DNA from: Phycisphaera mikurensis NBRC 102666 | GTDB taxonomy: Bacteria > Planctomycetota > Phycisphaerae > Phycisphaerales > SM1A02 | DNA: 64,000 bases | Direction: 5' to 3' | NCBI GenBank assembly: GCA_945878575.1 | Contig: CAMDUB010000002.1 | Location: forward strand, 1 to 64,000 | In this document: piece after piece, positions 1 through 64,000 of the stretch | Layout: each line of letters starts with the position of its first letter | How positions within the stretch are numbered: the stretch's first letter is position 1 | The notes under the pieces: generated by a model | What the model saw: only the letters and a program-made list of their open reading frames with translations | The model's database searches: none | What the model was told of the DNA's origin: nothing | Made by a program: the position numbers and the translations under genes

Positions 1-288
1 TTGCCAACTCCCGTCCACAGATGCCGCCCCGAACACGTACTGGCCAGCCTGCGGTGCCGTAAACCTGTGGAACGTTGCATGATGAATGTCGGGCTGCCAG
101 GGCGGCCCGCCACACGGACCCGGAACGGTCCAAGCCGGAAACGAGAGCAGCGATGCCACCTGCGTCACGCCCAGCGCGAGCGGCTGCGCACTCTCGCAAG
201 TGGGCTGCCCACCACCAATCGACGCGTACTGGGCGTGAACCGCTGAAGCGAGCGCGAGCGCCGCCGCGACTTGGATGATCTTCTTCAT
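1..288 (-). CDS. Secreted protein, partial (C-terminus beyond left edge); signal peptide MKKIIQVAAALALASAVHAQ
   Basis: Reverse-strand reading from ATG at 286-288 is open to the window edge: MKKIIQVAAALALASAVHAQYASIGGGQPTCESAQPLALGVTQVASLLSFPAW...; classic signal peptide. Not in ORF track because no stop lies in the window. Confidence 0.75.
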   Translation of the reverse strand, partial: MKKIIQVAAALALASAVHAQYASIGGGQPTCESAQPLALGVTQVASLLSFPAWTVPGPCGGPPWQPDIHHATFHRFTAPQAGQYVFGAASVDGSWQ

Positions 289-546
289 GTCGTGATTACC
301 TCCCGGAGCACCCGGCCCCGTGGGGCAAAGGCTACCGGGGAATGCTCTTAACACCAAGAGTAGCCTTCCACTGGAATCACCGACAACCCCAGTCGGCAGG
401 ATTGCACCTGCCAGAAGGGGCAGCCTCAAACCAAGACCCTTTCCGATAAAGACCGGCGGCGGATTAAGTAGCATGATGACGCCCGTTTGGCTCGCGAGGG
501 CAGCGTGCAGTTACGGCAAAACAACGACCAATATGGGGGTCGGCGC

Positions 547-1800
547 ATGAGCTTATTCACAGCACGTACATTTCTAAACGCACTCACCAGCACACTACTC
601 ATCACGGGTCTGTCGGCGTGCGGCGATGGCGACCCCGGTAGTGAGACGCCCCTAGTTCCCGAACGAACGAAAAACTCGACGACCAACACCACAACTGATG
701 TGTCCGTACCGTGGGCTCGAGTTCTCGAGGCAATTCCGGATCCCACGGTCGTTAAAGACTCTGATTTGCGCGACGCAATTACCAAGAGCGGCATGCCATG
801 GCGTATTCAGCACAATTCCACGGGCATCGAGTTACTCTTCGTGCCTTCCGGCGAGTTCATCATGGGCAAGAGCCCTGGAGATGACCAAGCCTTACCTTGC
901 GAACTTCCTGCACACCGAGTGCTGATTTCTACGGGGTTCTACATTGGCAGGACCGAGGTCACACAACAACAGTGGAGTAAACTCGGTCTCCGAAATCCAA
1001 GCCCCTCCCAAACACTCGCGGATGAGCGGCGTGCTACCGAGATTCACAGGTTGCTTCAGCGGGGGTACACGCAGGAGGAAGTAGATAGTTCTGTTGGTCC
1101 TCCGCCGAGTTTACTTGAGCAATATGGGCAGTTCCCGGTCACCGCGCTCTGGTCCGCCGGTCCTGAGTTGTGCGACTTCCTAGAAGCGTCTGGATTCCAA
1201 CTTCCCTCCGAGGCACAATGGGAGTTCGCTTGCCGCGCAGGTGTCCGGACCCCGCGGTACGGTCGAGCCGAAGAGAGTTCTTGGGTTAATGGCACGATCA
1301 ACCCAGTAGCTCAGCTGAAGCCGAACGGATTTGGATTGCACGACATGCTTGGAAATGCGATGGAAATTTGCCTAGATTCATTTTTTGATGATGCCTATAC
1401 GGTGCAGCAAGATGGCATAACAGACCCAATCTCTAGCAAAGGGAACACGCCTGCCCGTCAAGGGTTCGGTGGTTGGTCTGGGGTTCGGATCCGAGACCTG
1501 TCAGATAAAGAGCGTGATGCGGAACGAAAGGAGGCAACTCGGCTAGGCATTTCGCCCGAGGCGTATCGCGAACGCCAAAACATGCGAGACAGCTTCACTG
1601 AAAGCCGCACTATTCGGGGTGGATTTAGCCAACCGTCCTGTCGCGCATCATGGAGGGGCAGCCATAGCTTGTTCAGCTCGCGCTTGGATTTCGTAGGTGT
1701 TCGTGTGATCCGAGCCACCGCAGGACTCACAATCGATTGGGGCAAGTTGGAAATTTCAACTCTCGCCGCTACTCCGCCGCAGTCAAGCTATTCGCGCTGA
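547..1800 (+). CDS. SUMF1/formylglycine-generating-enzyme-like domain lipoprotein
   Basis: In-frame ATG at 547 gives lipoprotein-like signal (MSLFTARTFLNALTSTLLITGLSACGDGD); SUMF1 motifs 'FVPSGEFIMG', 'GRTEVTQQQW', 'LPSEAQWEFACRAG', 'FGLHDMLGNAMEIC', 'RGGF', 'VGVRVIR'. Confidence 0.85.
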   Translation: MSLFTARTFLNALTSTLLITGLSACGDGDPGSETPLVPERTKNSTTNTTTDVSVPWARVLEAIPDPTVVKDSDLRDAITKSGMPWRIQHNSTGIELLFVPSGEFIMGKSPGDDQALPCELPAHRVLISTGFYIGRTEVTQQQWSKLGLRNPSPSQTLADERRATEIHRLLQRGYTQEEVDSSVGPPPSLLEQYGQFPVTALWSAGPELCDFLEASGFQLPSEAQWEFACRAGVRTPRYGRAEESSWVNGTINPVAQLKPNGFGLHDMLGNAMEICLDSFFDDAYTVQQDGITDPISSKGNTPARQGFGGWSGVRIRDLSDKERDAERKEATRLGISPEAYRERQNMRDSFTESRTIRGGFSQPSCRASWRGSHSLFSSRLDFVGVRVIRATAGLTIDWGKLEISTLAATPPQSSYSR

Positions 1801-1958
1801 CGCAGTTGTATCTGGCACCGTCCAGAACCCCCCTTGCTTGCGCGGTTCTGCCGACCTTGCAAAGCGTCCATCGCGTTGGGCGACTCACCTTACCACCGGT
1901 TTCTTGCCTCTCAAATTGCGAGCTGTCACCACTCCACGAAGGCATCTCGTGATGAAAC

Positions 1959-2723
1959 CTACCTACCGCTCGGAGGTAACCCTCGCAAATGCGATGGATG
2001 CCCGGTTCGGCTCGACTTTCCTAAGTTGCAATCAGCGCAACTCGTGATCAAGTTATTACGATCGTTGACGTTCACATAGGTCTTGCCATCGATCGTCTGG
2101 GAAGTCATGAGTTCGCCATAATTTTGTCGCCAGATAGCTTGCGAAATGATGTGGTCTACATGCAAACTAACAACTGGTGCTGAACGACCACAGTAGTGAC
2201 ACGTATGCGCGTCGCGGTCAAGGACTTCGTATCGCGTTCGAACACTGATCCCGACTCGCTTCACTGTAGAAGGGACAGTATCGCGCGCTGCAATGATCGG
2301 TGCGGAGACATAATCACGAAATCTGCGCATCAAACTCTCTGCCTTTGCATCGTCCAGCACGCAGCCAGATGCCTGCGGAATGAATCCAAAGTCTGCTTTA
2401 TCGTTTACGGGAAGTATCTCTCCCTTTGTGTAGTCGGCAAGTCTCTCAAAGCGAACGTGGACGTACTGTTTTTGCTTCGTCTCCTGATTTTTTGCCCAAT
2501 GGTGGTTCACGTACGGCTTGGAAAGCACAACGCCGGACGCAATGATTCCGGTCAAGCCCTTGCCAGTCTTCTTCAGTAGTACGGCATCGCCCTCAAGTGG
2601 CTTCTTACTGATACAAGACCATTCACGGACGTAGAAACCAATCTGTTCCATGTCGCGTAATGCTTGCGGCCAATCCTTGAATGTCCACTTCGCTGGATTC
2701 CAAACTAACAAGTAGGTCTTCAT
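1959..2723 (-). CDS. EVE-like (PUA-like) domain + HNH endonuclease
   Basis: N-term 'MKTYLLVWNPAKW...GLTGIIASGVVLSKPYVNHHW...YVHVRFERLAD...ILPV' resembles EVE domains; C-term HNH 'YEVLDRDAHTCHYCGRSAPVVSLHVDHIISQA...NNLITSCADCNLGKSSR'. Start moved to ATG at 2721-2723. Confidence 0.8.
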   Translation of the reverse strand: MKTYLLVWNPAKWTFKDWPQALRDMEQIGFYVREWSCISKKPLEGDAVLLKKTGKGLTGIIASGVVLSKPYVNHHWAKNQETKQKQYVHVRFERLADYTKGEILPVNDKADFGFIPQASGCVLDDAKAESLMRRFRDYVSAPIIAARDTVPSTVKRVGISVRTRYEVLDRDAHTCHYCGRSAPVVSLHVDHIISQAIWRQNYGELMTSQTIDGKTYVNVNDRNNLITSCADCNLGKSSRTGHPSHLRGLPPSGR

Positions 2724-2801
2724 ATCAATCAAGCCTCCTGTGAGTTCCGCGATGAAAGCCAACAACTAGGGTTCACACTGATTGTTCAACTGTGATTTAA
2801 T

Positions 2802-4265
2802 TTATGGATTTCGCGCGGTACGGAATCCCACCGTTTGAGCGCTGGTGTTCGACGCGTCATAGTTACGATCGGAAGAGCGCACCCACTGGTAGTAATAGGA
2901 TCCACCACGCATTACGTGTCCAAATGAACTTGGGCTTGCGCCAGTTGGATTTACGGACGGACTTACCAAGTAGTAACTGACTTCGTACCAATCACTCACT
3001 AGCTCCCAGACATTGCCCAGCATGTCGTACAACCCGAGGGCATTTGGCCACTTGCCACCTACGGCGTGGGTCTGCCACTGAGAGTTCTCTGCAAGCCAAG
3101 CGATTTCGCCTGCCTGCCAGTCGTTGTTCGTGCCATCAGGACTCTGCGGCCCTGAGTGGAGCGCGGTAGTGGTACCGGCGCGGCACGCGAACTCCCACTC
3201 CGCCTCTGTCAGTAGCCGCATTCCCGTCGCGGAAAGGTACCCCTGAACGCTATCCCATGACACTCGCTCCACCGGGCGGTAGGCGGAATCCGCATGGCCT
3301 GAAAAGGCACTCGGATTGGCACTCATTTTTGCGACCCACTGCGACTGCATCACTTCATACCGGCCAACATAGAAAGCGTTCGTCAGCGTGACCTCGTGCG
3401 CCGGGCTCTCGTCGCCACCGCACGCCGTGCAGCCCATCGGGAACTGACCGGGCGGCACCAACAACATTTCCATCTGCGTGGCCGTGTCACGCACGCGCCA
3501 AGCGAGGCCACTCGCAGTGATGGCAGTGCGGAGTGCTGCGTTTATCACAACAGTCGGGTTCGGCAACGCTTCCACAAGAGTTGCCCAAGCAGGTACGACT
3601 ATGTAGAAGTACGAAAACAAACCGTCAGCAGTCGCTACACCTTTCACGCCGGTAACTTCCACTGACACTGCGCCAGCAGATCCAGCCGGCGTAACAGCAG
3701 TTACTGTGGTCGCATTGACTGCAACTACATCAGTTGCAGGGATTCCGCCGATTTTGACTCCGGTGGCACCACTGAGGAATGTTCCAGTGATCGTGATTGT
3801 CGTACCGCCAGAATAGATTCCTAAACTCGGCGATACAGATGCAATCGCTAACTGCACATAGGTGTACGGCTCAGGGGCTAGGTTTGTGCTGGCACCGGCG
3901 ACGATGGCTATCGGCGCTTTACCCGCTGAGCCGGCTGGCGTGACTGCCTTCACCAATGTCGGCGAGAGAACCTGAAGACTGGTGCAAGCAACGCCCCCAA
4001 TCTTTATAGCCGTTGTAGCAGCGAGGTTAGTACCAACGATCGTGATCTGAGTGCCACCGAAGATGGACCCTTGCAAGGGAGTCACCGAAGTGATCGTGCC
4101 TGGACATGAACCCCAATCTGCTAACACTTGAGCGAGATCTGCGCCGTTGACCTGTCCGTCACCAGTGAGGTCACTTTGGCACTGCCCTTGCGCTTTGAAC
4201 GTTAGGAGACCGAAAGTCATGATGACTGTGGCGATAAAAAATTGGAGAGTGTTTAGCGATCTCAT
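2802..4265 (-). CDS. Secreted protein: N-terminal dockerin-type repeat + two IPT/TIG-like domains + SUMF1-like domain
   Basis: Start at 4263-4265 (MRSLNTLQFFIATVIMTFGLLTFKAQGQ); '[26 protein letters not shown]'; TIG-like 'ITSVTPLQGSIFGGTQITIVGTNL'; SUMF1 'MLLVPPGQFPMG...GRYEVMQSQW...LLTEAEWEFACRAGTTT...GLYDMLGNVWELVSDWY...MRGGSYY...VGFRTARNP'. Confidence 0.88.
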   Translation of the reverse strand: MRSLNTLQFFIATVIMTFGLLTFKAQGQCQSDLTGDGQVNGADLAQVLADWGSCPGTITSVTPLQGSIFGGTQITIVGTNLAATTAIKIGGVACTSLQVLSPTLVKAVTPAGSAGKAPIAIVAGASTNLAPEPYTYVQLAIASVSPSLGIYSGGTTITITGTFLSGATGVKIGGIPATDVVAVNATTVTAVTPAGSAGAVSVEVTGVKGVATADGLFSYFYIVVPAWATLVEALPNPTVVINAALRTAITASGLAWRVRDTATQMEMLLVPPGQFPMGCTACGGDESPAHEVTLTNAFYVGRYEVMQSQWVAKMSANPSAFSGHADSAYRPVERVSWDSVQGYLSATGMRLLTEAEWEFACRAGTTTALHSGPQSPDGTNNDWQAGEIAWLAENSQWQTHAVGGKWPNALGLYDMLGNVWELVSDWYEVSYYLVSPSVNPTGASPSSFGHVMRGGSYYYQWVRSSDRNYDASNTSAQTVGFRTARNP

Positions 4266-4561
4266 ATCTAGACTCCTGTTGGTATGACCCGGAAAGCCCC
4301 CGACGCACGATGATCCGATGTTACTGCGTCCAAACGGGAAGTCGTTGGTGGTAGTGGTGAGGCTGGTCACTAGTTCAAACGCGCAGTAGACCGATGCAAT
4401 CGGGTGAACAGTCCACAGCGCGTGCCGCGGCATGATTTCTGACGCCTCAGGCGCTCGTTTCTCCCCCATTGCGAGCCGGCGGGTGTTCGGGAATCACCGA
4501 ACCGCGCCACGCCCGGAATTGTTGTTGGCTTCGCGTGCTAGCCGTAGTACCTTTGGACGCT

Positions 4562-5836
4562 ATGGCACAATCGAAACACACCGGGCGGACTTGTCCACTA
4601 CTCGCGAAGTCAGGGCTGGTGGCTGCGTTCCTTGCAACGGCGGGGGTTGCTGCAATGCAGCAAAGCGCACAAGCGGCTGGGACCGTCCGATGCTGGGGAG
4701 CCAACTATAAAGGCCAGTGCACGATCCCGACGGACCTCGGCACCTGCACCGCCATCGACGCGGGCAACTTACACACCGTCGCCCTCGGCACCGATGGCGC
4801 CGTCCGCGCATGGGGCGACAACTTCTTCGGCCAGCGCGACGTCCCAATCGACCTAGGCCCGTGCACCGCCATCGCCGCGGGCGGCAATCACACCGTCGCC
4901 CTCCGCACCGACGGCGCCGTTCGCGCGTGGGGCTGGAACAACACCCTCCAGTGCAACGTCCCGGCGAACCTCGGCCCCTGCACCGCCATCGCCGCAGCCG
5001 CCTATCACACCATCGCACTCCGAATCGATGGCGCCGTCCAGGCGTGGGGCTATAACAACTTCGGCCAGAGCACGATCCCGACGGACCTCGGCACCTGCAC
5101 CGCCATCGCCGCGGGCCGCAATCACACCGTCGCCCTCCGCACCGACGGCGCCGTTCGCGCGTGGGGCGACAACGACACCTGGGGCCAGTGCAACGTGCCG
5201 GCCGACCTCGGCACCTGCACCGCCATCGACGCGGGCGGTTGGCACACCGTCGCCGTCCGCACCGACGGCGCCGTTCGCGCGTGGGGCGAAAACGGCTACG
5301 GCCAGTGCACGATCCCGACGAACCTTGGGGCCTGCACCGCCGTCGCCGCGAGCTACCGCTACACCGTCGCCCTACGCACTGATGGCGCCGTCCGCGGATG
5401 GGGCGACAACGGCTACGGCCAGCGCGACGTCCCAATCGACCTAGGCCCATGCACCGCCATCGCCGCGGGCGGCAATCACACCGTCGTGATCGCCGGGCCA
5501 CTGCTTCCCGACTCCGACGGCGACGGCCGGCCCGACGCGACCGACAACTGCCCAACCGTCTCCAATCCGACACAAGCCGACTGCGACGGAAACGGAATCG
5601 GTGACGCGTGCGAGAGGGGCTTCGCGGACTTCAACGTAAACGGCATCCCCGACTACTGCGAGTGCATCGCGGATCTCTTCGTTGATCAGCAAGTGAATGG
5701 CGCCGATCTTGGCGCACTCCTCTCCCAGTGGGGTCCTGCGACCGCGGCAACCGTGAGCGACCTCAATCGCGACGGGAGAGTCGATGGCGCAGACCTCGGC
5801 TATCTGCTTTCAAACTGGGGCCCTTGCACAAACTGA
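4562..5836 (+). CDS. Secreted RCC1-like beta-propeller (7 repeats) + calcium-binding TSP3-like repeat + C-terminal dockerin-type repeats
   Basis: Seven ~38-aa repeats '[31 protein letters not shown]'; '[34 protein letters not shown]'; C-term '[57 protein letters not shown]'. Confidence 0.88.
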
Positions 5837-5862
5837 ATCACTCACACCAACACGGAGACACC

Positions 5863-7140
5863 ATGAAGAACAATCCATGTTGCACGCGCGATCGATGGAA
5901 ATCAATGCACACGGTGCTTGCTGTGACGTTTCTTGCCGCCGCGGGGTTTGTGGCGGTGGAGCAGAGTTCTTGCGCGGATGGGCTAGTGCAATGCTGGGGA
6001 GACAACTGGGGTGGACAATGCCTCACGCCCGATGACCTCGGAACATGCGCGAGTGTCGCGGGCGGGAAATACCACACCATCGCACTCCGAAGCGATGGAA
6101 TCGTCCGATGCTGGGGAAAAGACAACGACGGCCAGTGCAACACACCCAGCAACCTCGGGACATGCTCAAGCGTCGCGGGGGGAGAATTTCACACCATCGC
6201 ACTCCGAAGTGATGGAACCGTGCGATGCTGGGGTTTGAACAACTACGGCCAGTGCAACACACCAGGCGACCTCGGAACATGCTCAAGCATCGCGGCAGGA
6301 TCCTGGCACTCCATCGCACTCCGAACTGATGGCGCCGTCAGGTGCTGGGGACGTAATGCTGACGGAGAATGCAACACGCCCACGGATCTCGGACCGTGCT
6401 CAAGGATCGCGAGGGGAGCGTGGTACTCCATCGCGATTCGAACCGATGGAGCCGTCAGATGCTGGGGACGCAACATCGAGGGTCAGTGCAACACGCCCGC
6501 GGATCTTGGGACATGCTCAAGCGTCGCGGGGGGCTTCTACCACACCATTGCACTCCGAAGCGATGGGACTGTGAGATGTTGGGGAAGTAATGACTACGGA
6601 CAGTGCAACACGCCAACAGACCTCGAGGCATGCTCAAGCGTCGCTGCAGGGATCGTGCACTCCGTCGCACTCCGAAGTGATGGGATAGTGAGATGCTGGG
6701 GAAACAATGGCTTCGAACAGTGCAATTTGCCCGCTGACCTCGGGAACTGCTCAACCATCGCGGGGGGAAACTACCACACCATCGCAATCGCGGGACTACC
6801 ACCTATCGACACCGATAGCGACGGTCGCCCCGACTCCACTGACAACTGCCCCACCATCGCAAACCCAACGCAAACTGACTGCGATGGCGACGGCATAGGT
6901 GACGTGTGTGAACTCGCTGCCGGTGCACCGGACTTCAACCACGACACGATTCCCGATACCTGCCAATGTCTCGCAGATCTATTCGTCGACCACCAAGTTA
7001 ACGGTGCAGACCTCGGCATCGTGCTGTCTCAGTGGGGCCCGGCGAACACAGATACCGTCAGCGATATGAATCGCGACGGCCAAGTCAATGGGGCAGACCT
7101 CGGGCATCTGCTCGGGGCTTGGGGTCAATGTACTAACTAA
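5863..7140 (+). CDS. Secreted RCC1-like beta-propeller (7 repeats, Cys-rich) + TSP3-like + C-terminal dockerin-type repeats; paralog of 4562..5836
   Basis: Repeats '[37 protein letters not shown]'; '[34 protein letters not shown]'; dockerin tail ending 'WGQCTN'. Start ATG at 5863 gives signal peptide. Confidence 0.88.
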
Positions 7141-7170
7141 CTAACTGACTAACTGACTAACTGACTAACT
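7131..7170. repeat. Short tandem repeat, 8-nt unit CTAACTGA plus CTAA variants
   Basis: tactaactaactaactgactaactgactaactgactaact spans the stop codon of the preceding CDS. Confidence 0.9.
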
Positions 7171-7200
7171 CGCACTCAACACTCGAATCACAAACACCCC

Positions 7201-8658
7201 ATGCCCCCCAAACTCCAAACCGCCATCGCCCTTCTCACCCTCGCCCTCGCACTCCCCGCTTCTGCGCAGTCATGTCGCAGCGACCTGAACGGCGACGGTC
7301 TGGTGAACGGCGCGGACCTCGGCATCATGCTTGCGGACTGGGGCTACTGCGCGGCCACGATCACGTCGGTCAGCCCGGCTCAGGGCGGCGCGCAGGGAGG
7401 GACGGTGATCTCGATCACGGGGACCGGCTTGTCGACGACGAGCAGCGTCAAGATCGGCGGCGTTGCCTGCACGAACGTGACCGTCCTCACTCCGACACTG
7501 GTGCGTGCCACCACCCCGCCCGGCCCGTTGGGCGAGGCGTCCGTTGCCGTCACGACGAACGCGGGGACCACGCTTGCGCCGACCCCGTTTACATACGTCC
7601 TGCAGCAGGTGTCTTCGATTGTCCCGAACACCGGTAGCTACACGGGCGGCACGGCGATCACGATCACAGGCGCGTATCTCGCGGCGACGACAGGCGTGAC
7701 CATCGGCGGCGTTCCCGCCACGAATGTGGTGGCCGTCAGCGCAACGCAGGTGACTGCGGTGACGCCAGCTGGCTCAGTCGGCGCGGTGGATGTGGTGATC
7801 ACGGGGACGAAGGGCGCGGTGACGGTGGCGGGTGGATTTACGTATCAACCGATCATCGTGCCGACGTGGGCGACGCTGGTGGAGGCGATGCCCGACCCGG
7901 CAGTCGTGACTGATGCGACGTTGCGTGCGGCGATCATGGCGAGCGGATTGGCCTGGCGCGTGCGTGATACGGCGACGCAGATGGAGATGTTGTGCGTGCC
8001 GCAGGGGACGTTCCAAATGGGCTGCACGGCGTCGAATCAGTATGGGTGTAACGGCGATGAGAACCCCACGCACTCGGTGACTTTGACGCAGGCGTTCTAC
8101 ATGGGTCGTTATGAAGTGACGCAGGGGCAGTGGTTTGCGAGGATGGAGTCAAACCCGAGTTACTTCGCCGGGCAGTCTGACTCTGCAAGCCGCCCGGTGG
8201 AGCAGGTGAGTTGGAACACCATTCAGGGCTTCCTGAGTGCCACGGGCATGCGTTTACCGAGCGAAGCGGAGTGGGAGTATGCGTGTCGGGCGGGTACGAC
8301 GACGGCGTTCAACAACGGGAGTAGTGATGACGCCACTGTGGGAACGATTGCGTGGTTTCCGACGAACTCCGATAGTCAGACTCACGTCGTTGGCGGCAAG
8401 GCAGCGAACGCACTTGGCCTGTATGACATGGAAGGTAACGCATGGGAGTGGGGGAATGATTGGTATGACAGCAATTACTACTCGGTGAGTCCATCGACGA
8501 ACCCGCTTGGTCCGGTGTCTGGTAGGTACCGCGTGATTCGCGGCGGTTCTTGGCGCGGCAACTACGCCGCGCTCTACGTGCGCTCTTCGTACCGCGGCTA
8601 CTCCGGGCTCGACGACAAGTACTCGGACGTCGGCTTCCGCGTCGCGAGGAACCCCTGA
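7201..8658 (+). CDS. Secreted protein: N-terminal dockerin-type repeat + two IPT/TIG-like domains + SUMF1-like domain; paralog of 2802..4265
   Basis: Signal peptide MPPKLQTAIALLTLALALPASAQ; '[26 protein letters not shown]'; 'ITSVSPAQGGAQGGTVISITGTGL'; SUMF1 'MLCVPQGTFQMG...GRYEVTQGQW...LPSEAEWEYACRAGTTT...GLYDMEGNAWEWGNDWY...IRGGSW...VGFRVARNP'. Confidence 0.9.
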   Translation: MPPKLQTAIALLTLALALPASAQSCRSDLNGDGLVNGADLGIMLADWGYCAATITSVSPAQGGAQGGTVISITGTGLSTTSSVKIGGVACTNVTVLTPTLVRATTPPGPLGEASVAVTTNAGTTLAPTPFTYVLQQVSSIVPNTGSYTGGTAITITGAYLAATTGVTIGGVPATNVVAVSATQVTAVTPAGSVGAVDVVITGTKGAVTVAGGFTYQPIIVPTWATLVEAMPDPAVVTDATLRAAIMASGLAWRVRDTATQMEMLCVPQGTFQMGCTASNQYGCNGDENPTHSVTLTQAFYMGRYEVTQGQWFARMESNPSYFAGQSDSASRPVEQVSWNTIQGFLSATGMRLPSEAEWEYACRAGTTTAFNNGSSDDATVGTIAWFPTNSDSQTHVVGGKAANALGLYDMEGNAWEWGNDWYDSNYYSVSPSTNPLGPVSGRYRVIRGGSWRGNYAALYVRSSYRGYSGLDDKYSDVGFRVARNP

Positions 8659-8725
8659 CGGCTTTCCTTTCCTCTCTTTCGTCTTTGTTCGCTGACGAGC
8701 CACTCACACCAACCACGGAGACACC

Positions 8726-9208
8726 ATGAAGAACATCTCGACAGGAACCGGAATCGCACTCCTCGCAGGAGCAATCGTTGCCTATCCAATCATCGACCGC
8801 GTGATGCCACGAGCCGAAGCCGGTGCGACGCACGTTGCGGCTGTCGTCGCAGCAGCGACGGCGCAGGTTCCGCCGGAGCCGACGATTGTTTGGTATGGAA
8901 CTAGCACATACAGCGACAACTATTCATACATTCGTCCGGTGGTATTCCGCGCCTGGTCAGATGGCCGACTCGATTACAAACGGATTGACGCCAATGCATC
9001 GGGAGGCGCCTGCGGCGGCAATGCGGGGTGTAGTTCGCAGTGGTTCCAGTTGTCGAGTTTCACGGATGGACTACAGGCGCGGTCTGACATCAACTTCGAC
9101 AGCAAAGTCGACGGCTCTGACCTAGCGCAAGTCCTCAACGACTGGGGTGACGCCCCGCGCCAAGACATCGTGCCATCAGCTTGCCCGCTGAACCTCATCA
9201 ATCCGTAA
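8726..9208 (+). CDS. Small secreted/membrane-anchored protein with C-terminal dockerin-like repeat
   Basis: MKNISTGTGIALLAGAIVAYPIIDRVMP...; 'RSDINFDSKVDGSDLAQVLNDWGDA'. Leader sequence shared with 5863 gene. Confidence 0.75.
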   Translation: MKNISTGTGIALLAGAIVAYPIIDRVMPRAEAGATHVAAVVAAATAQVPPEPTIVWYGTSTYSDNYSYIRPVVFRAWSDGRLDYKRIDANASGGACGGNAGCSSQWFQLSSFTDGLQARSDINFDSKVDGSDLAQVLNDWGDAPRQDIVPSACPLNLINP

Positions 9209-9241
9209 CCGCCCCACTTCATCAACGCACATATAACCACC

Positions 9242-9273
9242 CAACCCGGCCAAGCCCCCGCTTCGCCGGGTTG
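9242..9273. terminator. Probable bidirectional terminator between convergent genes
   Basis: 9-bp perfect stem CAACCCGGC / GCCGGGTTG (9242-9250 / 9265-9273) between stops at 9208 and 9278. Confidence 0.65.
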
Positions 9274-9277
9274 TGTT

Positions 9278-10162
9278 TCACCCCTTCGCGCCCTTCCTGT
9301 AAGGCTCGAATCCAAGCTCCCCGCCGCGCAGTTTTCGCTTCATCGCCGGGGTGAGCAGCGTGCGCCAGCGGTCCTCCGGGGCGAACGAGAGCCATTCGAA
9401 CCTTGGGAAATCGGGGACCGTGGCATTGAGGTCCACAAGGCGTCCGACCTGGATTCCAACCAGTTCCCAGACCCAGAAGTTGTGCGATTTGCCGTCCGTG
9501 CACATCTCGCACCGGACGAACTGCGTCACGAGGAACTCGATGCGCCCGTTGCGGTCGATGTCAAGCGGATGCATCCCGTAGTGGGTTCCCAGCGGCAGAA
9601 ACCGTACCGATGCGGCGGCGCCGGGAGTGGCGGGCTCGAGCAGCACGACCGTGTCGTTGCCGATGTTCGCGGCGAGACCACATCCGCCTGATCCCCAATG
9701 AAAAATCATGTCGAGCGTTCCGTTGCCGTCGAGGTCGCCGACGTCGATCCCCGGCCCCGCGACACCGCGGAGGCTCCCGCCGCCGAAGTCAATGCGATGC
9801 ATGGCGACCAGTACCGGCTTACCGTCATGAGGTGCGCAGACACAGAGTCGTTCATCGGCGGTAGCGACTACGACCCAGCCGTCTCGCGGAAGTCGCCAGA
9901 GTGCAACATCCTCGTCGCTGGCACCCGACGCGCATTCCTTGATGACCGCGCGCTCCGCGTCGTTCCACGCTGCGGGCTCAATCGGCGGAACAAAGCTGAG
10001 CACTCCCGGTGCCGGCAGCGAGAAGTCCGGAAATCGCTCACTAACGGTTGAGTCCACCGACGCCCCGCCGTCGCCCGATTCCGCTGGGATGGCGGGCGGT
10101 GCAGCGATGATTCCCCCTGACAGAAAAAGCACTACGAGCGTGAAGATCGTTCTCGGCAACAT
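9278..10162 (-). CDS. Secreted protein with FG-GAP/VCBS-like repeats
   Basis: Start at 10160-10162 gives signal peptide MLPRTIFTLVVLFLSGGIIA; 'GIDVGDLDGNGTLDMIFHWGSGG', 'GMHPLDIDRNGRIEFLVTQF'. Confidence 0.72.
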   Translation of the reverse strand: MLPRTIFTLVVLFLSGGIIAAPPAIPAESGDGGASVDSTVSERFPDFSLPAPGVLSFVPPIEPAAWNDAERAVIKECASGASDEDVALWRLPRDGWVVVATADERLCVCAPHDGKPVLVAMHRIDFGGGSLRGVAGPGIDVGDLDGNGTLDMIFHWGSGGCGLAANIGNDTVVLLEPATPGAAASVRFLPLGTHYGMHPLDIDRNGRIEFLVTQFVRCEMCTDGKSHNFWVWELVGIQVGRLVDLNATVPDFPRFEWLSFAPEDRWRTLLTPAMKRKLRGGELGFEPYRKGAKG

Positions 10163-10315
10163 GGTTCCCTCCTTGGATGATCCTGAATTCCGCGTCCTGC
10201 AGAAGTAGGAAACTCGACCATCCATCGACGGTTCGATGAAAAATTTACAGCGCAAGTAATGCGCCGGCTGGGACGGCCACCGCGATATTAAGGATGGCGT
10301 CGCCCATACAGTTGG

Positions 10316-10729
10316 TCATGGCGTCGCCTCTGTGAGTTCGATGACGGCGGCGATTGCGTCCTCGCGGCCGCTCACCCGTGCAGCGGCCGCGCACTCCGCG
10401 CGATCCTCCGTGCTGCCCGCCACGACATACTGCCCGACGAACTCCCACAAGCCAACTCCGCGCTTCATAAAGACGGGGATCGGTTCGCGCTGAGCGGCGA
10501 GTAGCCGGGCGGCCATCAGGATCCCGGGGCCATCCCCGACCAGAATCCGTCGCGGCGCATGCGGGTTGAGTCGCGGCGTAAGGCATGCCGCGACGACACG
10601 TCCCCCGATGAACGGCAAGAATGACTGCATGCTGCCGCCGAGACAATCGTGGATCTCTCGGCGCGCATACAACCTGCCCACGATGAATGCAGGTGAGGGA
10701 GGGTCCGATGCTTGGCCGGGGGCGATCAC
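10316..10729 (-). CDS. Uncharacterised conserved domain protein (GxxYxRxxIHxxLGGSxQxxLP ... IPVFxKRxxxxWEFVGxYVV pattern), start uncertain
   Basis: C-terminal part of ORF 10316..11014 reads like conserved protein (AFIVGRLYARREIHDCLGGSMQSFLPFIGGRVVAACLTPRLNPHAPRRILVGDGPGI...IPVFMKRGVGLWEFVGQYVV); N-terminal part overlaps another gene in another frame. GTG at 10727-10729 is a candidate start. Confidence 0.5.
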   Translation of the reverse strand: MIAPGQASDPPSPAFIVGRLYARREIHDCLGGSMQSFLPFIGGRVVAACLTPRLNPHAPRRILVGDGPGILMAARLLAAQREPIPVFMKRGVGLWEFVGQYVVAGSTEDRAECAAAARVSGREDAIAAVIELTEATP

Positions 10730-10952
10730 TACTCGTTTAAACCTACCCGATCGCTGCCGTCCGGACGATTCCTTAGGACACCACCTGCCGACCCCGTACC
10801 CTGCAGTTGGATCAATGGGACCGACGGCCTGCCTCAAGTGCGATTCCTTCCAACACCTCCGTGGCAGCATGTTTTGCGGCGCGCTCGCGAAGTGTGATTT
10901 GGCGGTCTTCGGGTGCGATTCCTTCCACCAGCTTGGCGGCCCACTCGCTGCC

Positions 10953-11834
10953 TTACGGACGGTCGAAACTCCCGAGCTCGCCCCAGAACCACTCAAGCTT
11001 CTCGAACGCGACATTCAGTTCCCGCGTGCTGAGTCCCGTCACGGTCGCCATCAGAGCGAATTCGGTCTTCCATGACTCTGGCGGTGCCGACAGCCGAGGC
11101 GGGACCACTTGCCTTGCCCTGCGTCGAAAGGTCTCTACGATCGCCGCGCGAACCTCCATCGGATCAAGTTCACCGCGCTCAATGAGTAAAACAATGTCAA
11201 CAAGATCGCGGGACCGGGTGTTGACGCGGTCCGTCCACGGAGATGTGTACGCGTGAATCTTTTCCGCAAATTGCTGTGCTCGCGGTACCGCGCTCACACG
11301 GGCAGCCGCAACACCAGCAAACCCAAGCAGGTCTTCGCCGACAAGCAACTCCGGTACACCGATGACCGCATCACCGAAGCCGACATCGATGTGAAAGCGC
11401 GCAAAGTCACGCCCCGCCATCCGCGCGATCACGGGGAACGATCCCCCGCCATCGGGTGGTCCTTGAAGTTCGCTGCGTGCCTGCTGGATTTGGAACTCGA
11501 AGAAATCGCCGGGGTCTGTCACGGCCGCGGCACGAAGAGTTTCGTGCGCCGCTGCAAGGCGCGCTGGAAGCGTGGCGTTGGCTCGATCACTTCTGCTGAC
11601 AAGATCGATGTCGCTGGTAGTTCGTGCCTTCGGCCGAAAGCGGAGTTCCATCGCGTAGCCGCCCTTCAGCAACCAGGGCGGATCCTTCTCTGCGAATAGC
11701 CTTGCAAGCAGGCGCTCGATCGCCACCTTGAGGCGCAATCCCTGGATCTGAACGCCGCGCTCCTGCGCCACCGTGCGCAGCCGGTCCTCCAGCGCGTTGC
11801 GAAACGCCTCTGCGTTGGCATAGACCTTGCTCAT
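10953..11834 (-). CDS. abiEii: AbiEii/AbiGii-family nucleotidyltransferase (type IV TA toxin)
   Basis: 'PPWLLKGGYAMELRFRPKARTTSDIDLVSR' nucleotidyltransferase motif; 'RARDLVDIVLLIERGELD'-type segment; overlaps upstream AbiEi-like ORF by 4 nt. Confidence 0.88.
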   Translation of the reverse strand: MSKVYANAEAFRNALEDRLRTVAQERGVQIQGLRLKVAIERLLARLFAEKDPPWLLKGGYAMELRFRPKARTTSDIDLVSRSDRANATLPARLAAAHETLRAAAVTDPGDFFEFQIQQARSELQGPPDGGGSFPVIARMAGRDFARFHIDVGFGDAVIGVPELLVGEDLLGFAGVAAARVSAVPRAQQFAEKIHAYTSPWTDRVNTRSRDLVDIVLLIERGELDPMEVRAAIVETFRRRARQVVPPRLSAPPESWKTEFALMATVTGLSTRELNVAFEKLEWFWGELGSFDRP

Positions 11835-12439
11835 GCAGTCCGTCGCTTCGGATGAGCGCCACTCATGACCTTCCGTCGTGCCGCCCGAAGCGCGCCTGCT
11901 TCAGTACGACCAATGAGCCCACCGCGCACTGCCTTGACAACCGCGCGCTCAAACTGCTCTGTAGGAAAGGTTGCGTCGGTGGAAAGATCCTCCAGCGTGC
12001 GGAGTGGCTTCGTCACACGAAACGACGACAGTTCCTGCGCGTCGCGTACAGGCATGAGCCCGCGGTGCAGCATGCACCCCTTTGGCACAACCTTTCGATA
12101 CGAAGTAGGCACCGTCATGTGGATAGTTGTGGGGATGAACTCGGCAAGCTCGTGGAGTGCAAGCGCGGTGTGATGCGAAATGACGGCCTGAGGTCGATCG
12201 TCATGGCCACGGCTCGAGAGCCACAGCCGCAGGAGGTCATCGTGTTCCGCATGAGGAAGCGTGGGAATGCGATACAGGCCGCGCCCAACCCGATCAAAGT
12301 TGCCCGCTTCGAGGTGGTACTTCAGATGCGCAGAGCCGTATCCCGTCTCCGCGGCCTGTCGAGCCGTGAAGTAACCACCCTGCGTATTCGCAAGGGCGGC
12401 AAGGGTGCGAAGAGCGGACTTTTGGTCGCGGTAGGCCAT
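11831..12439 (-). CDS. abiEi: AbiEi-like antitoxin / transcriptional regulator (type IV TA)
   Basis: N-terminal wHTH 'TQGGYFTARQAAETGYGSAHLKYHLEAGNFDRVGRGLYRI', 'VISHHTALALHELAEFIP', 'VTKPLRTLEDLSTDA'; co-oriented and overlapping with abiEii. Confidence 0.88.
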   Translation of the reverse strand: MAYRDQKSALRTLAALANTQGGYFTARQAAETGYGSAHLKYHLEAGNFDRVGRGLYRIPTLPHAEHDDLLRLWLSSRGHDDRPQAVISHHTALALHELAEFIPTTIHMTVPTSYRKVVPKGCMLHRGLMPVRDAQELSSFRVTKPLRTLEDLSTDATFPTEQFERAVVKAVRGGLIGRTEAGALRAARRKVMSGAHPKRRTA

Positions 12440-12449
12440 GCATGAAACC

Positions 12450-12492
12450 TCAAATCATTTGATGTTATATACGAAAAGACTTTGCAAGTCAA
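12450..12492 (-). promoter_or_regulatory. Sigma70-like promoter with inverted repeats upstream of abiEi
   Basis: Minus strand: TTGACT (12487-12492) - 17 nt - TATAAC (12464-12469); perfect inverted repeat TCAAATCATTTGA (12450-12462) at predicted start site and GACTT-TGC-AAGTC (12478-12490) at -35. Confidence 0.7.
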
Positions 12493-12554
12493 TCGAATTC
12501 ATTCACCCGCATTCAATCGAATTGCCTGAGGCCGCCGCGCTAAATTATCACACC

Positions 12555-13004
12555 GTGCCCCTCCTCCTCGCCCTCATCATCTGCATCGGCGGCGGCGCAG
12601 CCAGCGGCTTAGCAACGCCCCCGGGCGAGTGGTACGCCGCACTCGCAAAGCCAACATGGACGCCGCCCGGATGGGTGTTTGGGCCCGCATGGACCCTGCT
12701 CTACACACTCATGGCGGTGGCCGCATGGACCGTCTGGCGACGCCGCCAACAGACCTCCGTGCGCGTGCCACTGACACTCTTTGCCGTGCAACTGGCGCTC
12801 AACTTTGCGTGGACGCCACTCTTCTTTGGAATGCACCAGCCAGGATTCGCACTGGCGGAAATACTGGTGATGCTGGTGGCGATCATGGCAACTACCGTCT
12901 CGTTCGGGCGGGTCAGCGCGCCAGCGGCGTGGATGATGGCGCCCTACTGCGCATGGGTGTGCTTTGCAACGGCTCTCAACTGGGCTATCTGGAAAATGAA
13001 CTGA
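12555..13004 (+). CDS. tspO: TspO/MBR family (tryptophan-rich sensory) membrane protein
   Basis: GTG start at 12555; 'WYAALAKPTWTPPGWVFGPAWTLLYTLMAVAAW...LNFAWTPLFFGMHQPGFALAEI...'. Confidence 0.93.
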   Translation: MPLLLALIICIGGGAASGLATPPGEWYAALAKPTWTPPGWVFGPAWTLLYTLMAVAAWTVWRRRQQTSVRVPLTLFAVQLALNFAWTPLFFGMHQPGFALAEILVMLVAIMATTVSFGRVSAPAAWMMAPYCAWVCFATALNWAIWKMN

Positions 13005-13016
13005 ATCCACTCGCGC

Positions 13017-13928
13017 TCAGCCCACAACGCGTTCCGGCAGCTTCGCCAATTCCATCACTGCTGCACGCAACGGGAGCGATGGCATCGCGCCGCTTCGCTG
13101 CGCGGCAAGCGCGCCGGCTGCGTTGCCCCACGCAAGTGCATCCTGTATCGAACCGCCTTCAGCAAGCGCAACAATTGACGCGCCGATGAATGCATCGCCA
13201 CATCCAACAGTGTCGATGACCTTGACTTTATATCCCGCGTGCGCCGCACGTCCCGCCCTTGAACGCGCGATCGCACCCGCCGCGCCCAGCGTCATCACCA
13301 CCGCGCCGTGCGGGACCCGCGCCGCCAGCGCAGTCAATGCACGCTCCGGGTCATGCTCGCCGCTGAGCGATTCCGCTTCCGTTTCATTGACACAAAGTCC
13401 ATCCAAGTTGGTGAAGTCAATCGCGCGCACATGTTCGTCCCCCGGCGCGGCATTGAGCCACACCTTCATCCCGCGCTCGCATGCGAGCCGGATGCACAAC
13501 GCAAGCTCTGCGCATTCGTTCTGCAGCAGCAGGTAACTGCCGCGCTCGCACGTGGCAAGGAACTGCTCAATGTCTCCGCGTTCCAGGCGCGCGTTTGCCT
13601 CACGCGCCACCATGATGGCGTTCTCACCGCTATCCGTAATGGTGACGATGGCCATCCCGGAAACCGCATCGTCCGTTCGGATACCCGCCGTCTCAACGCC
13701 AGCCGCTTGCAGCGCGTCAACAATGAATCGCCCATCAGACCCGGTGCGGCCGCACATACGGACCGTCGCACCGCATCGAGCGGCAGCCACCGCCTGATTG
13801 GCGCCCTTCCCGCCCGGAAAGATCTGCACGGACTGCGCCGCCACCGTCTCGCCCGCACGGGGAAACTGGCTCACCCGGACGAATCGGTCAACCATGAGCG
13901 AGCCGATGACATGGACGATGGCGGGCAT
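13017..13928 (-). CDS. rbsK: Ribokinase-like PfkB carbohydrate kinase
   Basis: 'HVIGSLMVDRFVRVSQFPRAGETVAAQSVQIFPGGKGANQAVAAARCG', C-term 'VIDTVGCGDAFIGAS'. Confidence 0.9.
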   Translation of the reverse strand: MPAIVHVIGSLMVDRFVRVSQFPRAGETVAAQSVQIFPGGKGANQAVAAARCGATVRMCGRTGSDGRFIVDALQAAGVETAGIRTDDAVSGMAIVTITDSGENAIMVAREANARLERGDIEQFLATCERGSYLLLQNECAELALCIRLACERGMKVWLNAAPGDEHVRAIDFTNLDGLCVNETEAESLSGEHDPERALTALAARVPHGAVVMTLGAAGAIARSRAGRAAHAGYKVKVIDTVGCGDAFIGASIVALAEGGSIQDALAWGNAAGALAAQRSGAMPSLPLRAAVMELAKLPERVVG

Positions 13929-14112
13929 CCCGGCAGCGTAGTTGCGGGCGCCTATCGGTCCCGATCACCGGAATTTAAATAAATTCAAACGGAACAAACG
14001 GAATTACTTGCACAGGCCAATCCTAGATTGCAAATTCAGGCACCTCACCGGATAGACACAACGGCAAGGATGCCGAACGTCACTTCGCGGTGGCTTGCCA
14101 AGGAGGGCCGAA

Positions 14113-16074
14113 ATGTCCGACACTGACCCCACTCACTCAGATCTCACGAATGCTGTGACTCGCAGGCCTTGGCTGTTGGCACTGGTGACCGGCGCGGCAC
14201 TGTTCGCGTTCGCCATTACTGGCGTGTTATTCATGCATCGATCCGCCGACGACGCGCTGGAATTGACCATGCGCGATTCGCTGCGCAGTATCACGGCGAT
14301 CGCGGCGCGCAGTATTGACCCCGCGCTTCACGCACAGGTGCATACTGCCATGGACGCCGCATCACCCGAGTACCAACAAACCGCCGAACCGATGGAAGGG
14401 TTAGTCCGGTCGCTTCCGATCCTCCGTTCGATGTACACGTTCCGGGCTGGAACCGATGGCAGCGTTGACATTGTGGTCGATCCCACCGACACCGCCACCG
14501 GTGCAATCCCCGGCATGCGCTTTGGTCACCGGGACCCTGCGCTCCTGGAAGCCATTCGTTCCGGATCCACCACCACCTCTGAAACCATCTACACCGACGC
14601 GCGCGGGTCAACACTCAGCGCGTATTCCCCAGTCCGTAATGCGGCGGGTGGGATCGAGTGCTTTGTCGGTGTTGACATGGACGCCAATGAACTCATTCGC
14701 CAAGAGGAGCGAATTCATATTGCCGTTGGTCTGAGTATCGCGTTCGCACTTATTGGGAGTTCCGCGCTCGGATGGTCGATGTACGGATGGCATGAGCGCA
14801 CGGCGCACGCAGAGCGCGCCCGCAACTTTGAACGCGCCCAACTGCTGCAGAGTGAAGCGCTGGCGCAAAGTACCAACCAAGCCAAAGACGACTTTATTGC
14901 CAACGTCAGCCACGAAATTCGCACTCCATTGGCTGCCATCATTGGGTACGCCGAATTGCTACGCGAGCAACGCATTGACACCGGAAATCCGCTGGCGAAC
15001 GATGCGCCAAACGCCATCGCGCGTAACGGCGCGCATCTAATGGGCGTGGTGAATGACATTCTTGATGTCTCGCAAGTGGAGGCTGGCGCACTGGCGATTC
15101 ATGGCAAGCACATGGACCTGTATGCAACCGCGCGTGAGGCCGCGGAGTTGCTCGCCATCCGTGCTGAGGCCAAGGGAATCACGCTGACGGTGGAATGTAA
15201 ACCGAATAGCGCTGTAGCAGTCATTGCTGATCCAATGCGTGTGCGGCAGATTCTCCTCAACTTGATTGGTAACGCCATCAAGTTCACCGATAGCGGCAGC
15301 GTTCGCGTCGCCATCACTCGCGAGGGTCCATGGGCGGTTGCAGCGATTCACGACAGCGGCCCCGGCATGACTCCCGAACAAATCTCTCGCTTGTTCCAGC
15401 GGTTCTCGCGAGTCGACCGCGATACCAGTTCGCTAGGCACCGGCATTGGGCTTGAACTGTCGCAGCGCCTGGCACGGCTGATGCATGGCGGGATCGCCGT
15501 CGAAAGTACGCCGGGTTCTGGAACGACGTTCCGCCTCTCGATGATGATTGCCGCCTCTGACCCACCGAGCGAGTACCTGCAGTCGCACCCAAGCGCAGAC
15601 AGTCATTGCAGCACTGGCAGTACCGATGAGATCGCCCCCCTTCCGCTGGCGGGGATCGATGTACTGGTCGCAGAAGACGGAGTGGACAACGCCCGGCTAT
15701 GGCGCCACCACTTGGAGCAAGCTGGCGCCGAGGTGTGGCAGGCTTCCAATGGTCGTGAAGCCATTGGATTGGTGCGCGCCGCTGACATGGGTGTCCTAGA
15801 GCGGCCGTTTGACATTGTGCTCATGGACATGGAAATGCCAATCATGGACGGTGTTGAGGCGACCCAACAACTCCGATCAGAAGGCTTTCGGATGCCGATT
15901 GTTGGACTCACCGCTCATTCCGACGTGGCAACTCGCACCAAGCTGCTCGATGCCGGCTGCAATGACAGTGCCACCAAACCGATCAGCCGGGCCGGTTTGA
16001 CTCGGCTGATTCTGGCGCATGTGCGCGGCGGTCGGCAGCCCGCGGTGGCGAAGAAATCGGTTTCCGCTACGTGA
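14113..16074 (+). CDS. Hybrid sensor histidine kinase / response regulator
   Basis: Two TMs flanking sensor region, HisKA 'NVSHEIRTPLAAIIGYAELL', HATPase 'NLIGNAIKFTDSG...GTGIGLELSQRLARLMHGGI', REC 'DIVLMDMEMPIMDGVEATQQLR'; RBS aggagg upstream of ATG 14113. Confidence 0.95.
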   Translation: MSDTDPTHSDLTNAVTRRPWLLALVTGAALFAFAITGVLFMHRSADDALELTMRDSLRSITAIAARSIDPALHAQVHTAMDAASPEYQQTAEPMEGLVRSLPILRSMYTFRAGTDGSVDIVVDPTDTATGAIPGMRFGHRDPALLEAIRSGSTTTSETIYTDARGSTLSAYSPVRNAAGGIECFVGVDMDANELIRQEERIHIAVGLSIAFALIGSSALGWSMYGWHERTAHAERARNFERAQLLQSEALAQSTNQAKDDFIANVSHEIRTPLAAIIGYAELLREQRIDTGNPLANDAPNAIARNGAHLMGVVNDILDVSQVEAGALAIHGKHMDLYATAREAAELLAIRAEAKGITLTVECKPNSAVAVIADPMRVRQILLNLIGNAIKFTDSGSVRVAITREGPWAVAAIHDSGPGMTPEQISRLFQRFSRVDRDTSSLGTGIGLELSQRLARLMHGGIAVESTPGSGTTFRLSMMIAASDPPSEYLQSHPSADSHCSTGSTDEIAPLPLAGIDVLVAEDGVDNARLWRHHLEQAGAEVWQASNGREAIGLVRAADMGVLERPFDIVLMDMEMPIMDGVEATQQLRSEGFRMPIVGLTAHSDVATRTKLLDAGCNDSATKPISRAGLTRLILAHVRGGRQPAVAKKSVSAT

Positions 16075-16184
16075 CTGATCCCCTGCCCGAAATATGGGCG
16101 GAAGCACCCCGAAACCGAGAAGAATTTCAAGCGAAATCACTAATTATGGCGTAACAATAGGTACCGAAAGGTCGTCATGCTGCC

Positions 16185-18731
16185 ATGAGGATTGCGCTTG
16201 GACATCTGCCTTGCCAGCTTGTGGCGCTCATTGCGGCCGTCGCGGTCAACACCGCACTGGACGCAGCAGCCGCTCCACCGACGCCCGCGCAAATCGAATT
16301 CTTTGAGACCAGCGTTCGCCCGCTCTTGGTGACGCACTGCGATCGGTGCCACTCCAGCTCAGCAACCAAGGTCAAGGGCGGGCTGCGGCTCGATTCGCTT
16401 GAGGGAATCCTGAAGGGTGGCGACACCGGACCAGCACTGGTGCCCGGCGACCCAGATCACAGCCTGCTCATCACCGCCATCCGTTACGGCAATCGGGATT
16501 TGGAGATGCCTCCGAAGTCGAAACTTCCGCCGGAAGCCATCAAGGTGCTTGAGCAATGGGTCAAGATGGGCGCGCCCCACCCCGATGCGCTGGTACCGGC
16601 TGGTCAGCCGATCGTGGTGTACAAGGTTGGTATTGATATTGCCAAGGGGCGGCAGTTCTGGTCATACGTTGCGCCGCGCAAGAGCGCACCGCCGTTAGTG
16701 AATGATGGCGCGTGGGTGTATTCACCCATTGATCAATTTGTGCTGGCGAAGGTGGAAGAAGCCGGGCTCCATCCGGCGCCCGACGCGGATCGACGCTCGT
16801 TGATTCGTCGCCTGACGTTTGACCTGGTCGGACTGCCACCGACACCTGAAGAAATCGATGCGTTTGAACGCGACCGTGCGCCCGACGCCTATGAGCGCTT
16901 GGTAGATCGCCTGTTGGCGTCACCACGCTTCGGCGAGCGATGGGGTCGGCACTGGCTTGACGTTGCGCGCTTTGGTGAGTCAAGCGGCAAGGAGTCCAAT
17001 GTCCTCTACCCGCACGCGTGGCGCTACCGCGACTATGTGATCGGAGCGTTCAACAAGGACAAGCCGTACGACCTGTTCCTGCGCGAGCAGATTGCCGGCG
17101 ACCTCATGCCTGCGGCCAACGACAATCAGCGCGCCGAGCAACTGATTGCTACGGGATACCTGGCCGTTGGAACCAAGGGTCATGACACCCGCGGCAAAGC
17201 GCAATTCACCTTCGACATGGTGGACGAGCAAATTGACGCGATCGGCCAAGGTTTACTGGCAACCACCATTGCCTGTGCAAGGTGCCACGACCATAAGTTT
17301 GATCCGATCCCGCAGCGCGATTACTACGCCGTTGCTGGAATTTTCATGTCAACCGCCACGGAATACGGCACCTACCGCGGGCAAGGCAACAACCATCCGT
17401 CCACGCTGATTGAGTTGCCAGCGAAAGCGGATATTCCCAATGGCGCCACTATGCCTGGACCAATTCGACGTACCGTGGAGGCGCAGTTAACGCGCGCCGG
17501 TGCCGACGCTGAACAAGCGACAGCGCTTATGGCCAAAGCGCGTGAGGCTCGTAAGCCGGGCAGCACCGTGAAACTCACCGCCGCTGAACAACAGCAACTG
17601 CAGCGCGCACGCACCGCCGATGGTCGCCAAGAAGCTGCCGCTGATTTGCTGGCCCGCTTTGACGAAAGTGGCAAGGCCACTGATGCCAATCGACTGGCGA
17701 TGGGCGCGCAAGAAGCGGAGAAGCCACAGAACGCTCGGTTGCTTTCCCGGGGTGAACTAGAGAAGCCGGGCGAAACCGTTCCGCGTGGGTACTTGCAAGT
17801 ACTCACGCAGGATGGAGACACCAAGATCAGCACCGGAAGCGGCCGTGATGTGTTGGCGCAATCGATCGGCAGCGCACGCAATCCGCTCACCGCGCGCGTG
17901 TGGGTCAATCGCGTGTGGCACCATGTCTTTGGAAAGCCGATCGTGCCGACGCCTGACAACTTTGGTGCCAGTGGCGTTCGACCCACGCATCCGGAGTTGC
18001 TTGACTGGCTTGCTGTTGACTTTATGGAGCATGGGTGGTCCACCAAGTCGATCGTGAAATCGTTGGTGATGACGCACACGTACCGCATGAGTTCTAAGGC
18101 GGATGCGAAGGCGATTGCCACCGACCCCGATGACAAACTGCTGTGGCGCATGCCCAAGCGACGCTTGGAAGCAGAGTCAATCCGCGATGCCATGTTGATG
18201 GCTGCCGGAACCCTGCAGCTCACGCCGCCAATTGGTTCGGCGGTGAACTACCTGGAGGGTGTTGACCGCAATCCGGTTGTTGCAGCGCAAGCCGACATTG
18301 ACCAACCAGTGCGATCGGTGTACTTGCCAGTGATGCGCGACCATGTGGATGAAATGCTGGACGTCTTTGACTTTGCAGAGCCCGCCTACGTTTCCGGCGA
18401 TCGTGACGAAACCAGCGTTCCAACGCAGGCGCTGTTCATGATGAATAGCGAGCGAGTCACCAAAGCTGCCAACACCATGGCGCGGCGATTGCTTGCTGAG
18501 CAGTCCACGGAGTCGGATCGCATTCAACGCGCGTTTGAATTGTGCGTTGGTCGCAAGCCCACCCAAACAGAAATCACTGCGGTGCGCAGCTTCTTCAAGG
18601 ACTTTGTGGCAGCGCAAAGTGGTAAGTCCGCACGACAAGCCAAGGGTGAAGCCAAGCGACTTGAAGAGTCTTCATGGTCGGCGTTCTGTCAGGCGTTGTT
18701 CCAGTCAGCTGAATTCCGGATGGTGGAGTAG
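16185..18731 (+). CDS. Planctomycete cytochrome c (PSCyt1) + DUF1549 + DUF1553 protein
   Basis: 'VRPLLVTHCDRCHS'; 'RRLTFDLVGLPPTPEEIDAF'; 'RFGERWGRHWLDVARF'; 'ARVWVNRVWHHVFGKPIVPTPDNFG'. Confidence 0.95.
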   Translation: MRIALGHLPCQLVALIAAVAVNTALDAAAAPPTPAQIEFFETSVRPLLVTHCDRCHSSSATKVKGGLRLDSLEGILKGGDTGPALVPGDPDHSLLITAIRYGNRDLEMPPKSKLPPEAIKVLEQWVKMGAPHPDALVPAGQPIVVYKVGIDIAKGRQFWSYVAPRKSAPPLVNDGAWVYSPIDQFVLAKVEEAGLHPAPDADRRSLIRRLTFDLVGLPPTPEEIDAFERDRAPDAYERLVDRLLASPRFGERWGRHWLDVARFGESSGKESNVLYPHAWRYRDYVIGAFNKDKPYDLFLREQIAGDLMPAANDNQRAEQLIATGYLAVGTKGHDTRGKAQFTFDMVDEQIDAIGQGLLATTIACARCHDHKFDPIPQRDYYAVAGIFMSTATEYGTYRGQGNNHPSTLIELPAKADIPNGATMPGPIRRTVEAQLTRAGADAEQATALMAKAREARKPGSTVKLTAAEQQQLQRARTADGRQEAAADLLARFDESGKATDANRLAMGAQEAEKPQNARLLSRGELEKPGETVPRGYLQVLTQDGDTKISTGSGRDVLAQSIGSARNPLTARVWVNRVWHHVFGKPIVPTPDNFGASGVRPTHPELLDWLAVDFMEHGWSTKSIVKSLVMTHTYRMSSKADAKAIATDPDDKLLWRMPKRRLEAESIRDAMLMAAGTLQLTPPIGSAVNYLEGVDRNPVVAAQADIDQPVRSVYLPVMRDHVDEMLDVFDFAEPAYVSGDRDETSVPTQALFMMNSERVTKAANTMARRLLAEQSTESDRIQRAFELCVGRKPTQTEITAVRSFFKDFVAAQSGKSARQAKGEAKRLEESSWSAFCQALFQSAEFRMVE

Positions 18732-18741
18732 GAGCACTCAC

Positions 18742-20172
18742 ATGGATCTCTGCAACAATCGCATTCTCACCTCAACACGCCGCGAAGCACTGCGCGCCCT
18801 CTCCTGTGGCTTTGGCTTGCTGGCGTTTGCTGGCATGTCCGCACAGGCGGCGGGTGCCCCGCGGCTCTTTGGAGCTGGTGATGAAGAGGACAGCAACCCG
18901 CTCGCGCCCAAGGCTCCGCACCATCCTGTGAAGGCCAAGCGAGTGATCTTCTTGTGCATGTCGGGCGGACCGTCCCATGTGGATACCTTTGATTACAAGC
19001 CGCAACTCATCACTGACAACGGCAAGAGCCTTGGTGGCACGCGTGCAGGCGCCCAGTTGCTAGCCAGCCCGTTCAAGTTCAATCAACATGGCAAGAGTGG
19101 CCTGTGGATCAGTGACCTGATGCCCGAGACCGCCAAGCACGCCGACAGCATGTGCTTGTTGCGCGGCATGAATACGGCGGTGCCTGCACATGCCCAGGCA
19201 TCGGTGTTGATGCATACCGGCAGCTTCCAGTTTGTCCGGCCATCATTCGGTGCGTGGACCCTGTACGGGTTGGGTACTGTCAATCAGAATCTGCCGGGCT
19301 TCATCACGCTTAATCCGCCGTCTGGAAACGGGGGCGCACAGAACTACGGCTCGGGCTTCTTGCCTGCCGTGTATCAAGGAACACGCGTTGGAATGGAACG
19401 CACCGCGCGCCGCAACGGTGGCGATGGCGGTATGCCCAACCTGCGCAACAGTTCGCTCACCACCGCTGCGCAGCGCGAGCAACTTGACTTAGTGCAGCGC
19501 CTGAACAAGGAGCGACTCAAGCGCGACAAGTCCGATGACCAGATTGAAGGCGTGATCGAGAGCTACGAACTAGCGTTCCGCATGCAAGCTGAAATGCCAG
19601 ACCTCATGGACATCTCTGATGAGAAGCCCAAGACGCTGGAGATGTATGGCATCGGCGCGGGTAACGGCAATGATGACTTTGCGCGACAGTGCTTACTGGC
19701 ACGCCGCTTTGCTGAGAAGGGAGTTCGATTTATTGAGGTGAATCACGGCGGTTGGGACACCCACCGCAACCTGAAGGCAGACCTACAGAAGCAGGCCGGA
19801 CAGATTGATCGCCCCATTGCGGCACTGCTTGCCGATCTCAAGCAACGCAAGATGTTGGACGACACGTTGGTGGTATGGGGCGGCGAATTTGGTCGCACTC
19901 CCTATGCGCAGAACGCTGACGGGCGCGATCACAACAGTAAGGGCTTCACCATGTGGGCGGCAGGCGGCGGCGTCAAGGGCGGCACCAGTTACGGTGCGAC
20001 CGACGAGCACGGGATTGAGGCAGTGGATGGCAAGATGGATATCCATGACTGGCACGCCACCCTGCTTGCGCTCATGGGTATGGACCATGAACGACTCACT
20101 TACCGCTGGGCCGGGCGCGATTTCCGCCTGACGGATGTCAAGGGAAACGTGCATTCAGGGATCATTGCCTAG
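18742..20172 (+). CDS. DUF1501 family protein (Tat-like N-terminus)
   Basis: 'STRREALRAL' leader; 'HPVKAKRVIFLCMSGGPSHVDTFDYKPQL'; 'DDTLVVWGGEFGRTPYAQNADGRDHNSKGFTMWAAGGGVKGG'. Confidence 0.95.
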   Translation: MDLCNNRILTSTRREALRALSCGFGLLAFAGMSAQAAGAPRLFGAGDEEDSNPLAPKAPHHPVKAKRVIFLCMSGGPSHVDTFDYKPQLITDNGKSLGGTRAGAQLLASPFKFNQHGKSGLWISDLMPETAKHADSMCLLRGMNTAVPAHAQASVLMHTGSFQFVRPSFGAWTLYGLGTVNQNLPGFITLNPPSGNGGAQNYGSGFLPAVYQGTRVGMERTARRNGGDGGMPNLRNSSLTTAAQREQLDLVQRLNKERLKRDKSDDQIEGVIESYELAFRMQAEMPDLMDISDEKPKTLEMYGIGAGNGNDDFARQCLLARRFAEKGVRFIEVNHGGWDTHRNLKADLQKQAGQIDRPIAALLADLKQRKMLDDTLVVWGGEFGRTPYAQNADGRDHNSKGFTMWAAGGGVKGGTSYGATDEHGIEAVDGKMDIHDWHATLLALMGMDHERLTYRWAGRDFRLTDVKGNVHSGIIA

Positions 20173-20256
20173 CGGTCCCAATGTGCTTCACTGAGGGCTC
20201 GCTGAGCAGGCTGGAGGCGTGCGCGACGGCTCGATTTGTGGGATCCTTGAATCACT

Positions 20257-21795
20257 ATGGACCCCGCCGCACTCCCTGAGCCAACTTCCATACTTGACAT
20301 CATTGCCATGGTCGGATTTCCGTACATGGCGTTGGTCAGCATTCGCCTGTTTCGCGCACCAGGTGGTGATCTTGCTGGCTTAGGCATGTCCATGGCATTG
20401 GCCGCGGTCTTGGGCTTCCTGACGTGGCTTGAAGTTGACTTTGCAATTCCGCTCACCGTGAATGCAACCGATGGCGCCGGATACGCCAAGGTGGAAATTC
20501 CGTTGATGCGCACGCTTGCAGAATTTGCGGCGGCGTCAGTATTGGCCGGACTCTTCGTGCGCTGCCTGGATGCATGGCGCGTGGCGCGCGATAACGAGGC
20601 GTTGCTGCGCTTCCAACGCACCGCGCTGTGGGTCATCATCATGCTGATTGCCGGCGTGGTGATTTATGAAGTGCACTTTGCCACCACCTTGCCCATGCGC
20701 ACGGCGATTCTTTCCATCGGTGGTGCATCGGTATTCATTATTGGATTGGCCATGCAGTCCACGCTTGGCAATATGTTTGCGGGCTACGGGTTGCAGTCGT
20801 CGCGCGTCTTCCGAAAGGGCGACACCGTCCAACTGGGGCACGGCGGTGCCGTTGGAACCGTGTTTGACAGCACCCTTGCTACCACCCGCATCATCACTCG
20901 TGATGGCGAAATGTTGGTGCTGCCGAACAGCGCGGTACTGACCAAGGACTTCATGAACCTTGATCAGCCGAATTCTCATCTGCGGCAATCGATCAAGATA
21001 GGCATCTCTTATGAAGTACCACCAGCTGTGTTTAAAGACATTGCTATGAAGGTGCTACTGAGTGAAGCAAATGTGCTGCGCACGCCAGCACCCGCGGTGT
21101 GGCTAGCAGACTTTGGGGACTCGGCGGTGCAATACGACCTGCGGTTCTGGGTCGATGGATTTGATGTCCGCGATGCAACGCTCGACCAAGTACGTACTCG
21201 CCTTTGGTACGCGGTGGCCGACGCTGGTATTGAGATTCCGTTCCCCATCCGGACGATTCGCATGGCTTCCACCGACGAGGATGCAAAGCGCGCCGCTGCC
21301 ACGCGCCAACGGATCGAGCACGCCGAACATGGACTTCTCGCCTGCTCGCTCTTTGATGAAGGCAGCATCACCGCCTTGGAACGCAAGGAACTGGCGCGCG
21401 CTACCTCAGACAAGGCATACCTTCCTGGAGCTATGGTGATTCGCCGCGGAGACGTCTGCGACGCCATGTTCGTGGTGGTCAGCGGCGCTTGCCACCTGAA
21501 CCTACCGTCCGGGGAACGAATCAACTTTGAGCCGGGCGCCCACTTTGGGGAGATAGCACTCATCACCCAGGCGGCACGAAGCGCTGATGTCTTTGCTTCT
21601 GAGTCGGGGACAGTGCTCCTACAACTTCCACGAGCAAGCGTCATGCCAATTCTGCAAAGACGTCCGGAATTCATGGCGAGAATGCAATCGATCGCCGACG
21701 ATCGGCGCGACCCGACCCGCATTGGTCCAAAGAAACAGCGCGGCCGCGCGCATCACCTGGTGCGGCGTGTGTTGTCAATGATGCGGCCAATTTGA
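20257..21795 (+). CDS. MscS-family channel with C-terminal cyclic-nucleotide-binding domain
   Basis: 'AMQSTLGNMFAGYGLQSSRVFRKGDTVQLG...GTVFDSTLATTRIITRDGEMLVLPNSAV' (MscS); 'YLPGAMVIRRGDVCDAMFVVVSGACHLNL...FEPGAHFGEIALITQAARSADVFASE' (cNMP-binding). Confidence 0.9.
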   Translation: MDPAALPEPTSILDIIAMVGFPYMALVSIRLFRAPGGDLAGLGMSMALAAVLGFLTWLEVDFAIPLTVNATDGAGYAKVEIPLMRTLAEFAAASVLAGLFVRCLDAWRVARDNEALLRFQRTALWVIIMLIAGVVIYEVHFATTLPMRTAILSIGGASVFIIGLAMQSTLGNMFAGYGLQSSRVFRKGDTVQLGHGGAVGTVFDSTLATTRIITRDGEMLVLPNSAVLTKDFMNLDQPNSHLRQSIKIGISYEVPPAVFKDIAMKVLLSEANVLRTPAPAVWLADFGDSAVQYDLRFWVDGFDVRDATLDQVRTRLWYAVADAGIEIPFPIRTIRMASTDEDAKRAAATRQRIEHAEHGLLACSLFDEGSITALERKELARATSDKAYLPGAMVIRRGDVCDAMFVVVSGACHLNLPSGERINFEPGAHFGEIALITQAARSADVFASESGTVLLQLPRASVMPILQRRPEFMARMQSIADDRRDPTRIGPKKQRGRAHHLVRRVLSMMRPI

Positions 21796-21842
21796 CGCTG
21801 GCACATCAACCGTATCTACACGTTGGCGGGGTAGACTCCGGC

Positions 21843-23141
21843 ATGCAGATTTCCAGCGAGATCCCCACTGCCACGGCCGCCGATCTTCAACCGATCGGCA
21901 GCGAAGACCAACCAGCGGCCGTCCTGCGCGTGGTCAGTGCGCTTGGTGGCATTGCACAAACCAAGCGAGCCAACGGGCGCATGGGAAATGTGCTAGTCAC
22001 GGAGCCAACGCTGATCCGACAAGTCTTGGTGCGCGGATCGATGGACGAGGACCTTGGCCTCATTCGTAACTTTGCACTGCGCACAGCTGCACCGCATGGG
22101 CTCATCTCGCTCACGGGTCCGGAACATCGCAAGGTGCGCGTGGCCATGGCGCCCTGCTTCCGCGGCAACGGACTTGCACCGCTTGAAGAGGCACTGGAGC
22201 GACGGCTGCTCTCCGGTCTTGATTCATGGCCGACTGGGGACCCGGTGGTCGCATCCAAGTTGACGCTGGACCTTCTGACCAAAGTCTTCATGGAATGGGT
22301 GCTTGGACCGCTTGAACCCGTGCGCGAAGCGGAACTCTGCAGCGCGGAGCAGGCACTCTTAGAAGTGTTCCACCATGCCATCCCCGATCTCAACCAACTG
22401 TGGCCATCAGCTGATGCAGAAGGACCAATCTCCTTTGACCAAATGGTCAATCGCTTCTTCACGCTGCGCACACTGATCTCTGACACCATTGAGCGCGGAC
22501 CAAAGGGTATGGCTGGCCAACTGGACCAGATGCTTCCCCCACAAGGCGAAGGGCTACCGCGCAGTGCACAACTCACCGATCATGCCATCCACTTACTGCT
22601 GGCTGGATTGGACACGGTGTCACAAACTGCGGGTTTACTCCTGCACCACGTGGGTCAGAATCCCGAGATCGGCGATGCCATTGCTGACGAAGCCGGGGCG
22701 ACTGGCGAGCCGGTGTTCACCGAAGCGTGCATTAAAGAAATCCTGCGCCTCTATGCGGGAGTACCGGTTGCCGTGCGTGTCACTGGCGCGCCGGTTGAAG
22801 TGAGCGGTCACATCATTCCCGCCCATCGACCACTGATGGCGTTCCTGATCTGCATGCAGCGCGATGCACGTTTCTTTGATCGCCCACTGGAATTTGTGCC
22901 AGAGCGTTGGCTTGAAGGGACCACTATGCGCATGGATCCGACGGCGTACATGCCATTCGGTGCCGGACCGCACATCTGTATTGGTGAGATGGCTGCCAAA
23001 CTGATCCTGCGACGGCTGCTTCCAGCGGTGTGCGCGCGTTATCGCGTGACCGCCCAGACGCCCGGGCTTGTTCCTGTACTTGTTCGAATTGTGGCGCTGC
23101 CGATGCGTGCCCCAAAGATCACTCTTACTCGCCGCGCGTGA
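21843..23141 (+). CDS. Cytochrome P450
   Basis: ExxR 'EILRLYAG', 'FVPERWLEG', heme loop 'YMPFGAGPHICIGEMAAKLILRRLL'. Confidence 0.92.
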   Translation: MQISSEIPTATAADLQPIGSEDQPAAVLRVVSALGGIAQTKRANGRMGNVLVTEPTLIRQVLVRGSMDEDLGLIRNFALRTAAPHGLISLTGPEHRKVRVAMAPCFRGNGLAPLEEALERRLLSGLDSWPTGDPVVASKLTLDLLTKVFMEWVLGPLEPVREAELCSAEQALLEVFHHAIPDLNQLWPSADAEGPISFDQMVNRFFTLRTLISDTIERGPKGMAGQLDQMLPPQGEGLPRSAQLTDHAIHLLLAGLDTVSQTAGLLLHHVGQNPEIGDAIADEAGATGEPVFTEACIKEILRLYAGVPVAVRVTGAPVEVSGHIIPAHRPLMAFLICMQRDARFFDRPLEFVPERWLEGTTMRMDPTAYMPFGAGPHICIGEMAAKLILRRLLPAVCARYRVTAQTPGLVPVLVRIVALPMRAPKITLTRRA

Positions 23142-23162
23142 TGCGCCCTCTGAGGATTTCCG

Positions 23163-24236
23163 ATGCCTGTGTTCGCTACTGCCGCCCTGCTTCTTGCATT
23201 CAGTAACGTTGGTCTCACCGCCTCAGCACCCGTCTTTGATCACGTCATTGTGATCAGCGTGGACGGCTTGCGTCCGGATGTGATCGATGGTCCAGAAGAC
23301 GGCGCCCTGCCGGGCTTCTCCCGCCTGAAACGCGGGCCACACACCCTGCAGGCACGCACCGATGCCACCATGACGGTGACGCTTCCAAATCACGTCTCCA
23401 TGGCAACCAGCCGCCCAGTTGCTGGGCCCAACGGGCACGGATGGACGGAGAACATTGACCCGCCTGCAGCACGCCACGGCGGCACGTTATGCAAGAAACA
23501 CGGTTCGTACGTCACCAGCATGTTTGACGTGGCACACAACCGGGGCGTGACGACCGCCATCATTGCCACCAAGAGCAAATTTTCGATCTTGGTGCAGAGT
23601 TTTGACGACGCAGAGGGCGAAATGGATCGCGATGGCAACGATGACGGCAAGGGGAAAGTGGACCTCTTTGCCATCACTCGCACGTCACGTATGGCACGAG
23701 ATCATTCCACGGGATGGCTTGCCTTACACCCGAAACGATCGCTGCTCTTTGTGCATTTCGCTGCGCCGGATGGGGCAGGTCATGAATTCGAGTGGGACAC
23801 CGCCATGGGTTCACCATACCGGGCGGCGGTGAAGGAAGTTGATACGGAGATCGCCGCACTGATGACCATGATTGACGCCGATCCCGCACTGCGCGGCCGC
23901 GTGGCAATCATTCTCACTGCCGACCATGGCGGCGGCGTTCCCGCAAAGACGCACACGGAATGGACTGCGCCAGAGAACTTCAATGTTCCATTACTGATTT
24001 GGCTTGGATCTGATACCGCAGCAACGGAGCTCATTGCACTCAACAGCGATCGACGCGCAGTGGTGCCCTCCACCACCTATGTTGGCGACGACGCCGTCCC
24101 GCAGCCGATTCGGACTGCGGAGGTAGGAAATCTCGCTCTGCAATTACTGGGTCTTCCTGCAATTCCTGGCTCAGTGGCCAACGCGCAGCAGGACTTGCTA
24201 CTCATCGAGCCACCAGCACCCAAGGCGACGCAATGA
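23163..24236 (+). CDS. Alkaline phosphatase / type I phosphodiesterase superfamily, secreted
   Basis: 'HVIVISVDGLRPDVID', 'MTVTLPNHVSM', 'IILTADHGGGVPAKTHTEWTAPENFNVPLLIW'. Confidence 0.88.
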   Translation: MPVFATAALLLAFSNVGLTASAPVFDHVIVISVDGLRPDVIDGPEDGALPGFSRLKRGPHTLQARTDATMTVTLPNHVSMATSRPVAGPNGHGWTENIDPPAARHGGTLCKKHGSYVTSMFDVAHNRGVTTAIIATKSKFSILVQSFDDAEGEMDRDGNDDGKGKVDLFAITRTSRMARDHSTGWLALHPKRSLLFVHFAAPDGAGHEFEWDTAMGSPYRAAVKEVDTEIAALMTMIDADPALRGRVAIILTADHGGGVPAKTHTEWTAPENFNVPLLIWLGSDTAATELIALNSDRRAVVPSTTYVGDDAVPQPIRTAEVGNLALQLLGLPAIPGSVANAQQDLLLIEPPAPKATQ

Positions 24237-24290
24237 CGGAAGCAGGTCGGTCGATCTGCCCAATGCACACCCGCTAACTATCATCAAGAC

Positions 24291-25136
24291 ATGCGCTGCA
24301 GAATCCGATCACTCCTCCGCGCCACCCCCATCGCCTGCATCGCCGTGGTGGTTGCCTGCAACACGGTGAGTGGTACGCGTCGCAGCCAACTGAATGTTCT
24401 TTCACCAAGCGAAGAACGCCAGCTCGGCGACGAGGCGTATCAAGAGCTCCTTTCTGAGGACGGCGTCAAGAAAGTGACTTCCGGTCCAGACTATGACCGG
24501 GTTCAGCGTGTTGCCACTCGTATTGAGGACGCTTCGGAACGCCTGCATCGCAACGCGGTCAAGGACTTTGAGTGGCAATGGACGGTCATTGATGACCCAG
24601 CCACTGTGAACGCATGGGCATTGCCGGGTGGCAAGTCGGCCGTCTATACGGGCCTTCTGCAGATGGCGAAGTCCGATGACGAACTGGCCGTGGTCATGGG
24701 ACATGAGGCATCTCATGCCATTGCCCGTCACGCCGGCGAGCGCATCTCCGGCAATGTGATTATCCAGGGCGCCATGCAGGGCACCGCCGTGGCACTCGGT
24801 GACATGAACCCGACGGCGCAACAAGCGACTATGGCTGCCTTGGGGCTTGGTTCCAACGTGGGTGTACTGCTCCCATGGAGCCGACTGCAGGAATCCGAAG
24901 CTGACAACCTCGGCTTGATGATCGCCGCCGATGCTGGCTACGACCCGCGCTCGGCTATCACGTTGTGGAGGCGCATGTCAGAGAAATCCGGTGCCCCACC
25001 AGAGTTTCTCTCCACGCATCCCAGCGATGACACGCGCATTGCTCGCCTGAACAAGATCATGCCCAAGGCCATGCGACTCTATGAAGCCGCTCTCGCCCGC
25101 GACGGCGGCGCACCGGCAAGCCAAATGACGCCCTAA
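24291..25136 (+). CDS. M48-family metalloprotease lipoprotein
   Basis: 'VNAWALPGGKSAVYTGLLQMAKSDDELAVVMGHEASHAIARHAGER' (HExxH), 'ESEADNLGLMIAADAGYDPRSAITLWRRM'; lipobox-like IAVVVAC. Confidence 0.93.
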   Translation: MRCRIRSLLRATPIACIAVVVACNTVSGTRRSQLNVLSPSEERQLGDEAYQELLSEDGVKKVTSGPDYDRVQRVATRIEDASERLHRNAVKDFEWQWTVIDDPATVNAWALPGGKSAVYTGLLQMAKSDDELAVVMGHEASHAIARHAGERISGNVIIQGAMQGTAVALGDMNPTAQQATMAALGLGSNVGVLLPWSRLQESEADNLGLMIAADAGYDPRSAITLWRRMSEKSGAPPEFLSTHPSDDTRIARLNKIMPKAMRLYEAALARDGGAPASQMTP

Positions 25137-26329
25137 GAACGCGCGCTGAGTGAACGCAGTCGAATGCCTGCATCACGAATCGTTTCGTCAGTCTTGCAGA
25201 ACGCAAAGCGCACCAACCGGCAGGCGTCCGCATCCTTGGTCCCATCAGCCTGCGGTGCATAGAAGGCACTGCAGGGAATACATGCCACGCCAACTTTCTC
25301 CACTAAGTGCATGGCGAACGCAAAGTCGTTGGGAAATCCAAACCGTTCGTGCTCCGCAACCACGAAGTACGAGCCATCTGGAACATAGGGATCGAACCCG
25401 GCACCACGCAGCACCGTCAGCATGGCATCCCGGCGCGTCAGGTAATCGGCACGCAGCGCTTCGTAGTACGAACGCGGTGCTTGCAATGCATCAATCGCGG
25501 CGCGCTGCAGTGGAGTGGCGCTGCAGAATGTCAGGAATTGATGCGCGGCACGAATGCCGGCGGTGAGGTTCGGAGGCGCGATCGTCCAACCAATTTTCCA
25601 ACCGGTCAGACTAAAGGTCTTGCCAAGGCTTGACATCACCACGGTGCGCTCGCGCATCCCTGGCAACGTGGCAATAGAAACTGGCGGCTCTCCGTACCAA
25701 ATCTCCTCGTACACCTCGTCGGAGAACACCAAGCAGTCGGCGGCCCGTGCTACCGCGGCGATTCCTTCCAGCTCGGAGCGCGTCAGTACTCGACCAAGCG
25801 GGTTATGCGGGCTATTGATCAAAATCGCCTTGGTTTGTGGGCCAACCACGCGGCGGAGTTCGTCAATCGGAAATGCAAACTCCGGCGCGCGCAAACGGAT
25901 GGCGCGAACGATTCCACCTGCCATTGCCACACATGCCGCGTACGAGTCATAAAACGGCTCCACCAACACCACTTCGTCACCCGGATTGATGAGTCCAAGC
26001 ATGACGGCCGCAATGGCCTCGGTGCAACCACTGGTGACGGTGACCTCCGCATCCGGTGCCACTTCAATCCCGCTAGTGGCCCGAAATCGAGCCGCTACTG
26101 CCGCGTTCAATTCCGGCACGCCAAAGGTCCGCGCGTATTGGCCAAATCCATCCTTGATCGCACGCATGCCGGCATCCTTGACGAATTGCGGTCCATCAAA
26201 GTTTGGGAAGCCCTGCCCCAGATTCACTGCACCATGTTGCGCGGCGAGTCTTGAAATGGTGGCGAACACGCTCTCCCCAAAGGGCTGCAGGCGAGCTGAT
26301 GTTGCAAAGTTGCGTGGTGTGGTTTGCAT
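25133..26329 (-). CDS. PLP-dependent class I/II aminotransferase (YbdL/kynurenine aminotransferase-like)
   Basis: 'QGFPNFDGPQFVKDA', 'INSPHNPLGRVLTRSELEGI', 'SLGKTFSLTGWKIGW'. Confidence 0.93.
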   Translation of the reverse strand: MQTTPRNFATSARLQPFGESVFATISRLAAQHGAVNLGQGFPNFDGPQFVKDAGMRAIKDGFGQYARTFGVPELNAAVAARFRATSGIEVAPDAEVTVTSGCTEAIAAVMLGLINPGDEVVLVEPFYDSYAACVAMAGGIVRAIRLRAPEFAFPIDELRRVVGPQTKAILINSPHNPLGRVLTRSELEGIAAVARAADCLVFSDEVYEEIWYGEPPVSIATLPGMRERTVVMSSLGKTFSLTGWKIGWTIAPPNLTAGIRAAHQFLTFCSATPLQRAAIDALQAPRSYYEALRADYLTRRDAMLTVLRGAGFDPYVPDGSYFVVAEHERFGFPNDFAFAMHLVEKVGVACIPCSAFYAPQADGTKDADACRLVRFAFCKTDETIRDAGIRLRSLSARS

Positions 26330-26359
26330 GGTCAGGTGGGTGTCTCTATTGAAGAAAAA

Positions 26360-28942
26360 TCAGCGAGCGCCCTGCGGCGCATTGGCATTGAATGATGGTG
26401 CACCGCGCACATGAACGTCCATTTGCGGAATGGCAATAGCAATGCCCCGTTCAGCCAGGATTCGCTTGCTTCGTCCCACCAAATCATGGCGCGCGGGCTG
26501 CAGCTCCCCCGGGCGCGCTACATAGATGGAGACATCAATATCGGCAGACCCGGACGTAAATCCAACCAACAGAACTTCGGGGCCAGGATTAGCAATGACG
26601 CCAGCAGAGCCAGCCGCCGCTTCACGCAGTCCGGCCACTGCTGAATCAAGATCAGCATCAGCCTCAACAGAAACTCGAATGGTGACGCGCACGCTTGACT
26701 CTTGCAGCGTCCAGTTGGTGATCTTGCCAGTAATCAGCTGCTTGTTCGGAATGATCACATCCTTATTGTCAAAGTCAACGATCGTGGTGGCGCGGGCGGC
26801 TATGCGCGACACGCGACCCGAAATCCCGTCAATGGTCACTAAGTCACCAATCCGTACCGGTCGCTCGGCCAGCAGAATCAGACCAGAGACGAAGTTTGCA
26901 AAGATCTCCTGCAAACCAAATCCAAGTCCAACCGTAACTGCTGCGGCAAGCCATTGCACATCATTCCACCGAATCCGCAAGCACGCGAGCGCCACGATGA
27001 TTCCAGTGACCACAATCAAATACCTACCGAGCGCAACCAACGCGTAGCGCGCACTGCGGTCAATCGGGAAGCGCCGAAGAATGACAATGTTGATGATTCC
27101 GGGCAAGTCCCGTACCAGCGACATGGTCACCACCACGGTTGCCACGCAGAACACAGCGTCGCGAACACTCACTGGCACGCGCGCGCTTCCTTCGCCCGCA
27201 GCAACCGTCCACACTGCCATATTGCTCACAATTCCAAACGCGGGAATCAAGTCATTCCACGCCCACGCCAATCCAGCGACGGTGACAAGCGCCAAGAGCA
27301 GCCTGCCAAAGCTACGCAATTGATCTTCAAAGCGCGCCTCTTCGCGTGCTTCCAACTGGCCAGCAAGGTCAAATCGATCAAGCGCAGCACCCCCAATGCG
27401 CCCGAGCGCGGAAATACCGACGGCAAGCAGCAATATCACCCAGTAACTCCGCGCAATGTTCTCGATCACGGTGATGGCAGTAATGACATAACCCGCCGCA
27501 GCGCCCAACGCCAACACTGCCGGCAGGAGTGCGCAAACGGAGTACCACACTGGCCGCAGTATGGAAATCAAACCCGTTGGATTTGCCGCAATCACGCCAG
27601 AGAACACCCCATGCGACGGCCGAAAGATGCGCGCAGAAACAGCGGTCAATACCAAGAGCGCCACAATCACCGCCCACCGCGCAATCTCCTCGCTGCCAGC
27701 AATGCCGTCCATATTCAAACTGGCTTGGGCAACAAAGATGGCTGGCAGAAATCCTGCAGCAAGTGCCAACATCGCGCGCCGAATGGACGTCATCGTTGAC
27801 AGCGACCAACCCAGCTGCCGCTCACCCGCTCCACCGTGCGCCGAAAGTGCCAGTGCAAACGAAATCAGGAATGCATATCCAGCGACGGAATGCATGGCGG
27901 ATCCAAACGGCGCCGCGGTGGCTGCAGCCGGTGTGGATTCGATCAACAGTCCAGCAAACTGCAACGCAAGCGGAATCGGCGCAGCCAGGATCACCGACTC
28001 AAGCACCGCGCTGCCAATGTTGACCAACCCCGCCTCGGTGGAACTGCCAGGCAACGGCGTTTTGGAGATGAATCGGAAACCACGCCCACGAATCAATGCC
28101 AATGCCAGCACCAGCACTGCACCGCCAATCCATCGGAATGGACGGAATCGAAAGCTATCAACGAGGTCCTCACCGATAGCGCCCCAGAAGGGCCGGGTTG
28201 CGTAGCGACCGACATGCGCAGTCACGCCGCGCACATCTCGCTCGCCGATCACGGGCATGTCGGGGAGCCACAACAAGTGCGTATCAATGAAATTCCGGTA
28301 CTGCTCAAGGAGTTCCGTGTATTCGCTACGAACGGTCACTTCCTCAGCCAAAATCGCGGAGTAAGAAGTGAGTGCCGAAACCAGCGGTCGGAGGTACTGA
28401 TCCGCGCGCTGGCGAAAGAGCGGCGCCAATTCTGCGGCAGTGGCATGCCCGGTTGGTTGATCGACGATCAATGCCTCCGCAGCCTCATCGGTTCGTTCCG
28501 CACTGGCAAGATCTTCCGCTGCGTCCAGCCGTTCGATCTCTGCCGTTGCAGCCCCGGTCCGCGCTGCTTCTAAATCACGACGCTGATTCGCGAGCGGCGG
28601 CAGTGAATCGCGATGTCTGAGCAGCACCTCGGTGATCGGGTCGGATCCACTTCCCGCTAGAAGAACCCGCCGTTCGTCGGACTCCTTAATAGCACGCAGT
28701 TCCTTGATGGCAACCTTGAGAGTGCCAACCACGTCGCTGACATGTTCCTGCGCAGCGCGCACTCGCGCTGTTTCGTTGGCTGCTTCCTGGTTGTCACGCG
28801 CAATGGCTGCAATCCGCGGATCACTCTCAGCGGCCTGATCCACGCGCACTTGCAGGGACGATGATGCAGGTGCCGCGCCAGCGTTCGCAATGATGAACAT
28901 CGCCATCAGCACCAACACGAATCCCTTCAACACTTGTTGCAT
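26360..28942 (-). CDS. MscS-family mechanosensitive channel (large, MscK/DUF3772-like N-terminus)
   Basis: 'VGLGFGLQEIFANFVSGLILLAERPVRIGDLVTIDGISGRVSRIAARATTIVDFDNKDVIIPNKQLI'; signal peptide with ATG at 28940-28942; multiple TMs. Confidence 0.92.
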   Translation of the reverse strand: MQQVLKGFVLVLMAMFIIANAGAAPASSSLQVRVDQAAESDPRIAAIARDNQEAANETARVRAAQEHVSDVVGTLKVAIKELRAIKESDERRVLLAGSGSDPITEVLLRHRDSLPPLANQRRDLEAARTGAATAEIERLDAAEDLASAERTDEAAEALIVDQPTGHATAAELAPLFRQRADQYLRPLVSALTSYSAILAEEVTVRSEYTELLEQYRNFIDTHLLWLPDMPVIGERDVRGVTAHVGRYATRPFWGAIGEDLVDSFRFRPFRWIGGAVLVLALALIRGRGFRFISKTPLPGSSTEAGLVNIGSAVLESVILAAPIPLALQFAGLLIESTPAAATAAPFGSAMHSVAGYAFLISFALALSAHGGAGERQLGWSLSTMTSIRRAMLALAAGFLPAIFVAQASLNMDGIAGSEEIARWAVIVALLVLTAVSARIFRPSHGVFSGVIAANPTGLISILRPVWYSVCALLPAVLALGAAAGYVITAITVIENIARSYWVILLLAVGISALGRIGGAALDRFDLAGQLEAREEARFEDQLRSFGRLLLALVTVAGLAWAWNDLIPAFGIVSNMAVWTVAAGEGSARVPVSVRDAVFCVATVVVTMSLVRDLPGIINIVILRRFPIDRSARYALVALGRYLIVVTGIIVALACLRIRWNDVQWLAAAVTVGLGFGLQEIFANFVSGLILLAERPVRIGDLVTIDGISGRVSRIAARATTIVDFDNKDVIIPNKQLITGKITNWTLQESSVRVTIRVSVEADADLDSAVAGLREAAAGSAGVIANPGPEVLLVGFTSGSADIDVSIYVARPGELQPARHDLVGRSKRILAERGIAIAIPQMDVHVRGAPSFNANAPQGAR

Positions 28943-28949
28943 CACCGAA

Positions 28950-29729
28950 TCATATCCCGCGTCCCATCCACTCCGTGAATGTCGCAAAGCGCCCCCGCAA
29001 TCGCAGCCAATCAACGAACGCCGCAAATCGATCGCACATGCGTTCGCCATCGACCCGGCGCATATGCAGCGGCAATCCCGCACCGCGCAGATCGATAAAT
29101 TCCCAGGGGTGCCAGAACAGATTCAACACGCCGTCCGCAGCAAGGCAGCGCTCACACGCGTCGCGCACGATGGGCATCGGTAGGTTCTTCCACGCCAGCC
29201 AGAACAACGGCAGCCGAAGTCCCGGAGTCGTAGAGATAGGAACTTCCAGAATGCCGCCCACCCGATACGGAACGCGCGGCAGCGAACGGTTGCTGTAGCG
29301 CCCCGGTAGCCAGATCGGGTTCACCGAACTGTCGTAGGCATAGCCGGCCGCGGCAATGGCGCTCGGGTCCGTGTACTGCAGGCGTGGGCGACGAAACCCC
29401 AGAACTTCCTGAGCGCTTGCCGCGCGCAGGATGGCGCGGCTGCTGGATAGATCATCCACGCTAAAACTGGCGTGCCAGCGCGCGTGGCTGGCAATCTCAT
29501 GGCTGCGTGCCGCGCGGGTCAGCAGCCCCGGATGCCACTCTGCAAAGTTGGCCGTCGTAAACATGGTGGTTGGGACCCGCAATCCATCAAGCAGGGCAAG
29601 CGTGCGTTCTTGTCCGCGACCACCCTGCTCCATCTGCTCCGCCATCGACATGGGCCGCCCGCGGGAAATCGGGGCGTCAAACTCCTCGACATCGAAACTC
29701 AGGAGGATGGTTGGGTCTGCATGCGGCAT
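28950..29729 (-). CDS. Polysaccharide deacetylase family protein
   Basis: 'LLSFDVEEFDAP', 'VPTTMFTTANFAEWHPGLLTRAARSHEIASHARWHASF', 'GFRRPRLQYTD'. Confidence 0.85.
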   Translation of the reverse strand: MPHADPTILLSFDVEEFDAPISRGRPMSMAEQMEQGGRGQERTLALLDGLRVPTTMFTTANFAEWHPGLLTRAARSHEIASHARWHASFSVDDLSSSRAILRAASAQEVLGFRRPRLQYTDPSAIAAAGYAYDSSVNPIWLPGRYSNRSLPRVPYRVGGILEVPISTTPGLRLPLFWLAWKNLPMPIVRDACERCLAADGVLNLFWHPWEFIDLRGAGLPLHMRRVDGERMCDRFAAFVDWLRLRGRFATFTEWMGRGI

Positions 29730-29772
29730 ACACGGCCTTCACAACGAGCTACCATCGCGATCATACGAAGCC

Positions 29773-30534
29773 ATGACGCAGCCCATCCCCAATCCCGCGG
29801 TTCAGTTTGATGTCCTCTACGAAGAGGCTGGCTTCCTTGTCATCGCCAAGCCGGCGGGCGTGGTCAGCGAACCTGGCCTTGGGCACCGCGACGACAGCCT
29901 CATGAATGGCATCTTTGCGCGCTGGGGAGCGTTTGCCAGTTCACTCGGCACCGCGCGCGACTTTGGACTGGTGCATCGACTTGACCGGGATTCAAGCGGA
30001 GCGATCATCATTGCTTTGGAAGCCAGCGCATACGACGCCTTGCGTGCACAGTTTGCGGCGCGGACCGTTCGCAAGCGCTACATGACCATCGTGGAAGGCA
30101 AGCCACCGCGCCCGGAAGGAAGCATTGAACTTCCGCTGGACGAAGTGCGCCGCGGCGACATGAAGATTTCACTGGTCGATCATCGCGGCGGCGGTCGACC
30201 CGCTATCACGCGCTGGAAGTCACTCGGCTCTGGACATCGACGCACGCTCTTAGATGTAGAAATCGAAACCGGTCGATTGCACCAAATCCGCGCGCATATG
30301 GCGGAACTTGGCTGCCCAGTGGTTGGCGAATCGGTCTATCGAGTGGATCTTCCGCCCATCACCAGTCGGCCCCCCAAGGGTCGCGCTATGCAGCCACTTG
30401 CACTGCACGCACTCACCTTGACGTTTGCGCATCCAGTAACCGGCGCCCCAGTCACGGTGACATGCCCGCTGCCAGAACACTTCAAGCAGGTTGCCGCCGA
30501 CGCCACGATTGCACTGCCGCGCGAATTGCGCTGA
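29773..30534 (+). CDS. RluA-family RNA pseudouridine synthase
   Basis: 'YEEAGFLVIAKPAGVVSEPG', 'LVHRLDRDSSGAIIIALEASAYDALRAQFAARTVRKRYMTIVEG', 'TGRLHQIRAHMAELGCPVVGESVY'. Confidence 0.95.
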   Translation: MTQPIPNPAVQFDVLYEEAGFLVIAKPAGVVSEPGLGHRDDSLMNGIFARWGAFASSLGTARDFGLVHRLDRDSSGAIIIALEASAYDALRAQFAARTVRKRYMTIVEGKPPRPEGSIELPLDEVRRGDMKISLVDHRGGGRPAITRWKSLGSGHRRTLLDVEIETGRLHQIRAHMAELGCPVVGESVYRVDLPPITSRPPKGRAMQPLALHALTLTFAHPVTGAPVTVTCPLPEHFKQVAADATIALPRELR

Positions 30535-30540
30535 GGAGTG

Positions 30541-32616
30541 TTAGTGAATGCATGGCCCCCATGCCGACAGCATCAGACCCAGATCGGCACCGTCGACCAA
30601 TCCGTCACCATTGAGATCCGCAGCCGGATGATCGAGCACTGGCCCCCATGCGGCGAGCATGACGCCGAGGTCTTCACCACCGGTGATACCACTGCCGTCA
30701 AGGTCCGCGTCGCATGATGCGGGAATGTTCCATATCTCCCGAGCACGTGCCCATGCACGTTGCGCAACTTGCTTGCCAATGGCGCGCCCGGGCATGTCAT
30801 CAAAGGGCGGATGAATTCCACCCCAAATGCGGCTCAATCCACTCTGCTCGGCAGCGTCGCGGTAGGTGGCCCACTGCAGGCGCACATCGACGCTCGGGCC
30901 CTCTTCAAACACCAGGAATTGGTTACGAACACACAGGTATTCGCCGACACCACCCGGGAAGAACGCGTCGCCGGTCAGCGTAGTGAGGGTCTCTGCAGCG
31001 GCACGGCTATAGGTGCTGTGACCACTGACATAGCCAGCAAACGGAGGTGTGACGAACGTCGGTCGCTGATACGGGTACCAGTGGCGACCACGGATCCAAC
31101 CAACGCCAGCGACGTCAGTCGCGGGATTGGCAATGGCAGGTGGACCACGCCACGTGCGCACCGCAATCTGCCCAACGAAACTGGAAAGGTGCGCGTGTCG
31201 TTCACCGGGCGCACTGCTGGCGGTACTAATGAGTTCCACTTCGCCGGTAACTAGTTCAATGCCTAGCGGCGAGAAACTACCTAACTCCGGATTGGACGAC
31301 TGACCGCGATGGGTCATGTAGCGCACGGAATTCACCGGCCGCGTTGCGTCGTACGCACCCTTCACGCTCCATGCAGAAACCGCCGCGTCATGCATCGCGC
31401 CACCGAGGAGCAGGTACGCCTTGACGTCCCATTCCAAGGGGTCAAGTTGCGCACCGCGTCCACCGATGCGTCGATCACTCGACCGCGCACGCACGTCGTT
31501 GAGAAGAGCGAACCAATGTCCCGGAGGCGTTTCGCTCGATGGACCATCGGCCCAGAACTCCGCCAACGCGCGCGTGAAGTCACCACGCGGCACCACATTC
31601 GCCGGATAAGGCAAACCTGTGGCGGGATTCACGGCGTGGCCAACGCCAAGCGGACGTCCGCTCGCAGCGTCGTAGTAACTCGGCCAGTCTGACGGAACGG
31701 CCGGCTCCGGCGAATCACCCATGGTTCCTGGGGAAACATCCCACATCACGCCGTCAGCTGGATCGAGGTGCGCAGACCAGCGCAGCACAATTTCCATGCC
31801 CTTGCGGAACGTGGCGTTGTCGGTACCCGTGCCCATGTACTGCGGCGGTGCGCCGGGATCGAGCCAGATTGGCCAGCTCACGCCATTGCGCGGGCGGTAG
31901 GTTCGATCCGAAGTGAGCATTCCGAACGGAGTCACTCCGCCCCACTCCGGCGATTGAAATGCCGGGAATCCGCCAGGAATCACATTGCCTTGCTGATCGA
32001 CAAAGCTGGTTAGCGCCAACGGCTGCCACTGATTCGGAAACTGCATGTCGGGATTGCCGCCAAGCGAAACAATCATCGGAGCATTCACCGATACATACAC
32101 GCGATTTGCAAAGTTGTTCGCTTCATTTGAGCCATCGTTCACCAATGCGGCGAGCATCGCGGCAGCAATTCGATTACCGACGGCCACTGGATCAAGACCC
32201 ACCGTATGCGTGTCGGTTGGCACGACGCCGTATTGCGCGAGCAATGCGTCGTACTGCGGCTTCATCACCGTATACCCCGGACTCGTAGCAAATCGAGCGC
32301 ACAAGATCCGGTACGAGACCACGCTGATCGCCTGCTCGCGGGCGACGTACAACGACGTCCCGACCGGCTCGCCGTGATCGTCAACAAAGCAGGCTGCTCC
32401 GGTGCCATCAAAGGCACGCCATGCGTCCCACATTCCGGCCGAGTGATGAAAGAGGTTGCGCGCATGCACGGGCGGCCGGGCAAAGTCGCGCTTGATCGAG
32501 TCAAGAAGTAGGCGGTTCCAGTTCAATGCCGCCGTTGCTTGTGCAGATGCAGTGCCATGGAGAGCCCCCACGAACAAGACGATCGCCACCAGCAATCGTG
32601 TTGGCTTCAGGCTCAT
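30541..32616 (-). CDS. Vanadium-dependent haloperoxidase-like (PAP2 superfamily) secreted protein with C-terminal dockerin-type repeats
   Basis: 'PYQRPTFVTPPFAGYVSGHSTYSRAAAE', 'RIWGGIHPPFDDMPGRAIG'; C-term 'CDADLDGSGITGGEDLGVMLAAWGPVLDHPAADLNGDGLVDGADLGLMLSAWGPCIH'. Confidence 0.9.
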   Translation of the reverse strand: MSLKPTRLLVAIVLFVGALHGTASAQATAALNWNRLLLDSIKRDFARPPVHARNLFHHSAGMWDAWRAFDGTGAACFVDDHGEPVGTSLYVAREQAISVVSYRILCARFATSPGYTVMKPQYDALLAQYGVVPTDTHTVGLDPVAVGNRIAAAMLAALVNDGSNEANNFANRVYVSVNAPMIVSLGGNPDMQFPNQWQPLALTSFVDQQGNVIPGGFPAFQSPEWGGVTPFGMLTSDRTYRPRNGVSWPIWLDPGAPPQYMGTGTDNATFRKGMEIVLRWSAHLDPADGVMWDVSPGTMGDSPEPAVPSDWPSYYDAASGRPLGVGHAVNPATGLPYPANVVPRGDFTRALAEFWADGPSSETPPGHWFALLNDVRARSSDRRIGGRGAQLDPLEWDVKAYLLLGGAMHDAAVSAWSVKGAYDATRPVNSVRYMTHRGQSSNPELGSFSPLGIELVTGEVELISTASSAPGERHAHLSSFVGQIAVRTWRGPPAIANPATDVAGVGWIRGRHWYPYQRPTFVTPPFAGYVSGHSTYSRAAAETLTTLTGDAFFPGGVGEYLCVRNQFLVFEEGPSVDVRLQWATYRDAAEQSGLSRIWGGIHPPFDDMPGRAIGKQVAQRAWARAREIWNIPASCDADLDGSGITGGEDLGVMLAAWGPVLDHPAADLNGDGLVDGADLGLMLSAWGPCIH

Positions 32617-32738
32617 AAACGCATGGTGACAGAATTGCCCTTCAAGTCAAGCGGATTCCTGTAGGGAAGATTCCCGCAAACATTATCGGGGCTACCTCGC
32701 AGCTGGCGAAACAAGGTCAATCGAGCCAATACTGCCGC

Positions 32739-34535
32739 TCAGCGCGGGGCGGGACTCACCGCCGAAGCCGGTCGAGTTTCAACCGTGCCGGCACTGAACA
32801 GAATCTTGTCAACCGCGTCCATCACGGTGTCAGCACTCAGAGCGTGCGTTGCGGTGCGATCAAACCGCGCAATATTCAGGCCAACGGCCTGGCCATCAAG
32901 ATTGACGATCGGCCCGCCACACTGTTCCGGCCAGACAATTCCATCGTGCGCCAGGACGCTCCCAAATCCTGTGGAGATGTCCGAAATGGCCGTGGTGGTG
33001 TTACCGCGCGAAGGTCCGCCGTTTCCACCACCGCTTGGCACGCGCTTCGCAAGCGTGGCCTCAAGATGCAAGACTTCCGTACCGCGCGACACTTCAAGCG
33101 CCACATGATCACCAACGGATCGGTCTGCAATGACGCGCCGCAATCCCATGCGACCACCCACGCTCTTGCCATCAAGACTGAGCAGCACGTCCCCGACCTG
33201 AATACCCGCTACTTCCGCGGCGGAGCCAGCGACCACCACTTCCACTTTGAGTGCTGAAGAAACTTCCAAGTCCTCCAGTTCCTGCGCCGTGGCAGGTGCT
33301 GTCTGTACACCCAAGAACGGGCTCGCACTCCAATCACGATCACTCGCGCGCGACTCAATGGCCGCAAATCCCAAGGCAGCCGAACGCTGACCGAGGCGTG
33401 GGGTGAGGAGCACTTGCCCAGGCTCCACGTGCGCGCCGCGCGTCCAAGTAATCGGCGTAAGAGTGCAATTGTCAATCTTCAGAACGGCCAAATCCAAGGG
33501 ACCATCAGAGCCAATGACACGCGCGCTGAAGCGCTCACCGGCAGCAGACTCCAATTGCAGCACACCACCCTGCCACCCAACTGGTAGTTGCGATCGCTTG
33601 GTCACCGCGTGACCATCGGCATCAATGACGGTGGCGCACACCCGCGCAGCTTTCCCGTCCATCACGTTCAACATGGAGGCGCGGGCGCTGGCAGCCACCT
33701 CATCAAAGGGAAGTCCGCGCTGCACAGCCATCCGACCGTTGTTCGATCCACCGCGCGCGAAATTCGTTCGAACACCGCGGTCCGAAACATCAGGCGCATT
33801 CAGCGTCATCATCTCCTCATCAATACCGTCACGAAACTCCCACATACGCTCGCGCAGTCGATCAATCGGAGTGGCAGCATTCTCCCACGGACTTTGCCCG
33901 CATCGAGAATTGATAGCGACCACTTCGCCGCGAAGATTAAAACTAGGTCCGCCGGAATCACCTGCGTCGATCGGGGCGTCAAAGAGCATTTCCGTGCGAC
34001 TGTTACTCAGCACGCGACCAACGCGCACCAACGATGGACGCGGTTCTTCTGGCGGCCCTTGCGTGAATCCCATCGCTAGCAACCAATCGCCCGCTGCCAA
34101 TCCAGTACTCGTGCCGAGCGGCGCGCATGGCAGGTCGCGACCCTCCGTATTCAGTTGAATGAGCCCGCAATCCAGGGTGCCAATGTTGGCCTGCCCAAGC
34201 GTTCGACCCCTCAGCTCGGTTCCATCGGAAAGTGTGACGTTCACTCGGACACCCGCGCGCCCACCAACATGGCCGCACGTGGCAACCAGCCCATCCGAAG
34301 TAATCACCACACCAGTGCCAGTGCTTCCGCCGCTCATGCGCCCGCCGCCAATGCGAATCAGCACCACCGTTGGGCGTAACTGCACGGCTAACGCGCGCAG
34401 CTGCCCTTCCAGTGTGCGCAGTTCGGCGATCGATGCAACATCATCAAATGGATCTTGACCGCGCGTTCCATCCCCGACCGCCGCGCTGGATGTTTGCAGC
34501 GCGGCGGTCAGGAGGATGACGGTCAGTGGAATCAC
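32739..34535 (-). CDS. Tandem trypsin-like (S1C/Deg-like) serine protease with PDZ; second protease half degenerate
   Basis: First half 'GTGVVITSDGLVATCGHVGG', 'IGTLDCGLIQL', 'DAGDSGGPSFNLRGEVVAINS'; PDZ 'VVVAGSAAEVAGIQVGDVLLSLDGKSVGG'; second half ends 'WPEQCGGPIVNLDGQAVGLNIA'. Confidence 0.88.
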   Translation of the reverse strand: MIPLTVILLTAALQTSSAAVGDGTRGQDPFDDVASIAELRTLEGQLRALAVQLRPTVVLIRIGGGRMSGGSTGTGVVITSDGLVATCGHVGGRAGVRVNVTLSDGTELRGRTLGQANIGTLDCGLIQLNTEGRDLPCAPLGTSTGLAAGDWLLAMGFTQGPPEEPRPSLVRVGRVLSNSRTEMLFDAPIDAGDSGGPSFNLRGEVVAINSRCGQSPWENAATPIDRLRERMWEFRDGIDEEMMTLNAPDVSDRGVRTNFARGGSNNGRMAVQRGLPFDEVAASARASMLNVMDGKAARVCATVIDADGHAVTKRSQLPVGWQGGVLQLESAAGERFSARVIGSDGPLDLAVLKIDNCTLTPITWTRGAHVEPGQVLLTPRLGQRSAALGFAAIESRASDRDWSASPFLGVQTAPATAQELEDLEVSSALKVEVVVAGSAAEVAGIQVGDVLLSLDGKSVGGRMGLRRVIADRSVGDHVALEVSRGTEVLHLEATLAKRVPSGGGNGGPSRGNTTTAISDISTGFGSVLAHDGIVWPEQCGGPIVNLDGQAVGLNIARFDRTATHALSADTVMDAVDKILFSAGTVETRPASAVSPAPR

Positions 34536-35278
34536 TTGATACTTGTAGGCGCAGCAGAAGGCTTGGCGGCGCCGATTGGACGAATCTTGATGTTCCGGTA
34601 CATGACCACGTCGCCGTGATCTTGAAGCACGATGTGCCCCTTATCCTTCGTACCAAACGCCTTCATAGATGCGAACTTGCTGCCGGCAACCTTGTCCTTC
34701 CACTCCTTGGAAGAAAGGTCAAACTCCGCAGTCTTTACGCCGTTGAGCGTGTAGGTGACCTTTGGACCGATCGCCGAAATGACTGCGTGGTTCCACTCGC
34801 CGACCGGCTTCGTGGCGCCCGTGGGTGCCGGATAGAGGGCGTAGCAGGCGCCAGCGCTGGTCAGCGGGCTTTGGCCATCGGCGTGCTTGGCGTTATCAAG
34901 GACCTGCATCTCCGGGCCGGTCTCCCACGGCGCTCCGAAGTCTTCCGAGGAACGCCACATGATGCCACTGTTGCCGCCACTGCTGATCTTCCAGTCAATG
35001 GCAAACTCAAAGTCCGAGTATTCATCCTTGGTGGCCAAGTCGCCGCCCTTACCACGCAGCACGATGGCGCCATCTTCAACAGCCCACTCCTTTGGGGTGT
35101 CGGTGCGCTTGAAGCCGCGGAAGGACTTGCTGGCATCCTTACCGTCAAAGAGCAGCACCCATCCATCCTTCACTTCGGCTGCCGAGAGTGTGTTCGGAGT
35201 TGTCGGTTCCACCTGCTGGGTGGCCATGCATGAGACGATCGAGAGGCTGGCGACGGTGAGTGCAATGAGGTGGCGCAT
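34532..35278 (-). CDS. DUF1080 (3-keto-disaccharide hydrolase-like) lipoprotein
   Basis: 'GWVLLFDGKDASKSFRGFKR', 'WAVEDGAIVLRGKGGDLATKDEYSDFEFAIDWKISSGGNSGIMWRSSEDFGAPWETGPEMQVLDN'; lipobox LSIVSC. Start at M6 of ORF. Confidence 0.93.
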   Translation of the reverse strand: MRHLIALTVASLSIVSCMATQQVEPTTPNTLSAAEVKDGWVLLFDGKDASKSFRGFKRTDTPKEWAVEDGAIVLRGKGGDLATKDEYSDFEFAIDWKISSGGNSGIMWRSSEDFGAPWETGPEMQVLDNAKHADGQSPLTSAGACYALYPAPTGATKPVGEWNHAVISAIGPKVTYTLNGVKTAEFDLSSKEWKDKVAGSKFASMKAFGTKDKGHIVLQDHGDVVMYRNIKIRPIGAAKPSAAPTSIK

Positions 35279-35332
35279 GAAGTCAAGGTCCATTGGTAGG
35301 AGGTCAGATCAAGCAGTCAGAATATCCACGGT

Positions 35333-35989
35333 TCACGCGCGCGGAGGGGCGGAGGCACTCGCCGCCGGCGCGGGAACGGCAGCAGGAGCAACCGCCGGCG
35401 TTCCCGTCGGAACAGCAGCGTTCGCGGGAACTTCCGGCGGGAACACCGGGATAGCAAGGATCTTGGTTGGCGCATCGCGGGACAGCTGGATCACCACCAC
35501 TTCCGTTCCCACCAGCGTCTTGACGGGGGCGCCATTCACCTTCACCTCTACCGCTGGTCGCGCTTGGTCCGCGGCAATCATGACCAGCGTGTCGACCACG
35601 TATTTGGGCGGAAGCGAGGCGATTTCATAGGTAAATTCCATGGAGTCGTCGGCCAGGCGCTTCGACTTCACGTCAACCACGGCGGTTGCCCCGGTGGAGG
35701 TACGGAGCGTGAACCGCATAGCGCCGTGCGGGCTGCGCGCATAGATGGTCTCGGCGCGGAGCAATTTGTCGTCAAGCAAAAGCCGCGGCGGCGGAATCTC
35801 CATCCACGGGAGCCGAATCGTCAGCGTGTCGGAGCTTGACTTCCCCACGAGCGCCGGTGCCTTCGCTTGCGGGTCCTCGCCGGAGATCACTTCTCGGATG
35901 CATCCTGACGTGGTGATGCCTGCAGAAGCGACCGCTAACAGGGCGCAGCTCCGCAAATTGAGAAGATTTTTAAGGTTCATTGTCGACAT
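35333..35989 (-). CDS. Hypothetical lipoprotein, Pro/Ala-rich C-terminus
   Basis: 'LLAVASAGITTSGC' lipobox; coherent secreted-protein composition. Confidence 0.65.
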   Translation of the reverse strand: MSTMNLKNLLNLRSCALLAVASAGITTSGCIREVISGEDPQAKAPALVGKSSSDTLTIRLPWMEIPPPRLLLDDKLLRAETIYARSPHGAMRFTLRTSTGATAVVDVKSKRLADDSMEFTYEIASLPPKYVVDTLVMIAADQARPAVEVKVNGAPVKTLVGTEVVVIQLSRDAPTKILAIPVFPPEVPANAAVPTGTPAVAPAAVPAPAASASAPPRA

Positions 35990-36126
35990 CGTAACTCACG
36001 GGCGGAACGCGGCTTCCGTGCTTGGAATGCGAGTGCAGCGAAATTTCCGCCAAACTCGCTGATGGGTTGCGCCCGCCATTTACGCTTATAAGACTAGAGA
36101 ACTAACCCTTTTCAACGCTTTGCTGC

Positions 36127-36807
36127 ATGCGAAAGAAATATATGAAACACACCGCGACCACCGCGACTGCTGTACTCCTCGCCCTGCCCCTTGTTTGCGC
36201 CAGCATCGCTGAGGCGGGCGCCCCGATCAACCCGGGAGCCAAGGCTGAGCGCGTCACCCTCTCGCCACTCGAGACCCTAACTAGCACTGACTACGGGATG
36301 ACCCCGGGTCACTATCAGGCCTCCGTTACCGGCAATTCGGCCGATCTCAACTGGCTCACTGGCGGCAGCAACTTTGCCGGCGTTTGCACTGGTAGCACCG
36401 ACCCATCAACCGGGTTTATCACCGTCATCGGTAGCTCCCAAGGAATTTCCGTGGTGACTCTGGCCGCGAACACCACGTTCGCTATCAGTTACAACATGAC
36501 CGGCGTGGTACGCACCGGAAACGACGTGAGTTGGGCGCTCATTGATACCAGCACCTCGGACGTTGTCTTTGGATTGACGTTCGAAGATACGAATGCCACC
36601 GCCGCCGGCGGGGTCTCGGACACTTCCGCCGCTGGCTCATTCTCTGGAACGGTTGCAGCGGGCACGTATTGGCTGATCATGGCTGCCCAATGTGAACAGC
36701 TTGGCGGCAACTTCTCCTACGACGCCACGTTCACCGCCGTGCCAGCGCCAGGAGCGTTCCCAGCCATCCTGATGGCCGCAGCACTCCGCGGTCGCCGTCG
36801 ACGCTAA
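36127..36807 (+). CDS. Secreted protein with PEP-CTERM-like C-terminal sorting tail
   Basis: Signal peptide MRKKYMKHTATTATAVLLALPLVCASIAEAG; C-term 'VPAPGAFPAILMAAALRGRRRR'. Confidence 0.8.
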   Translation: MRKKYMKHTATTATAVLLALPLVCASIAEAGAPINPGAKAERVTLSPLETLTSTDYGMTPGHYQASVTGNSADLNWLTGGSNFAGVCTGSTDPSTGFITVIGSSQGISVVTLAANTTFAISYNMTGVVRTGNDVSWALIDTSTSDVVFGLTFEDTNATAAGGVSDTSAAGSFSGTVAAGTYWLIMAAQCEQLGGNFSYDATFTAVPAPGAFPAILMAAALRGRRRR

Positions 36808-36850
36808 TTGCTCGGAAGGTCACTTCCGCACGCAACCAACTCAAAAACAA

Positions 36851-36878
36851 ACAAGCCCCGCCGATGTGCGGGGCTTGT
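36851..36878. terminator. Bidirectional Rho-independent-like terminator
   Basis: 11-bp perfect stem ACAAGCCCCGC-CGATGT-GCGGGGCTTGT between + CDS 36127..36807 and minus-strand tRNA. Confidence 0.85.
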
Positions 36879-36888
36879 TCATTCAGGT

Positions 36889-36961
36889 GGACCATACTGG
36901 ATTTGAACCAGTGACCTTCTCCGTGTCATGGAGACGCGCTAGCCAACTGCGCCAATGGTCC
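36889..36961 (-). tRNA. tRNA-Val (anticodon GAC)
   Basis: Minus strand GGACCAT TG GCGC AGTTGGCTA GCGC G TCTCC AT-GAC-AC GGAGA AGGTC ACTGG TTCAAAT CCAGT ATGGTCC: full cloverleaf, perfect 7-bp acceptor; CCA not encoded. Confidence 0.95.
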
Positions 36962-37144
36962 GACGCACGCAGTCTATCGGCTTCCGGACGTCCGGACAAG
37001 CACCCCAATCGGAATGAATTGGAACCCGCAAATTGCCCCTCGCTCAGGCGGATATCGAAAGGAATGAGCGCGTTCTTGCAGCAATCCACACCATGCGGAC
37101 GATGAAACCTGCGACAGTTTCACACCAAAGCGAGAACCACCCAC

Positions 37145-37708
37145 ATGGCACACACCACCCACGCCTCCAGCAGCAACGCCGCCCATAGCCGCGCAGATAA
37201 CACCGTCGCACCACGGCGTCTTGACATCTTCAGCCCCGGCTTTGGTCTTGCCATGATTGGCGCTGGACTCATGGCGCTGGCCGCCGTTGAGGGAACCGGC
37301 ATGCTGCTTGGCCGTGCCACCGATGCAACCACTGCGCAGGCTGGAGTTGGTGAGTGGATCAGTAGCGATGCGCCGATGGAGGCCTTCGGTGCGTACCAAC
37401 CCGCTGGCAACAACATGGAATCCGCCGCCATGCTCGACCCGCAATCGGCCGTTGGTACGGGGCCGGGCGCACCACGATCAACCGCACGCAATGCTGCTCC
37501 GCCAGCATCGGGTGTCCTTGTTGGAATTGCCGCCAACCCCATCCCGAATGGAACCGCGGTCTACCGGCTGTGGTCAAGCGGACGCGTGGAAGCCATGATC
37601 ACCACCGAAGAGAATGTCTGGAGCCAATGGGTACCGGCAGCGCCTGGACTGTCGACCAACATGCAACGTCCGGCGTCCAGCTCGGACAACCCTGACACGA
37701 ATCCGTAA
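37145..37708 (+). CDS. Hypothetical protein with one TM segment
   Basis: TM 'GFGLAMIGAGLMALAAVEGTGMLLG'; open frame with protein-like composition. Confidence 0.6.
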   Translation: MAHTTHASSSNAAHSRADNTVAPRRLDIFSPGFGLAMIGAGLMALAAVEGTGMLLGRATDATTAQAGVGEWISSDAPMEAFGAYQPAGNNMESAAMLDPQSAVGTGPGAPRSTARNAAPPASGVLVGIAANPIPNGTAVYRLWSSGRVEAMITTEENVWSQWVPAAPGLSTNMQRPASSSDNPDTNP

Positions 37709-37743
37709 CCTGATTCGCGTGGTGAACTCGGGCAAGCGATCGA

Positions 37744-39399
37744 TCAGGCGGTGAAAGTAGCGATACACCGGCGGATACGGTTGAGCGTGCTGTCTCGTCC
37801 AAGAATTGCCAGCGTGTCAAAGATGGGCGGACTCACTGTCCCACCACTCACCGCAATGCGAAGCGGCTGTGCAACTTTGCCAAGATTGCCCTCCGTATGT
37901 TGCACTGCGTACGGAGTGATCGCCTGCTCAAGCGCCGTGGCACTCCACTCCGCACAGCCTTCCAACACAGGCAAGACTGCACGCAAGTGACTCAGCCCGT
38001 TGGGTTCCGGACCCAAGAGCGCCTTCTCCACATTCTTCGATCGCTCCCAGGCCAGCACGTCGTCGGCAATGATGAAGAACCGATTCGTGCGGAACATTTC
38101 ATCAAGCGTCTTGGATCGTTCATGACTGGCGCCAGCAAGTTGTTCGAATTGCTCCGCAGTGATGCGCTTCATGAAGTCGGCGTGGAACTCTTGTCCATGC
38201 AGACGAGCCCGTGACACAAATTCTTCGCGCGGCATTCCCGTGATGGCATCGCAATTGAATGAAAGCAACTTGGTGCGATCAAACTTGGCTGGCGTCTTCA
38301 CCACACGCTTCAGGTCGAAACGCTGCTTGAGGAATTCGGTGTCAAACTTCTCCACATTCTCGCCCGGGCTCCAGCCGTTGAGCGCCAGGAAGTTGCACAG
38401 CACTTCTGGCAGGTATCCGCTCTGCCGGAAGTCATCCACATTGATTTCAGGCAGCGTGACTTGCAGACCCGTTGCCAGCAACGATGCCTCGGCAAGTTCA
38501 AGTTGGGTGTTCTTGTCGGCCATCCACGCATCGAAACGCGCTTGCGAAATCGTGTCCTGCGGCGGAGCGGTGAGCTTGCGATCAATCACGGTCTTGCGCA
38601 GCACCTTGTCCTTGTCGCGCTTGGACATCTTGCTCGCATCGGGATTGGTAATCAGCGGCAAGTGCCCGTAGATCGGACGACGGAACCCAAGCGCATCTTG
38701 CAGCACCATGTGCTTGGCAGTGTTGTTGAAATGCTCCTGCGCGCGCAACACGTGGGTGACGCGCATGAGTTCATCATCGACCACCACGGCGAAGTGATAG
38801 GTTGGAAATCCGTCCGCCTTACGAATGACAAAGTCATCGACTTCGCCCGCAGGAAGCGTGGCTTCACCCAAGACTTCGTCCACGATGGTGATGGGGCCAT
38901 CCGGAGTCTTGCAGCGAATCACCGCCGGGCGCCCTTCGGCCAACCATGCATCAACGGTGGCCTTCGGGAGGTTCGCCATTTCCGATCGGTCATAGCGGTA
39001 CGCGTGGCCCGCCAGCTTTGCGGCCTGCCGCTTCGCGTCCAGTTCCGCGGTGGTGTCGAAGGCGTAGTACGCCTTACCAGCTTCCACTAACTGCGCCAGG
39101 TAGCGGTTGTAAATATCCAACCGCTCGCTCTGGAAGTACGGCCCGTGCGCACCACCTCCGTGCGTGCCGAGCACCGGACCCTCGTCCCAGCCGATCCCAA
39201 GCCATGCCAGATCCTTCAGGAATCCAACGCTTGCCGAGTCGCTCGACCGCTTTTGGTCGGTGTCCTCAATGCGAAGCAAGAAGGTGCCACCCTTCCCCTT
39301 GGCAAAGGCCCAGCAGAACAAGGCCGTGCGAGCGCCGCCCACGTGCAGGTGACCGGACGGGGACGGAGCGAAGCGAGTGACGCAGGAGGGGGTAGACAT
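37744..39399 (-). CDS. gltX: Glutamyl-tRNA synthetase
   Basis: 'TRFAPSPSGHLHVGGARTALFCWAFAKGKGGTFLLRIEDTDQKRS', 'DASKMSKRDKDKVLR'. Confidence 0.95.
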   Translation of the reverse strand: MSTPSCVTRFAPSPSGHLHVGGARTALFCWAFAKGKGGTFLLRIEDTDQKRSSDSASVGFLKDLAWLGIGWDEGPVLGTHGGGAHGPYFQSERLDIYNRYLAQLVEAGKAYYAFDTTAELDAKRQAAKLAGHAYRYDRSEMANLPKATVDAWLAEGRPAVIRCKTPDGPITIVDEVLGEATLPAGEVDDFVIRKADGFPTYHFAVVVDDELMRVTHVLRAQEHFNNTAKHMVLQDALGFRRPIYGHLPLITNPDASKMSKRDKDKVLRKTVIDRKLTAPPQDTISQARFDAWMADKNTQLELAEASLLATGLQVTLPEINVDDFRQSGYLPEVLCNFLALNGWSPGENVEKFDTEFLKQRFDLKRVVKTPAKFDRTKLLSFNCDAITGMPREEFVSRARLHGQEFHADFMKRITAEQFEQLAGASHERSKTLDEMFRTNRFFIIADDVLAWERSKNVEKALLGPEPNGLSHLRAVLPVLEGCAEWSATALEQAITPYAVQHTEGNLGKVAQPLRIAVSGGTVSPPIFDTLAILGRDSTLNRIRRCIATFTA

Positions 39400-39581
39400 G
39401 TGAGGCGGCAAAGGTACCGGGGATCTTGCGCGCGAATGCGAAGCTCATCGCTCGCCCGCCGGAAACCTTCCATTATCAGGACACCATTGATGCTTCAGCA
39501 ACATCCGCGCGCCCTCCACACCGGCGGGGGCGCGGTCTTTCCATGTGCTTTCCGCGCCCGGAACATCAGTACCCTTGCACC

Positions 39582-40073
39582 ATGTCTGCCATCGTCGGTC
39601 TCATTTCCGACAGCCATTCCCGCTGGGAACGCACCAAGCGCGCCATGGCGGCCCTGCAAGCGAAGGGCGCCACCACGTTCATTCATTGCGGAGATGTGGA
39701 GGATGATTTAGTCCTTGACCAGCTCGCGGGGCTTGATAGCCACCTCGTGTGGGGCAATTGTGATTGGAATCATGACTCCCTCACCCGCTACGCAGCCAAC
39801 ATCGGTATCACCGTGCATGGTGATGCTGGCGAAATCACCGTGGACGGCAAGCGCATCGCCTTCACACACGGACATGAACTCCCGGCACTGCGCGCGGCGG
39901 TCAGCAGCGGCGCTCATTACCTGATTCACGGCCACACCCATGAACTGCGGGACGAACGCAACGCCGGAACGCGCATCATCAATCCGGGCGCCTTGCACCG
40001 CGCTGCGCGGTACACCGTGGCCACACTTGAGCCAGCCACTGATCAGCTGACCATCATTGAGGTGCCAGCATGA
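39582..40073 (+). CDS. YfcE/MJ0936-type metallophosphoesterase
   Basis: 'VGLISDSHSRWERTKRAMAAL', 'FIHCGDVEDD', 'VWGNCDWN', 'FTHGHE', 'LIHGHTHE', 'INPGAL'. Confidence 0.93.
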   Translation: MSAIVGLISDSHSRWERTKRAMAALQAKGATTFIHCGDVEDDLVLDQLAGLDSHLVWGNCDWNHDSLTRYAANIGITVHGDAGEITVDGKRIAFTHGHELPALRAAVSSGAHYLIHGHTHELRDERNAGTRIINPGALHRAARYTVATLEPATDQLTIIEVPA

Positions 40074-40089
40074 CGAAAGGTTCGAACCG

Positions 40090-41241
40090 ATGACTCAGCA
40101 GCACAGCACCGACCCGCTCAGCAACTTGGTCACCGACACCCTTCGGAAATCTGCCATCACGGCCCGGCGTGCTCGGCAGAAGTTTCGACGACTGTCCAGT
40201 CCGCGCCACATCTACACCGCGCCGGGAACCATGGTGGTTTCCCCCGATGACGTTCCGCCAGTCATCACCGTGTTTGCTTACGGGCCGACGAGCTACAAGG
40301 AACTTGTCGTCACCAGTGTGGCTGAAATCGTTGCGCTGGGTACGGAGTGGCCCGTCTTGTGGGTGGATGTGGATGGCTTTGGAAACCCGGCACTTCTGAA
40401 GGAGATTGCCGACCACTTTGGCATCCATCCGCTTGCCATGGAAGACGCCACCGACACCGCGCAGCGGGCGAAGAGTGAGCCCTACGGCGACGCCACATTC
40501 TTGGTGCTGCCCATGCCGCACGAAGATGAACGGGGATTCTGGACTGAACAGCTTGCAATCTGGGTAACCGCGCGCGTGGTGGTGACTTTCCAAAGCGTGC
40601 CGGGAGACTGCCTGAACCCACTGCGCAACCGCATCCGCGAGAACAAGGGAAGAGCACGAACATCCGGTGCTGCGTACCTCTCCTATGCGATCGCCGATTC
40701 CGTGGTCGACGGCTACTTCCCCATCGTTGACCGCATCGGCGAAGCGCTCGAGCCGCTGGAGGATGAGGCGTTCACCAAGCCTGATGGCCGAACGCTTGGC
40801 AAGATTCGCCGCATTCGCGCAGAGCTCATTCGCGTGCGCCGCGCCGTACTTCCACTGCGTGATGCCGCCATCGCACTGGCCTCACTCGACCGCGTCTTTG
40901 ATACAGACACGCGCCACTACCTGCGCGATCTGAACGATCATGTCTCGCGCGTCTTGGATCAACTTGAAACTGACCGGTACATGGCCAATGATTTACTGGA
41001 CATTTATATGACCAGCGTCAATCTGAAGGTGGCAGAAACCTCCAAAGTTCTGACGATTATTGCCACGCTGTTCATGCCTTTGACATTTATCGCCGGTGTG
41101 TACGGGATGAACTTCAAACACATGCCGGAACTTGAATGGATGCTCGGCTATCCATTCGCCTTAAGCCTGATGGGATGCACCGTCATTGGCCTGATGACGT
41201 ATTTCTGGCGTAAAGGGTGGCTTCAAGACACTACTAAGTGA
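40090..41241 (+). CDS. corA: CorA-family magnesium/cobalt transporter
   Basis: 'LATLFMPLTFIAGVYGMNFKHMPELEW' GMN motif; 'HPLAMEDATDTAQRAK'. Confidence 0.95.
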   Translation: MTQQHSTDPLSNLVTDTLRKSAITARRARQKFRRLSSPRHIYTAPGTMVVSPDDVPPVITVFAYGPTSYKELVVTSVAEIVALGTEWPVLWVDVDGFGNPALLKEIADHFGIHPLAMEDATDTAQRAKSEPYGDATFLVLPMPHEDERGFWTEQLAIWVTARVVVTFQSVPGDCLNPLRNRIRENKGRARTSGAAYLSYAIADSVVDGYFPIVDRIGEALEPLEDEAFTKPDGRTLGKIRRIRAELIRVRRAVLPLRDAAIALASLDRVFDTDTRHYLRDLNDHVSRVLDQLETDRYMANDLLDIYMTSVNLKVAETSKVLTIIATLFMPLTFIAGVYGMNFKHMPELEWMLGYPFALSLMGCTVIGLMTYFWRKGWLQDTTK

Positions 41242-41262
41242 TTCAGTTGCATACAGTCACTT

Positions 41263-42723
41263 ATGACCGGCGAAGCAACAACTATGCCAACATCCCCTGC
41301 TATTCACACCCTGGCTGAACTTCGTGCATCGGGCTGGCGCAGCCGATCCATCAAGGCGGAACTCCGAACCAACTTTGAGCACGCCCTCGCCGCATCATCG
41401 GCGCGCGGCGATCGAGGTGCCGCCGGTCTATTCCCCGGCATTCTGGGCTATGACGACACCGTCCTGCCGGAACTTGCCACCGCCATCATCGCTGGCCACG
41501 ACATCCTGTTCCTTGGCGAGAAGGGCCAAGGCAAGAGCCGCCTGATGCGGATGCTTCCCAACTTCCTAGACGAGTGGCTGCCGTACCTGGACATTCCCGG
41601 TTGCGCTGTGCATGAAGATCCGGAACAACCCATCACGCGCGCCGGGCGGGAGATGTGCGCCAACACTGCCGATCGCATTCCGATTGCATGGTGGCATCGC
41701 AAAGATCGCTACGCCGAACGACTGGCCCCTGGAACAAAGTTCGCTGACCTGATTGGTGAAATCGACCCATCGCGTCTCGCCGCTGGCACCAGCATGGGCT
41801 CCGAAGACGCATTGCACTTCGGCCTGGTTCCGCGCATGCACCGTGGCATCTTCGCCATGAACGAACTTCCTGACCTTGATGAACTGGTGCAGGTTGGTCT
41901 CTTCAATGTGCTCGAAGAACGCGACGTGCAAATTCGCGGCTATCCGGTGAGTTTCGATCTGGATGTCTTACTGGTATTTAGCGCAAATCCAAGCACCTAC
42001 AACCGCTCCGGCAAGGTGATCCCGCAGCTGAAGGACCGCATTGGTAGCACCGTGGTCACCCACTATCCACGCGAGCGTGATGCCGGCATTGCCATCACCC
42101 GGCAAGAGGCAGGCATGGACCTGGGCGGCGAATTCCCAGTGATTGTTCCGCCGTTTATGGATCGAGTGGTGGAAGAGATTTCCATCGCCGCTCGGCGTAG
42201 TAAGTTTGTTGATCATGCCTCGGGAGTCAGCGCGCGTTTCAGCGTTGCCAATTGGCGCACCATGGTTGCCAGCGCACGGCGTCGAGCAATCCAACTGGGT
42301 GAATCTCCAGCAGCGCCGCGCATCAGCGACCTTTCGCACTTGCATTCCTCAGCACTTGGAAAGTTAGAGCTTGATCTCATGGGCAGCCATCAGATGAACG
42401 AGCGCCAAGTGATTGATGCCATTGTTGCTGAAGCGGTGGGCGTTGTCTTCAAGGAATATGTAGAAGAACACGGCCTTGCGGCGATCGCAGATGCCTTTGC
42501 AAAGGGCGTGCGCATTGAAGTGGGCGACCTCGTGCCCAGTGCGCAATACGCACAACGCATGAATAGCGTCCCGGAAGCATGGGACAAGGCATTTGAAGTG
42601 AATGCCAGCACCGATGCCGCCGTTCGAGCTTCATGCGCGGAGTTTGTCCTTGCGGGACTGTGGGCCACCGATCGCGTAAGCCGAACCGCCAAGCACGGCC
42701 GCACGTCCTATGAGGTGAAGTAA
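41263..42723 (+). CDS. MoxR/Mg-chelatase-I-like AAA ATPase
   Basis: '[19 protein letters not shown]' Walker A; '[68 protein letters not shown]'. Confidence 0.92.
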
Positions 42724-42728
42724 CCGCC

Positions 42729-44528
42729 GTGGCACACGACGACGACATGTCGCCTGACGCTGATGAATCGATGGGCGCACCAGTTCCTGATGCGCAGTCG
42801 ACTGCCCCGCAGCCACTCGGCGGCGTGTTGCATACGTACCTCGGCTACGACGCCGTCAAGTTTGGTCAAGCGCAGCCTGCTGACTCCAGCGGTGCCGCGC
42901 GCGGCGCGTACGAACATCTCATGGCCGCAGGATCCATGCGTCACTTCACGGACGAAGAACTGGCGGACGCCATTCGCCTTGATCCTTCGCAAATCCAGGG
43001 CCTTGGACCGAGCATTGATGCGCTGATCGAACTGCTTGAGCAACGCAAAGAACGCATTCTTTCTACCTATGACCCAACACCCGCAACGCACGCTGCTGCG
43101 AAAGCGTTCCTGGACACCGCTGCCGGAGCGGTACCTGAAACCGGCAAGCCCGACGTTGCGAAACGGATTGCGCACGCCATTGCCGGTGAGCAGTTGCGCG
43201 ATCTGGAGCGATTGTGGTACCGACTTCCAGAGAATTCACCCGAGCAGCGCGCGCTCACGCAAGCACTCGAACGCCTGCGCGAGAAGTATGAAGTGGATCA
43301 ACTCACTTCACGATGGTCGTTCAGCGGCCGCGAAGCGCTTGATGTCCCCGGCGCGATAGAGGTGAAGGCAGAGTTGGAAGAACTCGATCGCCTCTTGGAG
43401 CAATTGCGCGAAGCACTCAAGAATGCAAAGCCAGCCATCATTGACATGGATGCATTGGCAGAGTTCGCGCCGCAAGAGCAGGTCGACTCACTCCGCGACG
43501 CCCAACGAAGAGTGAATGAATTGTTGGAGCGTTTGGCCGAGGATGCAGGCCTCGCGCGCACTCCGGAAGGCGGCTGGCAAGTCAGCCCCAAGGCCATGCG
43601 TCTGTATCAGCGCAGCCTGCTGGCAACCATCTTTGGCGGCCTACAAGCAGCGCGGAGCGGCAGGCACGAAGGCGTTGCCAGCCCAGACGGCGCTGTGGAA
43701 TTGCCTTCCACGCGACCCTACGAATTTGGCGATAGCCCGTCCGCCATGGACATTCCACAAAGCATGGTGAATGCCCTGCTCCGTGAATCCGCGGACGGCC
43801 CGCGCGCGCCCGGCACTCCGGTACGCATGCGCTCCGACGATATGGTGGTGCACAAGACGCGCCAGCAACCAAAGTGCGCGACCGCAGTCATCATGGATAT
43901 GTCTGGCTCCATGCGCAACGGTGGGCAGTACGTGCAAGCCAAGCGCATGGCCATGGCGCTCGATGGCCTGATTCGCAGCGACTACCCCGGCGACTATTTG
44001 CAGTTTGTTGAGATGTACACCGTTGCCAAATTGCGGTCTTCGGGCGAAATCCCCAGCATCATGCCCAAGCCGGTCACCATTCGGGAGTCCGTGGTGCGCC
44101 TGCGCGCGGACATGTCGGACCCGGACATCACGGAGATGGATCTGCCGCTGCACTTCACCAACATTCAGCGAGCGTTGCAACTTTCCCGGCAGTGGCTCGG
44201 TGGCAGGCCAACACCAAATCGCCAAGTGATGCTGATCACTGACGGACTACCGACTGCGCACTTTGAGGGCAGCGATCTGTACATGATGTATCCACCGGAT
44301 CCACGAACAGAGCGCGAGACCATCCGTGAAGCCATGCGCTGCAAAGAGGCCGGCATCACCATCAACGTGTTCCTGCTGCCAAGTTGGAGTCAGACCGAAG
44401 ACGATGTGCAGTTTGCGCACCGTATGGCGGAATCAACCGGTGGCCGTGTGTTCTTTGTTGCCGGACGGGAACTCGACCGCTTCGTAGTCTGGGACTATGT
44501 GAAGCGCCGCCGCTCAATCTTGGGCTAA
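42729..44528 (+). CDS. VWA-domain protein partner of the MoxR-like ATPase
   Basis: 'CATAVIMDMSGSMRNGGQYVQAKRMAMALDGLI' MIDAS; 'RQVMLITDGLPTAH'; GTG start 6 nt after preceding stop. Confidence 0.92.
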   Translation: MAHDDDMSPDADESMGAPVPDAQSTAPQPLGGVLHTYLGYDAVKFGQAQPADSSGAARGAYEHLMAAGSMRHFTDEELADAIRLDPSQIQGLGPSIDALIELLEQRKERILSTYDPTPATHAAAKAFLDTAAGAVPETGKPDVAKRIAHAIAGEQLRDLERLWYRLPENSPEQRALTQALERLREKYEVDQLTSRWSFSGREALDVPGAIEVKAELEELDRLLEQLREALKNAKPAIIDMDALAEFAPQEQVDSLRDAQRRVNELLERLAEDAGLARTPEGGWQVSPKAMRLYQRSLLATIFGGLQAARSGRHEGVASPDGAVELPSTRPYEFGDSPSAMDIPQSMVNALLRESADGPRAPGTPVRMRSDDMVVHKTRQQPKCATAVIMDMSGSMRNGGQYVQAKRMAMALDGLIRSDYPGDYLQFVEMYTVAKLRSSGEIPSIMPKPVTIRESVVRLRADMSDPDITEMDLPLHFTNIQRALQLSRQWLGGRPTPNRQVMLITDGLPTAHFEGSDLYMMYPPDPRTERETIREAMRCKEAGITINVFLLPSWSQTEDDVQFAHRMAESTGGRVFFVAGRELDRFVVWDYVKRRRSILG

Positions 44529-44630
44529 TTCCGGGGATTCGCTCGATTCCGCCGCGAATTGGGGGCTTGATCGCCCCTTCAGGTCGACATACAGTTAGCA
44601 ACTTGGGCTTAGGAGGCCCTCCGACCACTT

Positions 44631-46814
44631 ATGAACCCGTTCATCAATAGTTCCCACGGTACGCACATGAGCTCCAACACCTCAACGTTCGACAACCCAA
44701 CGCGCGCCTCTGACTACTTCGGCTGCATGACCTTCAGCGGTGACACCATGCTGAAGCGCCTGCCAACTGACGTCTTTACAAAGTTGCAGCGCACCATGAG
44801 TCAAGGCACATCGCTTGACCCAGCAATCGCCAACACGGTTGCCGTTGCCATGAAGGACTGGGCGATCGAACACGGTGCCACCCACTATTGCCACTGGTTC
44901 CAACCACTGACCGGCATCACTGCTGAGAAGCATGATGCATTCCTTAATCCAATGTCTGATGGCAGCGCCATCGAACAGTTCTCCGGCAATCAACTGGTGA
45001 TCGGCGAACCCGACGCATCCAGCTTCCCATCGGGCGGAATCCGCGACACCTACGAAGCGCGCGGCTACACCGCTTGGGACGCCACCAGCCCAGCGTTCCT
45101 CTTGCGCAATCCGTCGGGCATCACCACCCTGTGCATCCCCACTGCGTTCGTCAGTTGGACCGGCGAAGCGCTCGACAAGAAGACCCCGCTCTTGCGCTCC
45201 ATTCAAGCGCTTTCCAAGCAGGCGATGCGCATTCTGAAGATCTTTGGTCACGACGCTGGCGTCTCTCACGTCGTGGGCACCCTCGGTTGCGAGCAGGAGT
45301 ATTTCCTAGTTGAGCGTGAACAGGCCGAGCAGCGCCTCGACCTGATGATGACGGGCCGAACCATGATGGGCGCCAATCCGCCCAAGGGCCATCAGCTGGA
45401 TGACCATTACTTCGGCGCAGTGCCGGACCGCGTACTGACCTTCATGGCGGAAGTAGAAGCACGGCTCTTTGAGCTGGGCGTTCCAGCCAAGACGCGTCAC
45501 AATGAAGTGGCTCCAAGCCAATACGAATTGGCGCCGATGTTTGAGAATGCCAACATCGCCGTTGATCACCAAATGATCACCATGCAAGTATTGCGCATGG
45601 TGGCTCGTAAGTACGGATTTGAGTGCTTGATCCATGAGAAGCCGTTCGCAGGCATCAATGGAAGTGGCAAGCACAACAACTGGTCTATGTCCACAAGCAC
45701 CGGCATCAATCTTCTTGATCCACGCGCGGATACGCACACCAACATGCAATTCTTGGTGTTCCTCACGGCAGTGATCCGTGCCGTCGATCTGCATGCCGAT
45801 ATGTTGCGCGCATCCATCGCTAGCGCCGCAAATGACCACCGTTTAGGGGCAAATGAGGCACCTCCAGCCATTATGAGCATCTTCCTCGGCGACATGCTCA
45901 CTGACATTCTGGATCAGTTGCAGACTGGCTCGCCCAAGAAGACCAAGACCGGTGGCGAACTTGATCTTGGCGCCACTAGCCTCCCACACATTCCGCGCCA
46001 CGCAAGTGATCGCAACCGCACGTCTCCGTTCGCATTCACGGGCAACAAGTTTGAGTTCCGTGCCGTTGGTTCAACAAGTGCCGTTGCATGGCCGAACACC
46101 GTCCTCAACACCATCGTTACCGAGAGCATTGACTTCTTGGCAACTGAACTGGAGAAGAAGGCCGGTAAGAATCCTTCCGCTGCGAAACTTGAAGCTGCAG
46201 TCAAGACCGTGCTCAAGGAAACCATCAAGGCGCACCGTCGCGTGTGCTTTGACGGCGACGGCTACGGCGAGGCATGGCACAAGGAAGCCGAGAAGCGTGG
46301 CCTGCCCAACTTGCGCAGCACCGCTGAAGCCTTAATCGCATTCAGTACCAAGAAGGCGCGCGATGTCTTTGCGAAGTACCACGTCTTGAACGCGCGTGAA
46401 CTTGAGGCTCGCTATGACGTGCTCGTCGAGAATTACTGCACGGTGATTGGCATTGAAACGCGCACGATCATTCAGATGGTCCGTACGCAGATTCTCCCTG
46501 CTGGTCTCCGGACTCAGGAAGAATTGGCCACCACCGTGGGCGCAACGCTTGCTGCCGATGTTGACTGCGCGGAAACACAAGCTGATCTGCGCCACTACGT
46601 GGGCCTAGTCAATGACTTGCGAGTTGCTGTTGCTGAACTTGAGAAACTCGCCGCCAAGCACCACAAGGATCATGCCAATGAAATGCGCTTCCTGCGCGAC
46701 AACACCGTGCCCGCAACGGCACGTGTTCGCGCCGCATGTGATGCACTCGAACGCGTGACTCCGGACGACAATTGGCCCCTACCCACCTACGCCGAAATGC
46801 TTCTCATGAAGTAA
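44631..46814 (+). CDS. glnN: Type III glutamine synthetase
   Basis: 727 aa; '[19 protein letters not shown]', 'EQEYFLVE', '[27 protein letters not shown]', '[17 protein letters not shown]', '[19 protein letters not shown]'. Confidence 0.97.
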
Positions 46815-46907
46815 CGGACACGATTCGGCGATCGTCGCCAATCCCCGTATACTGCTTCGCTTTCCCCAGACACAAGACCCAGACACCAGACCTGATCGAG
46901 CAACACT

Positions 46908-48314
46908 ATGGCCACTGAGAGCACCGTCGTCGTCGAGAACATTGGACCTGCCCGCAAGCGACTCAAGATCACCATCCCTGCAGCGATGGTCGACGAGCGT
47001 CTCACCGAGGCATATGCCAGTGCTCGCACCGAGGTGAACATCCCCGGCTTCCGCCGCGGCAGCGCACCGATCGGTCTGATCGAGAAGCGCTTCGGCGCTT
47101 CGATCATGGAAGACCTGCGCCGCCGGCTCCTGACCGACGCGTATTCCAAGGCGCTGCAGGATCACAAGCTCCAGCCCGTTGCAGATCCCGAGGTGGACGA
47201 GGCAGCCGCTGACGTTGAGATCAAGCGCGGCAAGGCGATCGAAGTCTCGATGGACATTGAAGTCATCCCGGAGATCACCCTGCCAAAGTTGGAGGACGTC
47301 GAAGTCAGTCGCCCAGTGGCAGAGGTTGATGAGAAGTACCTCGCCGACGAGATTCGCCGACTCGGCTACCGCTTCGGAACTCCGGCTCGCATCGACGGTC
47401 CCTTTGAGACCCTCGATCGCATGGTTGGCAAGGCCACGGTGCGCGTCAAGGGCGCCAAGCAGGACCCGTACTTTGAATCCGCTGAGTGCCTGGTAGTGGT
47501 GCCCGATGTGGAAGACGAAGGCAAGGGACAAGTGCTCGGCCTCATGTTTGACGACCTGAGCAAGCATGTCACTGGCAAGAAGATTGGTGACTCCATTGTT
47601 CTGAAGACCACCGGTCCAGAAGTGCATGAGCGCGAAGACCTCCGCGGTGCGGAAATCACCGTGGAATTCACGCCAACCCAAGCAGAGCGCATCACTCCAG
47701 CCGAGCCAGCCGCAGTGGCTGAATCGCTGGGTCTTGGTGCAGTTGAGAACTTGCGCGAGCAGGTGAAACTCTCACTTGAATCACGCCGCGATCAAGAGCA
47801 ACGCGCCGCTATGCGCGAGCAGGCCGCTGAGTGGCTGCTTGAGAAGGTGACCTTTGATCTTCCAGAGAAGATGTCGGGCGCCCAAGTTGCACGCAACATT
47901 GAGATGCAGCGCATCCAGTTGCAGCAACAGGGTCTCGAAGAGGCGCAGATTGAGCATCGCCTTGCCGAAATCCGTGGAGCCAGCGAAGAAGACACCCGCA
48001 AGCGCTTGCGCGCGTTCTTCATCCTTGCGCGCTTGGCGCAGGACCTTGGTATTGATGTTTCCGATGCTGAACTCAACGCATCGATCGTGCAGATGGCGCG
48101 CTCGCGCGGCACTCGTCCCGATCAGATTCGTACTGAACTCCAGCAGAATGGCCGCCTGAACGAGATGGCTTTGGCCATCCGTGAAGCCAAGACGCTTGAC
48201 CGCGTTCTTGCCAAGGCCAAGGTCACTGATGTACCTGCCGAAGAATGGAACAAGATCGTTGCCGACAAGCAGAAGGCAGCGGCAGCACGCGTGACACCAA
48301 AGAAGAAGGGGTAA
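46908..48314 (+). CDS. tig: Trigger factor (peptidyl-prolyl isomerase chaperone)
   Basis: 'RKRLKITIPAAMVDERLTEAYASARTEVNIPGFRRGSAPIGLIEKRFG'; C-terminal chaperone domain. Confidence 0.93.
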   Translation: MATESTVVVENIGPARKRLKITIPAAMVDERLTEAYASARTEVNIPGFRRGSAPIGLIEKRFGASIMEDLRRRLLTDAYSKALQDHKLQPVADPEVDEAAADVEIKRGKAIEVSMDIEVIPEITLPKLEDVEVSRPVAEVDEKYLADEIRRLGYRFGTPARIDGPFETLDRMVGKATVRVKGAKQDPYFESAECLVVVPDVEDEGKGQVLGLMFDDLSKHVTGKKIGDSIVLKTTGPEVHEREDLRGAEITVEFTPTQAERITPAEPAAVAESLGLGAVENLREQVKLSLESRRDQEQRAAMREQAAEWLLEKVTFDLPEKMSGAQVARNIEMQRIQLQQQGLEEAQIEHRLAEIRGASEEDTRKRLRAFFILARLAQDLGIDVSDAELNASIVQMARSRGTRPDQIRTELQQNGRLNEMALAIREAKTLDRVLAKAKVTDVPAEEWNKIVADKQKAAAARVTPKKKG

Positions 48315-48321
48315 TCCGCGC

Positions 48322-48633
48322 GTGAACGCCGGGTCAAACGACGCCCTGTTCTGGATCGGCATCGTGGCACTCTTCGTGCTGATTGTCGGCGGAAGCGGCA
48401 TTATCTTTTGGGCTCGGCGCGCTGCGAAATCACCCGATCTCGGAGCAACACCCGGCTTTACCCTTGATGACATGCGCGGCATGCTCGAGCGTGGCGAGAT
48501 GACGCGCCGCGAGTTCGACACTGCGCGGGATGCCATGGTGCAACGAACACGCGAGAATGCCAAGAAGGAACGGGATCAGCGCGGGGGCACAGACTGGGGC
48601 TCCGAGGAACCACGGCGAACACCGCGCCGATAG
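48322..48633 (+). CDS. Small single-TM protein with SHOCT-like tail
   Basis: TM 'FWIGIVALFVLIVGGSGIIFW'; 'TLDDMRGMLERGEMTRREFDTARDAMV'. Confidence 0.75.
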   Translation: MNAGSNDALFWIGIVALFVLIVGGSGIIFWARRAAKSPDLGATPGFTLDDMRGMLERGEMTRREFDTARDAMVQRTRENAKKERDQRGGTDWGSEEPRRTPRR

Positions 48634-48839
48634 CCCTAATTGTGGTTTTTGATTCCTGATCCCGCCGATAAGGGGTGTTCGTTCTGAGGAATCCGCATAA
48701 GAACTTGCGAATGACGGTTCGCAAGCCATGATGGAAGTCTTCACTTCAGAATCCCCTCTTCAAGACCGATAGACTTACTCCCGTTGATCGATGCGCGCGA
48801 TTCGCGATCGGTCCAACGTATTTAAGGAGCCACTGACCG

Positions 48840-50288
48840 ATGCAGCCTATGCCGAGCCGTGAACCAAACCCCGCCATCCCGCAGCGTGCCAATGGCAACT
48901 CGGGTAACTCCAAGCGCGGTGGTGGTCGTGAGTTTGGCGATGGCTTCGGTGGCGGAACCAGCGGCGGTCCCAGTGGACCCGGCGGCGGCGGCGCATCCGG
49001 TAGTGGCGGCGGCGGTGGAGGTGACGGTGGCTTCCGCGGTCGCAAGGTCACTACCTGCAGCTTCTGCGGTAAGACCAGTCGCGAAGTTGGGCCAATGGTT
49101 GAAGGTCCCAGCGACGTCTACATCTGCACCAACTGCACTGACCTCTGCCAGAACATCTTTAAGCAGGAGCGACGTCGTGTCACCGGCAGTCGCCCGCAAC
49201 TTGGACAGATTCCATCACCGCGGCAGATGAAGGAGTTCCTTGATCAGTACGTGATCGGCCAAGAGAACGCCAAGCGCGCGTTGTCTGTTGCCGTGCACAA
49301 TCACTACAAGCGTCTCTCGCAACTTGAGAACGAGCAATCACAAGTAGAGCTCGACAAGTCCAACGTGTTGATGATCGGCTCCACTGGTACCGGCAAGACG
49401 CTCTTGGCCAAGACGCTCGCGCGCATTCTCAATGTGCCGTTCGCCATTGGTGACGCCACCACGCTGACCGAGGCTGGCTACGTCGGCGAAGATGTAGAGA
49501 ACCTGCTCCTGAAGTTGCTGCAAGCTGCTGATTTCGACCTTGAAAGCGCGCAACGCGGCATCATCTACATCGATGAAATCGACAAGATCGGCAAGACCAA
49601 TCACAACGTCTCCATCACCCGCGATGTGAGCGGTGAAGGTGTCCAGCAAAGCCTGCTGAAGTTGCTGGAAGGCACCACTGCCAACGTTCCTCCGCAAGGC
49701 GGGCGTAAGCATCCGGAACAGCAGTACATCCAGATGGATACCACCAATATCCTGTTCATCTGCGGCGGTAGTTTCGATGGCATTGAGGACATCGTGCGCA
49801 AGCGCATTGGTCGTAAGCGCATCGGCTTCTCTGCTGAGTCACAGGGCGTGGAAGACAAGGTCACTGAGCGCACCGCCCTGGTTGCCCAAGTCACCCCCGA
49901 TGACGTGCTTGAATTCGGAATGATTCCCGAACTGGTTGGTCGTCTACCGATCGTGTGCCCGCTGCATCCACTCTCGCGCGATGCCATGGTGCAGATTCTG
50001 ACCGAACCAAAGAACGCGCTCATCAAGCAGTACCAGCACCTCTTCTCACTTGAAGGCGCGCGCTTGGAGTTCACGCGCGACGCAGTGGATCTGATCGCCG
50101 ATCGTGCCATCACTCGCAATACGGGTGCGCGTGCGCTCCGTGCAGTGGTTGATGAAATCATGATTGACCTCATGTATCACCTGCCCGAGCTGGACAATAC
50201 AAACACCGTCTATGTGATCGATGCCCACGCTATCGAACACGGAACGCCACTTCAGCAGATGAAACGCCGCGAGCGCGAAAGCGCCTGA
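48840..50288 (+). CDS. clpX: ATP-dependent Clp protease ATP-binding subunit ClpX with Gly-rich N-terminal extension
   Basis: Zn domain '[31 protein letters not shown]'; '[57 protein letters not shown]'. Confidence 0.97.
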
Positions 50289-50296
50289 CGACCAGT

Positions 50297-50800
50297 ATGA
50301 GCATGCAGGAATCGATCCCCCACCGCGACTACGCCGCGCTGCGGACGCCCGCTGCCGCCATTGCCCACCTGCCGTCCCGCGAGGCACGCATGGAGGCCTT
50401 CGTGGAGCTGTGGTGGAGCGCGTTCGCAGCCTTCGGTGTCAGTTGGGCGGGTTTTTACGTCGACTGCCCGCATGAGCCAGACGCCCAGCGGATGGTTCTG
50501 GCGGCACGGCGGCCAGGGCCGGCGTGTTCGCCCATCGGTATTCACGGCGCCTGCGGGCAGGCCCTCGTCAGCGGCCAAACCTTGGTGGTGCGCGACGTGG
50601 CAGACCTTGGTGCGGGCTATATCGCTTGCGACCCCCGGGACCGCAGCGAGTTAGTGGTGCCGTGCCTGACGCCCGAGGGGCACGCCTGGGGCGTGTTTGA
50701 CGTCGACAGCCACCAAGTGGGCTCGTTTCATGCCAGCGACGGAACAGCCTGCCACGAACTGCTTGGCCTGGCGGGACTGACTGGGCCGGCGCCGTCGTAA
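50297..50800 (+). CDS. GAF-domain protein (free Met-R-sulfoxide-reductase-like fold)
   Basis: 'GVSWAGFYVDCP', 'GIHGACGQALVSGQTLVVRDVADLGAGYIACDPRDRSELVVPCLTPEGHAWGVFDVDSHQVGSF'. Confidence 0.75.
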   Translation: MSMQESIPHRDYAALRTPAAAIAHLPSREARMEAFVELWWSAFAAFGVSWAGFYVDCPHEPDAQRMVLAARRPGPACSPIGIHGACGQALVSGQTLVVRDVADLGAGYIACDPRDRSELVVPCLTPEGHAWGVFDVDSHQVGSFHASDGTACHELLGLAGLTGPAPS

Positions 50801-50926
50801 CGCCGATAACAGGGTTCGGCCCAGAGCCCCGCAACCAGTTCAAAGTGTTGCGTGAAACGCCGGTTCCGCGTATCCTTCCCGATCCCCCGCTGCATGCCGC
50901 AACGGGCTTCACACCAAGGACTCACC

Positions 50927-51211
50927 ATGTCACGCGTCTGCTACTTCACCGGTGCCCATACCACTTCTGGAAACGTCATCAAGCGCCGCGGTAAGGCGAA
51001 GTACCTCGGTGGCGTTGGTATCAAGACCACCTCGGTCAAGAAGCGCACGTTCAAGCCGAATCTGCAGACCGTGGACATCATGGAAGACGGCGCCCCAAAG
51101 CGCGTACGCGCCTCGGTCCGAGCAATCCGCTCAGGCCTGGTAGTGAAGCCGATGAAGCGCAAGTACACCTACACGCGCGAACTGCGCGAAGCCAAGGCTG
51201 CGGGCAAGTAA
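50927..51211 (+). CDS. rpmB: 50S ribosomal protein L28
   Basis: 'MSRVCYFTGAHTTSGNVIKRRGKAKYLGGVGIKTTSVKKRTFKPNLQTVDI'. Confidence 0.93.
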   Translation: MSRVCYFTGAHTTSGNVIKRRGKAKYLGGVGIKTTSVKKRTFKPNLQTVDIMEDGAPKRVRASVRAIRSGLVVKPMKRKYTYTRELREAKAAGK

Positions 51212-51256
51212 GCCGCAGCGTGTGACTCGGGTACGAGCACAACTCAAAGAATAAAG

Positions 51257-51290
51257 ACACGGGCCGCCCACTTAAAGGCGGCCCGTGTTT
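51257..51290 (+). terminator. Rho-independent-like terminator downstream of rpmB
   Basis: 12-bp stem ACACGGGCCGCC-CACTTAAA-GGCGGCCCGTGT followed by tt. Confidence 0.85.
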
Positions 51291-51705
51291 CATTCATAGC
51301 GATGAGGTATGCGTCGCCGATCTTTGGAGATGTCGACCGGGATCGCATCGTCGGCGGGGATGATTTGGCGTTCCTACTCGCCGCATGGTCAGTATCGAAC
51401 GACGATTCCTGAGTAATTTAGTTGACTTTCCGGCCATCGCGCCTATCATCTCCATGCTTCGCAGCGGGACACCCGACTCACACGCGCCACCAGCAGTGCC
51501 ATGACGGCACTCCGGCCAATGAGCAAACCCCTGATTCCGCTCTCGAAGCCCTGGCAGAGAGCATGGGCTTTCAGTCAGCACATCGTGGGCGGAGCTATTG
51601 AACGAATGAACGGGATTCCGTGCGTGAACATCTCACGCATTGGAAGCACGTTGCGTTTAGTGAACAACGGACGAACCCGGCGCAGGACGCGCCGAAAGGA
51701 AGCTG

Positions 51706-53709
51706 GTGGCTGGATCGATTGGAAATTCCGATAGAGATCGCGTCTTGGACGCCACGGACCTCGTGGCGCTCATCGGCGAACATGTGCAATTGCGCCCCAA
51801 GGGACGCGAGCACGTGGGCATCTGTCCATTCCATGATGATCGCGCGCCATCGATGACGGTGGTCACCCACAAGAGTTCTGGTTTCTACAAGTGCTTCTCC
51901 TGTGGTGCCGCCGGAAACGCCATCGACTTCATGATGAACTACCACAAGATGGAGTTCATCGATGCACTGCGCGCGTTGGCCGAACGCGCCGGCATCGAAT
52001 TGCGACAGACACGCAGTGAAGATGGCGCCACCGGGGGTCGACGCGCCCTACTCCGAGCCAACGCCATCGCCGCCAATTTCTATCGCAAGGCGCTGGCACA
52101 CGCGGAGATTGGCGCTCGCTCCCGCGCCGCCCTCGATGCGCGCAATGTTTCGGAAGCGATGCGCGAACGATTCAATATCGGCGCGGCGCCCGATGGATGG
52201 GACACGTTCGTTCGCCACCTCGATCGTCTGCGCGCCCATCACCAAGGCGGCGGTCGTACCGACGATGGCGCCCGCGGCAGCGACGCCGTTCCAGACCTCG
52301 ATGTCTTCCGAGCAGCCGGTCTCGTGCGCGATGGGCGCCAAGGTCCCATCGACGGATTCCGCAACCGGGTGATCTTTCCGATCTGCGATGAAATGGGCGC
52401 CCCCATTGCATTCGGCGCACGACAACTGAACGCCGAAGACCAGCCGAAATACCTGAATTCCCCTGAGAGCGGCGTATTCCACAAGGGACGCGGCCTGTAC
52501 GGCATTCACCTCGCTAAGAAGTCGATCATTGATTCCCGCACCGCACTTATCTGCGAGGGATACACGGACGTCATCGCCTGCCACGCAGCCGGTGTGACCA
52601 ACGCCGTGGCAACACTCGGCACTGCACTCACCCGCGAGCACGCCCGTGGTCTGAAGCGAGTGGCAGAGCGCATTGTGCTCCTCTTTGACGGTGATGCTGC
52701 TGGACAGAAGGCCGCAGACCGCGCCATCGAAGTGTTCTTTGCCGAGCCAGTCGATGTGCGCATCTGCACACTGCCCGATGAACTTGACCCCGACGAACTG
52801 CTGCGGCAGCCCGATGGACGCGAGCGTTTCGATGCCGCGCTTGCCAACAGCGAAGATGCACTCCGGCACTTTGTCCGCCGCTTCCGTCAAGATTTCCGCG
52901 GCGCTAACGGATTGAGTGCGCAACAGCAACGGATCGAAGCAGTGCTGGCTCGACTTGTGGAACTTGGATTCCGCGCCATGCCTGGTCTGCGCAAGACGTT
53001 GGTGATGTCCAGCCTCGGCTCGATCACCGGTTTGCCGGAACGCGATCTGGAAGCTGCGCTTGAGGCAGTCAAGGCGCCCACGCCCCGCTCGGCTCCGGAG
53101 GAGACGGTTGAGGTGAAGACCAGCTCGGTGTACCGACCGAGTTTGGAAGAACAAGGCTTTCCCATTCCGCAGGCCCGCGCTCGTCGCGACGCCGAGCGTG
53201 GTCTCCTGGCCATCCTGTTGGCGCACCCACAACTGGGCGCGGCACGGGTTCGCCTCGACGACGGGTCATCGCTTCCGGTCACCGAAGCCATCACCCCCGA
53301 GAGCTTCCTTGACCCGGACTGCCGCATGGTCCTGGAACCAATTCATCTGTGGCTGGAAGATCAGCACGCCTTCACCATGGACGAGGTGTTGGCGGAATTG
53401 CGCGGGCAAAACGTGAAATCCTGCGCCATTGACTTGGTTCTGCTTGGCGAGAAGCGCGCACCGTCCGAGAATATTGCCGTTGAGCGGCTCCAAGAGGCAG
53501 TTGACGCATTTGAACGCATCCGACGCTCCCGGACTTCCGTACTTCTCGCTGCGGGAAACATAAATCCTAGTACGATAAGGAGTTCGGACGAACCAAGCGC
53601 CCTCGCCGCGCGTTTAGAAACGATTAGGAATCGTGGGAGAGACCCCACCGCGTACGGCCGATTACCAGGGCCAAGTGGAAATCGCACCCCCGATCGCGAA
53701 GAAGAATGA
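51706..53709 (+). CDS. dnaG: DNA primase
   Basis: 'HVGICPFHDDRAPSMTVVTHKSSGFYKCFSCGAAGNAIDFMM' zinc domain; 'FGARQLN', 'LICEGYTDVIACHAAG', 'LLFDGDAAGQKAADRAI'. Confidence 0.96.
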   Translation: MAGSIGNSDRDRVLDATDLVALIGEHVQLRPKGREHVGICPFHDDRAPSMTVVTHKSSGFYKCFSCGAAGNAIDFMMNYHKMEFIDALRALAERAGIELRQTRSEDGATGGRRALLRANAIAANFYRKALAHAEIGARSRAALDARNVSEAMRERFNIGAAPDGWDTFVRHLDRLRAHHQGGGRTDDGARGSDAVPDLDVFRAAGLVRDGRQGPIDGFRNRVIFPICDEMGAPIAFGARQLNAEDQPKYLNSPESGVFHKGRGLYGIHLAKKSIIDSRTALICEGYTDVIACHAAGVTNAVATLGTALTREHARGLKRVAERIVLLFDGDAAGQKAADRAIEVFFAEPVDVRICTLPDELDPDELLRQPDGRERFDAALANSEDALRHFVRRFRQDFRGANGLSAQQQRIEAVLARLVELGFRAMPGLRKTLVMSSLGSITGLPERDLEAALEAVKAPTPRSAPEETVEVKTSSVYRPSLEEQGFPIPQARARRDAERGLLAILLAHPQLGAARVRLDDGSSLPVTEAITPESFLDPDCRMVLEPIHLWLEDQHAFTMDEVLAELRGQNVKSCAIDLVLLGEKRAPSENIAVERLQEAVDAFERIRRSRTSVLLAAGNINPSTIRSSDEPSALAARLETIRNRGRDPTAYGRLPGPSGNRTPDREEE

Positions 53710-53843
53710 TGGATATGAGCCCTGAAACCCGTATTAATGATTCTAAGACACCGATTTACCGCCTTAACCCATAGATGACCGATTTGTTCTGTTTGCGTTC
53801 ATCGCACCACGCAGAACCCCTCGCTAGAACTGGAACCTGAACA

Positions 53844-55697
53844 TTGTCACTCGCACTCTCTGACTTAACCCCCGTCCTCCGCCAGCTCGTTGAACTCGGG
53901 CGCGGCCGCAAGTGGATCACGTACGAGGAGTACATCCGCTGCGTCCCCGATGAATTCGTCGAGCCTGAGAAGGTTGACGAGATGATTGTCCTCTTGGATG
54001 AACTTGGTATCGAACTCATTGATGAGAGCGAGCGCAAGCGCAACGGCTGGGACATGTTCGATGCCCCGCTGCAGACGAACCTGAAGTTCCAGCGCGACGA
54101 GAAGAAGCCAAACAAGCCGCCGAAGGTGCAAATGATCGATGAGGACGATGGTCCTCCGGTCGACTTCGATGGTGGATTTGAAGACGAGCAGCACCTCCCT
54201 GAGGAGCCTGCCGCTGCTGCCGCTGCCAACGCCGACGAGGAAATTCTTGACGAGGCCGAAACACAGGCTGCCGTTGAAGCTGCACTCGCTGAACAAGGTT
54301 CGAAGCGGATTGATGACCCGATCCGCATGTACCTGACGCAGATGGGAACGATTCCGCTTCTCACCCGCGAAGAGGAAATTCGCCTTGCGAAGAAGATCGA
54401 AACCACGCGCATGTGCTTCCGTCGCATGACGCTTGCCAGCGACTACGCGGCGCAAATGGCCGTGCAGATTCTCAAGCAAGTGCATGCTGGAACGCTGCCG
54501 TTCGACCGCACCATGCGCATCTCCACCGCTGAGGAGAACCATAAAGAAACCCTGGCAGCGCGCATTCCTGCCAACCTGCCAACGATTGAGCGCTTGCTGA
54601 ACCGCAACCGTGAGATCTTTGAACTGCTCGACACCACCATTGCGGATGCCAAGCGCACCCAAGTGACCAAGGAGTTTGATCACAACCGTCGCAAGATTGC
54701 TGTGCTTCTTGAAGAGTGCTGCCTGCGCACCAGCCGCATTCAGCCGCTGCTGCGCAAGCTGCAGGGCCTTGACAAGAAGGTCAAGGAAATTCATCATCAA
54801 CTGAAGAAGGCTGACAAGCATCCAGAGCGATTCGATCCAGAAGATCTCACCGTCATGCGCGACGAGATCGATGGACTGCGAAGCATGGTCTTGGAAAGCT
54901 CAGAGAACCTTGATGGTCGCGTGCGCCGTATTGAGCGCGCGTTCCTTGAGTATGAACAAGCCAAGCGCGACCTGTCCGGCGGCAATCTGCGCCTGGTGGT
55001 TTCGATTGCCAAGAAGTACCGCAACCGTGGATTGCCGTTCCTGGACATCATTCAGGAAGGTAACACCGGCTTGATGCGCGCCGTCGACAAGTACGAATAC
55101 AAGCGCGGCTACAAGTTCAGTACCTACGCCACGTGGTGGATTCGCCAAGCGATTACCCGCGCCATCGCCGACCATGCCCGCACCATCCGCGTGCCGGTGC
55201 ACATGATCGAAACGATGTCCAAGCTCCGCACCATCCAGAAGCATCTGCTTCAGGAACTCGGACGCGAGCCAACGGTGGAAGAGATTGCCCTCCGCGCCAA
55301 AATGCCGATCGAGGAAACTCGTCGCGTCATGAAGGTCAGCCGTCACCCAATTTCGCTCGACCGTCCGGTCGGCGAGAGCGAAGACAGCCACTTTGGCGAC
55401 TTCATCGAGGATGAACGCCAGTCGAGCCCGCACGAGGCCGCATCAAGCGAACTCTTGCGACAGCGCATCAATGATGTGTTGCGCACCCTCACCTACCGCG
55501 AGCGTGAGATTCTCAAGCTTCGCTACGGTATCGGTGACGGCTACACGTACACGCTTGAAGAAGTCGGTCGTATCTTCAAGGTCACGCGCGAGCGCGTGCG
55601 CCAAGTGGAGAACAAGGCGATCCGTAAGCTGCAGCACCCGGTTCGCCGGCAACGCCTCGCCAGCTTCCTTGATCAGGAAGAGGGTTCAGACAGCTGA
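53844..55697 (+). CDS. rpoD: Primary sigma-70 factor
   Basis: '[78 protein letters not shown]' and region 4 HTH. Confidence 0.97.
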
Positions 55698-55739
55698 ACC
55701 TGCACTCCATGCAGTACGTTTGATGACACCAGTCATTTC

Positions 55740-55771
55740 CCGACGCGCGCTTCTCACGGAGCGCGCGTCGG
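55740..55771. terminator. Probable bidirectional terminator rpoD / membrane protein
   Basis: 12-bp perfect stem CCGACGCGCGCT-TCTCACGG-AGCGCGCGTCGG between convergent CDSs. Confidence 0.75.
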
Positions 55772-55786
55772 TCGTTTGCGGGTGCG

Positions 55787-56143
55787 CTACTTCGTCGGAA
55801 CGATCGCCCGGCGCTCAATGCCGCGTGCAACCAGTACAAAGCACACCTTCGGCACCAGGTACATCGCCACCGCGACCCACCACGGAACACTCCACGCCCA
55901 TACGGCACACATGACTGCGGCGGCGGTTCCAATCACCGGAATCCAACAGACGGCTATCGCCAATGCCACCGCTACTTCGCGCTGTGGGTTGTCGGAAAGC
56001 TTCATGAAGGCCAAGTACATCGGTACCGCCTCCCAGAAAGAGATGAGTACCCAGCCGACCACCAATCGAATGCGTCGGCCGCGCACGGAGCGGCGATCCA
56101 TCGGGTAATCAGCCTTCTCTAAATCTCCAAATGGTCCAGTCAT
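55787..56143 (-). CDS. Small multi-TM membrane protein
   Basis: Start MTGPFGDLEK at 56141-56143, ATGA-type overlap with upstream CDS; hydrophobic segments. Confidence 0.7.
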   Translation of the reverse strand: MTGPFGDLEKADYPMDRRSVRGRRIRLVVGWVLISFWEAVPMYLAFMKLSDNPQREVAVALAIAVCWIPVIGTAAAVMCAVWAWSVPWWVAVAMYLVPKVCFVLVARGIERRAIVPTK

Positions 56144-57144
56144 GCGTCCATTCCTCCACTGTGCTGCGTGATCGAATCCTGAACGGGCGGCGCAATCGGC
56201 TCTCGCAGTCTGGCAACGCGTTCGTAAGCGGCGCCAAACAACGCCAGCGCAAATGTTCCAGCGAACCAGCCGCCGATACTCATCAGGACGACCGCAATGG
56301 CAATCCCGGAAGACTTGGCACTCCCCATTCCGCTTGCGGCCGCTGACCACGCCAGCCAACCAGGAAGGAGCGCGGCGATCGCGACGGCCATGGCCACCAA
56401 GACCACGCCAACCATTCCCATCTGCACAGTGCCATCGGTCCATTGCCAGCTGAGCGTCACCGACGCCATGCCACCCATGCGCGGTCGCTCCGGATCCGCC
56501 ACACGCACGATGGCGAACCACAGCCGAGCCGTCAACCACAGGGTGATACTCATGATGAGAGCACCGATCACCAGCAGCACTCCGGGAGTCACGATGCCAG
56601 AGATCGCGCGTGATGCGGATCCGATCAGCGCCATGGAATTGATCAGCCCCACTGCCATGGCAGCGCCGCCGCCGATCAAGAGCGTCACCAGTGCGGCGCC
56701 CATCGTTGGGACGTAACGCCGAAATCCGCACGTCATATCCGCAAAGCGGGCGTTACCACGCACCGCGCGCGCACCCAATACGGTGGCGCCAGCGGTCAGG
56801 GGAAGTACCAGAAAGAGCCCAAGCAGCATGGCTCCGCACAGATTGCAGCACGCGGGACCAATGGCCGCCAATTCCCGTACTGCTTCCTCCGGATCCGGCG
56901 TCTGATCGCCGCGTGCCGCTGCCCGAGCCGTACTTTGCTCCATGCGCTGGGAGGCATCCCACTGCGCCAATTGCGCTGGCGCGTTGGCAAGGGCCAATAC
57001 CAGCACCGCAGCCGTCAGCAGTCCCATGCGGGCGCGCCACGCCGTCAACGCCGTCAGAATGACTGGTCCGACGAACGCCCCGTTGGCTTCCGGGCTCGAA
57101 GACCCACCACTCTGCATCCGATTGGCAGCAGGCAATTGGCTCAT
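56140..57144 (-). CDS. Multi-TM membrane protein
   Basis: Six or so hydrophobic segments (e.g. LLTAAVLVLALANAPAQL, MLLGLFLVLPLTAGATVLGA); translationally coupled with 55787..56143. Confidence 0.75.
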   Translation of the reverse strand: MSQLPAANRMQSGGSSSPEANGAFVGPVILTALTAWRARMGLLTAAVLVLALANAPAQLAQWDASQRMEQSTARAAARGDQTPDPEEAVRELAAIGPACCNLCGAMLLGLFLVLPLTAGATVLGARAVRGNARFADMTCGFRRYVPTMGAALVTLLIGGGAAMAVGLINSMALIGSASRAISGIVTPGVLLVIGALIMSITLWLTARLWFAIVRVADPERPRMGGMASVTLSWQWTDGTVQMGMVGVVLVAMAVAIAALLPGWLAWSAAASGMGSAKSSGIAIAVVLMSIGGWFAGTFALALFGAAYERVARLREPIAPPVQDSITQHSGGMDA

Positions 57145-57214
57145 AGTCGCAGGGTACCCGCGCCATCGCGCTACGCTCCGCACTTGCGACCGCTACGCAA
57201 CGAGAACCACCTAT

Positions 57215-59446
57215 ATGGCACTTCCACATCTCACCGACGAACAAACTCGCACCTGGACCCGATCACAGAAGGATCATTGGTGGCTTGAGACCGTGTTTCG
57301 CGGCAATATGCCGCAGCTGACCTTCCGCGCGGCACTCACCGGATTCATGCTCGGCGGGGTCCTGAGTGCTACCAACCTGTATATCGGCGCCAAGACTGGG
57401 TGGTCGCTTGGGGTGGGCGTCACCAGCGTGATCCTTTCCTTTGTGATCTTTCGAGCCCTGGCTCGGCTGCAGTTGTCCAAGGACATGTCGATCCTGGAGA
57501 ACAATGCAGTTCAGTCAATCGCTACCGCCGCGGGATACATGACTGGTCCACTGATCAGCGCACTGATGGCGTACATGTTTGTCACGAACACCGTGATGGC
57601 GTGGCACCAGATGTTGATTTGGAATGTGGTGGCCAGCATCTTGGGAGTGCTGGTGGCATTCCCAATGAAGCGCCGCTTCATCAACGATGAACAACAACCG
57701 TTCCCAGAGGGACGCGCGTGCGCGGTGGTACTTGATTCGCTGTATCCGCATGCGCCCGCCGGCGGTACGAAGAATTTGGATGCTGCTGGATTGCCCATTG
57801 AGTCGGATGCTCGGACCGATGGCGCTGGCGTAGACACTGGGCTCTTCAAAGCCAAAGCATTGGCGTGGGCTGCCGGTATTGGCGCCGCGCTGCAGTTGGT
57901 GGTGGCAACGGGCTACATGGCCGTATTGCAAATCTCCCTCCTTGGAACATCCAAGGCAACGGACACCCTCAAGAAATTCCCAGAGCGCCTCGATGAGTGG
58001 TTGTACACACCGGCCAAGGACGCTGCCGGGAAAGTGATCGGCTGGGTACCAAACATTTCCGGAATCCAGCTCGACAAGCTGGGAATGACCGTGATGTTTG
58101 ACTTGTCCATGGTGGGTGCCGGCGGCCTGATGGGCATGCGCGTCGCCAACAGTTTGGTGATCGGTATGGTCACCAACTACTTGGTGCTGGCGCCGCTGAT
58201 GATTATGAATGGCGAGATCTTGCCAAAGAACTTCAAGAAGATCGCACAAGCTGATGGCACCTACGAGATGGCCGATGCCATCTTTGGACGCGCGCATCTG
58301 ACCAATACGTGGTGCCTGTGGTGGGGTGTATCCATGATGCTCACTGCATCCATGCTGGGCCTCTTTGCAAAGCCCAAGGTGCTGCTTTCCGCGTTCAGCG
58401 GCATGTTCAAGCGCCGCGAAGTGAACGAAGACTGTGTTCGACACATTGAACTGCCGCTGTGGATCAGCTTTGTGGGCGTACCCATCTTTAGTGCGCTGAT
58501 CATTTGGCTGAACCATGAATGGTTCGGCGTGAGTATCTGGATCGGCGCGCTGTCTATCCCGATGATCGTGCTCTTGACACTCATTGCAGCAAACGCCACG
58601 GCACTTACTTCAACCACGCCGACTGGCTCGCTCTCCAAGATCACTCAGTTCACTTTCGGTGCGATCCAGCCAACAAATCCGGGTACGAACTTGATGACCG
58701 CGGGTGTGACCACCGAAGTGGCATCCAATGCTTCGAACCTGCTGATGGATATCAAGCCGGGCTACATGCTTGGCGCCAAGCCGCGACAGCAGGCGTGGGG
58801 GCATTGCATCGGAATTGTTGCAGGCGCGTTGGCATCCACCCCGCTCTTCTATGTGCTGTTTCTATGGAACCGCACAGCGGATGTTTCTATTGAGCAGCAC
58901 GTCTCTGAGACATGGGCAGTCCCGGGCGCGTTGCAATGGGCGGCTATCTCCAAGGTGATTGAAGGCATGGGGAATTCCCCCGCGGGGGCGTCGCTGGTGC
59001 AGACGGTTGACGGCATCCAGAAGCTTTGGGGCGTACTCCCAGTAAGCGCGGCATGGGCCATGCTTGCAGGAGCCACCATCGCCATCATTCTGGAATCCGC
59101 GCGCCTGATTTCACGCGGTAAGTTCCCGATCTCTGCGGTGGCGATCGGTCTTGGTGTGGTACTGCCACCAGAATCCACCATCATGATGTGGATCGGCGCG
59201 GCATTCTTTGCCACTATGGAACACCGCTACATCAAGCGCGTCGGCGAATTCGGCTGGCGCCTGTGGGTGGACTCCAAGGAAGCGGTATGCGCCGGACTGA
59301 TCGCGGGATGGGCCATCATGGGTATTGGCGACGGCCTCATTGCTGCATTCTTGCCCTACCCTTCGGAAACCCCTGCCGCGCAAGTGGAAGTTGCTCCAAC
59401 ATCTCCAACCTCGGCAACCACCGTGCCTGCTGCCACGAATCATTGA
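57215..59446 (+). CDS. OPT-family (oligopeptide) transporter
   Basis: 'QLTFRAALTGFMLGGVLSATNLYIGAKTGWSLGVGVTSVILSFVIF', 'ENNAVQSIATAAGYMTG', 'LPPESTIMMWIGAAFF'. Confidence 0.93.
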   Translation: MALPHLTDEQTRTWTRSQKDHWWLETVFRGNMPQLTFRAALTGFMLGGVLSATNLYIGAKTGWSLGVGVTSVILSFVIFRALARLQLSKDMSILENNAVQSIATAAGYMTGPLISALMAYMFVTNTVMAWHQMLIWNVVASILGVLVAFPMKRRFINDEQQPFPEGRACAVVLDSLYPHAPAGGTKNLDAAGLPIESDARTDGAGVDTGLFKAKALAWAAGIGAALQLVVATGYMAVLQISLLGTSKATDTLKKFPERLDEWLYTPAKDAAGKVIGWVPNISGIQLDKLGMTVMFDLSMVGAGGLMGMRVANSLVIGMVTNYLVLAPLMIMNGEILPKNFKKIAQADGTYEMADAIFGRAHLTNTWCLWWGVSMMLTASMLGLFAKPKVLLSAFSGMFKRREVNEDCVRHIELPLWISFVGVPIFSALIIWLNHEWFGVSIWIGALSIPMIVLLTLIAANATALTSTTPTGSLSKITQFTFGAIQPTNPGTNLMTAGVTTEVASNASNLLMDIKPGYMLGAKPRQQAWGHCIGIVAGALASTPLFYVLFLWNRTADVSIEQHVSETWAVPGALQWAAISKVIEGMGNSPAGASLVQTVDGIQKLWGVLPVSAAWAMLAGATIAIILESARLISRGKFPISAVAIGLGVVLPPESTIMMWIGAAFFATMEHRYIKRVGEFGWRLWVDSKEAVCAGLIAGWAIMGIGDGLIAAFLPYPSETPAAQVEVAPTSPTSATTVPAATNH

Positions 59447-59470
59447 TTGCATACGAAAGGACCCTGAACC

Positions 59471-59743
59471 ATGGCAAAGGCAGTCGTTGATCCCGCAGAA
59501 CTCAGGCGGTTTGCGCAGGACCTGAAAAAATTCGCGTTGGAACTGCAGCAGCAGACCGGCGCGCTCAATGCCCGCATGGCAACGCTTTCGCAGACGTGGC
59601 GAGACCAAGAGCAAGCGAAGTTCTCGGAGGAGTTTGACTCCACGGTGCGCGTCTTGCAGAAGTTCACCAAGGCAGCTGAGCAGCATGTTCCGTACCTCCT
59701 TCGGAAAGCCGACGCCGCGGAGTCGTATCTCAACCAACGCTGA
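59471..59743 (+). CDS. WXG100-like (ESAT-6-like) type VII secretion target
   Basis: 90-aa helical hairpin with central W: 'VVDPAELRRFAQDLKKFALELQQQTGALNARMATLSQTWRDQEQAKFSEEFDSTVRVLQKFTKAAEQHVPYLLRKADAAESYL'. Confidence 0.82.
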   Translation: MAKAVVDPAELRRFAQDLKKFALELQQQTGALNARMATLSQTWRDQEQAKFSEEFDSTVRVLQKFTKAAEQHVPYLLRKADAAESYLNQR

Positions 59744-59766
59744 ACCGCAGCGCGAAGGGTCAATGT

Positions 59767-60450
59767 ATGGGCGAACAGATCAAGGTTGCAGACGTGCAAA
59801 CCATCGAGCGGTTTCGCGCTTCGCTACTGGTGGCGTCGGAAACCTTCGGGCTGGCGCTTGAAGAGGCAGAAGGCGAGATCGAACGCACATTGGCGTGGGT
59901 GGAATCGGAACAACCAGACTTCTGGCGTAAGCGCATTCGTAAGGCGCAGGACGAAGTAGTGATGTGCAAGAGCGCCCTATTTCGCAAACAGGAAATCAAG
60001 GCAACGGCCGATGCTCGCCCCAGCGTGGTTGATGAGAAGAAAGCGCTTGACCGCGCCATGAAGCGCCTTGAATACGCGGAACACAAACTGCGCAATACCA
60101 AGCGTTGGACCACGGAGCTCCCGCGCCAATCGGTGATCTTTAAGGGGGCGCTGAGTGGCATGCACACCGTGCTTGACCGCGATGTTCCACGTGTGAATGC
60201 CATGCTCAAGCGGATGACTGAGCACCTTGAGGCCTACCTGCGCGGCGGTGATGAATCCGACCGCTTGCTGGAGATCTTGGGCACTTCAAGCAACATGCGC
60301 CGCGGCGGAGACATGGACGAAACCAGCGCGGCTGAGGACAGTACGACTGATGAAAGCACCGCCGTTGATAGCGCGATCGATGGCAGCACCACCGGCACGA
60401 GCGCGGCGCCTGAGCCTGCCCCGCAAACGCCCAACGAGGGCACCCAGTGA
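59767..60450 (+). CDS. Uncharacterised helical protein with acidic Ser/Thr/Ala-rich tail in T7SS-like locus
   Basis: Helical 'FRASLLVASETFGLALEEAEGEIERTLAWVESEQPDFWRKRIRKAQDEVVMCKSALFRKQ...'; tail 'DETSAAEDSTTDESTAVDSAIDGSTTGTSAAPEPAPQTPNEGTQ'. Confidence 0.75.
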   Translation: MGEQIKVADVQTIERFRASLLVASETFGLALEEAEGEIERTLAWVESEQPDFWRKRIRKAQDEVVMCKSALFRKQEIKATADARPSVVDEKKALDRAMKRLEYAEHKLRNTKRWTTELPRQSVIFKGALSGMHTVLDRDVPRVNAMLKRMTEHLEAYLRGGDESDRLLEILGTSSNMRRGGDMDETSAAEDSTTDESTAVDSAIDGSTTGTSAAPEPAPQTPNEGTQ

Positions 60451-60677
60451 GCGTTTCCGGATCACGAGCCAAACTGAAGGACGCGCACCGACAATTGTTG
60501 GTGGCGTGGGTGCGGTCGCAAGAGACCTGGGACGACCCCGTCTCGCAAGCACTGTGGCGCAAGCAGATCGAACCGCTGGAAACAACGCTCCGTTCGGTAC
60601 TCAATGCCATGGACTCCATCAACGAAGTCCTTGAGCGCGTACGTCGCGAATGCGGCGACGATCAGTCGGCGTGGTGA
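60447..60677 (+). CDS. Small helical-hairpin protein (76 aa), candidate WXG100-like partner
   Basis: GTG start overlaps previous stop (GTGA); 'RQLLVAWVRSQETWDDPVSQALWRKQIEPLETTLRSVLNAMDSINEVLERVRREC'. Confidence 0.65.
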   Translation: MSVSGSRAKLKDAHRQLLVAWVRSQETWDDPVSQALWRKQIEPLETTLRSVLNAMDSINEVLERVRRECGDDQSAW

Positions 60678-60722
60678 CCACCGCCGCCTGCGAGTGCATA
60701 TCATCACCGTGTGACGCCTCCG

Positions 60723-63700
60723 ATGCCTGACCACCCCTCTACACCGCTCGATCGGGAACGTGCATTGGTTGATTTGGTCTGGTCGGCAAGCAGCGATCGC
60801 GCTGAATCGGAACGCACTGCGGCTGCACGGGGAGCCCGCGGAAAGTCCTTGAACGAGCGGATGCATCGATCCGCGCTCGATTCATTGGAAGAGTCGTTTG
60901 CTGAACAACTCACCGAAGTCGCCACCGGCTTCACGCGCCGGATCAATGAAATTGAGGCGGCTGCCGAGGCAGCCGTGACCAAGGTGCGCGCCGATGAGAA
61001 GACCCTGCGCGCGCAGGCCGTTCGACAAGCAGAAGACAAGGAAGACGAAACGCGCGGCGCCTACGACGAACGCGTCTGGATGGCGGAGAGCGTGTTTGAA
61101 GCGGCGATTCCCGAGATTCGCAAGGCGCATGCCGCGCGTATGACCGAACTCGGTGGATGGAACGGGCGCCTGACGGAAATTACCGAAGCCGCACACCAGA
61201 CCGTGCGTGGGTATCGACAGCGGGCACTTGCTGAGCCAACTGTGCCGGTGGGGGGTCCCGGCAACATTGAAGCGTGCATGAATGCGCTGGCGGGTTCATT
61301 AAACCAGTTGCGGGCGTGTCGCATTTCTGGGCTGTTCCGCGGACCAATTCTGGTGATTCCGCTGGTATTGATGGTGGGCGCCGGATTCGTCGGCGGCCTG
61401 GTACTGAAGACGCAACTGGGGCTTGCAGCCATACCAGCGGGTGCTGCCGGTGCGGGAGTGGCGCTACTCCTCTTTGTGATCGCCATTGCCGTCCTGTACG
61501 GAATGGCCCGCCATGAGGTGAAGGCTCGGTACCTGCCGTTTCTACAAACAGCGGCCACCGCGCGCGCCGCACTGAACGCTGCCATTGAAGGCGCCGAGCG
61601 AAACCGCCGTGAGCGTGAGGATGTTGCCAAACGCGCCCGCGACGCCGACCTGGCCACTGCCGATGCCATGCACAAGCCGATGGTGGTGGAAGTGGAGCGC
61701 AAACTGAAAGAAGTGCTGGCGCACATTGACCAGAAGGTCCCGCACTACCACGCCAAAGCACTGAAGCAGCGCGCCATCGCGATTGAAGAAACTGAACGGC
61801 TCCGGGACCGATTGATTACCGAGGTCAATGAGCGCCGCACGGTGGCGCTTGCGGAAGAACAGCATCGGTGGGAAGCAGTGGCGCGCGAAGCGGCTGAACT
61901 GGAATTTGCGGAGACCGCCGCAGCTCACGCTGCGTGGCGCACCGCGCAGCAGACCATCACCAGCGGGTTCGATGAATTGCAACTTGCAGACCGCGAATGC
62001 ACACGACCATGGCTCGAGACTGGTTGGGATTCATGGCAGCCGCCGTTGCGACCATTGGCAGTGATTCGCGTCGGCGAGGTTGGCTTGAATCTCAAGGATG
62101 TGCCTGGCGCACTGCCTGTGGGTGCCGAACTTGCTTGGACTGGCGTGGACACCACGTCGCCGTGGCGCGTTCCCGCATTTCTTGGCGCGCCGGAGCGCAT
62201 GTCACTCCTGATTGATGCTCCCCCCGAACGCCGCGCTGATGGGCTGCGCATCTTGCAGAACGCCGTCGCGCGGCTCTTGGTTTCCATTCCAGCCGGCAAG
62301 GCGCGCTTTGTCTTCATGGACCCGGTGGGGCTTGGTCAAAGTTTCGCCGGCTTCATGCACTTGGCAGACGAGATGGAACTCTTGGTCACTGACCGCATCT
62401 GGACGGACGTGCGGCACATTGAGCAGCGACTTTCTGACCTCACCGAGCACATGGAGACGGTCATCCAGAAGTACCTGCGCAATGAGTACCCCTCCATTGA
62501 GGCCTACAACGAACAGGCCGGCGAAATTGCCGAGCCCTATCGCTTCTTGGTGATGGCGGACTTCCCGGTCAATGTTTCCGATCAGTCCGCCAAGCGTTTC
62601 GCCAGCATTATGCAGAGCGGCGCGCGTTGCGGCGTGCATGTGTTGATGTTGCGCGACCTGCGAGCCGCGTTGCCACCCGGGCTTGATATTGATGACCTGC
62701 GCCGCGGCGCGATCACCGTTCGCTGGCTTGCGGCTGAGGGGAACACTCCGGAACGCTGGTCGCTTGACGAAGGTCGCCTGGCAGAATTGCCATTCACGCC
62801 CGACGCCCCGCCGGACGATGCCATGTTGCTGCGCCTGACACGCGCCGTGGGTCGCGCTGCCAAGGATTCCAACCGCGTTGAAGTGCCCTTCTCATCGGTG
62901 ACGCCAAAGCCAGAGGAGCGTTGGACGCTTTCCACGGCTAAGAACTTCCGCGTTCCCCTGGGGCGAAGCGGCGCCAACCGTCTGCAGTACATGACGCTTG
63001 GCGAAGGAACCAGCCAGCACGCACTGGTCGCAGGTAAGACCGGCTCCGGCAAGAGTTCGCTCCTCAATGCACTCATTGTGAACACCGCGCTCTGGTATTC
63101 ACCGGACGAAGTGGAGTTCTGGCTGGTTGACTTTAAGAAGGGCGTTGAATTTAAGGCGTATGCCGCGAGTGCCCTGCCGCATGCACGCGCGGTGGCTGTT
63201 GAGAGCGATCGTGAATTTGGCTTGAGCGTCTTGCAAGGCCTGGATGATGAACTGCGTCGCCGCGGCGAACTTTATCGCTCCGCGAATGTGCAGAACCTGA
63301 CTGACTGGCGCGCCCTCAAGCGCCCGGAACGCATGCCGCGGTGCCTCTTGGTGATCGACGAGTTCCAAGAACTGTTCATTGAAGATGACAAGGTGGCGCA
63401 GGACTCTTCGCTCCTCTTAGACCGACTAGTTCGACAAGGTCGAGCGTTCGGCATGCATGTGGTGCTCGGTAGCCAGACCCTTGGCGGCGCTTACAGCATC
63501 GCCCGCAGCACCATGGGTCAGATGGGCGTTCGCATTGCTTTGCAATGCACGGAAACCGACAGTCAACTGATCCTCTCCGACGACAACACCGCGGCGCGGT
63601 TACTGACGCGCCCCGGCGAGGCGATCTACAACGACGCGGGCGGATTGTTGGAAGGCAACAGCCCGTTCCAAGTGGTGTGGATCGGCGACGAAGAACGCGA

Positions 63701-64000
63701 CGCACAATTGCGCCTGGTGACTGCCACCGACAGCACCCACGCCAGCGCCCCGCGACCGAAGCCGATCGTCTTTGAAGGCAATCAACCTGCAGATCCGTGG
63801 GCAAATGGACCGCTATTGGCGGCACTCGCTGCGGGCGCACCCGGGCGTGAATCATTCGCTCCCAAGGTGTGGTTTGGCGATGCAGTCAGCATCAAGGATC
63901 CAACGCACACGGCACTGGTGCGCCGCAGCGGTTCCAATATCGCCGTGGTTGGCCAGCGCGATGAAAGCGCGGCCGCGCTCATGGCGATGGCAATGATTTC
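60723..64000 (+). CDS. FtsK/SpoIIIE-EccC-like ATPase of a type VII-secretion-like system, partial (continues past right edge)
   Basis: Frame open from ATG 60723 to window end: coiled coil - TM hairpin (GPILVIPLVLMVGAGFVGGLVL / GAGVALLLFVIAIAVLYGMA) - coiled coil - FtsK domain with Walker A 'ALVAGKTGSGKSSLLNALI', 'FWLVDFKKGVEFKAYA', Walker B 'CLLVIDEFQELF'. Not in ORF track (no stop in window). Confidence 0.88.
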   Translation, partial: MPDHPSTPLDRERALVDLVWSASSDRAESERTAAARGARGKSLNERMHRSALDSLEESFAEQLTEVATGFTRRINEIEAAAEAAVTKVRADEKTLRAQAVRQAEDKEDETRGAYDERVWMAESVFEAAIPEIRKAHAARMTELGGWNGRLTEITEAAHQTVRGYRQRALAEPTVPVGGPGNIEACMNALAGSLNQLRACRISGLFRGPILVIPLVLMVGAGFVGGLVLKTQLGLAAIPAGAAGAGVALLLFVIAIAVLYGMARHEVKARYLPFLQTAATARAALNAAIEGAERNRREREDVAKRARDADLATADAMHKPMVVEVERKLKEVLAHIDQKVPHYHAKALKQRAIAIEETERLRDRLITEVNERRTVALAEEQHRWEAVAREAAELEFAETAAAHAAWRTAQQTITSGFDELQLADRECTRPWLETGWDSWQPPLRPLAVIRVGEVGLNLKDVPGALPVGAELAWTGVDTTSPWRVPAFLGAPERMSLLIDAPPERRADGLRILQNAVARLLVSIPAGKARFVFMDPVGLGQSFAGFMHLADEMELLVTDRIWTDVRHIEQRLSDLTEHMETVIQKYLRNEYPSIEAYNEQAGEIAEPYRFLVMADFPVNVSDQSAKRFASIMQSGARCGVHVLMLRDLRAALPPGLDIDDLRRGAITVRWLAAEGNTPERWSLDEGRLAELPFTPDAPPDDAMLLRLTRAVGRAAKDSNRVEVPFSSVTPKPEERWTLSTAKNFRVPLGRSGANRLQYMTLGEGTSQHALVAGKTGSGKSSLLNALIVNTALWYSPDEVEFWLVDFKKGVEFKAYAASALPHARAVAVESDREFGLSVLQGLDDELRRRGELYRSANVQNLTDWRALKRPERMPRCLLVIDEFQELFIEDDKVAQDSSLLLDRLVRQGRAFGMHVVLGSQTLGGAYSIARSTMGQMGVRIALQCTETDSQLILSDDNTAARLLTRPGEAIYNDAGGLLEGNSPFQVVWIGDEERDAQLRLVTATDSTHASAPRPKPIVFEGNQPADPWANGPLLAALAAGAPGRESFAPKVWFGDAVSIKDPTHTALVRRSGSNIAVVGQRDESAAALMAMAMI

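Follow-up and report, generated by a model that had tools for sequence, protein, structure and literature searches.

A predicted 33-bp AbiEi operator reaching from the -10 element to the start codon of an abiE operon

Described AbiE operators and the abiE locus

AbiE systems are widespread, and few of their operators have been studied. In the described cases AbiEi represses its own operon via inverted repeats overlapping the promoter (PMC3985639, PMC7319586, PMC11062541); one relative of AbiEi, Rv1044, fails to bind the DNA upstream of its own gene (PMC7319586). In Streptococcus agalactiae, where an AbiEi-type wHTH antitoxin is encoded upstream of the AbiEii toxin in one operon, the operator is 49 bp long and consists of two 23-bp repeats separated by 3 bp, which run from the -35 element on and overlap a sigma-70-type promoter with a 17-bp spacer near the start codon (PMC3985639). 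The AbiEi-family antitoxin of Rv2827c-Rv2826c of Mycobacterium tuberculosis acts on inverted repeats over its own promoter, namely four 23-bp repeats in two pairs with 13 bp within each pair (PMC7319586), and the system of Streptococcus suis ICESsuHN105 is auto-repressed through palindromic sequences of the AbiE promoter, with two separate repeats (IR1 and IR2) and extra binding at oriT (PMC11062541).

The locus described here lies on the minus strand of the window, by which we mean the whole 64,000-nt stretch of DNA that was analysed. The gene at 11831-12439 encodes a predicted antitoxin/repressor of 202 aa with an N-terminal wHTH and with matches to PADLOC AbiEi (E=1.6e-55) and Pfam AbiEi_4 (E=4.9e-10, above the cut-off), and the downstream gene at 10953-11834 encodes a 293-aa nucleotidyltransferase toxin of the AbiEii/DUF1814 type (PADLOC AbiEii, E=6.5e-84; Pfam AbiEii, E=4.9e-30). 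The two genes overlap in an ATGA at 11831-11834 and are placed in one operon. NCBIfam gave no match for either of them. Judged by its gene content, the locus is assigned to the type IV AbiE toxin-antitoxin operons, and neutralisation of the toxin by AbiEi is predicted. The HTH of AbiEi spans approximately residues 24-44, and a single-sequence structure prediction (mean pLDDT 39, taken as a hint for helix positions only) placed helices at residues 26-32 and 36-44; the latter is expected to be the recognition helix, with residue 36 at its start. The upstream neighbour of abiEi is a divergent TspO gene (12527-12989), located between pfkB and abiE. In a related species (locus L003, 1984-2913) only 52 bp match it and the remaining sequence is different; close species therefore differ in what lies next to abiE.

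In gene order, in its sigma-70-type promoter with a 17-bp spacer and in inverted repeats that overlap this promoter near the start codon, the locus is like that of S. agalactiae, but its repeat is a 16-1-16 dyad of 33 bp that reaches from the -10 element to the start codon and has another sequence (GCAYAA...) (PMC3985639). The arrangement of two 23-bp repeats 3 bp apart, starting from the -35 element, was not found here; among the homologues of group A, conservation on the upstream side ends 16 bp from the dyad centre. The predicted binding of AbiEi to repeats over its own promoter is shared with Rv2827c, which differs in its four-repeat operator and in being a larger antitoxin (PMC7319586). 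Likewise, auto-repression of the kind described for S. suis is predicted for the window, where, unlike the two separate repeats and oriT of that element, the core has an exact match at one genomic site only (PMC11062541). The contiguous 33-bp dyad thus departs from both published layouts, 23-3-23 in S. agalactiae and 23-13-23 in Rv2827c.

The promoter region and the dyad before abiEi

On the minus strand upstream of abiEi the sequence reads TTGACT-N17-TATAAC followed by ATCAAATGATTTGAGGTTTCATGC-ATG, with the ATG at 12439. The -35 element TTGACT (12492-12487) and the -10 element TATAAC (12469-12464) had been named, with their 17-nt spacing, in a preliminary description of this DNA, and both letters and spacing were confirmed. 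This candidate promoter scores 10/12, has a spacer within the 16-18 bp of sigma-70-type promoters and is the best promoter match at the abiEi upstream region. Counting both strands, 5 promoter-like matches in the window score 10/12 or better, and in only one place is such a match followed by a 6-1-6 repeat whose centre lies 4-13 nt beyond the -10 element. An automated promoter scan, in which T is obligatory at position 6, missed the abiE promoter for that reason. Nothing usable on promoter motifs of planctomycetes came from a literature search. Judged from the -10 element only, transcription is predicted to start 6-9 nt downstream of it, at 12458-12455, and a GAGG at 12451-12448, 8 nt before the ATG, is the likely Shine-Dalgarno sequence.

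Directly before the ATG lies the 33-bp dyad 5'-GTATATAACATCAAAT-G-ATTTGAGGTTTCATGC-3' (12440-12472, minus strand, centre 12456), the predicted operator, which overlaps the promoter of the operon: the -10 element falls inside its left arm, the predicted start at its centre and the GAGG inside its right arm. Read as 16-1-16, 12 of its 16 positions are paired, a score reached at only 4 of the ~64,000 centres of the window, and the palindrome core TCAAAWNWTTTGA is matched exactly at one position in all 2.79 Mb of the genome. At L002, the second AbiEi-like gene of this genome, no dyad exceeds 9/16. At L003, where the neighbouring pfkB has ~90% DNA identity, the operon lies at the same place with 96% identity; the dyad is identical at 33 of 33 positions and ~7 of 54 bases just upstream differ.

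Two inverted repeats had been pointed out here before. TCAAAT-C-ATTTGA is present as described at 12450-12462 and forms the inner part of the 33-bp dyad, and GACTT-TGC-AAGTC is present at 12478-12490, over the -35 element and spacer. Taken alone both are weak evidence, since perfect repeats of the 6-1-6 kind occur 23 times in the window and those of the 5-3-5 kind 89 times; it is the comparison of homologues that settles the matter. The proposal of a promoter/operator of abiE was supported by conservation, by co-variation of the arms and by co-variation with the recognition helix of AbiEi, and the extent of the operator was corrected from the 6-1-6 repeat to 12440-12472. The second repeat was rejected as an operator: its arms are kept only in L003 (GACTT-CCA-AAGTC), a near-identical relative, and it looks like a chance occurrence. 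The suspicion that only one of the repeats is the operator was correct. Upstream of the -35 element there is also a direct repeat, TCAATCGAATT, with copies at 12489-12499 and 12513-12523 that are 24 bp apart; these copies (AATTCGATTGA) were set aside as candidates for additional sites, since L003 has lost one of them.

Conservation of the dyad and co-variation with AbiEi

A class-wide genome search yielded 18 other genomes with AbiEi homologues, 33-68% identical, and nearly all of the 18 upstream regions have the palindrome adjoining the start codon. The common layout consists of a -35-like T[TG]GAC (in many, at about the position of the -35 element in the window), a -10-like CATAA[AT] (in most) and, directly after it, the core CCTTCAAA-NNN-TTTGAAGG or, alternatively, GTCCAAA-NNN-TTTGGAC, with about seven bases between the core and the start codon. 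The dyad reaches outward to GCATAA[AT]...TTTGTGC, 33 bp in total, with a group consensus per half of GCATAA[AT]CCTTCAAAW, and its arms change together, as CCTTC/GAAGG or GTCC/GGAC. The window carries a divergent member, in which the left arm is without the GC start and the core is CATC/CCTC, not CTTC. The GAGG is not needed by the motif, because GTCC-type sites carry GGAC there.

Wider genome searches and plasmid records extended the set to 67 upstream regions. The results showed that 41 of the 67 have a dyad with 16-bp arms matching in at least 12 of 16 positions, compared with 2.4% of shuffles and with 5.8% of random segments from the same loci, the latter being an upper bound because some loci overlap. 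Of the AbiEi homologues examined from Planctomycetota, most have a homologous dyad upstream, and matching dyads were found on Deinococcus, Thermus and Simkania plasmid loci. In group B, a deeper branch, the length and the outer sequence of the dyad are unchanged and the core differs (GCACRAAACTAAACC). In six actinobacterial plasmid relatives (~28-34% identical) the dyads differ in sequence; one is a perfect 16-3-16 and the others reach 10-12/16. The perfect one, TCACCGAAAGTATCAA-CTT-TTGATACTTTCGGTGA, belongs to a Glutamicibacter plasmid (L100) and lies upstream of an AbiEi family gene at 1498. About a dozen more distant homologues had no clear dyad, a protein scan of the genome contigs found one near-identical locus only, and viral contigs and phage records yielded nothing.

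Across these loci the predicted operator keeps a fixed position relative to the start codon, and the promoter-like hexamers shift slightly. In most group A homologues CATAA[AT] lies in the left arm two bases further upstream than the -10 element of the window; in several order-level relatives (L004-L007) TTGAC stands 15 bp from CATAAA and hence 17 from the hexamer shifted by two bases, and TGGAC and CATAAT are 17 apart in many class-level relatives. Group B has a conserved TTG ahead of the left arm; the resulting TTGCAC could serve as a -35 element, with TAASNT, 17 bp further on within the right arm and near the ATG, as the -10 element. At group B loci such as L037, L040, L041, L043 and L048, TTGCAC-17-TAASNT ends about 6 nt before the ATG; this spacing suggests a promoter inside the operator and possibly a leaderless mRNA.

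Co-variation between AbiEi and its predicted operator, the most interesting part of the finding, was examined by scanning 164 protein columns against 16 operator positions for mutual information, with average-product correction and without choosing a residue beforehand. Among close homologues the first and second ranks go to residue 36 paired with base 8 and with base 10 of the operator, and in the full set the pairs Y41-base 13 and residue 36-base 8 lead. Of 28 rows, all 8 with K or R at residue 36 have a GTCC-type core and all 20 with another residue have another core (Fisher p=3e-7, uncorrected for descent). When the helix columns are left out of the tree, this link amounts to about four changes, and the 4 independent pairs, of which 1 is on well supported branches, are too few for a sign test; its phylogenetic independence is limited. 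L091, which was fetched after the pattern had been noticed, has RR at residues 36-37 with GTCT cores and fits. Exceptions are L035, with R36 and no locatable dyad, and in group B L054 and, in one half only, L038, which have a G-type core without K/R36. A PDB profile search returned AbiGI (9hlo) and AbiEi (6y8q), both aligned over profile positions 82-125 only, and residue 36 is therefore not placeable on a solved structure.

Proposed mechanism and alternatives

Very probably, the dyad at 12440-12472 is the operator at which AbiEi represses its own operon, with the recognition helix of its wHTH reading the core and bound AbiEi excluding RNA polymerase; the binding, its stoichiometry, the repression, the start site and the reading of the outer bases are what we infer here from sequence. 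AbiEi molecules would bind both halves of the contiguous dyad, residue 36 and its neighbours in the recognition helix would read the inner bases (a core of CCTTC-like or GTCC-like type), and another part of the wHTH, e.g., the wing, would probably read the conserved outer GCAYAA/TTRTGC. Since the dyad covers the -10 element, the predicted start site and the ribosome-binding site, bound AbiEi would exclude RNA polymerase and keep toxin and antitoxin low, and a fall in AbiEi would derepress the operon.

The likely ribosome-binding GAGG in the right arm, adjoining the start codon, would also be compatible with an RNA hairpin in the abiE leader, acting as an attenuator or by sequestering the ribosome-binding site, in which case the dyad would not be a protein-binding site. 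We regard such a hairpin as highly improbable: with the predicted start at the dyad centre the left arm would stay untranscribed and only one arm would be in the transcript, the unpaired positions comprise 37 G-T against 30 A-C and thus lack the G-T preference of RNA pairing, and the core bases co-vary with a DNA-recognition helix. Moreover, GTCC-type sites replace the GAAGG that might serve as ribosome-binding site yet stay symmetrical, which indicates that symmetry is what is kept. The co-variation with AbiEi residues likewise argues against binding of the dyad by some other host-encoded regulator instead of AbiEi; the site also accompanies abiEi across different phyla and on plasmids and its core has one exact match in the genome, and this explanation is accordingly held to be highly unlikely.

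With regard to GACTT-TGC-AAGTC, its arms survive in L003 despite a change in the loop, and the operators of S. agalactiae and Rv2827c have several promoter repeats (PMC3985639, PMC7319586), which would accord with a second AbiEi site and a two-site operator as in S. agalactiae. This is very unlikely, however, given that the repeat is absent from the homologues other than L003, is unrelated to the dyad in sequence and is of a kind found 89 times in the window, and that group A has no conserved dyad in that region. The abundance of perfect 6-1-6 and 5-3-5 repeats in the window would also be expected if both repeats were chance features of an AT-rich promoter, an account that is hardly credible for a dyad whose place, length and outer sequence are conserved across phyla and whose arms co-vary.

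Beyond this locus, auto-repression by AbiEi through a contiguous 33-bp operator may well be common to a large AbiEi clade (Planctomycetota, and plasmids of Deinococcota and Chlamydiota) that shares the outer GCAYAA/TTRTGC and in which the inner core switched several times together with residues 36, 37 and 41, a generalisation that we hold with moderate confidence. If true, this would amount to a readable code of specificity by which cross-regulation between co-resident AbiE systems is avoided. The conserved operator and the protein-DNA correlation would make the pairing of AbiEi with its promoter predictable from sequence alone.

Long AbiEi-like frames were also observed in the genomes G516 and G622, with about eight in either, and G486, with a single one. 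At L048 (1438-3078, plus strand) the AbiEi N-terminal part runs into a long 547-aa frame without a pilin. At five loci, L036 (1405-2814, plus strand), L039 (568-1965, minus strand), L050 (529-1983, minus strand), L051 (1468-2934, plus strand) and L052 (643-2043, minus strand), an AbiEi-like domain of ~170-200 aa with a wHTH is fused in one frame to a prepilin/DUF1559 pseudopilin, with GFTLVELLVVI at about residues 230-270, an unexpected placement of a DNA-binding antitoxin fold ahead of a secreted pilin.
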